From Trifolium pratense (Eukaryota; Streptophyta; Magnoliopsida; Fabales; Fabaceae), in contig NC_060063.1 of the NCBI RefSeq assembly GCF_020283565.1, forward strand, positions 42,120,856 through 42,184,855: a DNA stretch of 64,000 nt, read 5' to 3'. The notes under the pieces are model-generated. The model was given only the letters and a program-made list of their open reading frames with translations. It was not told where the DNA came from and ran no database searches. Shown here piece after piece: positions 1 through 64,000 of this stretch. A program made the translations under genes and the position numbers. Position 1 is the first letter of the stretch; each line of letters begins with the position of its first letter.

Positions 1-1519
1 GTTAGAAGCAGTTCTACATTTTACTTTTCTTATAATATTTGAGTTTTTTTTTCTTCTTTCTTTCCAATTTAGCTTATATATATTCTTTGTTCTCATTTTG
101 TATTATCAGTTGTATCAAATTAACTTGTCAATATGAGGCTTAAGACGGCATGGAATTAAACAGTGAGTTGAATTTTGTGTTCAGGATGGAAATATTTGCT
201 TTTATAGTAATCTTCCACTACAACTTATGTCCTGTTATGTTATTCTGCGTTTCCCTCATCTGCCAAAGCTAGCCACAGTAAAGAAAAGCTAGCCACAGTT
301 ACAGAAGACATGAATCAATTCTGTCAACCGCATAACCAAACACATACGAAATGAATTTTGTTTAAATTGAAACACAAAAAATATAAAAGAATGACACAAA
401 ATAATGACTACTTTGGAAACAATTCCTTGTTTTTTAAATTGTTAAGAGTGCTAGAAACACTCTTTTTTATCAGTTTCTCTGCCGTCTCTCTTTAATTGGT
501 TGAACTTAATGTGAATCTCTAGTTTTGAAAATAGATCTTACATAAAGTTATAAAGTGATTGTTAAGAGAATGTTATAAGGAGAATTTTGTTTGTACTCCT
601 TCATAAATTGTTTTTTGTGGGATTTCCACCAACAAAGGATTTTAGAGGAGCAAAGAAGATACACGAGAATAAAAGAGTCGATACAGAAATATTATTTCAT
701 TGAGGGATATTTTAGGAACATTTTTATTTTTAAAGTGAAAGTAGTTAAATTTGATTATAATTGAGATCAAAACACCAAATATGTATTTTTTGTTGTTTAT
801 ATATTCGAGATTAGAGCGAATACATACATTGATTTATTGAACCATTAAGATGATACATTTTTTTTTTATATGAATTAAGATGATACATTAATAAACATTT
901 TAAGTGGTTATAGACTTACATTGGTTAAAGGGAGCAAAGTAAAATGAATAAATTTCCTGAACAAATAAATAAATTAAGGTTATGCTATAAATTACAAGTT
1001 TATTTTTTTCGCACAAAATTATATATTTTTTTAGATTCTTTAATGTGTTTTTAGATTCTTTATATATTTTTGTATCAAAAAAATTATAAATTTATTATAA
1101 TACATCAAAGAAAACATTTTTTTATGTAAACGGATAAAAACTAAAACTAAAACACCTAAAAGTAGTTCAGTTGATAACTACCTAAAAAAAATTCTACTAA
1201 ACAACTAAAAAATATAGAAAATGCAAAACATTGTCACGGAGCAATGATTAAATAAATAAAAGTATATTTTTTTTATAAGAATAAAATAAATTTTTAAAAG
1301 TAATGCATTTAATGTTTTAAATTTTTTTAAAAAAATATTTTTCTATTTAAAATTTTTGCATTTATTTTCATTTCCTTTAACTATTATCGGAAGTCACTAT
1401 TTATTCAGCATTACCCAAAAAAAATTATTGTATGATTTGAAAAAAGAAAAATCACAGTGCAATGAAATTAAATTAGGGATTCTGAATTTCTGATAGCAAC
1501 AAAACGAAAGAGAAAACGC
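1..1519. other. AT-rich intergenic region upstream of eIF2B alpha
   Basis: No coding region or recognisable element is visible. The stretch is strongly AT-rich with many A and T runs. The last few hundred bases must hold the promoter and 5'UTR of the eIF2B alpha gene, but no single TATA box stands out among the many AT-rich candidates. Confidence 0.5.
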
Positions 1520-4500
1520 ATGGAAAGTGAAGCTCCAACAATGGAGAATAATCCTAAAATTTCAGCCTATTACCAAACGAGGTTAGCGCACTTCGGCGTC
1601 GTCAGTACAGAGTGGTTAGCTCAGGCTCAATCCGCAACAAACCCTCTTCTATCATCATCAACCGATTCAGATACTGATAAAGATACCAATTTCTCTGTAA
1701 TCGATGAATTCAACCGGTGGCGTAGTCATCCCGATTTGGCCGAAGCTGTTGCCGCAATTCGTGCCCTTGCTGCTGTTATCAGCTCTAGCAAAGCTTCTAC
1801 TATGATGCAACTCGAAATTGAACTCAAAAATGCCTCTGATACTCTTAAAGTTTGCATTTTTATCCTTTTCTTATTTTTCTTAATTTAGTAAATTAAGAGT
1901 GTGTTTTTGGTTAGAATCTGTTTGTGAATAGTTTATTTGCAGTTATGTACTTATGCTAGTTAGTTAGTATTTGGGAAATGATGCTGAAAATGATACTATG
2001 AAGTACTACTAGTCTAGGAACTATAAAGTACGGGCACAGACACGGATACCGGAAATGATACTGACACATAGAAGTGATTGAATGTAACCACATGTGTTAG
2101 TTTAAGTGTTATACAATGGACATGTTTGACACTTAGACACCTTATATATGAAATGTCAATGCTACATTATGGGTCTGTTTGGACTGACTTATTTGAGCTT
2201 ATTTACTGTATAAGTTTTGTGAGACTGTTTGGGAGAACTTATGAAAATAGATTATGACAATTTTCATAAGTTTTTTCAGCTTATTTTCATAAGTTCTCCA
2301 ATATAGTATATGAAAACAGATTGTGGTATATATAAAAGCAATTTATCTTTATTTTATTTGTTGCTATAAACTTAGCTTATGTAAGCTTATACATAAGCGC
2401 TTATCATGATAAGTGCTTGTGCTATAAGCCGCAAATAAGTTGTTTATCCAATAAGGTTTTTAGGAAAGTTTATTAAAAAAAAAAAAATCTTGTTTCATAA
2501 AAATAGTATATGACATATTCATAATCTGTTTTCGGCTTATTTCAATAAGGTTTTCAGGATATTTTATAAAAACAGTAGTTTAACTACATTTTGTGATAAA
2601 CCGTAACCCTTTAATCATACATATAAGCACTTGTGTGATAGACCCTATAGTCAATTAAATGTACCCTAAATGAGATATGAAAAAAAAATAATAGTGTTGA
2701 AAAATAGGAAGTGGTAGTTTTTATTTCTTTTATATTTTTGAATTATCTAGTTTTGTGATGAATTTGTTATGTTGAATGTGGGTTAAATCTAACGTTTACA
2801 TTAACAGGCATGGGATACAACCTCTATCTCATTGACAGCGGCATCTGATCTGTTTATGAGATACGTGACAAGGACCTCTGCTTTAGAATTTGAAGACTTC
2901 AACTCTGCTAAATCTCGCTTGATTGAGCGTGCTGACAAGTTTGGGGAAATTTCCTACAAGGTTTGTTTCTGTGTGTGTTGTTCGTTGTGGTGTTAACTCT
3001 TTCTTACTCCTGATGGTGCCTGAATTGGTTATTTGTTTGTTTTGTTTTTGTAGGCTCGCAAAATTATTGCAATGCTTAGTCAAGATTTTATATTTGATGG
3101 TTGTACCATTTTGGTTCATGGTTTTTCCAGAGTTGTCTTTGAAGTTCTTAAACTGGCTGCACATAATAAGAAACGCTTTCGGGTCTTCTGCACAGGTTTT
3201 GTTTTTTCTCTCTCTCTCTCTCTGTCTAAACTCTTTAGTACATGTTTGCACATTAGCATATGCCTCAAAATGACTGTTCACGTTTATACCTTGTTTCATA
3301 ATGGCTGGTCTGATCCAATGGAAAACCGACTTTTTCTTACTTCTGCTAAAATCATGGTGTAGGACTCAATATAGTGTTCAGATATTAGCCAATGTGATTG
3401 TTTAAAACAAGTTCCTGGTTTGAAATTCAGTTTGCTTGTAATCTAAATATGCAGTTAATGCGATGGATTTCACTGTTTGTTAGGAATGGGTTAAGTGAAT
3501 ATAATACAAGTATACAACTATACAAGTAACTAGACTCATATTTAGGTTTTTTGGGAGTTAAAAGGGAAAGGAAGTTGAGGTCTACGTCAGAGGAGGGAAG
3601 AGAAATCCCTCACCTAGTTTGAGAGTGTTTTCGGAGGGAAAGTAAAGGCTTCTAAGTTTTTTTTTTTTTTTTTTTTTTTTTGACAAATATTTTAAGTTAT
3701 AACCAATATTTTATGTTTCTGGTGTATTATAAGAAGTGGGAAAGGATTTGAGGAATTTTTCAATCCCTCCAAAACTGTCCCTTCCCCTTTCAACTCCCAA
3801 ACAATTCCTTAATGTCTTATGATTTTGTATCAAGATGTGGGTTCAGGCTCATTAATGGAGAAATCTTTCACTTTTAGCTACCATTGACTGCCTAACATTA
3901 GTTTCAGACCAAAACTCAAGACCTTTGCATGTAATCATCTTAGTTTCATGGTAATTGACCTATTTTCTCAAGATAGTAATATAAAGAATATTTTTTCCAA
4001 TGTTTAGAAGCTTGGTGGAGATAGTTGGAGCTGTATTTATTAATTCTATTGGCCTTCTAATTTGGTCATGTTTTTAAGTCTTCTGTATAATTTTCCTTAA
4101 CATCCCATGGTCTCCCCTCTACGGGGAATTTGTCTCTGTTAATTGTTTTCTGTTGGAGTTATGAGTTTTAGATAAAAGATGAAGAATTATGATTATGATG
4201 TAATATGGTATAATAAACTTGATACAAGAGGCTAAACACTAACCCCTATTTATAAGGATACAAGACTCCTAATCCTAGGATACATTCTAAGATAAGAAAC
4301 TCATCCCACAAGATAAACTTAGATACTCTAACATACTATCAAGATATTATACGACATTTTCTTCTCTAACATTTTCATTATTACCAATTTGAGATTCAAA
4401 CTTTATAAATTATAATAGTTTTACTTTCCCTAACTTTGCAGAGGGGAGACCAGACCGAACAGGTTTAAGGTTGTCCCATGAGCTGGCCAAGCTCGATGTT

Positions 4501-5034
4501 CCTGTGAAACTGGTGATAGACTCTGCAGTGGCTTATACTATGGATGAGGTAGACATGGTAATTGTGGGGGCAGACGGAGTTGTTGAAAGTGGTGGTATAA
4601 TTAACATGATGGGGACATATCAAATTGCATTGGTTGCAAAGAGTATGAATAAGCCAGTCTATGTGGCTGCTGAAAGCTACAAGGTACTTTTCTCTAGTTA
4701 CTACTAACACTTATCAATCTAATATTTCAGTTGTTAGTACTATAGAATGCCTGCATCATTCTGTGAAGTGTTATATATTAAATAGGAATTGATCTTGTCT
4801 AATTACATGTTCTGTTTTACTCTGCAGTTTGCTCGTCATTACCCTCTGGACCAAAAGGATTTGGTGCCGGCCATACGACCAGTTGATTTTGGTGTACCTA
4901 TTCCATTGAAGGTTGACGTTGAATGCTCCGCCCGGGATTATACTCCTCCTCAATATCTGACTCTGCTTTTCACAGATTTAGGTGTTCTTACTCCATCAGT
5001 TGTTAGTGATGAGCTCATCCAGCTATACTTATAA
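1520..5034 (+). CDS. Translation initiation factor eIF2B subunit alpha
   Basis: Five coding exons join in frame: 1520-1849, 2808-2960, 3054-3195, 4442-4683 and 4828-5034, all with GT/AG borders, giving 357 aa. The product is the alpha regulatory subunit of eIF2B, the cytosolic exchange factor that reloads eIF2 with GTP. In the family, alpha is part of the sensor for phosphorylated eIF2alpha. Evidence: an N-terminal helical region (about residues 20-160) and a C-terminal Rossmann-like eIF2B alpha/beta/delta domain. That domain carries TEGRPDRTG near residue 208, a VGADGVVESGG motif near 250 and KLVIDSAVAY before it. The length is normal for the family. The start is the first ATG of the ORF; a second in-frame ATG lies at codon 8. 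Introns 1 and 3 carry a MITE (about 2169-2452), another inverted-repeat element (about 3540-3812) and a solo LTR (4151-4371), yet the coding exons look intact. The gene appears single and functional. Confidence 0.94.
2169..2452. mobile_element. MITE in eIF2B alpha intron 1
   Basis: The ends are imperfect inverted repeats: the left end reads TTTGGACTGACTTATTTG, and the right end, inverted, reads as a similar TTGGAT...ACTTATTTG. The body is rich in CATAAG and AGCTTAT motifs. A second member of the same family is seen at about 54767-54965. It is non-coding. The exact ends and target duplication are uncertain. Confidence 0.55.
3540..3812. mobile_element. MITE-like inverted-repeat element in eIF2B alpha intron 3
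   Basis: The left end TTTTGGGAGTTAAAAGGGAA matches in inverted form the right end around 3783-3807 (CCCCTTTCAACTCCCAAA). The interior contains a run of about 23 T. It is non-coding, and the boundaries are approximate. Confidence 0.5.
4151..4371. mobile_element. Solo LTR (copia-like) in eIF2B alpha intron 3
   Basis: The 221-bp block starts TGTTGGAG and ends CTCTAACA, the usual TG...CA LTR ends. It is flanked by a perfect 5-bp target duplication TTTTC (4146-4150 and 4372-4376). An internal CTATTTATAAGG looks like an LTR TATA box. No internal retrotransposon region remains, so this is a solo LTR left by recombination between two LTRs. Confidence 0.7.
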
Positions 5035-6300
5035 TCACAGCATATAATTTTCGTCTAATTTTTTTAAACGTTGGCTTAAGTTCATGATAGTTTCTCTTAT
5101 GAAACAATTTTGTAATACAAGTACGTGCGTTGGCAACTTCAGTATCACTGGGGATAGTTTTTTTTTAATTGTATTTGTTAGGCTAAGGTTCGAAGAAATG
5201 CAAGGGCTGCAAGTTCAACCCATATAACTGAATGTGAATTATAAATAATTTAGTTCAAGATACACTTGGACACTAAATGTGAATTCCTAGCTCCTTGTTG
5301 TTTAAGTAAGGACAAACATCTCACTACAGACTACAGCAGTTCACATTTTAGTGTCTCTGCATCCCATTTCATATCTTCTAGCTTTATGGTTTTGTGTTTT
5401 TATATTTGAAGTTCTTAAATATAAAGGGTTTCTACAGTACACAAACACACAGGTCAATAATAACCTTAAAATTTCTCTTACGTTTTGTTAGCCTGTAAGA
5501 GTTTATTTAAAAATTGAGAAATAAAAATACAAAAAGCATTTGATGTTATGAAAATTGAAAAACATTACAGTTATGCTAAGTTTTTAAATTGAATAAGATT
5601 AGTTTTTGAGGCAAAACATTAATAATTATTAGCAGACATTTTTATTGAAAAAATTAACATAAAAATCAAAATTAAAAATCAAAATTTCTCTTATGTTGGT
5701 GTCTCGGAGGTTAGTATGTTGATTTCTAATATTAAGAATTTGTTAGTTTTATATCCAAACTTTGAAGTTATGTTTGTTAGATGACAAACAAATATAAGCA
5801 AATATGATTGCTCATACTTGGTAGTCACCATATTTTTGATTTGATTCCTCCTTGTATTGAAACTTCGGTGAATAATGAAATGAGTTATATTTGTGTTGAT
5901 AAAAGGAAAATTTCTCTTGGTTAAAAATCAAAATTAAAACATTCAAATAAATTATACACCTACAGGCTACAGAATAATTTCACGTTATTTTTTTCCCTCA
6001 AAATCCTTTTTTTTTTTTTTTAAGTATTAACCCTCTAGGTCCCAGAGGAAGGGAGATCCGGTAATCAAGAGTTCAGCTGTGAGGTAAGTAAAGTCTGGCA
6101 AATAATTAATCTCACCAGGAATCAAACTCGGATTCTCCTGAACGATTTGTCTTAGTGGAAATTCATTAATCACTTGAGTCCAATGTCTTGGTTTAAAATC
6201 TTACAACAAAAAGTTATTCTATTTTAAAAAATTAACATACAAATCAATTTGCTCAATTGTAAATACTTACCTTTCGAGAGAAACGAGACTAAATTGGTTG
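5035..6300. other. Intergenic region with LINE tail copy and SINE remnant
   Basis: This stretch holds the 3'UTR of eIF2B alpha followed by repeats. At 5691-5912 is a near-identical copy of the LINE RNase H tail found at 7003-7223. At about 6040-6190 the minus strand resembles a tRNA-derived SINE, with B-box-like GTTTGATTCCTGG. No gene is seen. Confidence 0.5.
6040..6190 (-). mobile_element. tRNA-derived SINE remnant
   Basis: Read on the minus strand, the segment carries a pol III B-box-like sequence (GTTTGATTCCTGG) after a stretch typical of plant SINE heads. The A box and tail are poorly defined, so this is a degraded or partial copy. Confidence 0.4.
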
Positions 6301-6304
6301 AGAG

Positions 6305-6748
6305 TGTTTCTTTTCGCGGTCCCTACTTTTCCCGCGCGCTCTTTGGGATTTTAAAAATACCCTCCTCGCAAGATAACCAGTTAAAATTAAAGGGTTGTAA
6401 AATCTAGAAAAACACAGCTAGCTACTTAAAGTGCGAACTCAATGGAGTGCAAGATTTGGAAAAACATAGTTCCCTACTTACGGTGCGAACTTAGCGAACT
6501 CAGTTCGCACTTTAACCAGCGAATCTTGTAAAATCTAATATTTTTGTCCCTTTCATCCTTTCTTCACCCCTATGAAAATATTTTTATAAGGTTCGCTAGT
6601 TAAAGTGTGAATTGAGTTCACATTTTAAATAGCTAACGGTGTTTTTCCATACTTTGCACCCCTTCAACACGTTGGTTATCTTGTGAGGAAAGTATTTTGG
6701 AAATTTCAGGGGCCATACGAGAAAGACAAGGGGCGCAAAAAGAAACAC
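6305..6748. mobile_element. Long-terminal-inverted-repeat DNA element, about 440 bp
   Basis: About 70 bp at each end are imperfect inverted repeats. The left side runs from TTTCTTTTCGCGGTCCCTAC to CGCAAGATAACC (about 6308-6381). The right side, inverted, runs from TTTCTTTTTGCGCCCCTTG to CACAAGATAACC (about 6667-6745). The centre holds further GCGAACT/AGTTCGC inverted pairs near 6490 and 6590. Long TIRs suggest a Mutator-like non-autonomous element. No clear target duplication was found. Confidence 0.5.
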
Positions 6749-6832
6749 GCGGCGGTTGAAATATAATGTGGACACCAGATTTCATGATGGGGGGAAAGTG
6801 ACAAGCATCTGTTTTAGTTTTCATAACAACGG

Positions 6833-7223
6833 TTGCGCGTTTGTGGCTGCAGTAACAAGCTAGAACAGCAGCAGAATTTCAATCATCAAAGGGGAGGCAG
6901 CAGCCCTATTCTAAGCGTTACGCCGCTTACGCGTGATAATGAATATGACAATGTGATAATTGAAAGTGATGCTCAAGATGTTGTTGACGCTATCTCTTCG
7001 AATTATGTTGGTGTCTCGGAGGTTAGTATGTTGATTTCTAATATTAAGAATTTGTTAGTTTTATATCCAAACTTTGAAGTTATGTTTGTTAGATGACAAA
7101 CAAATATAAGCAAATATGAATGTTCATACTTGGTAGTCACCATGTTTTTGATTTGATTCCTCCTTGTATTGAAACTTCGGTGAATAATGAAATGAGCTAT
7201 ATTTGTGCTGATAAAAGGAAAAA
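6833..7223 (+). pseudogene. LINE RNase H domain tail (fragment)
   Basis: An 87-codon reading frame contains IIESDAQDVVDAISS and IKNLLVLYPNFEVMFVR, the pattern of the RNase H-like domain (RVT_3) at the C terminus of plant non-LTR retrotransposons. The similarity continues after the stop, with YICADKRK-like coding near 7200. The region from 7003 is repeated almost exactly at 5691-5912. It is a 5'-truncated relic, not a gene. Confidence 0.6.
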
Positions 7224-7858
7224 AGAAAAAAGAAAACACTTCCATTCTTTCTTTACCGTAAAAATAAACTACAATGTTTTTAACAAATTGAGTGTCCACA
7301 TTATAGTCTCCTTCACCAGTCATTTGTCTTTATAAAATTATACTTTTGTTGAACTACAATTCTAAAATTATACTACTTTTTGTTGAACTACAAATCTACA
7401 TGATCACTACTCAAGTTATTCTAAATATTTTCCTGAAAATGAATGAGTATATGCAAAAATGTCTGCATGAAATAGAAAGACTTCAAATTATCTATTAGAT
7501 TAAATCATATAAACATGCTCAGTACCTAAGTCTATACATTTTCCTTTTGATACAGTAGAACAGTGGGAATAAAGTCAACTTCAAATCACTGCTCATAATG
7601 GAGAGCTTGATCGTAGTCGAAACTGGTATCAGTTCCATAATATGAATTAGGAAATTTTGTCCCCCTTAATCAAGAACAAAGGTAGAAGGGGTTGAGGAAA
7701 GCCTACTCCTAATGACATTCGTGTCAATTAAACCTAATTCTCATTTTTTTGAATCCTATATATTTCCCTAATCTATCTAAAAGATAGTGATTACAGATCA
7801 ATCAACAAAGGGACGAACTAGTTGGCCCCTATTCCAGAAGCGGGTGGAGGAAACTATA

Positions 7859-10800
7859 TCAAAGGGGCCGCGATGACATTGACCCTTGAGAATATCCATT
7901 GGCAACACTTTGTTTTTTCTTGAAATTTGTAACACTACAATGAGGACAAATATATTCCAGCCCATCTGTTTTTGCATAATCCTGCAGAAGTTGTGAATGA
8001 AAAAAATGAATCCTTGATAAAATTAATACTCTTCATGTATAATTGTAAATGATGATGCCATACCTTAAATGCACCAAGACCCTGCCTTCTGTCACAGCCG
8101 AAGTGGGCCCACTCGCCACATATGCCGCAATTCACCCAATCCCCAGCAGCACTACTGTTGAACAGTAAAAAGATTGTAAAAGTAGATTAGCTGCTGTTAG
8201 TTTCTAATCATCATGAATTGACTGATATTGGCGGCATTGGCTTGAAATTTTTACAGGGATCATAAATGACTTCTTAACAGTTTTACAAACCTGTGACACA
8301 ACAAGCAGCATTCTCCATCCACATCATCATGTGCTAATTCATATTCTAAAAGGTAAGTTTCATAATGTCTCTTGAGTGTATTTCCAACTCCCTGTAGAAG
8401 AAACCTCATGAGAAAATAAGCTTTGGCTGCCAGTTTTTTTTTTTTTTAACAAGGCAAAATGAGATATATTAACAAAAACAGCCTCCTCAGCACAAGATGT
8501 ACCGAGATAGGCTACCAAAGTTTACAAAGAGGCTTTGGCTGCCAGTTAATTTGACATAATCAACAAACATCCAGTCACTACATAAAAATCTAAATTAGTT
8601 GTTGAACTTTTTCGTGCAATTTTAACTATTTTAGATCTTTATCAGATAAATTATTCTGCAGTAAGTCCAGTACTACACGGTGTCTTTCATCGATACGCAT
8701 TTAGATGATAGTTAGATGATCTTGATTTGTCAAAAAAAAAAATTGTGGTATACTGGTAAAGGAATTTTGTCGAAGGTTCGCAGTAAGTCCATAAAGCTGC
8801 ATGTATTGAATTTTGAATTTTGAGATTTGAGCATACATAATCATAAGTGTGTTCTATAGTTAGTTATATTGTATCTTTATTTTCAGTATAGCAGCAGCTT
8901 TGCAACCTGTGATACCGCTAGTGTTTTTTGGGGTAAGCTGCTCTGCCTCACTATCTGGGGGATGGGACTGACTGCTATGCTCTTCAATATTCAGACTCTG
9001 GAAAATTAAGCTAACATAATATTTCCAGTCCTATATATTATACAGGGATAATAGGTTGTAAATCGTGTTTAATTGTTTATTAATTGAGAAGTTTGATGAA
9101 TATTAAAAGACTTAGGAAAGCCTGTGTCTTATCAATCCAAAAGTTTCAAAATGGAATTCCAGAGTCAACATAACAAAATCATAAAAAATGAACCGCACAA
9201 GCACAAAATGTACACAAGGCATAGAACATACAGTCATTCTATTCGTTGATGTGTAATTTCCCATCTTTGAAAAGATTTGTCCCTTCCAGTTGATGCCATT
9301 GCCAACGTGAAATCCTCCCCTTGTAACCACCTAAGAAAACCAACAAATTTTACACAAACTCGTCCACAATAATTCTCAACAAACACAGTTTCACTAACTC
9401 ACCTCTTTATATAAGTTGTAGAGATCAAGGCGTTTGCCATTCAGAATGGCATCAGGAAACTCGGAAAGCCCTCCTTGAGGAATCAGTCGGCTATGCCCCC
9501 GGAGAATCAGAAACTCCATGACATCTTTAAGAAATTCCTCCTACACAGAAAGTTACAACTTTTAAAATTTAAAATTTCAAGAATATATTCTCATTGGATA
9601 TTTGCATTAGAGAGTTTGACTAATCCAGTATGGTTTAGTATTATTAGTAATATTTAGGATAACACCATTTGATGGAATATTGTTAAATATTTTTTGGAAG
9701 TGAACAAAAAAAGTAACGACTGTTTCATGGAATATGGATTCTCATTGAATGTTTGCATCATTGAGAGGCTTCAGTTTAACAAATAGAAAATTTTCAAGTC
9801 ATACCTGTGAAATAATTGATTGCTGACTAGTTAAGTTTTTTAAATCAAAAAATCCTCACATAACCTTGGCTATTATGTAGTAATGTAATACATCAAAGTT
9901 TTAGCACGAGTATAACTTTGGAGACCACACTATTATACTAGGCATCTAATGATACTGAAATGGATATTTTAAACATGGACAAAGGAAAACTCACCTCAGA
10001 GCAAGTCTGTACTGGGCCTCTGCTACAGCCATGTTTCTTCAACGGTAATGGATTCAATGAAATAACCTGCTTAGAATGAGATGAGCTTGAAAATGATTTT
10101 CTCTGTGTGGCAGATGATGATCCAATACTACTACGCTTCAAAGGGACGAGTGGCACATTAGCTTCAACATGAGCACCACCAAAACCATTTATGTCAGAAG
10201 GTCCACGAAAAGGTGCCATTCTATGGCGACGAACATGAGGAATTGGCCTCATTGCAGATACTTTTAATCTCTGCCTAGCTGGAGTTAATGGTGTGCTAAC
10301 CCCATTCACCATTTTCCTATCCTTATCCTCTTCATCTACATTTTTAACAGCACCCTGCCCTGCAAAGACACCATCGTGTATGTCAGGGCTATCCCCTTGG
10401 CTTGATTCACACCTCTTTCTTGTAGGAGGGGGAGGCTTCAACCAAATGGGGGGCTTGCTGAAAACTAAATTGCCATTTTCACATCCATCTTTCTCGGAGC
10501 TTTGATAGAAGAAAAGTAAGCGCTCAGCATCATCTTTCTCAAAAGAAGCTACAGGCAACCCTTGAATACTAGCAATGCCAAGTGCGACTAAACTTCGATA
10601 AGAAACATCAGGTGCTAGCTGTCGCAAAATCTGAAGATAGTAGCAAGACATTTAGTTAAGGATTCAATTCACAAATAAATATGTTTCTATGTAGAATTCC
10701 AATTCTTATTCTTATAATATACAAAACCTTAGGTGCTACACTCTACATCCAGGTATTTATAGGCAAGAAAACCTTGGCACCATCCTGCTTCCATTTCATT

Positions 10801-13800
10801 ATTTACCGTGGAAACGTAAATCATCTAATTTGAAAACAGGGAGCACATCACTGCTCTACTATAGAAAGCTTAGCAGAACCATATTCCCCATAGGAAATAG
10901 GGCACTAGAGCTGCTATCGGTTCCGGTTGGTTACTACCTCAACCTTTCCTAATGAGTAACCTCAAGTGGCCCACCCAACACTAGAGACTACCTCTCAGAT
11001 AATGTAACTCCCTTTCTGTTATCTAAACTGAAGAAATCCTTGCCTCAACATTTCAAATCCTTGTCATTTTTTATGCACTAATTGTCATAATAAACTCTGC
11101 TACAATATTATTTTTAAAGAGAAACAGAGGTGTCTTCGATGAAAATTCAACTTTTAAGTCTTTTTATTTTATCAAACATAACTACATGGCTTCTGTTTTC
11201 ATAATAAAACTGCTTTGAAAAATTACAAACAATACTAATATTCAGGTAAAGCATATAGGACTTGAATATTGATGAATCTCCAAAGAAGAAACAAGCAAGA
11301 AGGGAATGACATGTTCAGACATCACAATTTTATTTAATAAAACAACACTAATACAGATAATATTGCAATACGGAGTGTGAATAAGGCTGAGATTTATAAA
11401 AACCTGCAAAGCCCACTGAGGAAGCTTCATGCTAACTTCAAATATAGTTGCTCCACAAGCTATTGAGGCAGATCTGCGAGGCTCAGAGATAGTCTGTGTC
11501 ATTGCTTCACTGTTGAGTTGTGCACGAACTATTTGACTCTTCTCAATTATCTCATTTTTTATATGATTCTCCAAGAGCTAAAAAGTCAAAAGCAAAACAG
11601 ATCGGCCAAAGAATAAGAATCCAAAAATTTCAACAGATAATAGTTTCTTGTACAGTGCATATGTTACATTTCAAATGTAGACTGTATTTAATATTTAATA
11701 AATTAGTTAATTAGACAATTTAATGGAAAAAATTGGTCAAAGGACTGCTTTTCACACACAAAAATTGAACTTAATAATGTACGATTGGAATTAAAAAATT
11801 AAATAGCATGTGCAGATAGCATTTATTAGGACTTGGAATAAAGGGTGTTTGTTAGGACTGGAGTTAAGTTAATCAGGAGTTCGTTTAATTGTTAAGTTTG
11901 TTACTTGTTAGCATTTCTGTTTTAATATCTTAGCCTTTCTGTTTGTATTTCAGTTAATCGTATGGATTATAAATAGGACGGACTGGTCTGAGGAGAAGGG
12001 AGTAAAATCATTTTGTGAAAGTTTAAAACTAGAGAGTGCTCTAGTGAGGGGAGAGTGCTCCCTTGGGGTAACCTTGAGGGCAAGGTTATCATTTTGTTTA
12101 TTCCTATCATTTCCATTCACTGATCAGAAATCTATTCAAGGAAGTATTCATTTGATTTATCAATTCTGTCCAGTTTTGGGGAATTTGTTTGGAATCCAAT
12201 TCATGGGATCCTATTGGTTGTTTGTTTCAGCAATAAAAACACAATACACAGACACTTGGAGGGTACCTGATCATTAAAACAGGCTTGTGGACTGCCAGAT
12301 ACTAGCAGTGAGATATGCGCAGAACTGCAGGTTGATATATCGCATCGCATGGTCACAACTCCGCGTGAAAAAGTGGCTGCCTGGAGAGGTGGTGGAGGGG
12401 CACTATACAACAGAATAAAGGTATATATTACAATGTGGCAATCCATATTCATATTTCTAATGAAGTCCTAATGAAAAATAAATGAACATAAAACGAGAGA
12501 TAAGAGTTATCAAATGTATCAGTACTAGTCATATGAAAGTTTACCTATACTTGCCATGGAGCTTGCAACCACGTATCTGAAAAGACAAGAATAAGAAAAT
12601 TGAGAAAACTCATGAAACTTCACCTTGAAGAAATGAAAAATTGAAACAAAATGCTCTCAGACAAGAGAGTGGTGAAAAGCCACTCAATAACAGGAAGTTA
12701 TCTTTTATCAATTTGTTAATTTGAATTCATGCGAAGGCCCCGAGACTGAACAATGATGGATAAACAACAGTCCAGCATAGATTTACAGTTAACATTTTAC
12801 ATGAATTCAAAGACACACTTATCGTAAGATTTTTGCAAAATGAAATTTTATCCAAATAAGTTAAATTTGATCAAATGATACAGTCAACATACTTCAATAG
12901 TTAAGAGAGCTCTGAGTCCATCCTCCAAAGATCTCAGCAATGACTCATCCTGAAAAGAAAAAAACCAGTTTATAATTGGAAAAAATGTCTACTGTGGATG
13001 TGGATATTTGAATAACAATTACACATACATGTATTGTTATATGTGTTTGTGTGTTGATCATTTCTTGTCTCACATTGGGAAACCATTTTACTTTGTCATG
13101 CATTGGAAAAAATTATTTTCAACATGCATTTGTGGGTGTGTGTCAATGTGTGACAGTTTTATGAATATTTACTTTATGTAAAACATTATGCAAGCATAAC
13201 TGTGGTTTTAGCACAAAAAAACAGGGAGTAGAATTCCAAAGAAGCTTACAACAGTGGAAGGTGCACCACAGATGAGAAATCTCAAATTCACTTCATCATC
13301 ATGAATCTGTATAGAAGGAAGATTGCCTGAGGAACTTTCTTCATCTTCTTCATCTTCTTCACCCATTTCTGGAGGGTCAACATTAATTTTGAGGCAGTCC
13401 CCAAGAAGGTGTGGCCCCATATCGCTATCAGCATCACTGCTATCATTAGGAAGTACTTGACTGTTTTGAACACAGTAAAGTTCGAAAGAGGCATGTGCAA
13501 GGTGGAAAGCATCCCATGTATGTGTACAGGAACTGCAGTAAAATTGAAAACAGCATTAAACGTTGAGTAATATTTCAAAATTCTTAAACAAATTTTACTA
13601 TGATTTCTTCAGTTTTTTTTCCATGAAACGAAAAGAAAATATATCTAACCACATAGTATTACATAATCATAGATTCTTAACAAAAATGAGTTAGATAATC
13701 ATAGATTAACTACCATGATATGTAAACTACTATACAGGTTCACAAATTTTACAAGAATATATGTAACCAAATATATGACTTGTAAGTACCATAATCAAAC

Positions 13801-16356
13801 ATCAATATGACTTGTAAGTTGTATTATCAGTATAGCAGTTAGATTTAAGATATAAAAAGCCATTGCATATAGTATGTACCACGTTCATGCAATTAATCAA
13901 TTATCAAATAAACAGTGTCTTACCTCTGCACCACTGAAAAAAATGCTTGACGAAAATGGCAAGCAGCATATTGAGAAAAGGCATTCTTCCAAAATACAAC
14001 ATACGGGATTCCCTGCGTAGTCAAACAACCTGAATCAGCCAATATTTCCTATAACAAGGTATTCTTGAGAGCGTAATACATTCTTTAATCATCAATCACA
14101 ACCAAGTATCAATAATGATAGTATATTGAATTTGATATCCGAGTTTTCTCAAGCAACTTAGACAAAAGTACCTTAAGACGAAGAGCCTCTGCAAAACTTT
14201 CTCCATTTGGGATTTCTAGATAAACCTGAAAAGATTTTGCAAATTACATAAAATAAAATACCATACCAACAATGAGACCTGAGGCAGGAAAAATGTTAAT
14301 TTGTTAATTCTTTATTTAACATCAAAAGAGATCATATCAATATAAAAATTATAAGTAAAATTCTTGATCAATGTATCATATGTCGCAACATCTCCATACT
14401 ATACGTCTATACTATTCCTAGATTTATAGGCTCATAAATCATATACTATTCCTAGATTTATAGGCTCATAAATCATTAACCCAGCTGAATAGTATTCCTA
14501 CACTTTTGTTAATTGAGCATGAATAGTATTGAGTATACCGATTGGATCAATATTCAAAATTCACATGACTACAAATTAAAAAATTATATGTAACACAGCT
14601 GATTTGACATTCATGCAGACCATAGTCTCTAACATTCTTTACAGTATATACTTTTGACAGTTTACTTTCTTTCTCCAAAATCAATAATAGTAAGTAGTTA
14701 CCACAAAAAATTAACAACATAGAAGGTAACACGTTTTAAAATATCTCCAATCTGTTTCTTCACTAATCTTTATATGCCTAACCTAGTACCCTATTTTATA
14801 TATAAAGAAAAAAGGTGCAGTTTAAAGTTCAGAATACATACAACTGTCGGCAATGTAGTACCGAAGAGCTCTGATAAATCTTCAGGTATGGATAATTCCA
14901 CACCTTGCCAAACCAGTGGACCAACTTCCTCATTCACTAACTGCTCTCCTTGTAAGTAAACAAAACTCGGCTGATAGGATTCAAGAACTTTACGAAACTG
15001 TTCCTTTTCCGGATCACAGAGAGTTTGAACCTTCATTTCATAATTATTTTTTTAAAAAAAAAAATCACATCATGCTATTTCAATGGTTAATTGAAAACAA
15101 AAAAATAATGGAATTAATTCATTATACACCGGCACTGTAAAGATACTTCACATTGTCAATCATTTATAATCATCAGATCACTAAAAATATTTGACTTCAA
15201 TCATAACTACTTCTAAAGTCATGCCTATGATTGATTGTGAAGTGATATGTTAACAGTGTAAAACATTTTATACTGGCAATGTATCAAAATTAAACTTATA
15301 AAAAATTAGCAATGCATAACAAAAGCTTCTAAGAAGTTCAATTTGACGGTGTAAAAGAGTTTACACCGTCAACCAATAAAAATCCACCATACTGTCATGT
15401 AAGCCTATTTACAAACACTTTTTAGAAATAACTACCAAATACTCAATTTTTATTGGACGGTAATTACACTTACGATACATGTACATGTACCCTTTTCTGA
15501 ACTTCTAAACCTACATTGCAATACTTTAAAGGGACATGCTAACAAGTTCCCTAAGTGTACTAGTTAAGAGAACAAAAAAAATAGAAACTTTACATCAGAA
15601 ATGACAATTTTAAAACGTCAAAAAAGTTAAACACACTACTTTTCAAGTCAATTTTTTTATATTTTTATTTTCTTAACAAGCTCCCTCAGAACACACTTTA
15701 GCATTATATGCGAAAATTTATATACCTCAAGACGCCTCGAAGAAACTTCTAAACCTACATTGCAATACTTTAAAGGGTCATGCTAACAAGTTCCCTGAGC
15801 GTACTAGTTAAGAAAGGAAAAAAAAATGGAAACTTTACATCAGAAATGACAATTTTTAAACGTCAAAAAAGTTAAACACACTACTTTTCAATTAAGTTTT
15901 TTTATACTTTAATTTTCTTAACAAGTTCCCTCACTCAGAGCACTCTTTTGCATTATATGTGAAAATTTATATACCTCAAGACGCCTCAAAGAAACTTCTA
16001 AACCTACATTGCATGCAATACTTTACAAGTGCCCTAAAACTCTAGTTACAAAAGCAAAAAAAATAGAAACTTTGCATCAGAAATGACAATTTTTAAACTT
16101 CAAAAAAGTTAAACCCACCACTTAAGTCAAAAAATTTATACTTTTGTTTTCTTAACAAGTTCCCTAAGATCACTCTTCAACATTATCTGTGAAATTTATA
16201 TACCTCAAGCCGCCCCGAAGAAACCAACTCAGGAAAAGGGTATATGTGATGATTCTGTGGCTGCTTCAGCTTCTGCTCAACAGAACTTGTAGCAGAAGTA
16301 ACAGCAAGAACAGTACAATTCTGCTTAGAAGCACCTTGAGAATGAAACTGCAACAT
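7859..16356 (-). CDS. ARID/BRIGHT and PHD-finger protein, ARID4-like
   Basis: Fifteen coding exons on the minus strand all have GT/AG borders and consistent phase. In transcript order they are 16204-16356, 14842-15030, 14172-14225, 13924-14012, 13250-13532, 12893-12949, 12545-12576, 12267-12402, 11404-11577, 9995-10630, 9403-9540, 9232-9330, 8291-8391, 8064-8154 and 7859-7981. The predicted protein is 784 aa. The N-terminal 600 residues are plant-specific, with an acidic Glu/Asp run (exon 5) and a basic Ser/Pro-rich region (exon 10). An ARID DNA-binding domain spans about 602-700, followed by a C-terminal PHD finger of about 709-759 (C709-x2-C712, C723-x2-C726, H731-x2-C734, C756-x2-C759). 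It matches the plant family annotated as AT-rich interactive domain-containing protein 4 (Arabidopsis At3g43240 type, from memory). It is probably a nuclear chromatin protein binding AT-rich DNA and histone tails. A short 5'UTR intron (16365-16450) precedes the ATG. Confidence 0.93.
8434..8531 (-). mobile_element. 5'-truncated LINE tail in an ARID4-like intron
   Basis: This 98-bp insertion starts, on the plus strand, with a run of T (the poly-A tail of a minus-strand insert). It is flanked by a perfect 14-bp target duplication GCTTTGGCTGCCAG at 8420-8433 and 8532-8545. The body resembles the 3' end of plant LINEs. It lies between coding exons 12 and 13 in the same orientation as the host gene. 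Confidence 0.7.
11850..12240. mobile_element. LTR-like repeat in an ARID4-like intron
   Basis: The block starts with TGTTAGGACTGGAG, contains a TATA-like ATTATAAATAGG near 11968, and then has a GAGGGGAGAGTGCTC region, all typical of a plant copia-type LTR. The 3' boundary and target duplication were not resolved. It lies between exons 8 and 9 of the ARID4-like gene. The short open frames here are not genes. Confidence 0.4.
15118..15300. mobile_element. MITE in ARID4-like intron 1
   Basis: The left end ATACACCGGCACTGTAAA and the right end (inverted: TGCCAGTATAAAATGTTTTA) are imperfect inverted repeats around a short AT-rich body. A perfect small hairpin of another element lies nearby at 15343-15373 (TTGACGGTGTAAA, loop, TTTACACCGTCAA). 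Confidence 0.45.
15499..16215 (-). repeat. Triplicated block spanning the end of ARID4-like exon 1
   Basis: Three direct copies of a roughly 230-250 bp unit lie head to tail. Each contains a MITE-like body (ends near CATGCTAACAAGTTCCC and CTTAACAAGTTCCCT) and a copy of the last bases of coding exon 1 with its splice donor. The true donor is at 16203/16204. Near-copies are at 15974/15975 and 15725/15726, each reading CTTGAG then GTATATAAATTT on the minus strand. So exon 1 is followed by two duplicate donor sites inside its own intron. Confidence 0.75.
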
Positions 16357-16745
16357 CCTTTAATCTAAAAAATCAAAGCAACAACAGCAAAAAGAGTAAG
16401 TAAACAAAAATTGAACTAATAATGAAAAATTTGAACCGAATTAAACTCACAAGTAGTTAGAAACTGATTAGGTTTAGTTGGGAAGTATTTTCCGATGAGA
16501 AAAACACCGTTACGGTGAAATTATGGAGGAATTGTGAGATTTTGTTGCATAGTTGGATTTGGTGATTGTTGATTGAAAGAGAAGAGATGGATTTGGTGAT
16601 GAAGAGAGAAGTTGAAGTGTTGAAAAGTGAAAACCCTAACGCGGTGTGTGGATTTGGATTTGAGATTGAAGATTGAATGAATGAAGATGAACAAGAGGAT
16701 TCGGAAAGCGATGCGAATTTTCTTTTTTTTCTTTTTCTTTTCATG
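16357..16745 (-). promoter_or_regulatory. 5'UTR with intron and possible upstream ORF of the ARID4-like gene
   Basis: Immediately upstream of the ATG is an acceptor (TTTTTTAG before ATTAAAGG). The matching donor GTGAGTTTAA lies at 16450, so an 86-bp 5'UTR intron is likely at 16365-16450. The exon before it contains a 95-codon reading frame (16744 to 16457, Lys/Arg-rich start, Ser-rich middle) that ends before the donor. It would act as an upstream ORF only if transcription starts above 16744, which cannot be judged here. Confidence 0.45.
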
Positions 16746-18149
16746 TTGTTGTTGTTGTTCTTAAGGTTAAACGATGTCGTTTTGGGGTTTTTTTTTGTTA
16801 TTTGTGAAAAATAGAATGATATTAATTTGGAGTAATAATCTTAAAAAATAAGTGTAGTAGATATTGGAATTTCATTTGCAACTTAATTTGTTCTCCAACA
16901 TTCAAGTTGCATTTCTACTAAAAAAAAGTAAAATTGAATGTGTTTGAGTTTAAAATTGTTTTTGGGTTGGAAAAATTAAGACTTAAGAAATTTGATAAAA
17001 ATTTATGTCACTAAATGACAAATAATTTTTATAAATGAATATTTTATAAATAAATATATTTTGAAATCTAGTTTTTTTTTTTTTATCAAAATAAATAAAT
17101 ATTTTATAAATGATTTCAAGCTATTTTTAAAACGATTTCAAGTCTAAATATTAATTTAAATATTAGTTTAGAGTCTATTACTGATAATTGTAAATCTCTC
17201 GTAAACATATTAATTTAAGTATTCGTGCAAATATTACCTCGTAGTATATTATTGATGATTTCAAGTCTTTTGTTATACGTAAAGTGTTATTTTAAGTTAT
17301 ATAGTTTAATTTTATGCTTAAATATAATTTTGGTTCCTACAAATATAGTTTTATTTTTTTATTTTAGGATCTCTGCAAATCTCAAAACTTTTAAAATGAT
17401 CTCTGAAATAAATGCTAAGTAGATTTCCTTTGCTATCATCATAGAGTGTGTGTGTTTCTACTTTGTTGAGTAGACTTTCTTTGTTGAATAGATTTTTAAT
17501 TGCAATATAATAATTGTTGAATAGATTTCTACTTTCTATAAAAGGGAAAGTCGGTCAAAAAATCAAAATGTCGCTACCAAACCAAAACCTTGGGTCATTG
17601 TTACTTATTGGGTTCTTCGTTCCTTCTTTTTCTTCTCTTGAAAGAAAAACTTAATGGCTTCATATGATGGATATAATATAACACAACAATAAAACAAATC
17701 AAAATATACAAGAAAAATATTGAAATCAAGAAATTAGAACAATTGAACAAATGTCAGACGATCTTCTCAAAGCGTAAACTAGGACTTTCAATAAAGTCGC
17801 AAAACTATTAATTCTATGCAAATCAAGATTCTAATAATCGTCACTCCACCAAACGGAAAACTCTATGCATGTGGATGTTCTAACCCCGACACCATCATTA
17901 AACACTTTCTTCATGGAAAAACTCGGTCATTGAGAGTGAAAAAAGGAAGCAAGATGAGGATACAATTGAAACCTTTATGAAGTTTTTTGTGCTACACGGA
18001 TTCCTCAAAGACGATTAGCCAGTCACTGCTAACCGAACACAGATGAAAACATCGTAAATATAACATGATAGCATCAAAAGAAATTACATGGACGGTGAAA
18101 ACAAAAATAATCTCTATCAATAAATAAATTCATTTTTATTATTTTACTA

Positions 18150-18191
18150 TTTTTCGGCCCCCGATATGATAAGTTACTGGATCCATCCCTA
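18150..18191. mobile_element. hAT-type MITE terminus (fragment)
   Basis: Read in reverse, the sequence resembles the left end of the complete element at 27904-28336: TAGGGATGGATCCAG, then GGGGGCCGAAAAA. Only this end is recognisable. Confidence 0.4.
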
Positions 18192-18435
18192 GCTCATACT
18201 TTAAGGGTATAATAGTTAAATTTCTTGAAGGTTTTTTTTATATGTTTGATGACACCATTCTTTTTAAAATAAAATATGTGCTTACGTCTTGAAGATATAT
18301 ATGTTATGACAAGTGTAAGGCGAGTAAAATTTTACATTTTTTAGAAAAGTTGAAGTTTAACATTTTATAAGTAGAAGGACCCATAGACCTAATGTTTTAA
18401 GGTTTTGAGTTAAGACGGTGTCCAATTCACTTATA

Positions 18436-18777
18436 GGGTTCGTTTGATTCGCTAAAAATAAGGGACTGGACAGGACAACTGTAGTTGTACTGTGTTTGAT
18501 TGTAAAACTGTTTCAGGAACTAGACAAACTGGGAATCAATGGACAGGACAAAAACAGAATTTTTTGTACCTCACTAAACCACAACACAACTTTTTGTCCG
18601 CAGTACAAGTTGTCTAAAATGCCAAAATACCATTTTATTAACAAAATATCGTATAAGACAAAAAAAAATGTTCAATATCCCAAAAGTTTGTTCTGTGCTG
18701 TTCTGTCATGTGTTGTGCTGTTCTGTCTTGTACTGTTCTGTCCAGTACTTACCCTTTAACAAATCAAACACACCCAT
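18436..18777. mobile_element. MITE, about 340 bp
   Basis: The left end begins GGGTTCGTTTGATTCGCTAA and continues with AGGGACTGGACAGGACA. The right end, inverted, begins GGGTGTGTTTGATTTGTTAA and continues AAGTACTGGACAGAACA. This gives about 50 bp of imperfect terminal inverted repeat. It is non-coding; the short open frame at 18496-18759 lies inside it. Confidence 0.6.
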
Positions 18778-21054
18778 ATAGTTGCTCAGATCCCAATGTC
18801 CTTGATCCCTATCGTGACCCAACAATATTTTTTTAACCTGTGTGGTTCCCACTTAAGGAGAGACCCGCCCAATATTTTTTGTGCACTTTGGACGCATTAC
18901 GCATGATATATTCTTGCATGATTTTTTTTTAGTATGGATTTTTAGCATTTTTTTCTCCATCAAAAAACAGTTATGGTCTTATTTTTATCATTTTGTAGAT
19001 TTGATTATCCTATTTTAAAATATGACAGGTTTAGTCCACCTATCATAATTTCTAACTATAAATTTGTGATGTGATATGTTTTAAATGACGTAACATATAA
19101 TCTAGTGATGAGAATGTACCAACATCGATAAAATTTCAAGAAAAATTAATTATACTGTCCACTTGAAGTCAAATTTTGCTCTGTATGGACTGACCCATTT
19201 AAAATATGTCACTTACGAAATTAACCCCTCAATTTTAAAATCACGCAATTTTAATTTTTCATTTGTATTTTTTTCGCTTAAAAATAATAATGTGAAACGC
19301 TCAACACTTATAAATTTTTTAAAAAAAATCCATGAAAACTTAAAGTTTAATTAATATCACATCAAAAATTTTAAGTTCAAAGAAGTTAAAAAATTTGAGG
19401 TAGAGAGTAGAGACCAAAATTATTATTAATCTAATTTTCTTTTTAAAGATAAGCACTAATGTTAAAAGAACCCTAAATACAGGGACAAAAACACGTTTAA
19501 TCTAAAGGAAATATTTGGTTATCTTATGTTATTTCTTTGTCTCCTGTCTCAGTCACACATTTTCCATGTGTGAATATTCGAAATTATTAAAATAAATCTC
19601 CGTCCTTTGTTACTCCACCGTGTGGGGCCAAATAAGCAAGAAGGTAAAATAAAATGTAATAAAATTAAATATTATCATTCAATAAAAAAGTACTTTAATA
19701 ATTTAATAATTCCATCCCAAAATAAATAAAAACTGATACCGGAATTGTTCTACTAAAAAGACGAGCTCAGATTTTTATGAACAATCTAATGAATCTATCC
19801 TTAGTGAAATTTATTAATTATTTGAACTCAATATTTTAGTAAATGAGAGTGTAATTAGTCTAACAAAATTTGATTATAGTCCGAGTAGTTAGTCCCAAAT
19901 ACTATTTATAGGTTGTTATCTCTTATACACTTGTTATTGACCACGGGAAAATCATGCAACTTCACTTTAATTAGCGATGTGTTTATTATTAGATGAAGGT
20001 TAAATAAAATGCAATGAGTCCTCGTGAATTAAGTTTAATTGATGGGTTTGAATCTGGCTCTCTTACTTGTGTGTGAGGTTATAATAACTTTGTCATTTTG
20101 TCTATCTATCAAAAAAAAATTTCGAATCATGTACATTTCACTTACTTACCTTTAAAGTGAAATTTTTAACCATTAGGTTATTTGACAAAAAAAAAAAAAC
20201 GCAATGAAATAAAATAAGTTGAATGCACTACCGGTGCATTAGGTTATTTGATATACCGCTTAAGTGGTTAATTCTCAAAAATAAAAAATGCACTAGGTTA
20301 TTTGGTATACCGCTAAAGTGGTTAATTCACAGAAATAGTTAGTGTTTATTAATTTGTGATAGGTTCACAACTTAATATAAAAAAATAATAGAATTATATC
20401 TTTGCAGTGTATCGATACATATTAAAATAAAATATGTATCAAAGTATTCATCTAAAAATAGATTAGTTAGTCTAGGAAAATTTGATTTTTTTTATCAACT
20501 AACAAAATTTGATTTGATTATAATCCGAGTAAGTTTTCTTTAAATTTTCTCCCAGCAAAACTAGATTCCTTAATTTTTGAGGTTTAGAATTTTTTTTTTT
20601 TTTTTTTAAAAAAGAGAAACTGATAAAGAATCTAATAGTAATCTAAGAAAGAAAGATGATCATTAAAAACCCTTTTTGCCCTTTAGCCACATTTTTTTTC
20701 GTTTTTGTTTGCTCCTTCAAGTTGGGGTAAAATGGGATTATTTGGATGAAAGTTCTCTAATTGATCTAAGGCCAATTTTTTCGTCTATGACAATTTCGCC
20801 CTTTGCTAAATACACTAATAATTTCAATCTATAAGGGCAACATATTGACCAATTTGGGAATTTCTCTAAATTTGTTTCACATTTTCCAACCAAAATTTGA
20901 ACCACAAAGTCAAGTTGTCAAATCCTAACAGCTATTACTCCAAAAGAACACTCTTTCTCCCTCCACTTTGTTAACCGAAAATAAGCAAGAATAGAGTCTT
21001 CATTCAAAAGCTCAAACATTGTATTTTGCTTTCATTCTTTGTAAAGCACTTCCG

Positions 21055-21537
21055 ATGGAGGGGATTAAAAAGGTAAACATCTGTTGAACTCATTCCTTCT
21101 ATTTCTTCTTTTGGTTTTTATGGAGTCAGGAAGAAAAACAACTAATCATTTTTTGTTTGAATTTATAGAAATCGAAGCTTGGATCTACTACTTTGGAGGT
21201 AGAAAAAAGGTTAACATCTTTTAAAACCGTTTATTGTACTTGAAACTTAACTTTTTAAAACTTTCGATGGATGACATATGGATTTTCGATCTAGTTTTGT
21301 TCAAATTTGTCTACTTTTTGTATTTATGCTGAAAATACTTTTTAATCTACTGCAGAAATCTCAAGTTTCTCATATGGAGGGAGGAAATAAGGTAAATATT
21401 TCTTTTAGATGCATAACATAATATGAATACATCTGGTTTTGATTAAATTTGTCTACTTTATTTGTTTTATGCTCAAAAAACTTTTTAATCTACTGCAGAT
21501 ATCTCATGTTACTCAGGTGGATGATGTAACTAAATAG
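21055..21537 (+). CDS. Possible small peptide gene of four micro-exons
   Basis: Four tiny exons (21055-21072, 21169-21198, 21356-21391, 21499-21537) of 18, 30, 36 and 39 bp all end in phase 0 with GT/AG borders. They would give a 40-aa hydrophilic peptide starting MEGIKK and ending DDVTK. Introns 2 and 3 share the stretch TTTTTAATCTACTGCAG before exons 3 and 4. Those exons read KSQVSH and ISHVTQ, so exons 3 and 4 come from a tandem duplication of about 130 bp. No signal peptide or known domain is seen, and the family is not recognised. The regular phase and splice sites argue for a real transcript, but it could be a decayed or partial gene, or chance. Confidence 0.35.
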
Positions 21538-22980
21538 AATTGTAAATAAAAGACTACTATAAATTTTATATATTTATCCTATACTATATACTAAGTACAT
21601 TGGATTATCAATTAATCTAAAATTAGATTTTCCTTATCTTAAAGACCAAAGTGAGAGTTTTCTATGTATGTTAAAGTTTATATATTCGATATTTTTTTTT
21701 TTTGGATTATTTCTAAAATTACTTTCAACACACAACAATATTATTTTAATATATTACAATATAATATAAAAAATGACTTAAGAATCATTTTGTTCTATTC
21801 AACAAGCTACCTTCTTATCACCTAAAATTCTCTAACCAATGTTATGACAACTTTAAATATTCTTGAGTACTACAACTCTATCACACCACTACTTGAGTAC
21901 TATAACTTTATCATACTACTACTAAAGCATTGTCAATTTTATTTATATTCTTCTATGAATGAATGAATAAAATCTATTCCCTCCAATCTTAAATAGAAGA
22001 TAATTTTTTTTTTTTACCTCATCATAGACCAATATACACTTTATTTTTTATTCATATCAAATTTAATTTTTCTCTTATTTAAACCTATTAAACCTATAAT
22101 ATACACCAAATTTTCTATTTTTTTCATTGTTGTTTTACAAGTATACATTCTTTTTTTAATTTTTAAATAAAAGCTAATATATTGATTATCTATATTTCAC
22201 ATTCGTTATGTACTTGGTACACACCCGTGAGTTCATTAAAAAAATATTCTAACATACAATCAACTTTTTCCAAACTTAATGACATAAGTACAACTAGACC
22301 ATCTATATGCACTGTTTATAATTGTATTACAACTCAATCAACAAGCAAACTTTATTTACATCTATGAACATCTATGACAGTAAAAAAAATGTGTATAGTA
22401 AAGGGGTTTGAGTATTGTTGCTTACAGGTGCACATTTATAATTATTTTCAACTTGTGATCCGATCCTCCCTCCGGTCCTAAAAATAAGAGACAATTTAAT
22501 TTTTACAATCATTTATAATCCAATGTATTTGATTCATAATATAGCTCCAATACATTAATTTCTCACCAAATCTAAAGAACCAATTTTCTCTTATATTTAG
22601 GATCGTAGAAAATTTATTTTAATGGCATAAGTATTTAAACAATGAAATTTCATCTCATCAATCATCTTTGTTCTCCAATTCATAATGTTTTATAAAACCT
22701 ACCACATAATAATTACGGTACATTTCAATAAATTTCAATAAATTAAATTTTTGTCAACAACTTAACTCAATCTGTATAAATATCCCAAACATAGGATACA
22801 ATGTCTAATAAAATCTTATTGATATAAATTATAATTTCATCAAGCCATGTTTCATATTAACAGAAGAGAAGTCATATCTAATTTTGTAACCATTCATGCA
22901 CCTAATCAGATTTATTTCAATCTCAATATTGCCTCCATATTTGTGGTTTCATAATATTGTTAATTTTATATCTAACTATA
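21538..22980. other. AT-rich region without a gene
   Basis: Contains low-complexity AT-rich sequence and partial Stowaway-like ends, such as CCCTCCGGTCCTAAAAATAAG near 22466 and CTCCAATCTTAAATAGAAG near 21985. No coding region is supported. Confidence 0.45.
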
Positions 22981-22989
22981 TTTAATTTT

Positions 22990-24170
22990 GTTTTTAGACT
23001 GCTGCGGAAATCGACCCATGGTTTGCAGCATGTCAAAGTATCAGATGAAGTTGTTCATATTATGTCCTTCAATAAATCAATATTGCATCCTAAACTAACA
23101 AATGGTTTGACTGTATTAAGAGATACATATAAATTCGTTGGCTATATTTGGGTGATAATTTTTTCAAAATTAGAATTGATATCTCTCAAGTTGATAAGGT
23201 GGGGAGGTGAGGCGAATAACAAAGGGATAAGGTGGCTGGCATGAGATCGTATGGCATACCCGAAAGCACTAGGCGATATGAGATTCCGAGATTTACATAC
23301 TTCTAACTTTGCAATGGTAGAAAAACAAGGTTTGGAAAATCACGACGAAACCTCATACTTTAGTGGCTAAAATCTACAAAAGCGAGTTATTTTTCTAATT
23401 ATACTCTTTTTGATTTCCATCTTAGTCATAACCCGAGCTATGCATGGCGTAGTATTTGGGAATCTCGCCAAGTCCTAATGAATGGGTGTAGGTGGATTAT
23501 AGGAAATGGAACTAACATAAAAGTCACGAGTGATTCCTGGCTAAGAGAAAATGATGGTGTATGGGTCTAATCACCACAAGTACAATGTGCATATAATATT
23601 ACCGTTAATCAACTTATGACCCACATATGAAAATGTGGGACAAGGAAAAAATTGAGTCTTTATTCCCGGTGAATGTTGCTAATTGTATTCTTGATATTCC
23701 ACTATTTGATTTTCACGGTAATTAAATAAAACAAGTGCAGGTTGGTGCTTGAGAAATCACACGGGATAGTTTGTGATGGCTATAACCTCATAGAGTCAAG
23801 CAAAATGTTCCATAATTGTAGGGAAATCAATCACCTTACTCGAAGCTATGAAAGAAATGGAACGTAGAGGAATCACATACGTCATTTTTGAATCAGATTT
23901 GAAGAGTGTGGTGGATGTTATTCACAACTTATAAGGTGGTAACTCAAAATTTAGTTCCTTAATTTATAATATTAAGAATGTATTGTCTTTAAATTCAAAC
24001 TTTATGGTAAAGTTTATAACGCGACAAGCGAGTGGTGGCTCACACGCTTACGAGGGCAGCCATTTCTTGGTCTAATCGCTATTCTTTTGAGTTGTTACCT
24101 CTTTGTATTACATCTTTATTGATTAATAAAATGATACGATTGTATAAAAAAAACTCTGCTTTACACCTAG
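22990..24170 (+). pseudogene. Decayed LINE (L1-type) 3' half
   Basis: Broken frames show typical plant LINE pieces in the right order. First comes the end of the reverse transcriptase region (GGEANNKGIRWLA, then MAYPKALGDMRFRDLHTSNF in another frame). Next is a connector (WRSIWESRQVLMNGCRWIIGNG and WDKEKIESLFPVNVANCILD), then the RNase H-like domain (FESDLKSVVDVIHN, SLIYNIKNVLSL). Stops and frameshifts occur throughout. Another RNase H tail relic follows at about 24190-24340. No 5' half is present. Confidence 0.7.
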
Positions 24171-24947
24171 TTTACATTTTTTTTTAATCTTTAAGGTGAA
24201 GTTTGTAAGGAGATAAACAAATATGGTTGCTCACTCGTTTTTGAATTAGACATCAAATCTTTGATTATGCACCTCCTTATATTAGTTGATTAATAAATAA
24301 TAATGAAATGAGTTATGTATGTTTTGCTTTGAAAAATAAAAACTCTGCTTTACACTTTTTTTATATGAGTATCAATTTTATTTTTTTATTTTTTTTAGTA
24401 AAGAAAATCAAAATATTATTCTTTATTATATACTCCATTCCATATTTTTTTTATGGGCACCAACGTATTATTCTCTTACTATATACTCAATATAATCCAT
24501 TCCATTTTCTTTTTAGGTACCAAAGAATTATTCCATTTTATCTGTTCGTTTTAAAAACATTTAAACATTTCTTAAAGTATTCATTCTTTTTATATATCAA
24601 ATAAATTTAGCATAAAGGAATGTCCCATCTAAATTCTATAGCAAAAAAAACAAATCATAAAATTCAAATAACATTTACAAAGATATATACAAAATGAAAT
24701 ATATAGATATTTTTTTTTTTTACAAACAACTTTATCAATAAAATATAATATTAATATTGTAATGTAGCACGTGTACTTATTGTTAAACAGAGTTAAAACA
24801 TAATGTTGTCATATTCATGGGGCCTATATTCCTTTAAATATCCACCACTACTTCCCTTTTCATACCTCATCAAATTCTCCATAATTATTAATTTCCACTA
24901 CACTAGTATTCAATCATCTTCTATTCTTCTCAATTCATAGTTTCACC

Positions 24948-25814
24948 ATGGAAGTTGGTTTGAGACTCCTTCCTAAAATTATTAGCTCAAAGAGTAACTC
25001 AAATATTCTTGTCAAATCTGCAGTTAAAAAGTCAAACCAAACAATTCCTATGGATTTTTGTTACCTTAAAACTTGCAATCTTTGTAATAAACAACTCAGC
25101 CCAAACAAAGATATCTACATGTACAGGTATTGACAAATTCTTAACTATATAGTAAATAGATTAAATTTTTAGATCCTAATTTATCTCCATTTTTTAGAGT
25201 ATTAATTGTTAGAGTTTCTTTGATACTCTTATTTTACCTAAACATCAACTCTTTTGATTAGTACTTTCTAATTAGTTAGTTAAGTTGTTTTCGAAAGAGT
25301 CATCTAATTTTGATCGGTACTTTTTAACTAATTTTTTTGTGTTAATTTTGCACCATCCGATTTTAATTGAAAAATTTGCGACTGTAATGCACTGACTACC
25401 TGATTGCATTATTTTTCGACTATCGAGAATCAAATACATTTTTTAAGACCATGGTCTGAGTTAATTTCCTAGAATGAATTCTATCAAATCCTAATTAAAC
25501 ATAACAATTTTTTTCCCTATATATATTTTAGTAATTTTAAATTAACAATTCTTGCTTATATAGAAAAATATGTGGCTTTTTATTTATTTATTTTCTAATG
25601 AAACTTATGTTGGTAATTATGATGCAGGGGAGATCAAGGTTTTTGCAGCATAGAGTGTCGAAACAGGCAAATAGTTTTGGATGAAATGAAAGAATTAGAG
25701 ATCTCTACAAAACAAATGGTACAAAGTTATAGGCAATGTTGTAATGAGGCACGTAGAGAGACATCCCTTATATTAGAGGACATTCGAATGCAAAGACTTA
25801 AATCTAAAGTATAA
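24948..25814 (+). CDS. FCS-like zinc finger (FLZ/DUF581) protein
   Basis: Two exons (24948-25126 and 25628-25814) give a 121-aa protein. The FLZ domain covers about residues 35-79. It shows C43-x2-C46, then DIYMYRGDQGFCSIEC with C66 and C70, then RNRQI: the four-cysteine zinc-binding module and the DIYMYRGD signature of this plant-specific family. The intron splits the domain after the DIYMYR codons, as is common in the family. FLZ proteins are known as adaptor partners of the SnRK1 energy-sensing kinase, acting in nucleus and cytoplasm. The C-terminal part (79-121) is charged and probably helical. The start is the only ATG in frame with the domain. TATA-like sequence (CTTTAAATATCC) lies near 24833. 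The identity is clear; the individual paralogue is not. Confidence 0.92.
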
Positions 25815-27375
25815 ACCAATTTCATGTGACCAAAATTAATTAGTTATATAGTCAGATTTGTATTTTTTGGCATTATTTTTCGACATAATGATATGGCATG
25901 TTTATTATCTATTTCTTTTTCTTTTTTTTTTATCTCTAAATTTTCATTTTCATTTTGTCATGTTCTTATGATTATATATCTTGTATTGATATTCCGACAA
26001 TTTGATATTTTTGACTCTTTTCTTATTGTTTTTATCGTATGTTTTTAAATATTAGTCCTTTTTTGTAAAAAAAAAAAACTCAGCTAGTAATTAGTAGAAA
26101 TATTTTTAGAGGCGTCGGGGTTCAAACTTCGAATTTGTTGTGAATTCGCTTTAGGTGTTTGGAGCAAAAAAACAGCAACCAAAATCAAGCGAATAACAAT
26201 AATAATCATAAGCGATAAAAAAATGATAAAGGAAAAAATAAAGAACACACGATAATTTGTTACCCAGTTCGGTTCAATGATGACATACGTCTGTCTGAGA
26301 GAGCAGTCATCTGTTCCACTATATCAATGAGTTTCATTACAACAAGATTTCAAAGAGTTACAAGAATTAGTCTTCAAACCAAACTCTACCCTTTATCCCG
26401 AGTCTTTTCCCTTGGCCAAGAAACTCAATTTAATATAGTGTTTGATCAAGGTGAATCAATGGTGGTTCAATCTCAACCCTAGTGTTTGTTGCCAAGAGAA
26501 TTTTCTATAAACCATAGTTTGAGTGTCGGCTTCAAATCCTTATTTTTTTCTATGCCCAATACAGTCCATATATATAGAAAAATAAAACGATTAAAAATAA
26601 GAACTAATAAAAGTAGCAGATCTGCACACATGCACTAGTGCATACTGACCAGTTACCATGCATCGGTTCAAGATTCTTTCGGCTCCAGTCACGTCAGTTT
26701 TGCATCGGCTCAAACTTTCCTTGCACTGGTTCAAAACTCCCTCTGATTTCTTCACATCGTGCCATGCACCAGTGCATCCTGTTCATGCACTAGTTCACAC
26801 TTTTCTAGGCTGCTTGCACCACTGCATCCTTGATATGCATCGGTTCATCTTGAACTTGAATTTTCCTGATTTTAAGTTAATCTTCACAGACTGTAATTTT
26901 TCCTTTGTTCATCATAGAGGGGTGATTTTAGGTCATTTTTGGTATCACCCCCTCTACATCTTTTTTCTTCTTCTTTTCATATAAATAAGTGATTTTTCAC
27001 ATATATCGTTTTTTGTTTTTTCGTGTTATCGTTGTCTAAGTGCGGCGTTGTGTTGGTCGTCGTCTTGTGCGACATTATTTGATTTTCCGTATTGTTGCGG
27101 TGTTCTCTTATTCCTATTGAAAGATCAACTTTAGTCCATTGCAGATTCAATCAATGATTTGGGCATCACCGTTACAGATCCGAAAGCATGGATATTCCGG
27201 TGACTTTAATTTTATCATATTATTCGTAGTAGGCAATTTGCCGTCGTATGCCATTAACTTGAATGCTGTGAGTTTGTTTACAGATTCATCCTTTTATGTT
27301 TTTAGCGAAATTGAATATGTAATTGTATTTGATATATTTTATCAATTTAAATGAATGAATATCTTTTTATTTTTG
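25815..27375. other. Gene-free region with LTR-like and short tandem repeats
   Basis: From about 26100 to 26990 the sequence resembles a minus-strand LTR (ACCCAGTTCGGTTCA, a frequent LTR motif). It includes a patch (26630-26850) of loosely repeated GCATCGGTTCA / GCACCAGTGCATC words. From 27020 to 27360 it shares a segment with 50020-50300. The open frame at 26658-26984 is produced by the word repeats and is not a gene. Confidence 0.45.
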
Positions 27376-27750
27376 TAAGAAAAAAAAGGTCGATCCTCAC
27401 ATGATTCTACCACTTCTTTGCACTTATAATGTTCTTTTTAATAGTTATAAGCAATAGTATTATAAAGTATAAATGCTGTTTAATAGTTATAGGCAACAAT
27501 TTTTATTGTTGATTGCCTATACGCAATAAAACTATTGTCAAAAGAATAGGTAATCCCTTAGACTACAATGGTGAAAAAATCATTATCAAAGGTATGGGCA
27601 AAAATGATGTGGTGTCACTAACACTTTTTTAAGCAACATATGCAAAGTAAAGTGTTGCCTAAAAAGAAGATTAGGCAACACTTTATGTGTGTTGCAATTA
27701 GTGTTTTTGCAATGCATTATAGTAATTGTTGCCTATAAATAATGTCAATG
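27376..27750. mobile_element. DNA-transposon fragment with GTTGCCTA repeats
   Basis: The words GTTGCCTA and TAGGCAAC recur in both orientations. They include a perfect 15-bp stem (27649-27663 with 27672-27686, 8-bp loop). Such subterminal repeats in both orientations are typical of CACTA-type non-autonomous elements. The ends are not resolved. Confidence 0.4.
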
Positions 27751-27751
27751 G

Positions 27752-28397
27752 GAATGATTGAGGCGTAAGGCGTTCATATGATATGTGATATGTACACGTC
27801 TTTGATTGTTTAAATTTAAGAGTTTTGCAAAAGCCTCTTTTTACTTTGTCGTAGTGCTTGCAAAGACCGTCGCAACATGTATCATGCTCACCGGGAACAC
27901 AAGCAGGGACGGATCTAGAAATCAATCACATGGGGGGCCGAATTTTTTTAACAATAAATAATAGAGTTAAATATATTTTTTATCCTTATAAAATAACGAG
28001 TTTTTATGTTTAGTCCTATTAAATTTTAACTTAAAATATCCTTTAAAATATTGCAGTTTGGTAAGAATAGTCTCCATTTTGAAATATTCTTACAAAAAAT
28101 TGATACTTTTAGTCCTCAAAATAGTTCCTATAAAATACAAATATGGACTAAAAGTAAATTTTTTGAAGGACAAAACTTAAAAACTCATAATTTTATAAAG
28201 ACTAAAAATATATTTAACTCAAAATTATTAAATAAAATCACAATAATTTATTTAAGAGGTGTCATTAGTAACTATATGCATGTGGGAGGGGGGGGGGGTT
28301 GAAGCCCCTGCTTGCCCCCCCTTCAGTCCGTCCCTGAACACAAGGTCCAAAAGTTGTCAATACATTTGTACACCTTATCATATTTGGCAATGTTTAA
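27752..28397 (-). pseudogene. Defensin-like cysteine-rich gene, split by a MITE
   Basis: Two parts match the intact paralogue at 30833-31092. The upstream part at about 28345-28397 encodes a KYDKVYKC-like stretch. The downstream part at about 27752-27895 encodes PGEHDTCCDGLCKHYD followed by GFCKTLKFKQ. Between them is a complete 433-bp hAT-type element. The C-terminal C-x-C-x-C end of the paralogue is not conserved here, and no signal-peptide exon was found, so the copy is dead in more than one way. Confidence 0.8.
27904..28336. mobile_element. hAT-type MITE, complete, 433 bp
   Basis: The terminal inverted repeats CAGGGACGGA and TCCGTCCCTG are perfect over 10 bp. A perfect 8-bp target duplication AACACAAG flanks it (27896-27903 and 28337-28344). 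An 8-bp duplication and CAGGG ends are hAT hallmarks. Inside, about 27964-28000 and 28185-28220 form a second, imperfect inverted repeat. There is no transposase. Related ends are seen near 18191 and 53260. Confidence 0.85.
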
Positions 28398-28689
28398 GAA
28401 ACCGGGTCAGACTGGCCCATTCGATCGGTTTGACCGAGAACTGTACCAAACACCGGTCCGGGTGACTCCAAAAAACCGCTAGTCTATATAACCAGACAAA
28501 AAACTAGAAAAACCGGTCACAACCAAACAAACTGGTATCTGTTTTAAAAAATCGTTTGGTCTAGCTCAGTGAACAATTTTTTTTTTTTTGCTCTTTTCAA
28601 ACTTTCTGCTTAACAGAAAAAAAAACCTTCTTTAAATTTTTTTTAAAAAAGTAACAGAAAATCAATCAGAGAAAAAGAATTGGAGAGGG

Positions 28690-29200
28690 AGTTCAATAAA
28701 GGTTGGTTGCTTGTGTTATTGAGTACCTTTGCTCAAAATATCTCACATTTTTTATGTAATCAATCATATGATTAATGTAGAGAAAGAAAAAGAAATGACA
28801 AAGTGCATAATATAGTAGTAGTAGTAGTAGACCATGATTAACAAGGACATCAGCCAGTAGGTTACATTCTCTGTATATGTGAGTAACTGTGCTAGTCTGA
28901 GAAGAATCAAAACATTGTGTCATCTGTTTCTTAATTAAAGCCTAAGTCACAGGGGTAGCTTTATTTTTGAATGCTAAAACCACTAAAAGTTTGAGTGAGT
29001 TTTCCAACCAAAGATTGTTCCAATTCATCTGGTGTGCAACTTAGCTTTCTTAGCTCCACAAAGTTCAAGTTGGTATGAGGAGGCAATTCCCAAATGCTCA
29101 GCAAAACCATATAAGAAATCAACTTCATGATTTCTAAAAATGGCACCACATATGAAGCAATGCTTGGATTACTTTTAGAAGCTCCATCAATATTGCACTT
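28690..29200 (-). pseudogene. LINE RNase H fragment
   Basis: The minus strand encodes THIYRECNLLADVLVNHG, the typical end of the plant LINE RNase H domain. Upstream is a second fragment with SIWELPPHTNLNFVELRKL. Stops interrupt the frame. It is a relic of a non-LTR retrotransposon. Confidence 0.5.
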
Positions 29201-29455
29201 GTTCCAATTTAGAGGTTCGATTCATGACTCATGTATATGGAGAAAATTCGGTTAGAAGGGGAGAACCCACCTTATGTGTGCAACAGATTCCCTGATGGAG
29301 ATTAATCATCAATAATAGCAGCTAGTGGTAGAAACTTCATACCAATACCATGGTAAAAAAAAAATCTTACAATTGTCTGCAGCCAACTAATTGTTGTTTA
29401 TTACGTTAGGATGTCATATTTTCGAGATAATTGAGTTCAAAACTTCATTACCAAG

Positions 29456-29718
29456 GTTTTTTTTTATAAGCAAAAATTGAATTATAAGGAGTACAAAGGG
29501 ATACTCACCCCTTACAATTCAGAAGCAAACACCTTAGGTACATTGAAAGCAACCCAAGGGATTTTTACACCAGTCATGAAAATCAAAATTTACATTGCTC
29601 CCCAATCGACCTATAAATCAAAACAAAGCAAAATACATAATATGGTTCACTAACAAGGAAACATTAAAAATAACACCTCTAAATAAAATATTATTATGCA
29701 TGCGCCAAATAAACTCCG
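29456..29718 (-). mobile_element. 5'-truncated retroposon tail
   Basis: A T-run head (minus-strand poly-A) is followed by LINE-3'-end-like sequence. It is flanked by TTACCAAG (29448-29455 and 29719-29726), an 8-bp candidate target duplication. Confidence 0.45.
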
Positions 29719-29795
29719 TTACCAAGATAATTATCTCATTGATAAAGTAAAATATAAGTACATATCTCATTGGTAAGATATACAGTAACAATGTT

Positions 29796-29835
29796 TTTTT
29801 TTTTTACTACAAGGAGGGCATAAGCCCAAATACAA
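29796..29835 (-). mobile_element. Very short (40 bp) retroposon tail
   Basis: About 12 T followed by some 28 bases are flanked by the 10-bp duplication TAACAATGTT (29786-29795 and 29836-29845). This is the expected footprint of a severely 5'-truncated target-primed insertion. Confidence 0.55.
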
Positions 29836-29860
29836 TAACAATGTTGTTTATTAATAATTT

Positions 29861-29961
29861 TTTTTGGATACAAAAGAGACCTAAGCTAAACGGAGATGAC
29901 TCTAGGGGTAGTAACTCCCATTTACATCCATAAGCAACAAACTACTCAAACTAGCCGGATA
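29861..29961 (-). mobile_element. 5'-truncated retroposon tail with 17-bp target duplication
   Basis: A 101-bp poly-T-headed insert is flanked by a perfect 17-bp direct repeat TTGTTTATTAATAATTT (29844-29860 and 29962-29978). The repeat overlaps the duplication of the neighbouring 40-bp insert by two bases. Confidence 0.7.
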
Positions 29962-30261
29962 TTGTTTATTAATAATTTCTCTCCCTTCAAAAAAATTAAT
30001 AATTTCTCTCTCAATAAAAACAATTCCTTTTTTATTAACAATATTGTCATCTAAAGTTCATAAGGTGGTAGCTCAATTTTAAGAGATTAACCTTATGATT
30101 TCAGGGGAGAAAAATCAAATTACTTTGGAGACCGTTGTAAATTGACCGTTTGTGTCAAATTTGATAAAAATCTATTTCCCCATTATGTATATTTTTTTAA
30201 AAAAAGAGCAAATATGGTAATTAATAATATTGGTCAACTAAAAATCATTATTATAAAAGTT

Positions 30262-30560
30262 TTTTTTTTTGTTTTGACGCAATAAACTCATAGCATTTCA
30301 TTAATAATCAAATCTTGGATACATGTAGGAATAGTAGTAAAAGTATGGGAACTAGCTAAGGATGTGGCCACTCTAGCAAGATTACGAGTAACCTCATTTT
30401 CTTATCTGCTAATAAACTTAACATGAGAGTTTCTAAAATAAGAAGAATAAATACGCCTGCATTCACTAATAACAGCTCCAAAATCAGACACATTTGTGGT
30501 AGTACTATTGAAGCCATCAACCACAATCTTGGAATCTAATTCAAAGACAACACTATTTTA
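30262..30560 (-). pseudogene. LINE RNase H tail with poly-A
   Basis: The minus strand encodes VVFELDSKIVVDGFNST, then SECRRIYSSYFRNSHVKFIS, one stop, and VTRNLARVATSLASSHTF. This is the RVT_3 RNase H pattern of plant LINEs, and the copy ends in a poly-A (plus-strand T run near 30262). It is a 5'-truncated copy. Confidence 0.65.
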
Positions 30561-30832
30561 TTCATAAGTCGAAGTGGTACAATAAAGGTATTTGTTATTG
30601 GTCGATAGTATAATTAATTTTTACACCAAAAGTTCATCAAAATAAAATTATAAAATATATAGTACTATTGATTTTGATTTATTTTTATTTTAGCATGGAA
30701 TCAAATATAAAAGAAATATATTGTTGACATTGGCACTTTAAACAAAGTATTCAATCATATAAATAAAATCATCATTGATAAATAATTGCAGTTGTGGCAA
30801 TTACTAATTATTAATTGGTACAAAATAAACAT

Positions 30833-31366
30833 CTAACAATAACAATGGCAAAAATGATGTGGTGCTGGTTGTTTAAATTGAAGTGTTTTGCAAAAGCCTC
30901 CTTTTTCATTGCCGTAGTGCTTGCAAAGATGGTCGCAACATGCATCATGCTGACCAGGAGCACAAGGTCCAACAAAATTGTCAGTACATTTGTACACCTT
31001 ATCAAATTTAGTATTTGGCGGGCATTCCGACGGCGGCCAAGACAACGGTGTTACCGGGCTTTGAGCAGCATCACCCACCACTTTGTCCAAACCTATTCAA
31101 CAAACTTAAATTATTAGTATCATAGTAAGAATGTTTCACTAATTTCTCAAAGCAAATATGAGTTTATATACAACAATATAGAACAAGGACACTTTTTATA
31201 TTAGTCGTGTCTCGGTGTCAGATATGTGTTGGTATTAGGCATTGACATAACACTGATACTTATTATTAGAAATGAATATTAAGAAATTGAACTTACTCAA
31301 GAATAAGATGGTCATGACTGCCATGGTGGTGGCAAAGAGTGGAAGTAGTCCAATTGCTCTAGCCAT
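30833..31366 (-). CDS. Secreted defensin-like cysteine-rich peptide
   Basis: Two exons (31297-31366 and 30833-31092) give a 109-aa precursor. Exon 1 encodes a hydrophobic signal peptide (about residues 1-24, MARAIGLLPLFATTMAVMTI...). The intron falls just after it, the usual layout of plant defensin-like genes. The mature part has ten cysteines (47, 59, 67, 75, 76, 80, 91, 105, 107, 109) with a CC pair, a GGFC turn and a C-x-C-x-C end. This pattern fits secreted disulfide-rich peptides of the defensin-like class, but the subfamily is not recognised and ten cysteines is more than a classic eight-cysteine defensin. A likely role is extracellular defence or signalling, which is inference. A broken paralogue lies 3 kb upstream in sequence order. 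Open frames on the other strand are shadows. Confidence 0.8.
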
Positions 31367-31409
31367 CTTGAAATTCATGCATGAGAATAAAAGTAGGAGT
31401 AAACGTTTT

Positions 31410-31417
31410 TATTTATA
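31410..31417 (-). promoter_or_regulatory. TATA box of the defensin-like gene
   Basis: TATAAATA on the minus strand lies 44 bp upstream of the start codon, a position that leaves a very short 5'UTR. No other strong TATA candidate is closer. Confidence 0.6.
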
Positions 31418-33830
31418 GGCAAGAGACCAATTTACATTCATGCATGAAATTAATGTATATTAACAAAATTGTTAAAAAAATATTTATTTAATTCGTATTG
31501 AATATAATTTCTTATTATGAATTTAGAGTTTTATTTGATCAATATTAAAAATTAGATTAAACAAAAAATCAAACCAAATGAATATGGTAATTAATCATAT
31601 TGGTCAACAAAAATTTATTTTTCTTGAAAAATTGTAAAGTTGTAGTTGATAAATATTGACATTTTACGGAAGTATAATAAAATATTGAAATTGTGTCAAA
31701 TAAAATTATTTAAAAAATTAAATGCCAAAAGAAAGGGGGCTTCTACGGTACATTCGAATAATTTGAATGTACCGGTACATCACGTCAGTAAATTGTTAAA
31801 TTAGCGATTATTTTTATGCATTAAATAACTATTAGTCGATTATTGTATTTTAGAAATAATAATATTACAAGAAAAAACACAATTTTATTGTTTATAAGCA
31901 TTATACTAATTTTTCTAATATTTTTTTTTTAAAATTCAATATTGGCTATTATGATGAATAAAAATCCAAAAAATATCGAATTTTATATTTTTGACGGTTT
32001 TGATGAATAATATGTAGTTACTATAATTATTTTACTGATAAGAAAAATGATTTACTTTAGAAAATAATCATTTATCTATTAATTTAATTATATAATGTGC
32101 CGGTGCATTAGAAATTAACATATGTACCATAGAATTTGCCCAAAAAGAAATAGGAAAAATTAAATGCCAAAAGAAATAGGAAAAAGTTTCCTATTATAAA
32201 ATTGTGTAAAATATTGAAAAAATTTCTTAGTATTCGTTATTTTTTGTTTCGTGTTAAAAAGCGTTTCTGTTGTAACCAAAAAAAAAAAAAAGCGTTTCTG
32301 TAACTTTTTTGCTCAAAATCAAATGCCAAAAGAAATTACAGCCAAAAATATTAGATCCAATATCAAAATCTAAAAAAAAAAAAAAAACTCAGATTCATGG
32401 TTGTGATTGATTTTTGATTTTTTTTAAAATTTTTACCACCAGTATTCGACACATTAAATCGACTAATCTGGTTTCGGGGTCAATTGATTTTTCGTTTTTA
32501 AGAAATATGATTTTTCATCTCAAAATTGTTTATGAATTTATGGAGTGGTATAGTTCATGATATTTGATAACAATGGGATGTCTTAAGAGGCACATACGGA
32601 TGAATTAAGAAGATGAAAGATCCTTCCTATTTTTCCAGAAATTGATGAAGTTGAAGAATTTTGATACAGATGAGGAGATTATAATTTTCAGAATTTTGAA
32701 TCTATTTAAAAATAACACCTGTACACGAGTTTTTTCTTACATAAAACTAACGGTAAGGACTTGTGTGAGTAACATAAGTACATTTAAAGGATAAAAACGG
32801 AATAAAAATTAATTAAGAAACTAAAATAAAACTGAAAAATAAATTAAGAGACCAAAATGGTGAAGCAAGAGTTAATTTACCGTGCAAGCAAGAGTTAATT
32901 TTCACTCATACAAATATAGATCTTTTAAGTTTTAACCAATATAGTGTGACACAAGTGGTAAATACTTGAGTCCTAACTATTTGGTCTTGAGTTCGATCTC
33001 AGGCCGATGCGTATGGAGAAGGTCAATCCCTTAAATAAATCTCAGTTACTTCGAGAGGATTAGTCTCTGCAGTTGCGCGCGGAGCATACCTTTGATTTTT
33101 TTTTAAAATATAGATCTTTTAATAAAAAATTAATTAAGAAAGATAGAAAAAAAATTAAACAAAATGGTGTAACAGGAAATTATTTTTTTGACAAAAAAAA
33201 TTAATAGTGGGTTAAATGGTCATTTTCATAACTCTCCGGTGAAGGTTGCTAATTAAAACTCTTACTATTTAGAGTTTAGACGACACATGTGGGCAATATC
33301 ATAAAAATAGTCACTTATACTACTATGATATGAAATTTTACTTATTTTATTTAGTATTTAACCTATGGTTATCAAGGAAACCGAGCTCGATAATTAAGAG
33401 TTCGAATGCGAGATAAGTAATTATTTTTTATGCCTTTTTGTTAATTTTTTATTTATTGAAAAGCAAGTATTAATTTTCACTTCATTTAACGGATGATGGA
33501 TGAATTTAACCGCAAAGGCTGTTGTTGTTGGATAGAAAAATAGAGGGGAGGTGAGATACATTAGTATAAACGTTAAGGGAGGTTAGTGTAATTTTCCAAT
33601 AAATATTTTATTTGTCCTAGTAAATAGAAATGTAGTTATTTTTTGTCTAGAATTTTGTTATTATTTCCTATAAAATAGACCTAAGTTATCATATTTAAAT
33701 CGATAAGTCTTGGTGGTGCCAATTTTTCTTATAAAAAAAAAAAAATTAAACCGATAAGAACCTAAGTTATGATATTTAGGTCTACCAAGTGAAAAGGAAA
33801 AACAAATAAACGGAGCTGAAAAAGTTTTCG
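31418..33830. other. Gene-free AT-rich region
   Basis: No gene is seen. A SINE-like segment lies at 32935-33110 and another partial one near 33380-33430 (GTTCGAATGCGAG). The right edge leads into the 5'UTR exon of the first RBR gene. Confidence 0.45.
32935..33110 (+). mobile_element. tRNA-derived SINE
   Basis: The A-box-like ACACAAGTGGTAAATAC and B-box-like GAGTTCGATCTCAGG have tRNA-like spacing. They are followed by a body and a T-rich end near 33100. Confidence 0.45.
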
Positions 33831-33836
33831 AATTTG

Positions 33837-34628
33837 GTAAGCTCCTGTACTCTATAATTTCTTCTCATGATGTTCTTGACTTGGTTTTGGGTTTAGTGAA
33901 ATTTGGTTTTTATCATCTTATTTTTGGAAAGAACTCTTCTTATAGTCTTTTTCTTTTTTGTTAGCCCTAGATATCTACACAATCTATCGATCTTTAGAAT
34001 TTAACTACAAGGTAAATAAAATTTGACTAAAGATTGTTTATTCAAGATTCAAGAATCAAACTCGATTCTGCCATTATTTTCGTCTTTAATATATGGATAT
34101 ATATACTCATCAATTGCCCTGACAAGTAGTAATTAAGATATAAACCAAATCCGAACATAAATTGTTTTAACACAAAAGTCCTATTTTGTTCCTCGGTTCG
34201 CCCCCGCGCCACCTTGTTTCCTGTTGCTGCATGTTGCAGATTTTGCATTAGGTTACGGACAAGGCAACCATGGCTCTAAGATAAACAAGCATGCTTTTCT
34301 TTCATATTTGTTTGTCATGTTCATCTCATTAGACACTTATTGTTAATTGATGTCATGAAGATAACTATCTCATAAGATTTTGCTGTAATTTTTTTCTCTT
34401 TTGGATCTAGATCGTCTGTGTTATATATAAAAATAAGAGAATAATTTACATAAAAAAAAAACACATCAAAATTTTGAATTCTCTTTTTTTAGGGTAGTTG
34501 AATAATAAGTGTGTGGATAAGTTAATTTCTCTAAGTTATAAGTTTATATTTAATTCTTATAGTACTTTTTTGTCTTTTATCTAATTATTTTTCTTATTCT
34601 GATAATTCATATCCTTTTGGTTATTCAG
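33837..34628 (+). other. 5'UTR intron of RBR gene 1
   Basis: The donor follows AAAGTTTTCGAATTTG (GTAAGC at 33837). The acceptor TTATTCAG ends at 34628, ten bases before the ATG. The same exon-end sequence is found upstream of the other two RBR genes, which supports a conserved leader intron. Confidence 0.55.
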
Positions 34629-34638
34629 AAACAGAACC

Positions 34639-36558
34639 ATGGAAATGGACAAGGCCATTTCCAAATCATTTACTAGCCTTCAAATTAATACCAAATCCAA
34701 CATTACCAAAGACTCAAACCAAATCAACAAAAAAAAATCAAGTTCTTCTTCAAAAAACAAATGGTTGGGTTTCATTTCATGCATTCCATGTTTTACTAGT
34801 AATAAAGACTTGAAGAAAAATATTTGTGAGGGCAAGGAGGGAAATTCATCCTCTACAAAACATGAATATCAAAGTTTAGAAGACATTATTTTCCATGATG
34901 CTAAAGAAAATATTCCAATATCTAAGGAGACTTTTGAAGGCGAATCTTCTTCATCTCGATTGAAACAATCTTATTGTGCTATTTGCATGGAAGCTAAACA
35001 TGTTCAAGAAATGTTCGAAAACCGAAAGTGTACACATTCTTTTTGTAAAGATTGTGTTGCAAGTTATCTAGTTGCAAAAATTCAAGAGAATATAGCAAAG
35101 ATAAAATGTCCTCAACCAAAATGTAAGGTTATTTTGGAGCCTCAAAATTGTATTTCAATTATACCAAAGGATATGTTTGAAAGATGGGAAAATGCAACTA
35201 TTGAGAATTTGGTGTTAGGATCACAAAAGTTTTATTGTCCTTTTAAGGATTGTTCAGCTATGTTGGTGAATGATGGAAAGAAAGTTGTGACGGCTTCGGA
35301 ATGTCCGATTTGTCATAGATTGTTTTGTGCACAATGTAAGGTTTCATGGCACGCCGGAGTTAATTGTAAAGAGTTTCAAAGCTTGGAAGTTGGCGAGCGA
35401 GGGGCGGAAGATCTAATGGTAATGGAACTTGCTAAGAACAACAATTGGAAAAGATGTCCAAACTGCAGCTTTTATGTGGAAAGAAATAAAGGATGTAATC
35501 GCATTCTATGCAGGTATAGACCATTCTCTTTGGTTAAGAATTGATTTTTTTTAAGAGTTTGTTATATTATAAAAATGTGTGAATAGTGAGTGATAGCAAC
35601 ATTCACTTTAATATTTTATTTTTAATACACTTTATATTTTGGAGTTAATTAAATAATTTATATATATATTTAAGTTAGATGTAGAATTTATATTTTAATT
35701 TTTTCTTAATTTAATTTAATTAATTGTATAAAAATGTGTGTTTAATTTCTTTGTAGTATAATTGATTCTTAAAACCATTATAATTAGTTTATTTCTTAAG
35801 CAAGCTATCCCCTCTTTAGTATATAGAGGCACAGACCTTCCAAATTAGACACTCCTAAAATTCAAAGTTTAAACCATGTTTTTTTTCATTAGGGACCAAG
35901 GCCGTTGACCATCTACTAAGTCAATTAATTGTAAAAAAAAGTCATGTTAACATGTGCATCAAAGACATATGTTAAGATTCTAAATATAGAAAATTACATT
36001 AAATATTATAAAAGAATTTAATGTTTAAGAAGTTAAATGCACAAATTTCAATATATTATTTCTACTTTTGCTTCCTTAACATGTGCCTTTGCCGCACATG
36101 TTAACATTTTTAAAAAAAAACTACTAAAGTCAATTAAAACTAGCTTATTTATATTTAGATGTAACAAGGTAATGAAATATAGTTTAACCCATATATTTAT
36201 TTATTTTTTAGGTGCATGTTGTTATGTGATTAATTTAACATATAATTTAACCCATATATTTATTTATTTATTTTTTGGACAAAAATGTATTTGGCTATTT
36301 TTTTTTTAAAAGCTGCCATCTTTATACTTCATTGCTAGTTACTACTATATCTTAGAAAATTTGAATGCAGTACCGCTGTGATTAATTTAACATAAATATT
36401 TGTCAAAAATCAAGATTTATAAAACACATTAATTGTTATTTGATCTTGTAATCAAACTTGTCTACAGGTGTGGTAATTATTTTTGCTATGGCTGTGGATC
36501 CGATTGGAATTATCAAACTGGTAGTCATTTTTGTTTTCAAACTCAAGAAACAACTTAG
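34639..36558 (+). CDS. RING-IBR-RING (RBR) E3 ubiquitin ligase 1
   Basis: Two exons (34639-35513 and 36468-36558) join to 321 aa. After a Lys/Ser-rich N terminus, the order is RING1 (C113-x2-C116 to C162), IBR (C200 to C243) and RING2 (C273-x2-C276 onward). RBR ligases take ubiquitin from an E2 onto a RING2 cysteine before transfer; here that cysteine is C286 in KGCNR. The usual following His (GCNH) is Arg. The protein resembles plant RSL1-type single-pass RBRs, but no C-terminal membrane segment follows: the protein ends 23 residues after the second zinc pair of RING2. The 954-bp intron lies within RING2. Exon 1 alone has an open frame running 31 bases into the intron. First of three tandem paralogues. 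Confidence 0.88.
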
Positions 36559-37374
36559 CTTCGTGGCATCAAAGGTATAAATTCAAATCTTTTCGGTTAC
36601 GGTTGTAAAATGATTATCATATAATATGTAGCCCATTTATTTAACGAATTTTTAATTCAAGTTCAGGTTATTTGATTCATGAACCAAATTCACGAGTCAA
36701 TTATCGAATTGAGTTTCGAACTATTCACGAATTGGCTCGTGTCATTATCAACCCTATTTATATTATTAATAATTAATAAAAAATCTTCACGCATCCTCAA
36801 TTTTTTTTTTTTTTTTTTTTTTTAATTTTATAAAAACACTCAATAAAAATTGCATGGTGCCTAAAATATCAAATTGCAACTACAATATGGGATTGATGAG
36901 TAAAATACTCATGATTATTTTTTTACTATAATATATGTATAATTTTTTTACCATAATTTAACAGTGACTAATTTTTATCAGATCATAGAGCAGACAAGAT
37001 AAATTATCTCTTTCAACCAAATCTTCTTAGCACACAAGAGCCAGAGATATAAAAATGTGACAACAATTTCTCAAGCAGAGCCAAAGATAATTTTCTCAAG
37101 ACTCTTTTCCTTATATGAATTTGCGTCTTTTTAAATTTTTTTCGTTTTGTATCTATATATAGTCTTCAGCTTTTTAAGTTATGCCATGGTGTAGAACTTT
37201 CAAATTTCAATTGAATTCATGTGATGTGGTGATTTGAGCTTTTTTTTAAATTTATTTACGTATGAGGCAAATTTATTATTTTTCACATTTTTTCTTCTTC
37301 CAAAAACATCTTAGTTTCATAGACTCGCTAAATAACTATTTTCAAATTGGTTAAGTAATTCGTGGATGTGGTGT
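36559..37374. other. Region between RBR gene 1 and a CACTA element
   Basis: 3'UTR and AT-rich sequence with a run of about 22 T near 36803. No gene is seen. Confidence 0.45.
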
Positions 37375-38294
37375 CACTACTAGAAATCTGCCTATTTCCT
37401 GCGGATTTGGGCAAAAAAACTGCATGAAACACATTTCCTGCCGAATTTTCTGCAAATATGGACTTAATTACAACTACTAAACCCCTAACATTAATAGTTA
37501 AGTTACAATTAAACCTACAACTAACTTTAACATAGAGAACATATACATTACAATTAAAATTATTGCTTATAATTACACATGATACCAAACTCTGGAACAC
37601 AAAACTGAAGGCAATAGGATTATTATGATGCATCTAGCTTAATTTATCCTCAAAATTGGAGCAAGAATGTACTGAGCAACAATGAAAGCTTGTTTAGCAG
37701 AACTCCAATAATTTAAAAAAGAAACAGTTCTGATATGAGCCAATAATATCCAATAATATCAGGAACTGTGCTATATACAACTGAAAATTGAGACTTAACC
37801 AAATTGAAAGTCCAGGATAACATGAATTAACCACAACACTCTGCAATACCATAGCTGAAATATTTAATTTTTACACATGCTAAATCGTACAGTATCATTT
37901 TTTAACGTTATATATGCAAAGGCCTATTCTAAATTCTTAATTCTTAATTTCTTATAAATTAAATATTTAATTTTTTAAATTTAACAAAAAAAAACAAAAG
38001 TTACCTGCGGAATTTCCTGAAGTAGTAAAATCCGCATGAAACCTGGGTGCAAAAATTCGCAGGAAAAGCCTTGGGAACACTTGCGGATTTTTCTGAAATA
38101 GCCAAAACCGCAGGAAAGTGATCTATGTGAAGAACCCGTAGGAAAATTCTTGGGAATACCTGCGGATTTTCCTGAAAATATCAAATCCGCAGGAAACGAC
38201 TCCTTAGTGCAAAATCCACAGAAAATCCTTAGGAGTACCTGCGGATTTTTCTCTGCAGGTAAATCCGCAAGAAACTGGAAAATTTCTAGTAGTG
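37375..38294. mobile_element. Non-autonomous CACTA element, 920 bp
   Basis: It begins CACTACTAGAAAT and ends ATTTCTAGTAGTG, the conserved CACTA inverted ends. Subterminal words of the type CCTGCGGATTT / AAATCCGCAGG repeat many times near both ends, mostly at the right. The flanking triplets TGT and TAT differ by one base. No transposase is present. Open frames on the minus strand (37328-37633, 37981-38184) are made by the repeats. Confidence 0.75.
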
Positions 38295-38604
38295 TATATT
38301 ATAGGGGTGTTTGCAGTTAAGAATTCATGGATGTGGTGCATTATAGTGTTTGCAGATAAGTTTGGATCAGATCGATTAAGTGGAAAAAATTCGTTATATT
38401 TTGAATATATGAGTAGTAAAATACTACATTAACTTAAACAAATAAAAGTTACTGCAATATAAATATTTTTGTAAAAAAAAATAAAATTACTGCAATATAT
38501 CATACTAAAATAGAACTTTAGCTAGTACACTTTGCCTTCTCTCTTCCGCCGTCTCCTACCCCTCATTATCCGACACCCATCTCTTCAAGATGTAGGGCCA
38601 ATGG

Positions 38605-39039
38605 TGTTGGGAAAAATCGGCATAGAGAAAATAAAAGAATGCAAAATAACACAAGAATATAACGTGAAAATTCTAAAACCGGAGAAAAAAAATCACGGTC
38701 GTTGTCTAAACCAACAACAAGAGAATATCACTATGTGAAAATTGTTACAACACATAAACTACCCTCAATTATCCCACGACACCCAGTACACCAACACTCT
38801 CCAAAACAAATACATAACTACATCTCACGACACTCTAATAAAAGTGTACAAGAGAAAAACGAAAAAGTCAGATATAAGCTTAAAGTGCTACTGACTGATG
38901 CATTTAAGGTCTCTATATATAGCCTTGAGCTCCTCCACTCTTCACTTTTTTAAGCAATGTGAGAATTCTCAAATATAATTTTCTTGACCTTGTTTCCTTC
39001 ATTAGCAATGTGGGACTTACATTGCAATCAATCCCAACA
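38605..39039 (-). repeat. 3' LTR of a non-autonomous copia-like element
   Basis: This 435-bp LTR has TGTTGGG/CCCAACA ends. On the minus strand it is preceded by a purine-rich tract (AAGGTGGAGAT), which fixes the orientation. It matches the LTR at 40143-40590 with about 25 substitutions and a few indels by eye. Confidence 0.8.
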
Positions 39040-40142
39040 ATCTCCACCTTGATTATAATAGTCTTCAATCTTCATTGTCTACACCGACAATCATTATCTT
39101 CCGTTCCATTGTCTATACCGACAATCATACTTCTCATTGTCTATACAGACAAATTAAATTATCATACTTCACCATAAAAAGTGCACTCCACTTGGAACTA
39201 AACCATCCCAAGAATTTTATTCACTTGGAACTAAACCATACCAAGATTTTTTCTTCACTTGGAACCAAGCCATCCCAAGAATTTCATCTCGAAACCTTAC
39301 TGAAAATTTATGGTGCAACTTCCATGTTGGCTTTCTCCGGAAGTTCATCAGCCATCGAGATAACTGCGTACCTTGCATCAATGTCAATCAATGTTCGCAC
39401 GCTATCATCACACACCTTGCATCCATGTCAACCGATGCTCATGTGCCACTTGAACAAATTCAAACTGTTCTGAAACCACCTTCAGGCCATTGTTAGGCTC
39501 CAACAATTCCAGTTTAGTTACATCAGCTAGTGATCCTTATTTCACTAGTCCAACTAAACTCATGTCACTAACAAGTACCCACCCGAAGATCCACAACTTA
39601 ACCAAACCATGAGAATCACCACTAGTAACCGATGCATAACCAATAATAGTAGAAGTATCTAACAAGTATCTACCTAATATTTATGCATCAAAGTTTCAAG
39701 AAAATATCTCGCATCGTGTTAAAAGAAACTCACACATACCTTGAACCTTACAAGCTTTTCCGTCCCCAAGATGAACAACTCCACCTTCAACTAGCTCTAG
39801 GGATTCAAAAGTATTTCTTCTTCAAACACATGTGATAGGAGCTTCCAAAGTGCATGACTCAACACTCCACCAATTCCTAACTTCCACTAGCACCTTCGCA
39901 TCCTCATAATAAGTTGTTGTTTCAGACGTAACCCGAGTATTCTTAGCACCGCCTCTCCATACTGATGTCAAGTATTATTATCACCGCCTCTCCAGGCGGA
40001 CCTTGTGTAACCCTGATTGCATCAACACATCCTTGACTTGATTTTGCACAAGCCACACATGATTTTTCCATCAGTTTTCTCTAACCTAAACTTCACAGCG
40101 AACTCCCTCCTCCTGAATCAAACCAAGAGCTCTGATACTAGT

Positions 40143-40590
40143 TGTTGGGGAAAACCGACATAGAGAAAATAAAAGAATGCAATCAACAACACAAGAATAT
40201 AACGTGGAAACTCAAAAACCGGAGAAAAAACCACGACCGTTGTCTAAACCGACAACCAGAGAAAACCACTATGTGAAAATTGTTACAACACATAAACTAC
40301 CCTCAATTATCCCACGACACCCAGTACACCAACACTCTCCAAAACAAATACCTAACTACATCACACGACACTCTAATAAAAGTGTATAAGAGAAAAATGA
40401 AAAAGTCAGATATAAGCTTAAAGTGCTACTGACTAGTGCATTGAAACAAGGAACTTGAGGTCTCTATATATAGCCTTGAGCTCCTCCACTCTTCACTTTT
40501 TTAAGCAATGTGGGAATTCTCAAATATAATTTCCTTGACCTTTTTTCCTTCATTAGCAATGTGGGACTTACATTGCAATCAACCTCAACA
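40143..40590 (-). repeat. 5' LTR of the non-autonomous copia-like element
   Basis: This 448-bp partner of the LTR at 38605-39039 contains a 10-20 bp extra stretch near 40446. The primer-binding site lies just left of it (minus-strand downstream). Confidence 0.8.
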
Positions 40591-41653
40591 AAAGGCGTTA
40601 GTATGACAAGTGGTTTTTGGCCCTCTGTACCTCCCTCCTTTCAAATCTGCAGTTAGCTCGCATCTTTCGTGGTGTTGAAAGAAGTTTGGTTGCGAACTCC
40701 TGGTGGTATAGAACGTTATGCCGTTGATGTCAGGTTTCCCCTTAACGATGAGTTGTCGTCATAGTCTTTTTGTAGTTCTGCTAGGTGAGTTTATGGGCCG
40801 GGTATCTTTTTGTTGTCCTCTGTCTACAGTGCTAGCTGTGATGATCAGAATTAGAGAGATTGAGAGAACAAGAAATCCTAGTGCGGGTAGGTTTTCAAAA
40901 TGTTTTCAAGTGAAAAATAAGTTAGCACAAAGGTTATAAAAATAAGTCAGCACAAATGTTATATTTATAGAACCACTTGTGTGTACCATTCCTTATGGTG
41001 TACTGTATTTCTCACTTAATTCTACCGTACCTTACGGTGCACCAAATTATAAATGAATCTCATCCATTTAATTAATCTCTCTTCTATTTGTTCTTATGTG
41101 TGTGACCCTATAGGTTCTCGGAACGTTGACAATAATATTAAATCATATAGTTAATATTATAAACAGTGAGTGATATCTAGCAACACATCACTGCTACCCA
41201 AGCGACGAGAATGTCATATGATCTGACGTAACCTTTCTGTGATAATAATTACCCTTTTTGCCCTTATATCTAAATTGAATCCAACACATAGTATGTGTCA
41301 TCCTTGTATAGTCCAATTATTATATTCCTTGATACCCGAGTATACTTAATCTCATATTGACTTATTGTAGTGTGGCCACACACTTTTAGTCATACTCGAT
41401 CAAGGGGACCATAGATATTACTCCTGTTATGCAAGAGGGGAAAATCTCATCTAGGCCACTCATAACCCTCTGATCACTGTCGTACGCGATCAAAATAATT
41501 CAAAATATAAAACGTAGTAACAAGGTAGTTAAACCTCGGTCGTCTCACAAGGACTCTTAAAATCAGTTTATCAATTTATAATCAAGTAAGAATTGTAAAA
41601 AAGGGGGTTTAGGTTTGGTTTCAATGATTAGAAACGAATAAAGTAAGTTGATT

Positions 41654-41913
41654 CACTACTAGAAAAAAAATCAATCTGGGACGGAAAAATCCGTCACACA
41701 ATAGTTGAAAATTTCGTCCCAAAATATTTTCGGGACGGAATTTGTGACAAATATATTTCGTCGCAATTCGCTCGTCGTAAATCTTTCGGGACGGAAAATT
41801 TCACTCCGTCGCACATTTGGGACGGAATGTGAGACGGAAAATATAAATTTTATTGACATAAATCTTTCAATCCGTCCCAAAATTTGTGACAGATTTAAAA
41901 TTTCCGTCCCAAT
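41654..41913 (+). mobile_element. CACTA element, left end only
   Basis: CACTACTAGAAAAAAAATC at 41654 is followed by subterminal repeats of GGGACGGA / TCCGTCCC type in both orientations. No matching right end follows. The repeat array stops at the perfect palindrome at 41914-41975. Confidence 0.55.
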
Positions 41914-41975
41914 ATTAATCTGTTTCTCACAACTGTTTCTAAATATTTAGAAACAGTTGTGAGAAACAGATTAAT
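41914..41975. repeat. Perfect 62-bp palindrome
   Basis: Two 31-bp arms (41914-41944 and 41945-41975) are exact reverse complements with no loop. The centre is AAATATTT. Confidence 0.9.
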
Positions 41976-43533
41976 CTACTGCTCGGAGATTTCAGACTTA
42001 TCATCGATCATTATATTATCAGTCCCTAAGCGGATTTAATTCTCTTTTGATTATAGAAACGATTAACAAGCGTATTCGATTCTATATGAATTATATTCCT
42101 TTTGTTAGATACCGAATTAAGAAAATGGTATACCGAATTAAGCAAACGGTTAAGAACACGTGAATTAACGAATAAGCTAAGTTAAACACGATTACCTTAA
42201 GAAATATAAATCAATCAAAACTAACCATCATGTATATGAAACTTGAATTAAGCAAACAAGAACAAGAACATAATTGAAAAGAATTAAATAAAACTGAATA
42301 ATATAAATAACCTCAAGGTCTTGGAGAAATCCCCTTACAACAGATCAACCCTAGTGGTTTAGCAAGTCATAGAATACTAGAGGCTACAAGAGTTTCTCAG
42401 AAACTGAAATGAATAAAATATGAGAGACTAAGGTTCTATTTATAGGCTTTTTCGACTTAATTTCTAAGCAGCATCGTGGTGCGTTGGACTGATCGTGGCG
42501 CGATGGGATGGCTGCTTGGTCCTCAAGATTTGCAGATTCTGTGCACATTTTTTCCATTCTCATCATGGTACGATGCAACCCATCGTGGCACGACGTAAAC
42601 TTCGGAATTTGAATTTCGCTCCAACATAAAAGTTGTATATCTTTGTCTTAGCTTTCCAACTCATGCTCGCAAGCCTCAATCAGATACTCGTAGCTCCAGT
42701 TATGGCCTGAAGAGTGAGAAGAGGTCATACTGCTGTTTATTTATGAAATAAGTGCTGAAAACAAAATAAAAGCAAAACTATCCTAAACTTAGGAAACTCA
42801 TTGAAAACACTAGAAATAAGTGGAGAAATCATATAAATTCCGTATCATAAGATAGAAGAAAGTGAATTATAAATACACTGATCACCCTCAGTATGATTCG
42901 TAGAGTACCCATCAACGGACTTTATAATCGTCCTGTTACGGACAACGTTTGAATGGCAACAAAGTACTCGACTCCACATCTAGGGTCCATAGCGGTTTCA
43001 GGTCGAAGGGTGGTATACACCACTATTACTATGAGAATAACTTATGACACTTACATAACACACTATGTAGTATTCTCATGGCGGGTCAATCCAATATAAA
43101 TATTACTCTTAATATTTATAATTATGTGAAGACTTGATATCTCATATCCATGACCTGTGAGATGTGGTCATCAGTCTACTCACATAATAGTCTCTATGTT
43201 TTACTGTTATCCCATTTCACAGTAAAGTCTTGACTAAATATACTTTAAAAATAGTTTCCTTAGGATCAATTGGGTCTCACAATTAAGTCATACTTAACGT
43301 TCCATTAAACATATTAACTATTCTAGGGACTTTACTACTTTGCAAAACAAACATAATAAAGAAATGTCTTATTATTAATAATAAATAATTCGATACAAGT
43401 ACCAAGTTCAAATAAAACTATTGGCCTCTAGGGCTTACACCAACAATCTAATAAAACTATTGGCCTCTAGGGCTTACACCCAACACTTTTTGGTTCATCA
43501 TCTAGCTCAAGTGACTACACATACCGTTGATCC

Positions 43534-43535
<2 letters not shown>

Positions 43536-43564
<29 letters not shown>

Positions 43565-43790
43565 CAATACAAGAGAAAGTTCAAGAAAATAAAGAGGTAT
43601 CAGAAGTACACTCCATCGGAACAAACAATCTCTATGGTAAAATACGAAAACAAAAAAGGTAAATAAAATTACAAAGAAACAATGAGGCACACCACGACCA
43701 AACTAGAGTCTCTCAAAGGCACCACGAGAACAAGAAAACTCCTCAAGAAGAGAGAGACAATGATCAACCACAGGTAGCCAAAACAACAAG
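43536..43790 (-). mobile_element. 5'-truncated retroposon tail, 255 bp
   Basis: The insert begins with a run of over 20 T and is flanked by a 17-bp direct repeat with two mismatches (43519-43535 and 43791-43807, both starting ACATAC and containing GTTGAT). The body resembles a LINE 3' end on the minus strand. Confidence 0.6.
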
Positions 43791-43825
43791 ACATACAGTT
43801 GATGCTCATGATAATATTTTTTAGG

Positions 43826-44010
43826 TCATGCTAAACAGTGTCCCCGAGCAGTTGTTAAACATACCAAAAAAAGAAAATAAAAGACACAATTAATGCATGA
43901 AAGATATTTTTTTACGTTTTTCATGCATTGAATACACAAGTTTCAAAATAAAATTTCTTTTTCTATATGCTTAACTAATGTCTCGTGAACACTGTTTAAC
44001 ATTCAAGTTT
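43826..44010. mobile_element. MITE (CATGCTAAACAGTGTCC family)
   Basis: The left end CATGCTAAACAGTGTCC pairs with the right end (GAACACTGTTTAACATTC). A second copy is at 45834-46008 and related sequence lies in the triplicated block of the ARID4-like intron. The middle is T/A-rich with ATGCATGAAAGAT / TTTTTCATGCATT pairing. Confidence 0.55.
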
Positions 44011-44204
44011 TACTGTATTGGAAGTTATTGTTATTATATGTCATAAGTTTTTATTGGCCGAACTTCAAATTACTAATTATGACCATCTTCCTCTAAAAGC
44101 TTGAGAGTTAACACTAACAAATTTTTAATTGATTTCAGGTAAGAAAAATTGTCCTATCTAATGTTAGAATCAAGTGAGAAACACACAATTAAATATTTTT
44201 TTAT

Positions 44205-44345
44205 ACATAGACGAAATGATAAAGCCATCATAAACTCACACGCATAAGTGAGAGAATTGGGATTTCAATCCCGATCATAACGTTCAGCCTAACAATTTCT
44301 GCATATTTTGCTAGTTGAGCCAGGACTTCTGAAGAAAATTAAATA
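44205..44345 (-). mobile_element. tRNA-derived SINE remnant
   Basis: On the minus strand, A-box-like TGGCTCAACTAGCAAA is followed at tRNA spacing by B-box-like GGGATTGAAATCCC. The tail is unclear. Confidence 0.45.
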
Positions 44346-44493
44346 TTTTATTTACTTTTTTTTCTCAAATATATTTTATAGGTGATGCTAAAAGTGCCCT
44401 AGACACTAGTTAAACATATTAAATAAGGAAATAAATGGTAAAATTAATGATGAGCTTAGTTGATCCAAATAAAGGTCAAATAAAATTTGTGTG

Positions 44494-44640
44494 TTGTCAC
44501 GTGAGCTTAGCTCAGTCGGCAAGGACCACTCATTATATATGCAAGGGGTCAGTGTTCGAACCTAGGCCATCCTACTTATTCATCTTAAAGATAGATCTAG
44601 AATTTTTAGTCACTATACTATTTGATAAAAAAAAATTTCT
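44494..44640 (+). mobile_element. tRNA-derived SINE
   Basis: The A box TAGCTCAGTCGGCAAGG and the B box GTGTTCGAACCTAGG are followed by a body ending in an A-rich stretch near 44630. The tRNA-like head does not fold into a complete cloverleaf by eye, so this is a SINE rather than a tRNA gene. Confidence 0.6.
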
Positions 44641-44653
44641 ACCTTTACAAATA

Positions 44654-44801
44654 CTCCCTTCGGTCCTTTTTTTTAAGAAACAACCAATTTTTTTGGTACA
44701 TTGCTTGACCAATGTATTTGGTCTATAATATAAATCAAATACACTAATTATTCAATGAACCTAAAAAATCAAAAGTTTCTTATAAAAAGGACCAGAGGGA
44801 A
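44654..44801. mobile_element. Stowaway MITE
   Basis: The ends CTCCCTTCGGTCC and GGACCAGAGGGA lie between TA dinucleotides (44652-44653, 44802-44803). The body is 148 bp. Stowaway elements belong to the Tc1/mariner group and duplicate TA. Confidence 0.7.
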
Positions 44802-45595
44802 TAATTTTTTGACATTATAGTATAAAATAAGGCACAAGAGTAATTGTGGGCCAACGGGTAAGAGTCTAGTTGTTAGTAAAAAACAAAGTCAACGAAACCC
44901 TAGCAAATACAAAGTGGAGTAAATTGGGGGCCAAAATTGAACAATTGAAACTTAAATGATCAAAATTGAGTAATAATAAAATTCAGGGAATTAAAATGAG
45001 CAATTAAAAGTTGAGAGATTAAAACTAAACTATCGTAAAACTTGGGGTTTGCAGAGGGCTTTCAAATTATTTGATTTTTAGAACTTATCATTTTAAATAG
45101 AGAAGATGTAGATGCATCGTTCAACAAAGAAAACACAGAAGTGACGAAAAAGTTTTCAGCGGCGGCTTTGGTATGTTCATAACTTCTTTCTTTTTAGATA
45201 TGCTTTTTTCTTTCTTGGTAGAATATAGTAATGTTAAATTAAAATGTTGATCTTTGGTTAATATATTTGAGAGAACTTAAGATCGATCCAGATTTTACTC
45301 ATTTTATGGTTGAATTACGGATTATCATGTTCATTTCCAATCCATAAAAACTGAAGGGTTGATTAACACCAAAACAAAAAATATCCTATGTTCAAAATCA
45401 TGAGGGAAATTTAACAAAAAAAAATGAAAAAAATGATATAACAAGAAATTTGAACACCAAATAGAATATAATACGCAACAAAAAAACTTTGAGCAAGTTA
45501 AAACTATTGAAAAGGATGATATAGCAAGCAATTTTACATATAGCAACAATATTAGAGCAGTTAGTTCTAAAATAAAAATAGAATACCCACCGACA

Positions 45596-45720
45596 ATAAA
45601 TTGGTCCAAGTGGTATGGATTTTTATCCCCTTAAACACGTGGTCAGATGTTCGATTCATACCTAGTACGTATGAAGAAAATTCAGTTGGGAGAGGAGTTA
45701 ACCCACTAGAAGCCATGTTT
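45596..45720 (+). mobile_element. tRNA-derived SINE remnant
   Basis: The A-box-like TTGGTCCAAGTGGTATGG and the B-box-like GATGTTCGATTCATA are followed by the common SINE body ending AACCCACTAGAAGCC. It lies in the leader intron of RBR gene 2. Confidence 0.45.
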
Positions 45721-45833
45721 CCTTTCTCCCTTCGCCGTACCGGCCGCCACCGGGTTTACGGTTGTGGCATTTTGCATGTTTCCCTTTAGGTCAGGGACAT
45801 GTACATCTATTATTATTATTATTATTATTATTA

Positions 45834-46008
45834 TCAGGAAAATGCTAAATAGTGTTCCTGGGGCACTAGTTAAGCTTATTAAAATGGAAATTTTGTCTTG
45901 AAACTTGTGTACTCAACATCTTAAAAGTTTAAAAAGTTATATTTTCAACGTTAATTTTTTTTTTTGTATGTTTAACAAGTGTCCCGGGACACTGTTTAGC
46001 ATGACCCT
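45834..46008. mobile_element. MITE inserted in an ATT microsatellite
   Basis: The left end (AATGCTAAATAGTGTTCC) and the right end (GGGACACTGTTTAGCATG) are inverted repeats of the family seen at 43826-44010. ATT repeats flank it on both sides (about 45810-45833 and 46009-46030). Confidence 0.6.
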
Positions 46009-46188
46009 TATTATTATTATTATTATTATTATAACTTTTCACTTTTCACTTTTTTAACATTGATTTTCTTTAACAATTTCTCTAGCTTAGTCTATATTTC
46101 TTTCTCATTCTATCAATGTATATTTGTTTCTCTAAAATCTTATAATACTTTTTTTCATCTTTTCTTTTTATTTTTTCACAGAAGAACC

Positions 46189-47139
46189 ATGGAAATTGGC
46201 ACATTCCTACTTTGCCATGGCCTACCATTTGTATTGATAATGACAATAATTTCGAGAACAATCAAACAGATCGAGAAACAGACTTGTAATGAGAAAGAAG
46301 AGATTGAGGAGGAGAGTGATTCTCAATTGAAACAAACCTATTGTGCAATATGTATGGACGAAAAACCTATTGAAGAAATGTTCGAAAACCGAAATTGTTC
46401 ACACACTTTTTGTGAAACTTGTGTTGGAAGTTATCTAGATGCTAAAATTAAAGAGAATATAGCAATGGTAAAATGTCCTGATCCAAACTGCAATGATATT
46501 TTGGAGCCTAATGATTGTATTTCAATTATACCAAAAGATGTGTTTGAAAGATGGGAAAATGCACTATGTGAGAATTTGGTGTTAGGATCACAAAAATTTT
46601 ATTGTCCTTTTAATGATTGTTCAGCTATGTTGGTGAATGATGGAAATGAAGTTGTGACGGTTTCGGAATGTCCACATTGTCATAGATTGTTTTGTGCACA
46701 ATGTAAAGTTTCATGGCATGCAGGAGTCGATTGTACGGAGTTTCAAAGCTTAAAAAATAGCGATCAGGGGTGCCAATCAGATCTAACGGCTTTGCAATTT
46801 GCTAAGAAAAAGAAGTGGAAAAGATGTTCAAAATGCAGCTTCTATGTGGAAAGAAGTGAAGGATGTAATAAAATTACATGCAGGTATTAAACAATATGCT
46901 CTTATGAATTCTACTTATTTTTAGAAGTTTAAATAGCTTATAAAATGTTTATATTTTTAATTTGACGTTAATATACACTATCGGTGTAAAGATGCCAAAC
47001 ATGCATGTATATAAAAATTCGATGAAAATTTGTACATTTGATTTTTTTTTTGGATTTGTCCCACAGGTGTCGTCATCAATTTTGCTATGTTTGTGGATCC
47101 GATTGGAAGCCGTCGCATCATGATTGTAAAGAAATTTGA
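46189..47139 (+). CDS. RING-IBR-RING (RBR) E3 ubiquitin ligase 2
   Basis: Two exons (46189-46883 and 47067-47139) join to 255 aa, shorter than its neighbours because the N-terminal part is reduced. The ATG context ACCATGG matches the starts of the other two RBR genes; an upstream in-frame ATG at 46060 lies in the leader intron and was not used. Residues 5-22 are hydrophobic and could be a membrane anchor, which the paralogues lack. RING1 spans C52-C101 and IBR C139-C182. RING2 starts at C213-x2-C216, with the presumed catalytic C226 in EGCNK; the usual His two residues after it is Lys. RING2 ends properly with CRHQFCYVCGSDW and a final H/C pair, making this the most complete RING2 of the three. 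The 183-bp intron is in the same place as in gene 1. Confidence 0.87.
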
Positions 47140-48049
47140 TAAAATCTATTTAAAAATCTGATTGTGGTATGGTATATAATTTTGTGTAGGAGTTTTATTT
47201 TTGTTTTGTTGATCATGTTTTATGGTACTGGACAACAATTTTTGGAAATTCTATTCCATATGATGTTGTCTTTTTAATAAATATATTTTTAGTTGTATCT
47301 GTCAGTATTACGAAATATGTTATGTAAATAAATAAGTTTTTATGTATTATTATAAGTTTTTTGAAGTGGTTTGGCATCTCTGTCTCATCATGTCCTAATG
47401 GTTGTTTCATTGTGAATTTTAGAAGCAACTAAACCAAGCTTATAGTAGCAATGTCTCCACGCTAAACCATTTTGAGAAATTTTGAATTAGTATTTAAACT
47501 TGGCATTAATTTTTTAAAAAGCAAGTTTTATGGGATAAATTTAGATGAGAGGTTATGTAGGCAGCATCATCCTTCCTTTCTTGTTGTACTGACTCAATTC
47601 CATTTAAGTTCTTCGGAGTTCCGGTGGGTGCAAACCTGAGGAGCTAGAGCTAGCTAGGTACGATATTTGGATGACGGTGGTTGGAAATAAATGTTACTCG
47701 GTTCTTGTAGATTGTATATGCCCCGCCATTGGTGACAAACGATAAAGTGAAGGTGCTGCAAAGATTAACTTGGATGAAAACGATGTAAATAAATGTTACT
47801 CAAATATATTTGAGTATTTTTTGTTGTAATTTCATTGTTTGAGCTATCTTAAACACTTTAAAGAATACAATTGAGACCCTAACCATTTCAAAATATTATA
47901 CTTTGAAGCAACAAAAACTCAAAAATTAACCTTAAAAGTGTTGGAAATTTGAATATATTTCAAAAGTTTAAATTATATTGTGTCTCATAATTTCAAGTGA
48001 GAAATATAAAAATATATTTTTATTAAAAAATATTTTATTTTCTATTATA

Positions 48050-48344
48050 CTCCCTCTAGTCCTTTTTATAAGGAACACTTTGAGAAAATAAAATTGGTCA
48101 TTTTTATAAGAAATTTTGACCAGTTTTCAAATGTTTTAAATGTTTGATTTCAATTATGCCCTTATTTATTATGAGAGAAAATATTAAAAATAAGTATATT
48201 AGTTGAATTAAGAGTAATAAAATAAGGGTATACATGGAATAAATTTAAATGTATAAGAGTATTAAATGAAAATACCTATTTACAATGTGTTTCTTGGTCT
48301 GTGTAATTTTTTCAAAGTGTTCCTTATAAAAATGACCGAGGGAG
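48050..48344. mobile_element. Stowaway MITE, 295 bp
   Basis: The ends CTCCCTCTAGTCC and ATGACCGAGGGAG are flanked by TA (48048-48049, 48345-48346). TTTTTATAAGGAACACTTTG at the left is mirrored at the right end. Confidence 0.8.
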
Positions 48345-49016
48345 TATCTATAGACATACTGGTTATAATTCATTGATTCATGATTTCACTTTTATAAGCT
48401 ATATGCATACTGGTTATTCAATATGGTTTTCTCTTCATCGTTGTTACATATAGGCCACTTTGAAAAAATTTCTGTAACATAGTTTTGCAACTTTGAAAAA
48501 TTCTGTAACATAATTTTGTAACTTTTTACAACCAAAAAAAATGATTATGCAACTATTCACTTTTTTTTATGATTCATGGTTATTTTTTCATCAACCTGTT
48601 TTTTTTTTAACGTTTATTCATCTTTTTTTTTTTTATTGATTTTTACATTTTTTTGTTTAATATCAATTTATTTGATATTCATGATTGTTTGATTTTTTAA
48701 GGAATGATTCTATTTCATTGATTGATTCATTATTATTTTAGAAAATATTTATATTGAATTTATTGAGTCATTTAAATCTTAAAAGTCTATAAAGTAATTT
48801 GAAATCTCAAAAGTCTGTGATATAAAGTCTCACAAATTCTTGTGTTAAGAATCTTGATTGTAAAAAGTCTTATAAAATCCTTTAAAATCAATACACTCCC
48901 ACGAAATCATTTAAATCTTCAAGACTTTTTTTTGCTAAAATTGTCTTATGAAATCTTAATCCAATACACCCCCCTAAATTGACTTGGTCTTTTCACATGG
49001 GATTCCTTATTTTATA

Positions 49017-49293
49017 CTCCCTCCGGTCCTTTTTATAAGAAATACTTTGGAATTTTTATTTGGTCTTTTTTATAAGAAACACTTTGACACAATTCCATTT
49101 GTACCCTTATTAAATACAATCAAATAATTCATTATAATGCTAGTGCATTAATTAGAGAAGTCTATTTCCCATACTAGTCAAAAGTTAGTTTTGGAATATA
49201 ACATAAAATGATAGAATCATTAATGAGAAAATTTACCTTCCTTGGTCTGTGTGATTTTGTCAAAGTGTTTTTTATAATAAGGACCGGAGGGAG
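49017..49293. mobile_element. Stowaway MITE, 277 bp
   Basis: The ends CTCCCTCCGGTCC and GGACCGGAGGGAG are perfect inverted repeats flanked by TA (49015-49016, 49294-49295). It is close in sequence to the element at 48050-48344. Confidence 0.85.
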
Positions 49294-50614
49294 TAGTAAC
49301 ACTAATATCAAATGGTCAGGATCAAATGACACAAAAGTTACATATTTAAAGGGTCAGGATCAAATATGGTTACATCTTTTGCTTTAATTTAGGGAATTAA
49401 TCATAATTAAAGTGCCACTTATTCTTCTGAGTTACTGTCTCGTCTCTCTATTCTTGAATTCATAATTAAGATTGGATACCATTTTGTTCTATTTATAGGT
49501 CTAATTAATAGTATTGATAACCATTTGGAAAAATACTAATTAATAGTATTGATATGTTTTACATGAGAGCCATGTTTTTTACTTGGTCGTGATATTCTAT
49601 ACGCATGCATTTTATTAACAGATGAAGAAAAAAAAAAATCAAGTATATACATGCCAAAACTATTGTGATTATTTTAATCCAATCTTCAAAACAAGTATTT
49701 CTAATGCCTGACTTATCCACCTTGTGGTAATTCTCGTGTCTTCGGCATGACTATGTTCGAGAATAATCGTTTGTATTTTGGAGGAGTTGCGCAATAGAGT
49801 GTGAATAATTCCTTAATGCAGTGATTATGCGCTTCTAGTTAATTTGTTTCTAGCCATCCGCTACAACAAAAAGTTGAGCCTCTAGTAAAAATAAAGTGTG
49901 ATTGAGCCCTTAACTATTTAAAAAAAAAAAAAAAAAATTACCTAAGCACCAAGAACTCAAAATTTGGCTAATTAATTATTGGGCCCTATGTTGTTGGTTT
50001 GTTTGTATATAGCGAAACAGTCGGTCCATAGTGCGGCGTTGTTGATTTGTTCACCATCTTTGGGATGGTGTATTTAAATTTTTCTCTTTCTCTTTATAGG
50101 TGTGTTCGATTTAGAACGACAAATCAATATCAATCCATTACATATTCAATCCATGATGACCTGAGCATCAAATTTATAGATTCAAAGACATGTGTATTTT
50201 GGACACTAATTTTGTTATTTTTGTAGATATTTTTTTGTTTTATGTTGTTAACCTAAATGTTGTGAGATTGTTTTTATTAGATGTAGGACATGATATTTGT
50301 GTTATTTTTTTATACAATCTACTGTTTTTTTTTTTAAGCAATTTTATACAATCTACTTGTTTTTTTGAAACAATTTTTTTTTTGGATACAATCTACTTAT
50401 TTGACTTAATTTTAACATAAAAATATTTTATAGTAATAATATTATATTTGTCTCGTTAGTAAATTATTTGATTTACCCTAATTGGCAATAATGTAGTTAT
50501 TATTTTCTTGAAAAATATACCGAATTTATCATTATAAGTAAATTATAAATATGAAGTCAAGAGCATTGTAAAAAGAGAAGTTTAGAAAAAGAGACGAAAG
50601 AGTTTCCGAATTTG

Positions 50615-50888
50615 GTACGTACGTTCCTGTCCTCTATATATAATTTATTTTCTTTTAAGTAATGATTCAGTCTTGTCTTCAATCCGGTCTTAAATATAAG
50701 CAAAAGTTAAAATATGTTTGGCTCAAATTTAGACCAAATACGTTTTGACTTTTACTTATATTTATGATATATTTAAGATAGGGGAGTATATTATTAGCTA
50801 GAACTGTTATAATATTTGGTTTAGTGAAAATTTAGTTTTTATTTTATATATTTGTTTTATTTTATTTTGTAGTCTCTTCTTGGTAGTA

Positions 50889-50927
<39 letters not shown>

Positions 50928-51609
50928 CGTTTGTCTGCTTTTCTCTAATGAAGATCATTGTTGGCTTTCACAAAAATATTAAGTTTGATGCTTTGGTTGA
51001 ACATTCTATCATTTACTGTTATTGCTTTTATTTTATTACTATATTTTTAAATTTTAATTCAAAATTGTATGTTAATTATTTTAGATTTGATTTAAGGATA
51101 CGATTGTATTTTATTGATTTAAATTTATATTGTTTAAAAAAAAACAATAAATTTATATTGGAAATAGATCAAATTTGATTTAAATAAAAATTAAAATTAG
51201 AAAAAATATAAATTATTTGATTAGATAAAAAATAAATATTCTATATATATGCAATTGTTTCTAACAGTGCATGGTGTTAATATCTTATTCGTAATTGTGT
51301 TAACTTGACTTGAATTTTGAATTTGATTTCTGGTTTGTAATTGCCTCTACTTGACAATTTTTTATTTTGGATGATCGGCTATGACAATGGTCTAACTTAA
51401 TTTGGTCAAGTATTATTTCTTTTCAAAATTAAACTTGTGTCTTTTCGAATGATACATTTTTAGGAAATTTATTAATCACTTGGATTCGATCACTTTTTTT
51501 TTTTTTTGAAGGAGGGTTCGATCACTTATTGATTTGTCATTCTATGAGTGTATAATTATATCTCTAAATTTGTACAAACATACTTTTATCTATTCTTTTG
51601 ATTTTTCAG
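50615..51609 (+). other. 5'UTR intron of RBR gene 3
   Basis: The donor follows GAGTTTCCGAATTTG (GTACGT at 50615) and the acceptor GATTTTTCAG ends at 51609. The leader exon end is nearly the same as in RBR gene 1. A run of AT repeats lies at 50890-50924 inside the intron. A partial Stowaway-like element is near 50677-50788. Confidence 0.5.
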
Positions 51610-51646
51610 ACATTTACTATTCTTTTGGTTCTTTTAAAACAGAACC

Positions 51647-52682
51647 ATGGGAAAATTAAGCAAGTTCTTTTCAAAATTCCTATGCAAGAAGGATTTCGTG
51701 AAAGATGAAGTCTTCCTGTTCGAATACCTAAAAGCCAGAGAATTAATACAAGCAAAAATGGAACTTGACGATCAATTAAAAATATTAAAAATATCTTATC
51801 AGACTTGTGCAGAGGAAATACAATTCCAAGAAGTATTATATTCCTCTATATTGGATGGTGAAATTGATAATGACAATAACACCCTTTTGAGAAACCTCAA
51901 ACAGAAAGAGACTTTTGAAGATGGTGAATCTTCTTCTTCTTCTTCTTCTTCTTCTCAATTGAAACATTCATATTGTGCTATCTGTATGGAAGCTAAACCT
52001 ATTGAAGAAATGTTCGAAAACCGAAATTGTTCACACTCTTTTTGTGAAGATTGTGTTGGAAGTTATCTAGCTACAAAAATTCAAGAGAATATAGCAATGG
52101 TAAAATGTCCTGATCCAAAATGCAATGATATTTTGGAGCCTTATGATTGTATTTCAATTATACCAAAGGAAGTATTTGAAAGATGGGAAAATGCACTATG
52201 TGAGAATTTGGTGTTAGCATCACAAAAATTTTATTGTCCTTATAATGATTGTTCAGCTATGTTGGTGAATGATGTAAAGGGAGTTGTGACGGTTTCGGAA
52301 TGTCCACATTGTCATAGATTGTTTTGTGCACAATGTAAGGTTTCATGGCACGCCGGAGTTGATTGTAAAGAGTTTCGAAGCTTGGAAGTTGGCGAGCGAG
52401 GAGCGGAAGATCTAATGGTAATGGAACTTGCTAAGAACAACAATTGGAAAAGATGTCCAAAATGCAGCTTTTATGTGGAAAGAAATAAAGGATGTAATCG
52501 CATTATATGCAGGTATAGACCATTCTCTTTGGTTAAGAATTGTTTATGCAGGTACAAAACATTTTCCTCATTGTTTATGCCTTTTAATCAAACTTATCCG
52601 CAGGTGTGGTCACCACTTTTGCTATGGCTGTGGATCCACTTGGAAGAGTAATTGCCATTATAAATGTGCAGTGCAGCTCTAA
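51647..52682 (+). CDS. RING-IBR-RING (RBR) E3 ubiquitin ligase 3
   Basis: Two exons (51647-52512 and 52604-52682) join to 314 aa. The N-terminal 90 residues are charged and helical, with an AEEIQFQEVLYSSILD stretch typical of plant RBRs of this group, then a run of Ser from a TCT microsatellite. RING1 spans C110-C159 and IBR C197-C240. RING2 starts at C270-x2-C273, with presumed catalytic C283 in KGCNR (Arg at the usual His position). The intron is only 91 bp. If it is not spliced, the frame continues through it and ends at 52651, giving a 334-aa form without a proper RING2 end. The first two thirds resemble RBR gene 2, while the last third and intron start are almost identical to RBR gene 1, suggesting a mosaic. 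Confidence 0.88.
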
Positions 52683-53259
52683 GAATGTTAATTTGAGATA
52701 TTTATTGACCGACTAATTAGAACGTACAAACTACCTGTAAGTGAGATAAAAATTGGTTACAAAGTTAGTTGTGGGTACCACGTATAAATTTACTTATCTG
52801 ACTTGTTCTATTAATTGTTCGATAAATATCTCAAATGATTAAGGGATAGAGTAAGTCTTACTACTATATGAATTCATATCACGAGTTTGTGTTATTATCA
52901 CTTCTCTTAATGTTTTCTTTGACTTGGTCAATTTTAATGCAAGTTTATCAGGAATTTTCTATTTCTATTTGCTTCTCTTAATGTAAGTTTATCTTTGAAT
53001 GCTTTGAGTTTAACAATAACTTTTTGTATCTAGCAATAACCAAGGATGCTTGGAACTAATTTAGAATATATTTTTTTCTTAGTTGCTTATTCTAATTGAA
53101 TGAATTATGGATTTATTAAGTTTAAAGGTTATTTTACTTAAGGAATTTAATGGATCTGAATAGAAATAGAAAATTCGGCAACAATCAGAAGATAAATTCA
53201 GAAAAAGTTCAAATCAATTGCACAAGGTTGAATTCAATTGAAACTCATATACTCGATGC

Positions 53260-53300
53260 CAGGGACGGAGTCAGAAATTTAGCTTAAGGGGGCAGAATTT
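53260..53300 (+). mobile_element. hAT-type MITE left end (fragment)
   Basis: CAGGGACGGAGTCAG followed by AAGGGGGCAGAATTTT matches the start of the complete element at 27904. No right end was found, and RBR-upstream-like sequence takes over directly after it. Confidence 0.5.
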
Positions 53301-53539
53301 TGATTTAATTTTAACATAAAAATATTTTATAGTAGTAGTAGTATCATATTATATGATTTACCATAATTGGTAATAATGTAGTAATTATTTTCTTAAAAAA
53401 TAGACCTAATTTATCATTATAAATTATAAATAGAAGTAAAGAGCATGGTAGTAGAATGGTAGTAGAATATAGCAACAGCTAGCAATGTTATAACTTTGGG
53501 TTTAGTGAAATTTGGTTTTTATATATCTTCTTTATTTTA

Positions 53540-54627
53540 AGGCTTAATTAGTCAATTGGTCCCTTAAAGACATTTTAGGTTTCAAAATGGTCTCTTAAAG
53601 GAAAAAAAGGTTCGGATTGGTCCCTTAAAGATAACCCGTTAGTCATTATGGTCCTTTCCGTCAATTTTTTCAAAAACCGTTAGTTTTGCAGAGGTCCACT
53701 GTTACTAAGGGTGTGCCACCAACATCCAATTCTGTTTTCCTTCCTTCATCTTCTTCCTTCATTTGTTCTTCATCTTCATCAACATTTTCATAAACTTCAA
53801 CAACAAAATTTTCAAATCTTCAAACAAACTCAAAATACACACTTCAACCCACCATTAGCAAGAGTTACACATCTTCAAAATTCTTCCGGATCTTCAAAGG
53901 CTTGCTATTGTTCCAGATAATCAAATTCTTGCTAAGTTCTTCTTAACAAAATTCTTTTTTCCAAAACCTAATCATAGGAAATGAATTTTTCCAGATCTTC
54001 AAAAGCTTGCATTTGTATTGTTCCAGATCTCCAAAATCTAATTATAGGAAACAAGTTTTTTTTGTCAAAGGAAACAAATTTTAATTATTATTTTTTACAA
54101 GGAAATTGAATTTAAATCCCAAAGATAGAAATTGGTCCCAAATCAAAATATGAGAGTTGCTTTGTTGTTACCGGGCGTATCCCTTGCGATTTTTAGAGAT
54201 TTTTTAGAAGAATCTGATTTGTGATTTTTTTTTTCTTTTTTCTTTTTTTCTTCTTCTTCTGGGTTTTGATGTTTAAAGATATGAGATTGTTTGATGAAGA
54301 TGATGAAAAAGGGGAGTGAAGAAGATGAAGAACAGTGAAATAATATTAAGTGTTGCTAGTTCACAGTTAGATACAATGCACCTGAAGGATCCAATGGTGT
54401 TGTTTTTAATACTAACATCAAATGGTTAAAATTAAAAAATTAATGAGGTTTATGGTGGACCATCTATAATATTGGTTCACCTTAGACATTTACAGTTAAA
54501 AAGTAACGGAAGGGACCATTATGACTAACAGATGTATCTTTAAGGGACCAATCCGGACCTTTTTTTCTTTAAGGGGCCATTGTGAAACCTAAAATATCTT
54601 TAAGGGACCAATATACTAATTAAGCCT
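53540..54627. mobile_element. MULE-like element with about 125-bp inverted ends
   Basis: Both ends begin AGGCTTAATTAGT and stay similar for about 125 bp (ATTGGTCCCTTAAAGA, GGATTGGTCCCTTAAAGATA, TTAGTCAT.ATGGTCC). A 7-bp TATTTTA flanks both sides (53533-53539, 54628-54634). Long TIRs suggest Mutator-like origin, although 9 bp would be the usual duplication. The interior is non-coding with a CTTC-rich stretch. Confidence 0.7.
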
Positions 54628-54766
54628 TATTTTAATTTATATCTGTTTTTCAAAAATTGTTCCAGTTTTTTTGACACAAAAATTGTTCCAGTGAATATTG
54701 ATATGGCCGTTTGTCTTTCTCTAATGAAGATCATTGTCTTCTTTCACAAAAATATTATGTATTTTT

Positions 54767-54965
54767 GGATGGACTTATTTTTGAGCTTATGTGAAATATC
54801 TTATGCAAATAAATAAGTTTTTACTTATTATTATAAGTTTTTTAAGGTAGGTTATGATGAAACAGCTTAAAGATACAATTTTTGTCGGTGAAAACTTATG
54901 AATTAACACAAAAGTTTATTTTATATAAACTATTTTCATAAGCTCAAAAATAAGTCAAATCCAAA
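54767..54965. mobile_element. MITE, about 200 bp
   Basis: Left TTTGGATGGACTTATTTTTG and right (inverted) TTTGGATTTGACTTATTTTT are inverted repeats, each followed by AGCTTATG. It is the same family as the element in eIF2B alpha intron 1. Confidence 0.6.
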
Positions 54966-55149
54966 CGAGCTCATAATGTTGTTGTGTTTATTTTATTACT
55001 ATATTTTAAAATTTTAATTCAAAATTGTATTTTAATTATTTTAGATTTGATTTAAGGATACGATTATATTTGATTGATTTAAATTGTTAGTATATTATAT
55101 TATTTTGTTTTTACGATTGTTAGTATATTATATTGTTATGTTAATTTTT

Positions 55150-55240
55150 CTCCATGCCAGGACTTGAACTCTGGCCAACTCTTTAAGTCTTAGTTAAACT
55201 AGCTTAACTAGTTGAGCTACCCATCCCACCCCAATTAATT
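55150..55240 (-). mobile_element. tRNA-derived SINE head
   Basis: On the minus strand, A-box-like GGTAGCTCAACTAGTTAAG and B-box-like GAGTTCAAGTCCTGG have tRNA-like spacing. The sequence between them carries extra CTAGTTTAACTAAG and no cloverleaf is formed, so it is read as a SINE. Confidence 0.5.
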
Positions 55241-55637
55241 TAGATTGATTTAAATTATTTTAGATTTGAAGGATAAATTTATATTGAAAATAGATCAAGT
55301 TTGATTTCATTTAAAATTAAAATAAAAAAATAAATATTATATATATGCAATCGTTTCTAACCAATGGTGCAGAGTGTTAATTACTTCTTTTTTTGGGCAA
55401 AAGGGGACATGACTTTTGAATTTAATTTCTTGTTTGAGATTAATAAATTTTATATTTGTACTCTATAAATAAATTTAAATTGACAACAATTTTTTTTAAA
55501 CGGGCCGTGACAATGGTCTAATTGAATTTTATATACTAAACTTTTCATGCGAGTTGTAAGTGTGTAGATAAGTTTCTCTTCCATGAAATGAATTTAAATT
55601 TTGGTACACTAGCATCGTGAACACGATGTGAACACGA

Positions 55638-56608
55638 TGTTCTAACACTGTAAAGATATTGTGATGTTTGATTCGATGATCCAACACTCTGTCAATACAG
55701 TACTAGATGAACAATAAGGAAACATAAATAACAAAATAACACAGTTATTTGTTAACCCAGTTATTTGTTAACCCAGTTTAGCATAAATCCTACTCTGGGA
55801 TACTAATCCATGAGTGAATCCACTATGATAGTATTATTTCAAAGCCCTCAATAAACGACTTGTTTATGACTTATCACTTAATCACTAATCGTGCTATACT
55901 CTACCTAAGACAGACCTAGGTATGAGGTCCCACCTCACCTCCTCTTAATCACAGCCCCTGTGATCGTATACGCTACAGTTTGTAATGAAGACACACTTCT
56001 TAAACATTCACCAATTCCGTACATCAAATCTTAGGAATGGTCCACACAACATATCTCCTTGCTTAAAAGCTTCAGAGATATTACAACACAATAACACACA
56101 GTCCTTAATCTTGCATCAAGGCAATACAAGAAAAGGCTCACAATGACCAATACTAAAACCCTAAACACACGTTTTGTAAAACACAATTGCGGCTTTTGTG
56201 ATTTGCACAAGGTTTCAGTCATCCTATAAATAGCCCGAGCTAGCACTGGCTATGTCTTGAATTGGGCTTCAAAAACGCAGCAGGTTCGAAAGTTTCTTCA
56301 AAGAATATTCTTCAATCAAATGTTTTGTTTCCTAAAATAGTTTATGCATTCTGAAACAAAACTAGGTCATGGCCGCCTTCTAGAACATTAGGAAAGGCGC
56401 TACTTGGCGCACAAGTAAAATATCGTGGATTCCATAAATAAAATAACGCGCGAGATTAAGAAAACGCAAGGCCCGGCCACTGGATGTTGTATCCAATGTT
56501 GAAGCATTTCATCCAACATCTTGCTTGTACCTGATGTTGAAACATTTAGTCCAACATTTAGTTTGAATATTTGTTTTAATAAAATGAGGCCAACACAAAT
56601 CTTCAACA
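55638..56608 (-). mobile_element. Solo LTR (copia, SIRE-like), about 970 bp
   Basis: On the minus strand the block starts TGTTGAAGATTTGTGTTGGCC and ends AGAACA. It contains the CAGTTATTTGTTAACCCAG motif and a TATA-like centre (CTATTTATAGG near 56230). No internal region and no clear target duplication were found; a CACGA word occurs at both edges but offset by two bases. Open frames inside are not genes. Confidence 0.55.
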
Positions 56609-58710
56609 CGAATATTAAAGGTTTATCAATAGATTGTCATTCAGATTCCCATATGAAGATGAGTTGATGATATCTATTTTTAACCTTTTGTTTTCATACG
56701 AATGTCATTCTGATAATTCAAAATTCGAACGTGGGATACAAAAAATTTGGTCAAATATCATTTCTTTCTGATGGGTTCAGCTATGGTTTTATGGAGCCTT
56801 CTGAAATAGTCAACTGTGTCAATCAAATTCGGACGAAGGGATTACATCATGCATTATAAACCCCACATGTTTTCTCTAATTTAAGTACCAATAATTTGAT
56901 CTTTATACTTTATTTTTCTCTCCCTCTCTCTTTTGGAAATTTATTTTTACTTCTTTTAGTTCCTTAATTCCTTCCTTGGACATTGTCATGGGGCCGCAAG
57001 CCCAATATCAACATGCTTTATATTTCAAAACTTTTTTTCCACCTTACAAGAAATGAGCCACTTTTTACCATCCCCACCCCCCAAATGGCCCTATACTTTT
57101 TAAGTGCAAACAATGATATAAAATAAATTTCTCCTTTTACTATATATGCAAAGTGAGTTGAACTTGGATTCTCCTTTGTCCAAAAATTTTCAACTTAATG
57201 TTGGAGGGAGGGAGAGGAGGATGATTGAAAATAATGAGAAGTTTGTCTTTTTAGGTCCCCACTATGAAAACATATAGTTAAGGTCTTCAAGATTGGGGGA
57301 AGATATAGAAAAATAAAGAGAAGGTTATTTTATTTTAGGTCCCCACCATGCCAACTTGTATTTAAGTTCATCAATATTTTGGGACACATGAAAAACAACA
57401 GTTTGCAAAGAGGGGTCACAATCAACCCAATTCATGGAAGATGATGATTACATTATTTCATTTGGCCAGGGAAATTTTTTTTTGGAAGCTAGCTCGTAAT
57501 TAAAGTATGCGATAGAATTAATTAAAATGTACTAACTTACTACTTTAATATTTATTTTTTTGACAGAACTTACTTTGATATTGTAAGTAAGTATTTAGTA
57601 TTATTGTATGATGTAATATGATGATGCAAAGTTATTTAATAAGAATTTGAGATAAAGTATGTAAGTTGCACACAATACAAAATAAAAAATTTGAAAATCA
57701 ATTTGGTTTTCATATGCCACAAAACTATAGCCATATATTGTTGGAATTAATTTACTAATTCATCGTATAAAACATGCTCAACAATAAAGATTAAATCTAT
57801 AATCTTACTTTAGTGCGGAAGCCAAATAACCATATGAGTATGTATATAAAACAGGATCTACGACATGTTAATTTATCAAGATTATAGAAATAGGAATACC
57901 TGGATGACGAATCCATGAAATAAACACTCCTGAAACACAAAGAAAGCTAGCCGAATGACAAGCACCCGTTGGCTTGTGGTTCTTCCTCAACCGGGACTCC
58001 ATATGCCCTAAGCACTCTTCAGATGGGGAGAAGAGGTAATATGCAGTGTGTCTGGTATATTGGGGACAATAGCCTATATATAGTGTGATGGCCAATTAGG
58101 GTTCCCATTATTCCGAAATGGGTCATCCTGACATCCACTCATATTGAGCTCATGTCCAATTAATTAATTAATAATTCTAAATAGAAATCTAATTAGCCTT
58201 ATAACTTTATTTGATCACTTAATCAATTAAGGCTCATAATCGATAAATAGCTAATATAATTATATAAAGATATTTGCCCAGATAATATTATTTGGAATAT
58301 CACAAAATATTCGAACATATATCTTTTTTAAGGGACCTATTGACAAGCATATTTTATGTCTATTTTATCTAGCACTTTTATTAGTAACTTCATATTTAAT
58401 TTAAGCATGTTGGATATTTTACTACCTTTATATTTTGTTTTTATCTACTAGGTGGAGATTGGACCAAGTGTTGGAAATTGAAGGAAATATGAGGATTTTA
58501 GGCAATTAAGGCAACAAAGCTTACCTCTTGATGAAGTCGTGCATCTAGGAAGCACTTATGAGCATTAGTGTCACTTAAAAAGCAAGAGAAGGCAAGCTAA
58601 ACTGATCAGCCAGCCTCCCACGCCCGTGCCGGATGCTATAAAACCAGAGCATTAGTGACCAAGTGTTGTCACGGCCGTGTGGGCTTTGTCACGGCTGTGA
58701 CAGCTTGACT
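56609..58710. other. Gene-free region with LTR fragments
   Basis: From about 57738 a minus-type LTR-like sequence (TGTTGGAATTAATTTAC, later a GTGCGGAAGCC motif) runs to about 58150. From 58440 to 58700 a retroelement fragment with TCACGGCCGTG words is cut by the CACTA element. No gene is seen. Confidence 0.45.
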
Positions 58711-58739
58711 CACTAGTGCAGAAAGGAGATACAACTACT

Positions 58740-59345
58740 GGCCAAACTGACTTTCTACTACTGGCCGCGGCCAGTAGTAAATGCAGTCGACGTTGTAAGT
58801 ACAACTTTCCACGTCGGGTATTTTTATACCCGTCGTGGTATGTGTAGTTTCTTCTGTAATTATTATTTAATATTATGGGGATTTCACGTCGGTTTTTACA
58901 AATACCCGTAGTGGTATGTATGAGATTCCACTACGGGTATTTACAATATCAGTAGTGGTATGTATGGTTTTCAGTTTTTTTTTTTTTTTAAGAATTGGGG
59001 ATTCCACTACGGGTATTTACAAATACCCGTAGTGGTATGTATGAGATTCCACTACGGGTATTTACACATATCCGTAGTGGTATGTATGGTTTCCAGTTTT
59101 TTTTTTTTAAAGAATTGGGGATTCCACTACGGGTATTTACGCATACCCGTAGTGGTATGTATGGTTTCCTTTTTTTTTTTTTAGAATTGAGGATTCCACT
59201 ACGGGTCATTACTCTTACCCGTAGTGGTATGTGTAGTTTTCACTACTGATTGTTATAAATATCAGTAGTGGTATGTTAGTTTTATTTTTTATTTTTTTTT
59301 TCGTTTTTTTGTAGCATCCTGTGCCTGCATATTAGTAGTGGTGTG
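58740..59345. repeat. Left subterminal repeat array of the CACTA element
   Basis: Six or more units pair CCACTACGGGTATTTAC with GTAAATACCCGTAGTGG in opposite orientation, separated by poly-T linkers and GAATTGGGGATT words. The inverted pairs would form short hairpins. Such arrays are the known binding regions for CACTA transposase accessory proteins. Open frames on both strands here are artefacts of the repeats. Confidence 0.85.
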
Positions 59346-60464
59346 TAGTTTTGTAACATGACCAAATTTCATCACAGACCCCAAAGAATGAGCCATTGCT
59401 GCTAGTGCTAAAGCTATATGTTAAAAATCAGTTGCAGTAGCAACCAATAACCACAACAACTGCAGTTGTTTTATGACAATGAATACTCTTCATTTACTAC
59501 TTACTAGGGGTAAATCCAAAAAACACAAAGAACAAATTAAAGAAGTAATATATCCATGATACATGACTTTTGAATAATTTAAGCAATTTTTTCAATCATC
59601 GCAGTTGAAAAAACTATCCGTATAACATATAACCTTAGTTGTAAAACTAGGCATTATAACTCTAATGTAACCTTGTAAAGAACCAGCCATAAGGCTGGCC
59701 ACCAAATAAGCCACACCCCATTCCCTTCCTACTACAATACATTGAATATCCTATTCCCAATTTTCTAGACTGCATTCCTCTTTCCAATGAAATTCGTAAC
59801 TGAATTTAGTATATGAACAGCTCGATTAAACTGAACATGTTTCAATGCCCTGCAAGATAGAAACCAATGCAGACTTCAGAATTATAGTCCCATAAACCAG
59901 GATAAAATTCTGTCAGCTTAAGTTTCAAAGTCACTACAAATCAACTTGTTAAATACATTTCAGAATGTAATATTCAAAAACATCAAGATTAACCATGAAA
60001 CAGGTTATAACATTCAAATATGTGCACAAGAATTTCACAACAGCAAGACCCAATGTTTACTGGTCATACCCAGCTAAAACTTCACTCAAATTTACTATCG
60101 ATAGATAACCTGCTTGTACACTTGTGTGAGAAAGATAAAGACAGCCAACAAACAATAAATATACTGTATAGCAAAAAAAAAAATGCTACAAAGTTAATAA
60201 CATAGTTACATAGCCATGTTTTATCAAAAGGCACGCGATCGCGACACACCTGTGATTTAAAATTAGATGACCAATACCAAAAATAAGTTTTTCATAAAAT
60301 GGTCAATAGGGTTTTAAAACAAGGTTTGCGACAGCGATTTAGACTGCAAAATCAAGGTTTTTGATGCCTTTGTGACCGCAATAAAGGTTGCATACTGATC
60401 AAAAACATTTCAATGCAATATCAAAGACCGCGACGCACATTATATTCTATCGACTACTACTTAC

Positions 60465-61129
60465 CCGCATCCTTTTGGCAATTTCAGCTTTTGGCAGTTA
60501 AACCAAGAATCCCCTGTCTCGGCGATAACAGCAGTGTCACCAGACAACATATTTTGAATATGTTTACAAAGAACATTAACCCTCAAAGGCTCTCTAGGCT
60601 GAGATTTCACAGGCAAACCTTCAGGAACAAATATCCTATAATAATTTTCATAAGCAGTATTATTCTTCTTAATACGCTTCGCGAGCGCGCTAAGAAAATC
60701 CTTCATCAAAACACATAAAAGCACTTTTATCAGCTAATTCCATAAAAGCATCACCTGCTTTTGCTACTCTTATTTTTGGACCAGCTACAAGGACTGGTTT
60801 TACTGCTTTGTTTAGAAACTCAGCTGCTGCTTCCACTGCGGCTTCCAACCCGATTTGATTACTCCATCTGAAAAATCCAAATAAAGACCGAAATATGATC
60901 CGTTTGTTACAGAATTATAAACTCGTTCGGTACAAATTATAAATAATGAGTAAAATTAATCTTACTTTGGAGTTAAGGAAAATGGAACAGGTTCACGACT
61001 GAAAGTCGGGTGAGGAACACCTGCTAAGTTACAGCTTATGCTTATATAAACAGGCTTGCTCTCTTTCAATGCTGTTGAGATTGCAGTATCAATCATTTCA
61101 TGTGCATCTTCCAAGTTATTGATCACAGC
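60465..61129 (-). pseudogene. Captured pyruvate decarboxylase fragment
   Basis: Three consecutive stretches match plant pyruvate decarboxylase. An exon at 60966-61129 has NNLEDAHEMIDTAISTALKE and SREPVPFSLTPK. A properly spaced 98-bp intron follows. An exon at 60465-60867 begins WSNQIGLEAAVEAAAEFLNK. About residue ADKSAF this exon jumps, by an internal deletion near 60716, to [18 protein letters not shown]. It continues to [18 protein letters not shown] and stops at a normal-looking donor (GTAAGT at 60464). The deletion shifts the frame and removes the central domain; the first and last parts of the enzyme are missing. Retained introns show capture at DNA level. It is not an enzyme gene. Confidence 0.88.
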
Positions 61130-61290
61130 CTATAATCAAATCATGTACATAAATCATTTTAATCAACACACTCAATCATTTCATCTACTCATTGTAACTT
61201 ATACTATGATAATCCATGTATCACATACACTTTAGATTGAAAACTTAGTTGAATGTTTATAAGCAATACACCCACTTTAACATTTTATTT

Positions 61291-61578
61291 TTAATATTCA
61301 CTTTCTAATTTGATGAAATTTATGAGTCTCATTATTTTATTTGGTAAGTTTATGAACCACTCTGAGAATTTCTTATTATGCTCTTTTAACACCCATTTTT
61401 CATTCATCTTATCGTGCATTTTCTTTATGATGCTTTTGTGAGCAGACAAGTAAGGTTGAACTTCATCAGTGTTATTCAATATATACAAATGAGCTTGAAG
61501 AATTATATCAATATGCATGCTCTTGACATTTAAACCTTGCGTGCCCACACCATCACATCTTCCATCATGACGAAACAT
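61291..61578 (-). pseudogene. CACTA transposon protein fragment (DUF4218-type)
   Basis: A 95-codon minus-strand frame contains QAHLYILNNTDEVQPYLSAH and NEKWVLKEHNKKFSEWF. This is the pattern downstream of the DUF4218 region in plant En/Spm (TNP2-type) proteins. It is the only recognisable piece of the element's own protein and lies directly upstream of the captured pyruvate decarboxylase exons on the same strand. Confidence 0.75.
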
Positions 61579-62308
61579 TCTCTCGCCCTATTTTAATAAA
61601 AATTCATAGCCTATAACAGAATTTGCATATAGCAGAATTTTTACATAGTAATTTGCATTGCATCTAAGTTTATAGCTTCTATATATGTTTTGAAATAGAA
61701 TCGGTACCTGTAGATGAGACCGTGATTGAACCTTCTAACTTCAAACAAAGATGACAACACCAAAAAACAGCAACACCAGCCCCTGCACAGCAGCAGGCAA
61801 CACGCAGGAGCAGCAACCACCGCCTAACACAGAAAACAGCTCCACCCCTGCACAGCACAAGCATTGAAACCCTCAATTCATACATGATCTAAGAAAAGCA
61901 TCAACCCTCAATTCATACATGATCTAAGAAAAGCATCCACATTAATTTAAATTTTTAATAAAATTCTCTTCAGTTTAGGGCAGAAATTAATGGTTGTGCT
62001 ATCCTTTGAGGATCCATTCCTTGAGGGAATGGCTTGTATAGTGCGAAAATTTTGAATCCATTGCAAATCAAACATTGCAGCTGACTGTGTAACTGCTTGG
62101 ATAGAAAACTAAATTAAAGAATGCAAAAAAAATCATCCTTATAATCATACATGACCATCTAAAGCTGTCCCTAGTAAATAAGCTATAATGAGATTTAATC
62201 CATCTTACAGCAGAAGAAGCAGAAGAAACAGAACATCACAGACCCACACAAAAAGGAAAGAAAAAAAAACAAACACATAGGCACAGCAGCAACGACCGCT
62301 GCTATATA

Positions 62309-62458
62309 GTTGATGAGGCTCTACGCCACCAATACTTGGCACCTCTCCATGATATTAATGAGGAACCTGTTTGCTCTATACCTTTCAATTTTGATTTTGA
62401 GAAACCATCTTTCACTGAACAAGATATCAAGGATCTAATTTGGAGAGAAACTGTTAAG
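62309..62458 (+). pseudogene. Captured MAP kinase C-terminal exon
   Basis: Fifty codons read [20 protein letters not shown] then [20 protein letters not shown] and [10 protein letters not shown]. This is the conserved end of the kinase domain and the C-terminal extension of plant MAP kinases. It is bordered by TATATAG on the left and AAG followed by GTTTAT on the right, so it looks like one exon with splice borders. No other MAP kinase exon is visible nearby. Confidence 0.8.
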
Positions 62459-62704
62459 GTTTATAAGGGTTTTGCAATGTTATAAAATTTTCAAAATCTG
62501 GTATGAAAACTGCAACATTGTCCTAGAGGCACTAGCGGAAAAATAGAATTTTATGATTATTTTTAAATAACAAAACTAAAGAATTTGCATGTGTAACAAA
62601 CATGACCTAAAGTAAAAACTGAAGAGTGAGTGTTACTCTTATATTTACCATACTACATAAACCTTTCAATACATTATCTATATTATGCAGCCATTCCCTT
62701 ATTC

Positions 62705-62870
62705 ATTAGTATGAAGCACAGACACAGACACGAAAACTGACACGTCGACACCAATAATAATCTGAGAAAATGACACAATTTAATATAATTATAAGTGTCG
62801 GTGTGTGTCGGTGTCCGACACCAACGCGTGTCCGACACCGGGACACACCTAATCCGAGGAGTGTCTTTGC
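62705..62870. repeat. Dispersed GTGTCGGTGTC repeat
   Basis: A stretch with GACACAGACACG and GTGTCGGTGTCCGACACC words. Related sequence occurs near 2030-2080 (intron 1 of eIF2B alpha) and 31185-31260. It is probably a short dispersed element; the type was not resolved. Confidence 0.4.
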
Positions 62871-63704
62871 TTCAGATCATTACACTCATTTTCATTGCTA
62901 TGCAGCATCTGTTATCTTCATGCAACCCTATCTGATATGGATTTTTGGGATACCTCTATTTTTCGCAATCTACTATTGATAACACAAATTCAGAATGAGT
63001 TTCTCTATATTCAGTAATGGAATGCTGAGGTAATGTTAAACTTCTTACCCTTCTATTTCTACAGTGCAAAATTGAACAAAAACCAAACGGGGTTGGTTAA
63101 TTATGAATACAATTGAATTCAAAAAGTTCAAATTGCAAACAAGTTGATATATTTATCCTATAAATAACCTACAGCAGTTGACACAAACGCAATAATGGAA
63201 GAGGCATAAAGAATTGAATTTGAATGAAAATAAAAGACAAAAAGTGTGAAAAAAAGCACCTTGAGGAACTAAACACCAACCCAACTCTTTCTATCCAAAC
63301 AAATCGAGCAGAAGCAACCCAACTCCACTGGTAACCTAATAAACCAAATTGAAGATAAAAATTTAAAATATGAATTGAATTTAGGTTATAAAAAAATGAA
63401 GAATAGAGAGAAAAAGGGATTGTTACCGCAGATTGAAGCTTGTCACCGCAGATTGAAGCAAATTTGGAGAATGATAAAGGGGTCGCCGTCTAGGGTTTGG
63501 AGAATGATTGAAGAAATTGGGACGATGGCGCTTTAGGGACGATGGCGATTTGGGAAGAAATTGGGAAGAAATTTGGGAACGATGAAGAATGAAGAAATTA
63601 GGGACGAACGGCGCTGTGTGTGTTCTCGAGGGAAGAAATTGGGAACGATATGAAGAATGAAGAAATTGGGAACGATATGAACAAATTAATTAATTAATGA
63701 ACAC

Positions 63705-63950
63705 TAATAGGGATTCCACTACGGGTGAAATCCAAATCGGTAGTGAAATCCAATTAAAACAAATTTTAATGTAATTACAACATTGCCACCGTGTCTACTT
63801 TTCACTACGGATTTAAGAAAGCCAGTAGTGAAATCCTTTGTCTCTGAACTTTTCACTACCGGTATTAAAATATCAGTAGTAGAATCCTTTAGTCAAATGT
63901 ATTTCACTACTGGTATGTGAATACCAGTAGTGGTATCTCTAAACCAAAAG
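63705..63950. repeat. Right subterminal repeat array of the CACTA element
   Basis: Repeated TTCACTAC / GTAGTGAAATCC words in both orientations match the motif of the left array and end just before the terminal CTACTAGTG. Confidence 0.8.
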
Positions 63951-64000
63951 TCATTTTTCTACTAGTGACTGTTACTATTTTGACAGTTTTTCTTTTGTGA

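Follow-up and report, generated by a model that had tools for sequence, protein, structure and literature searches.

Capture of several host genes by a single CACTA transposon is already known in legumes, as the original prediction said. Tgm-Express1, a 5.7 kb soybean CACTA element found in the wp allele, is described as carrying pieces of five host genes (PMC1947982). On wheat chromosome 3B, 140 CACTA gene-piece capture events are reported (PMC4290129). Pack-CACTA and other Pack-TYPE elements are presented as non-autonomous DNA transposons with terminal inverted repeats and captured coding DNA inside (PMC8903248). In animals, the Pack-TIRs are described with microhomology at their breakpoints, and capture of their cargo by template switching has been proposed (PMC8277862). 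The acquisition of unlinked gene pieces by DNA transposons was called poorly known in 2007 (PMC1947982), and a 2026 paper writes of an undiscovered mechanism that is possibly involved in transduplication (PMC13317346).

The element described here, from red clover (Trifolium pratense), is a new, well-resolved case of this known multi-gene capture. Like Tgm-Express1, it is a legume CACTA element of similar size that carries parts of introns and exons from several unrelated host genes. Tgm-Express1, as presented in its report, is inserted in a gene intron and chimeric transcripts were shown for it, whereas the left flank of the clover element is partly repetitive DNA; unlike in that account, its host donors, joins, empty site and a second element with a cargo join are identified (PMC1947982). 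With the wheat elements as reported it shares captured gene pieces, the present work resolving the anatomy of one element (PMC4290129). A literature search for CACTA gene capture in combination with pyruvate decarboxylase (PDC) found no paper.

The element, its ends and its insertion site

The window, i.e. the whole stretch of DNA analysed, is 64,000 nucleotides long. The features are as follows, with strand given where one is assigned.

58708..58710: target duplication ACT, left copy
58711..63967: whole CACTA element, 5257 bp, target duplication ACT
58711..59895: left family end with subterminal inverted-repeat array (about 58807-59350), 98.3% to element L027 on contig C6
59896..60183, minus strand: host segment like a K+ efflux antiporter (KEA-like), 97.6% to C3:4981371-4981658
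60169..61338, minus strand: PDC host segment, exons and introns, parent gene C4:7126503-7127928
60465..60867, minus strand: PDC exon B/C with internal deletion and frameshift
60868..60965, minus strand: PDC intron, GT...AG, 98 bp, retained
60966..61129, minus strand: PDC exon A, matching the parent protein at 55/55 residues
61339..61354: filler between PDC and TnpD, without matched donor
about 61354..61573, minus strand: TnpD fragment, 73 transposase codons, by sequence match
61571..61925: other internal family part, which in L022 lies 2.48 kb from the TnpD piece
61922..62158: DUF3067-side host segment, 97.5% to C3:24025403-24025639, adjoining a DUF3067 gene
62156..62297: family-related segment, 88% to a stretch at C5:40384529 adjoining a family right end
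62294..62458, plus strand: MAP kinase (MAPK) host segment, identical at 165/165 bp with an MMK2-like gene, C6:17589989-17590153
62454..63967: right family end, 4 substitutions in 1496 aligned bases against L031 on C2
63968..63970: target duplication ACT, right copy

The boundaries and the empty site are seen directly in the DNA. The element begins with CACTAGTGCAGAAAGG at 58711 and finishes with CATTTTTCTACTAGTG at 63967, ACT flanking both. The empty site (L053) lies on the same contig at C5:41.50 Mb, 0.68 Mb from the element at C5:42.18 Mb, and there the left flank (2005 bp aligned, 99.05%) is followed, across one ACT only, by the right flank (400 bp, 97.5%). Because this site exists in the same genome, insertion at 58711-63967 is supported, and the proposal of one element with a perfect ACT duplication is confirmed. 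Its description as clean-ended holds for the ends and the ACT but less so for the termini, whose ungapped inverted-repeat identity extends over only 7 bp before a gap. The left flank of the insertion is partly repetitive DNA.

The pair of termini is of CACTA superfamily type, in inverted orientation (CACTAGTG... and ...TACTAGTG). Family termini with 3-bp duplications recur in 8 of the 8 relatives read with both ends, in L030 with one base changed. These two-ended relatives include a 6354-bp element with a TnpD-like gene, and long TnpD-like stretches (putative transposase) are present in L022 and L032. Subterminal repeat arrays are found at both ends of the clover element, array-against-array similarity exceeding that of 200/200 shuffles in each orientation. 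Inverted termini, 3-bp duplication, subterminal arrays and a TnpD-type transposase in the family together place it among CACTA (En/Spm) elements. The possibility that the two termini belong to different elements failed, as the same pair recurs throughout the two-ended relatives; L022 and seven further relatives rule out termini from different families. Folding of the left subterminal region is much stronger than that of 100 shuffled versions of it (z -12.5); subterminal hairpins are a feature of the whole CACTA family and lie outside the cargo. An Rfam scan of the window at gathering scores gave no match.

Host cargo and transposon remnants

Host DNA makes up about 35% of the element, and the remainder is mostly a mosaic of family members. 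The best donors, also observed directly, include host loci on C4, C6 and, twice, C3 (96.4-100% by BLAST). The original prediction named two unrelated host genes, PDC and MAPK. Both parents were located by searching the genome, on C4 and C6 respectively, but no fewer than four host loci contributed to the cargo, the other two being those on C3. The PDC and MAPK parents sit on different large contigs and the element itself on C5; a linked ancestral locus was not found, the donors being spread over C4, C6 and C3.

The PDC piece spans 1.17 kb of genomic sequence and shows 14 substitutions; its exons lie on the minus strand as proposed (exon A, the 98-bp intron, exon B/C); 251 bp of the parent are absent between 60715 and 60719. 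Because introns are included, the capture took a DNA-level route, and retroposed (cDNA) capture is ruled out. The MAPK piece, 15 bp of intron and 150 bp of last exon, is on the plus strand, also as proposed, and stops 8 codons short of the parental stop. The predicted remnant of the element's own transposon protein proved to be the TnpD fragment on the minus strand, 85% identical to a T. repens protein; the proteins matched carry PF02992/PF13960. The antisense/sense arrangement originally described is right as to strands, but relative to TnpD (minus) the PDC piece is sense and the MAPK piece antisense. In a Pfam search of six frames of the whole element a useful E-value was obtained for the PDC domain alone, below its curated cut-off; the MAPK piece was not detected by Pfam, and the TnpD fragment searched alone gave no hit.

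The donor of the KEA-like piece is apparently an intron of a probable KEA-like gene. Several relatives have this piece in shortened form, and 59943-60026 is present in other family members as well. Five of its 7 mismatches fall within its first 22 bp, leaving that edge unclean, and it overlaps the PDC segment within an A-tract.

Since the PDC and MAPK parents are found and TnpD is reduced to 73 codons, the element matches Pack-CACTA in carrying captured host coding DNA between terminal inverted repeats and in being, as predicted, non-autonomous. Judged from its reading frames, the cargo cannot encode complete enzymes, with the PDC frame broken and the MAPK truncated.

The search for other copies succeeded for one of the two pieces. 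Part of the MAPK piece occurs, identically joined to the right family end, in a second element, L047 on C7, while a second copy of the PDC piece was not found among the 40 of 151 candidates scored. This shared MAPK join is likewise a direct observation, and as it is common to L047 it was either inherited or transferred between family members. L031 and L040 lack MAPK at that join, i.e. they show the pre-capture state. Over the right part, L031 (without MAPK) is closer to the window's element than L047 (with MAPK), which differs by 12 substitutions in 1609, so the tree does not fix the order of events.

Joins and the origin of the element

The joins were read directly. At the six with clear donors the exact microhomology is 1, 3, 1, 3, 4 and 5 bp, a sum of 17 against a null mean of 4.5 (2/20000 as high). 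With three further joins set to 0, the sum over nine is 17 against a mean of 7.4 (121/20000 as high), and 4 of the 9 have at least 3 bp (3-5 bp) against a chance mean of 0.6 (39/20000). At the internal deletion of PDC lies a 3-bp filler without microhomology; a candidate 4-5 bp microhomology there was ruled out, as the parental DNA shows the filler. The PDC/TnpD join holds 16-24 bp of unexplained sequence, also without microhomology. An apparent 11-bp join at 62744-62754 was left uncounted, L031 having an insertion there with a direct repeat on its flanks.

Probably the element is a young, non-autonomous representative of a red clover CACTA family and originated by template-switching repair synthesis within one of its members, followed by transposition. 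Such a member would have suffered an internal break or abortive gap, and the DNA synthesis repairing it would have switched templates among further family elements and four or more host loci (the KEA-like intron, PDC, DUF3067-side and MMK2-like MAPK), several of the switches guided by short shared sequence. The MAPK join would have come by descent or by transfer between family members, the PDC piece being found in this element alone among the candidates scored. Transposase from relatives, acting in trans, would then have carried the element to its present site. The process, the order of events and the supply of transposase in trans are what we infer. Counted against template switching are the fillers without microhomology at the PDC deletion and the PDC/TnpD join, the unclean KEA-like edge, the segment at 62156-62297, whose best relative is only 88% and thus not the exact donor, and the short microhomologies that end-joining of several fragments also yields. 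The animal Pack-TIRs are similar in breakpoint microhomology and in the template switching proposed for them; 56.9% of the single-copy ones are reported at <15 kb from the parent, whereas the donors of this plant CACTA element are on other contigs (PMC8277862).

For Pack-CACTA and the other Pack-TYPE elements, the model put forward in print is fusion of neighbours (PMC8903248; PMC13317346): two members insert nearby, inner ends are lost and outer ends mobilise the interval, a sequence that would here be repeated at several loci. The left and right parts are indeed closest to different relatives among those read, L027 and L031, yet four host donors on three contigs would require landing beside each in turn. 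No further exact CACTAGTG is present within the element, a single CACTAC/GTAGTG motif (59932) lies outside the terminal arrays, and one join falls inside the MAPK exon and another inside an intron. Against the neighbour fusion proposed for Pack-CACTA, then, the clover donors are scattered and several joins have microhomology (PMC8903248). The little-changed donors, mostly exact joins, empty site, L047 join and pre-capture relatives favour template switching over fusion for this element, and fusion is considered unlikely.

Somewhat less probable still is a single end-joining event (MMEJ/NHEJ) of broken ends from several loci, with filler captured in the element. Short microhomologies and small fillers are seen with both processes, and excision-linked filler is reported from rice (PMC4423477). 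The donor genes, however, remain where read, so the cargo was copied and not cut out: P0001 aligns piecewise along its full length to L021, and residues 53-372 of P0121 are present in L037 (the first 52 lying beyond that stretch). That the MAPK join is shared suggests two or more steps, and L047, with part of MAPK and without PDC, weakens a single step. It is very improbable that the cargo was selected, e.g. as a source of antisense or small RNA that silences PDC or MMK2: the MAPK piece is antisense to the TnpD direction and fully identical to its parent, and the left subterminal folding is such as a small-RNA source might show, but only one PDC-bearing copy was found in the candidates scored, both coding pieces are damaged and the hairpins are family-wide.

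Implications for the family

Template switching in this element was probably a recent event that can be read almost base by base, with four little-changed donors, most joins exact, an empty site and pre-capture relatives. More tentatively, members of the family may build and stack cargo by repeated template switching, with every piece copied from a locus that has a few bases in common; cargo acquired before (MAPK, the KEA-like intron piece) might be handed from one member to another, and could also seed a further switch. An effect of cargo RNA on the parental genes is conceivable as a possibility. The element gives a defined example in which exon shuffling and effects on parental genes can be tested, and if the reading of repeated switching is true, one element with identified host donors would make the route directly testable in plants.

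Termini, family and insertion site

As predicted from the sequence, a single CACTA element with an ACT duplication is present, with termini at 58711 and 63967 and ACT flanking both. The two termini agree ungapped over the first 7 bp only, and the left and right subterminal arrays resemble each other more than any of the 200 shuffles run for each orientation. From the genome searched (413.6 Mb, 90 contigs), in which the window is C5:42120856-42184855, 11 family stretches were fetched (L022 and L025-L034). L025, L026 and L032, each with at most one complete end in the fetched stretch, were excluded from the termini count, and both ends are present in the following eight:

Two-ended relatives of the element
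L022, L027, L028, L029, L030, L031, L033, L034

All eight carry family termini and an identical 3-bp duplication, placing the two termini in one family; in L030 the termini have one base altered. L047 (C7:43095300-43100300), which also carries MAPK sequence, has the left end and a right tip without its last 3 bases (GTG). The tip looks damaged.

The insertion is real, since an empty site on C5 at 41.50 Mb (L053) has a single ACT at the flank-flank junction. L053 aligns with the left flank over 2005 bp (99.05%) and with the right flank over 400 bp (97.5%), the flank 56710-58710 being duplicated there, 0.68 Mb distant. From these alignments the insertion is younger than the flank duplication, unless a copy was cleanly lost at L053. 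Many genomic copies exist of ~58211-58317 in the left flank, and the insertion target is therefore partly repetitive DNA.

Other CACTA ends occur in the window. The 920 bp at 37375-38294, with inverted ends CACTACTAGAAAT... and 3-bp flanks that differ at one base (TGT/TAT), are likely a small non-autonomous CACTA element of a different family. An additional CACTACTAGAAA end lies at 41654.

Host and family pieces

By our own partition, host DNA makes up 1837 of the element's 5257 bases (35%). Among the relatives, L027 is nearest to the left end (98.3% over 1185 bases) and L031 to the right end.

Pieces between the element's ends
59896-60183: C3:4981371-4981658, 97.6%
60169-60715 and 60719-61338, minus strand: pyruvate decarboxylase (PDC), C4
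61572-61354, minus strand: transposase (TnpD) fragment
61571-61925: family sequence
61922-62158: C3:24025403-24025639, 97.5%
62156-62297: family-related, sole relative found (L041) 88%
62294-62458, plus strand: MAPK, C6:17589989-17590153, 165 bases identical

Genomic parents were thus located for both predicted host genes. Between its two PDC parts the parent has 251 extra bases where the window has a 3-bp filler, and the reading frame is broken at this internal deletion. With indels excluded (two of one base each, and a deletion of 10 bp), 60719-61338 differs from the parent at 4 of 618 positions and 60169-60715 at 10 of 547. Against the T. pratense pyruvate decarboxylase 2-like protein P0001, exon A is identical at 55/55 residues, the part after it at 49/51 and the last part at 83/84. 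The PDC intron and splice signals are retained, so genomic DNA was the template for this piece. In the genome search, with 40 of 151 candidates scored, the PDC part matches only the window and the parent. At substitution rates of 6.5e-9 to 1e-8 per site per year, and with parental constraint ignored, the 14 differences in 1165 positions between the PDC copy and its parent suggest an age of ~0.6-0.9 million years.

The MAPK piece differs from C6:21322174 at 1 of 165 bases. Its exon part, 50 residues all identical to the T. pratense MMK2-like kinases P0121 and P0122, ends 8 residues short of the parental end. Its first 15 bases are the end of an intron: upstream parental exons occur in the parental stretch (L037), and the sequence change can be seen. 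Where MAPK meets the right end, the sequence common to L031 and L040 has no MAPK; L047 has the MAPK join seen here, with 103 bp of MAPK. This capture is therefore a derived state found in two elements. Over the right part, 4 of 1496 aligned positions separate the window from L031 and 12 of 1609 separate it from L047, and none of the right-part substitutions unites the window with L047 to the exclusion of L031.

Within L031 an insertion of ~540 bp (5129-5669), with inverted ends GGTTGTCA.../...TGATAACC and the direct repeat GTCGACACCAA on both sides, is probably another small DNA transposon.

Open frames on the minus strand of the C3:4981371-4981658 locus encode sequence like that of K+ efflux antiporters, probably KEA. 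The best NCBIfam transporter model reaches 5.7e-06, under its curated cut-off, and a Pfam search of the frames gave no match. The piece at 59896-60183 looks to lie within an intron of this KEA-like gene. A subpiece (59943-60026) recurs in L031, L032, L026 and at C5:33158212, with the right edge at 60026 each time and left edges at 59943, 59956, 59956 and 59975; because of these shorter copies, the piece is older in the family or was passed around. Near the donor of 61922-62158, an exon matching DUF3067 ends ~430 bp before it, and a weak match to PUB62/63 lies ~475 bp away on the opposite strand.

The TnpD fragment matches proteins with PF02992, PF13960, PF13952 and PF13963, best a T. repens protein (85%). 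Long TnpD-like protein stretches occur in L022 and L032 (tblastn). Relative to its ends, the 6354-bp L022 is coded in the direction seen in the window, and the right end is therefore taken as the 5' side. The predicted strands hold, PDC minus and MAPK plus; the predicted antisense/sense arrangement is reversed relative to the transposase gene, PDC being sense and MAPK antisense. Both 61355-61576 and 61571-61925 have many genomic copies (counts are lower bounds), as expected of family sequence.

Joins and origin

Exact common bases at six joins
KEA-like/PDC: 1, in an A-tract (a longer run is cut by one parental mismatch)
TnpD/internal: 3
internal/C3: 1
C3/L041: 3
L041/MAPK: 4
MAPK/right: 5

The sum is 17, against a mean of 4.5 for random joins between the same donors, which are the best found and may not be the true ones; at least 17 was reached in 2 of 20000 sets. 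With the PDC deletion, PDC/TnpD and L027/KEA-like joins set to 0, the mean is 7.4 and 17 is reached in 121 of 20000. Of 20000 random sets, 39 had as many as four joins with 3 bp or more in common.

As the element's origin we favour template switching during repair synthesis, which would copy scattered host and family pieces into it: the donors are scattered, copied and not cut, joins lie inside an exon and introns, several show microhomology, and there is no inner terminus. Fusion of neighbouring elements, the published Pack-CACTA model (PMC8903248), and multi-fragment end joining are possible but less likely. Microhomology-linked template switching is argued for animal Pack-TIRs in PMC8277862.

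The left subterminal array (58800-59290) folds into a run of near-perfect hairpins (z -12.5 vs 100 shuffles). This is a feature of the family and not of the cargo, and such hairpins, as modelled, might supply small RNAs across the family as a whole. The analysis gives no support so far to the proposed action of the element on the parental genes, and such an effect is hypothetical.

Multi-gene CACTA capture is described for soybean (PMC1947982), capture by CACTA elements is common in wheat, with 140 events counted (PMC4290129), and capture is also described in Chenopodium. The clover element joins these known captures, its donors and joins being worked out, in our judgement, in unusual detail.
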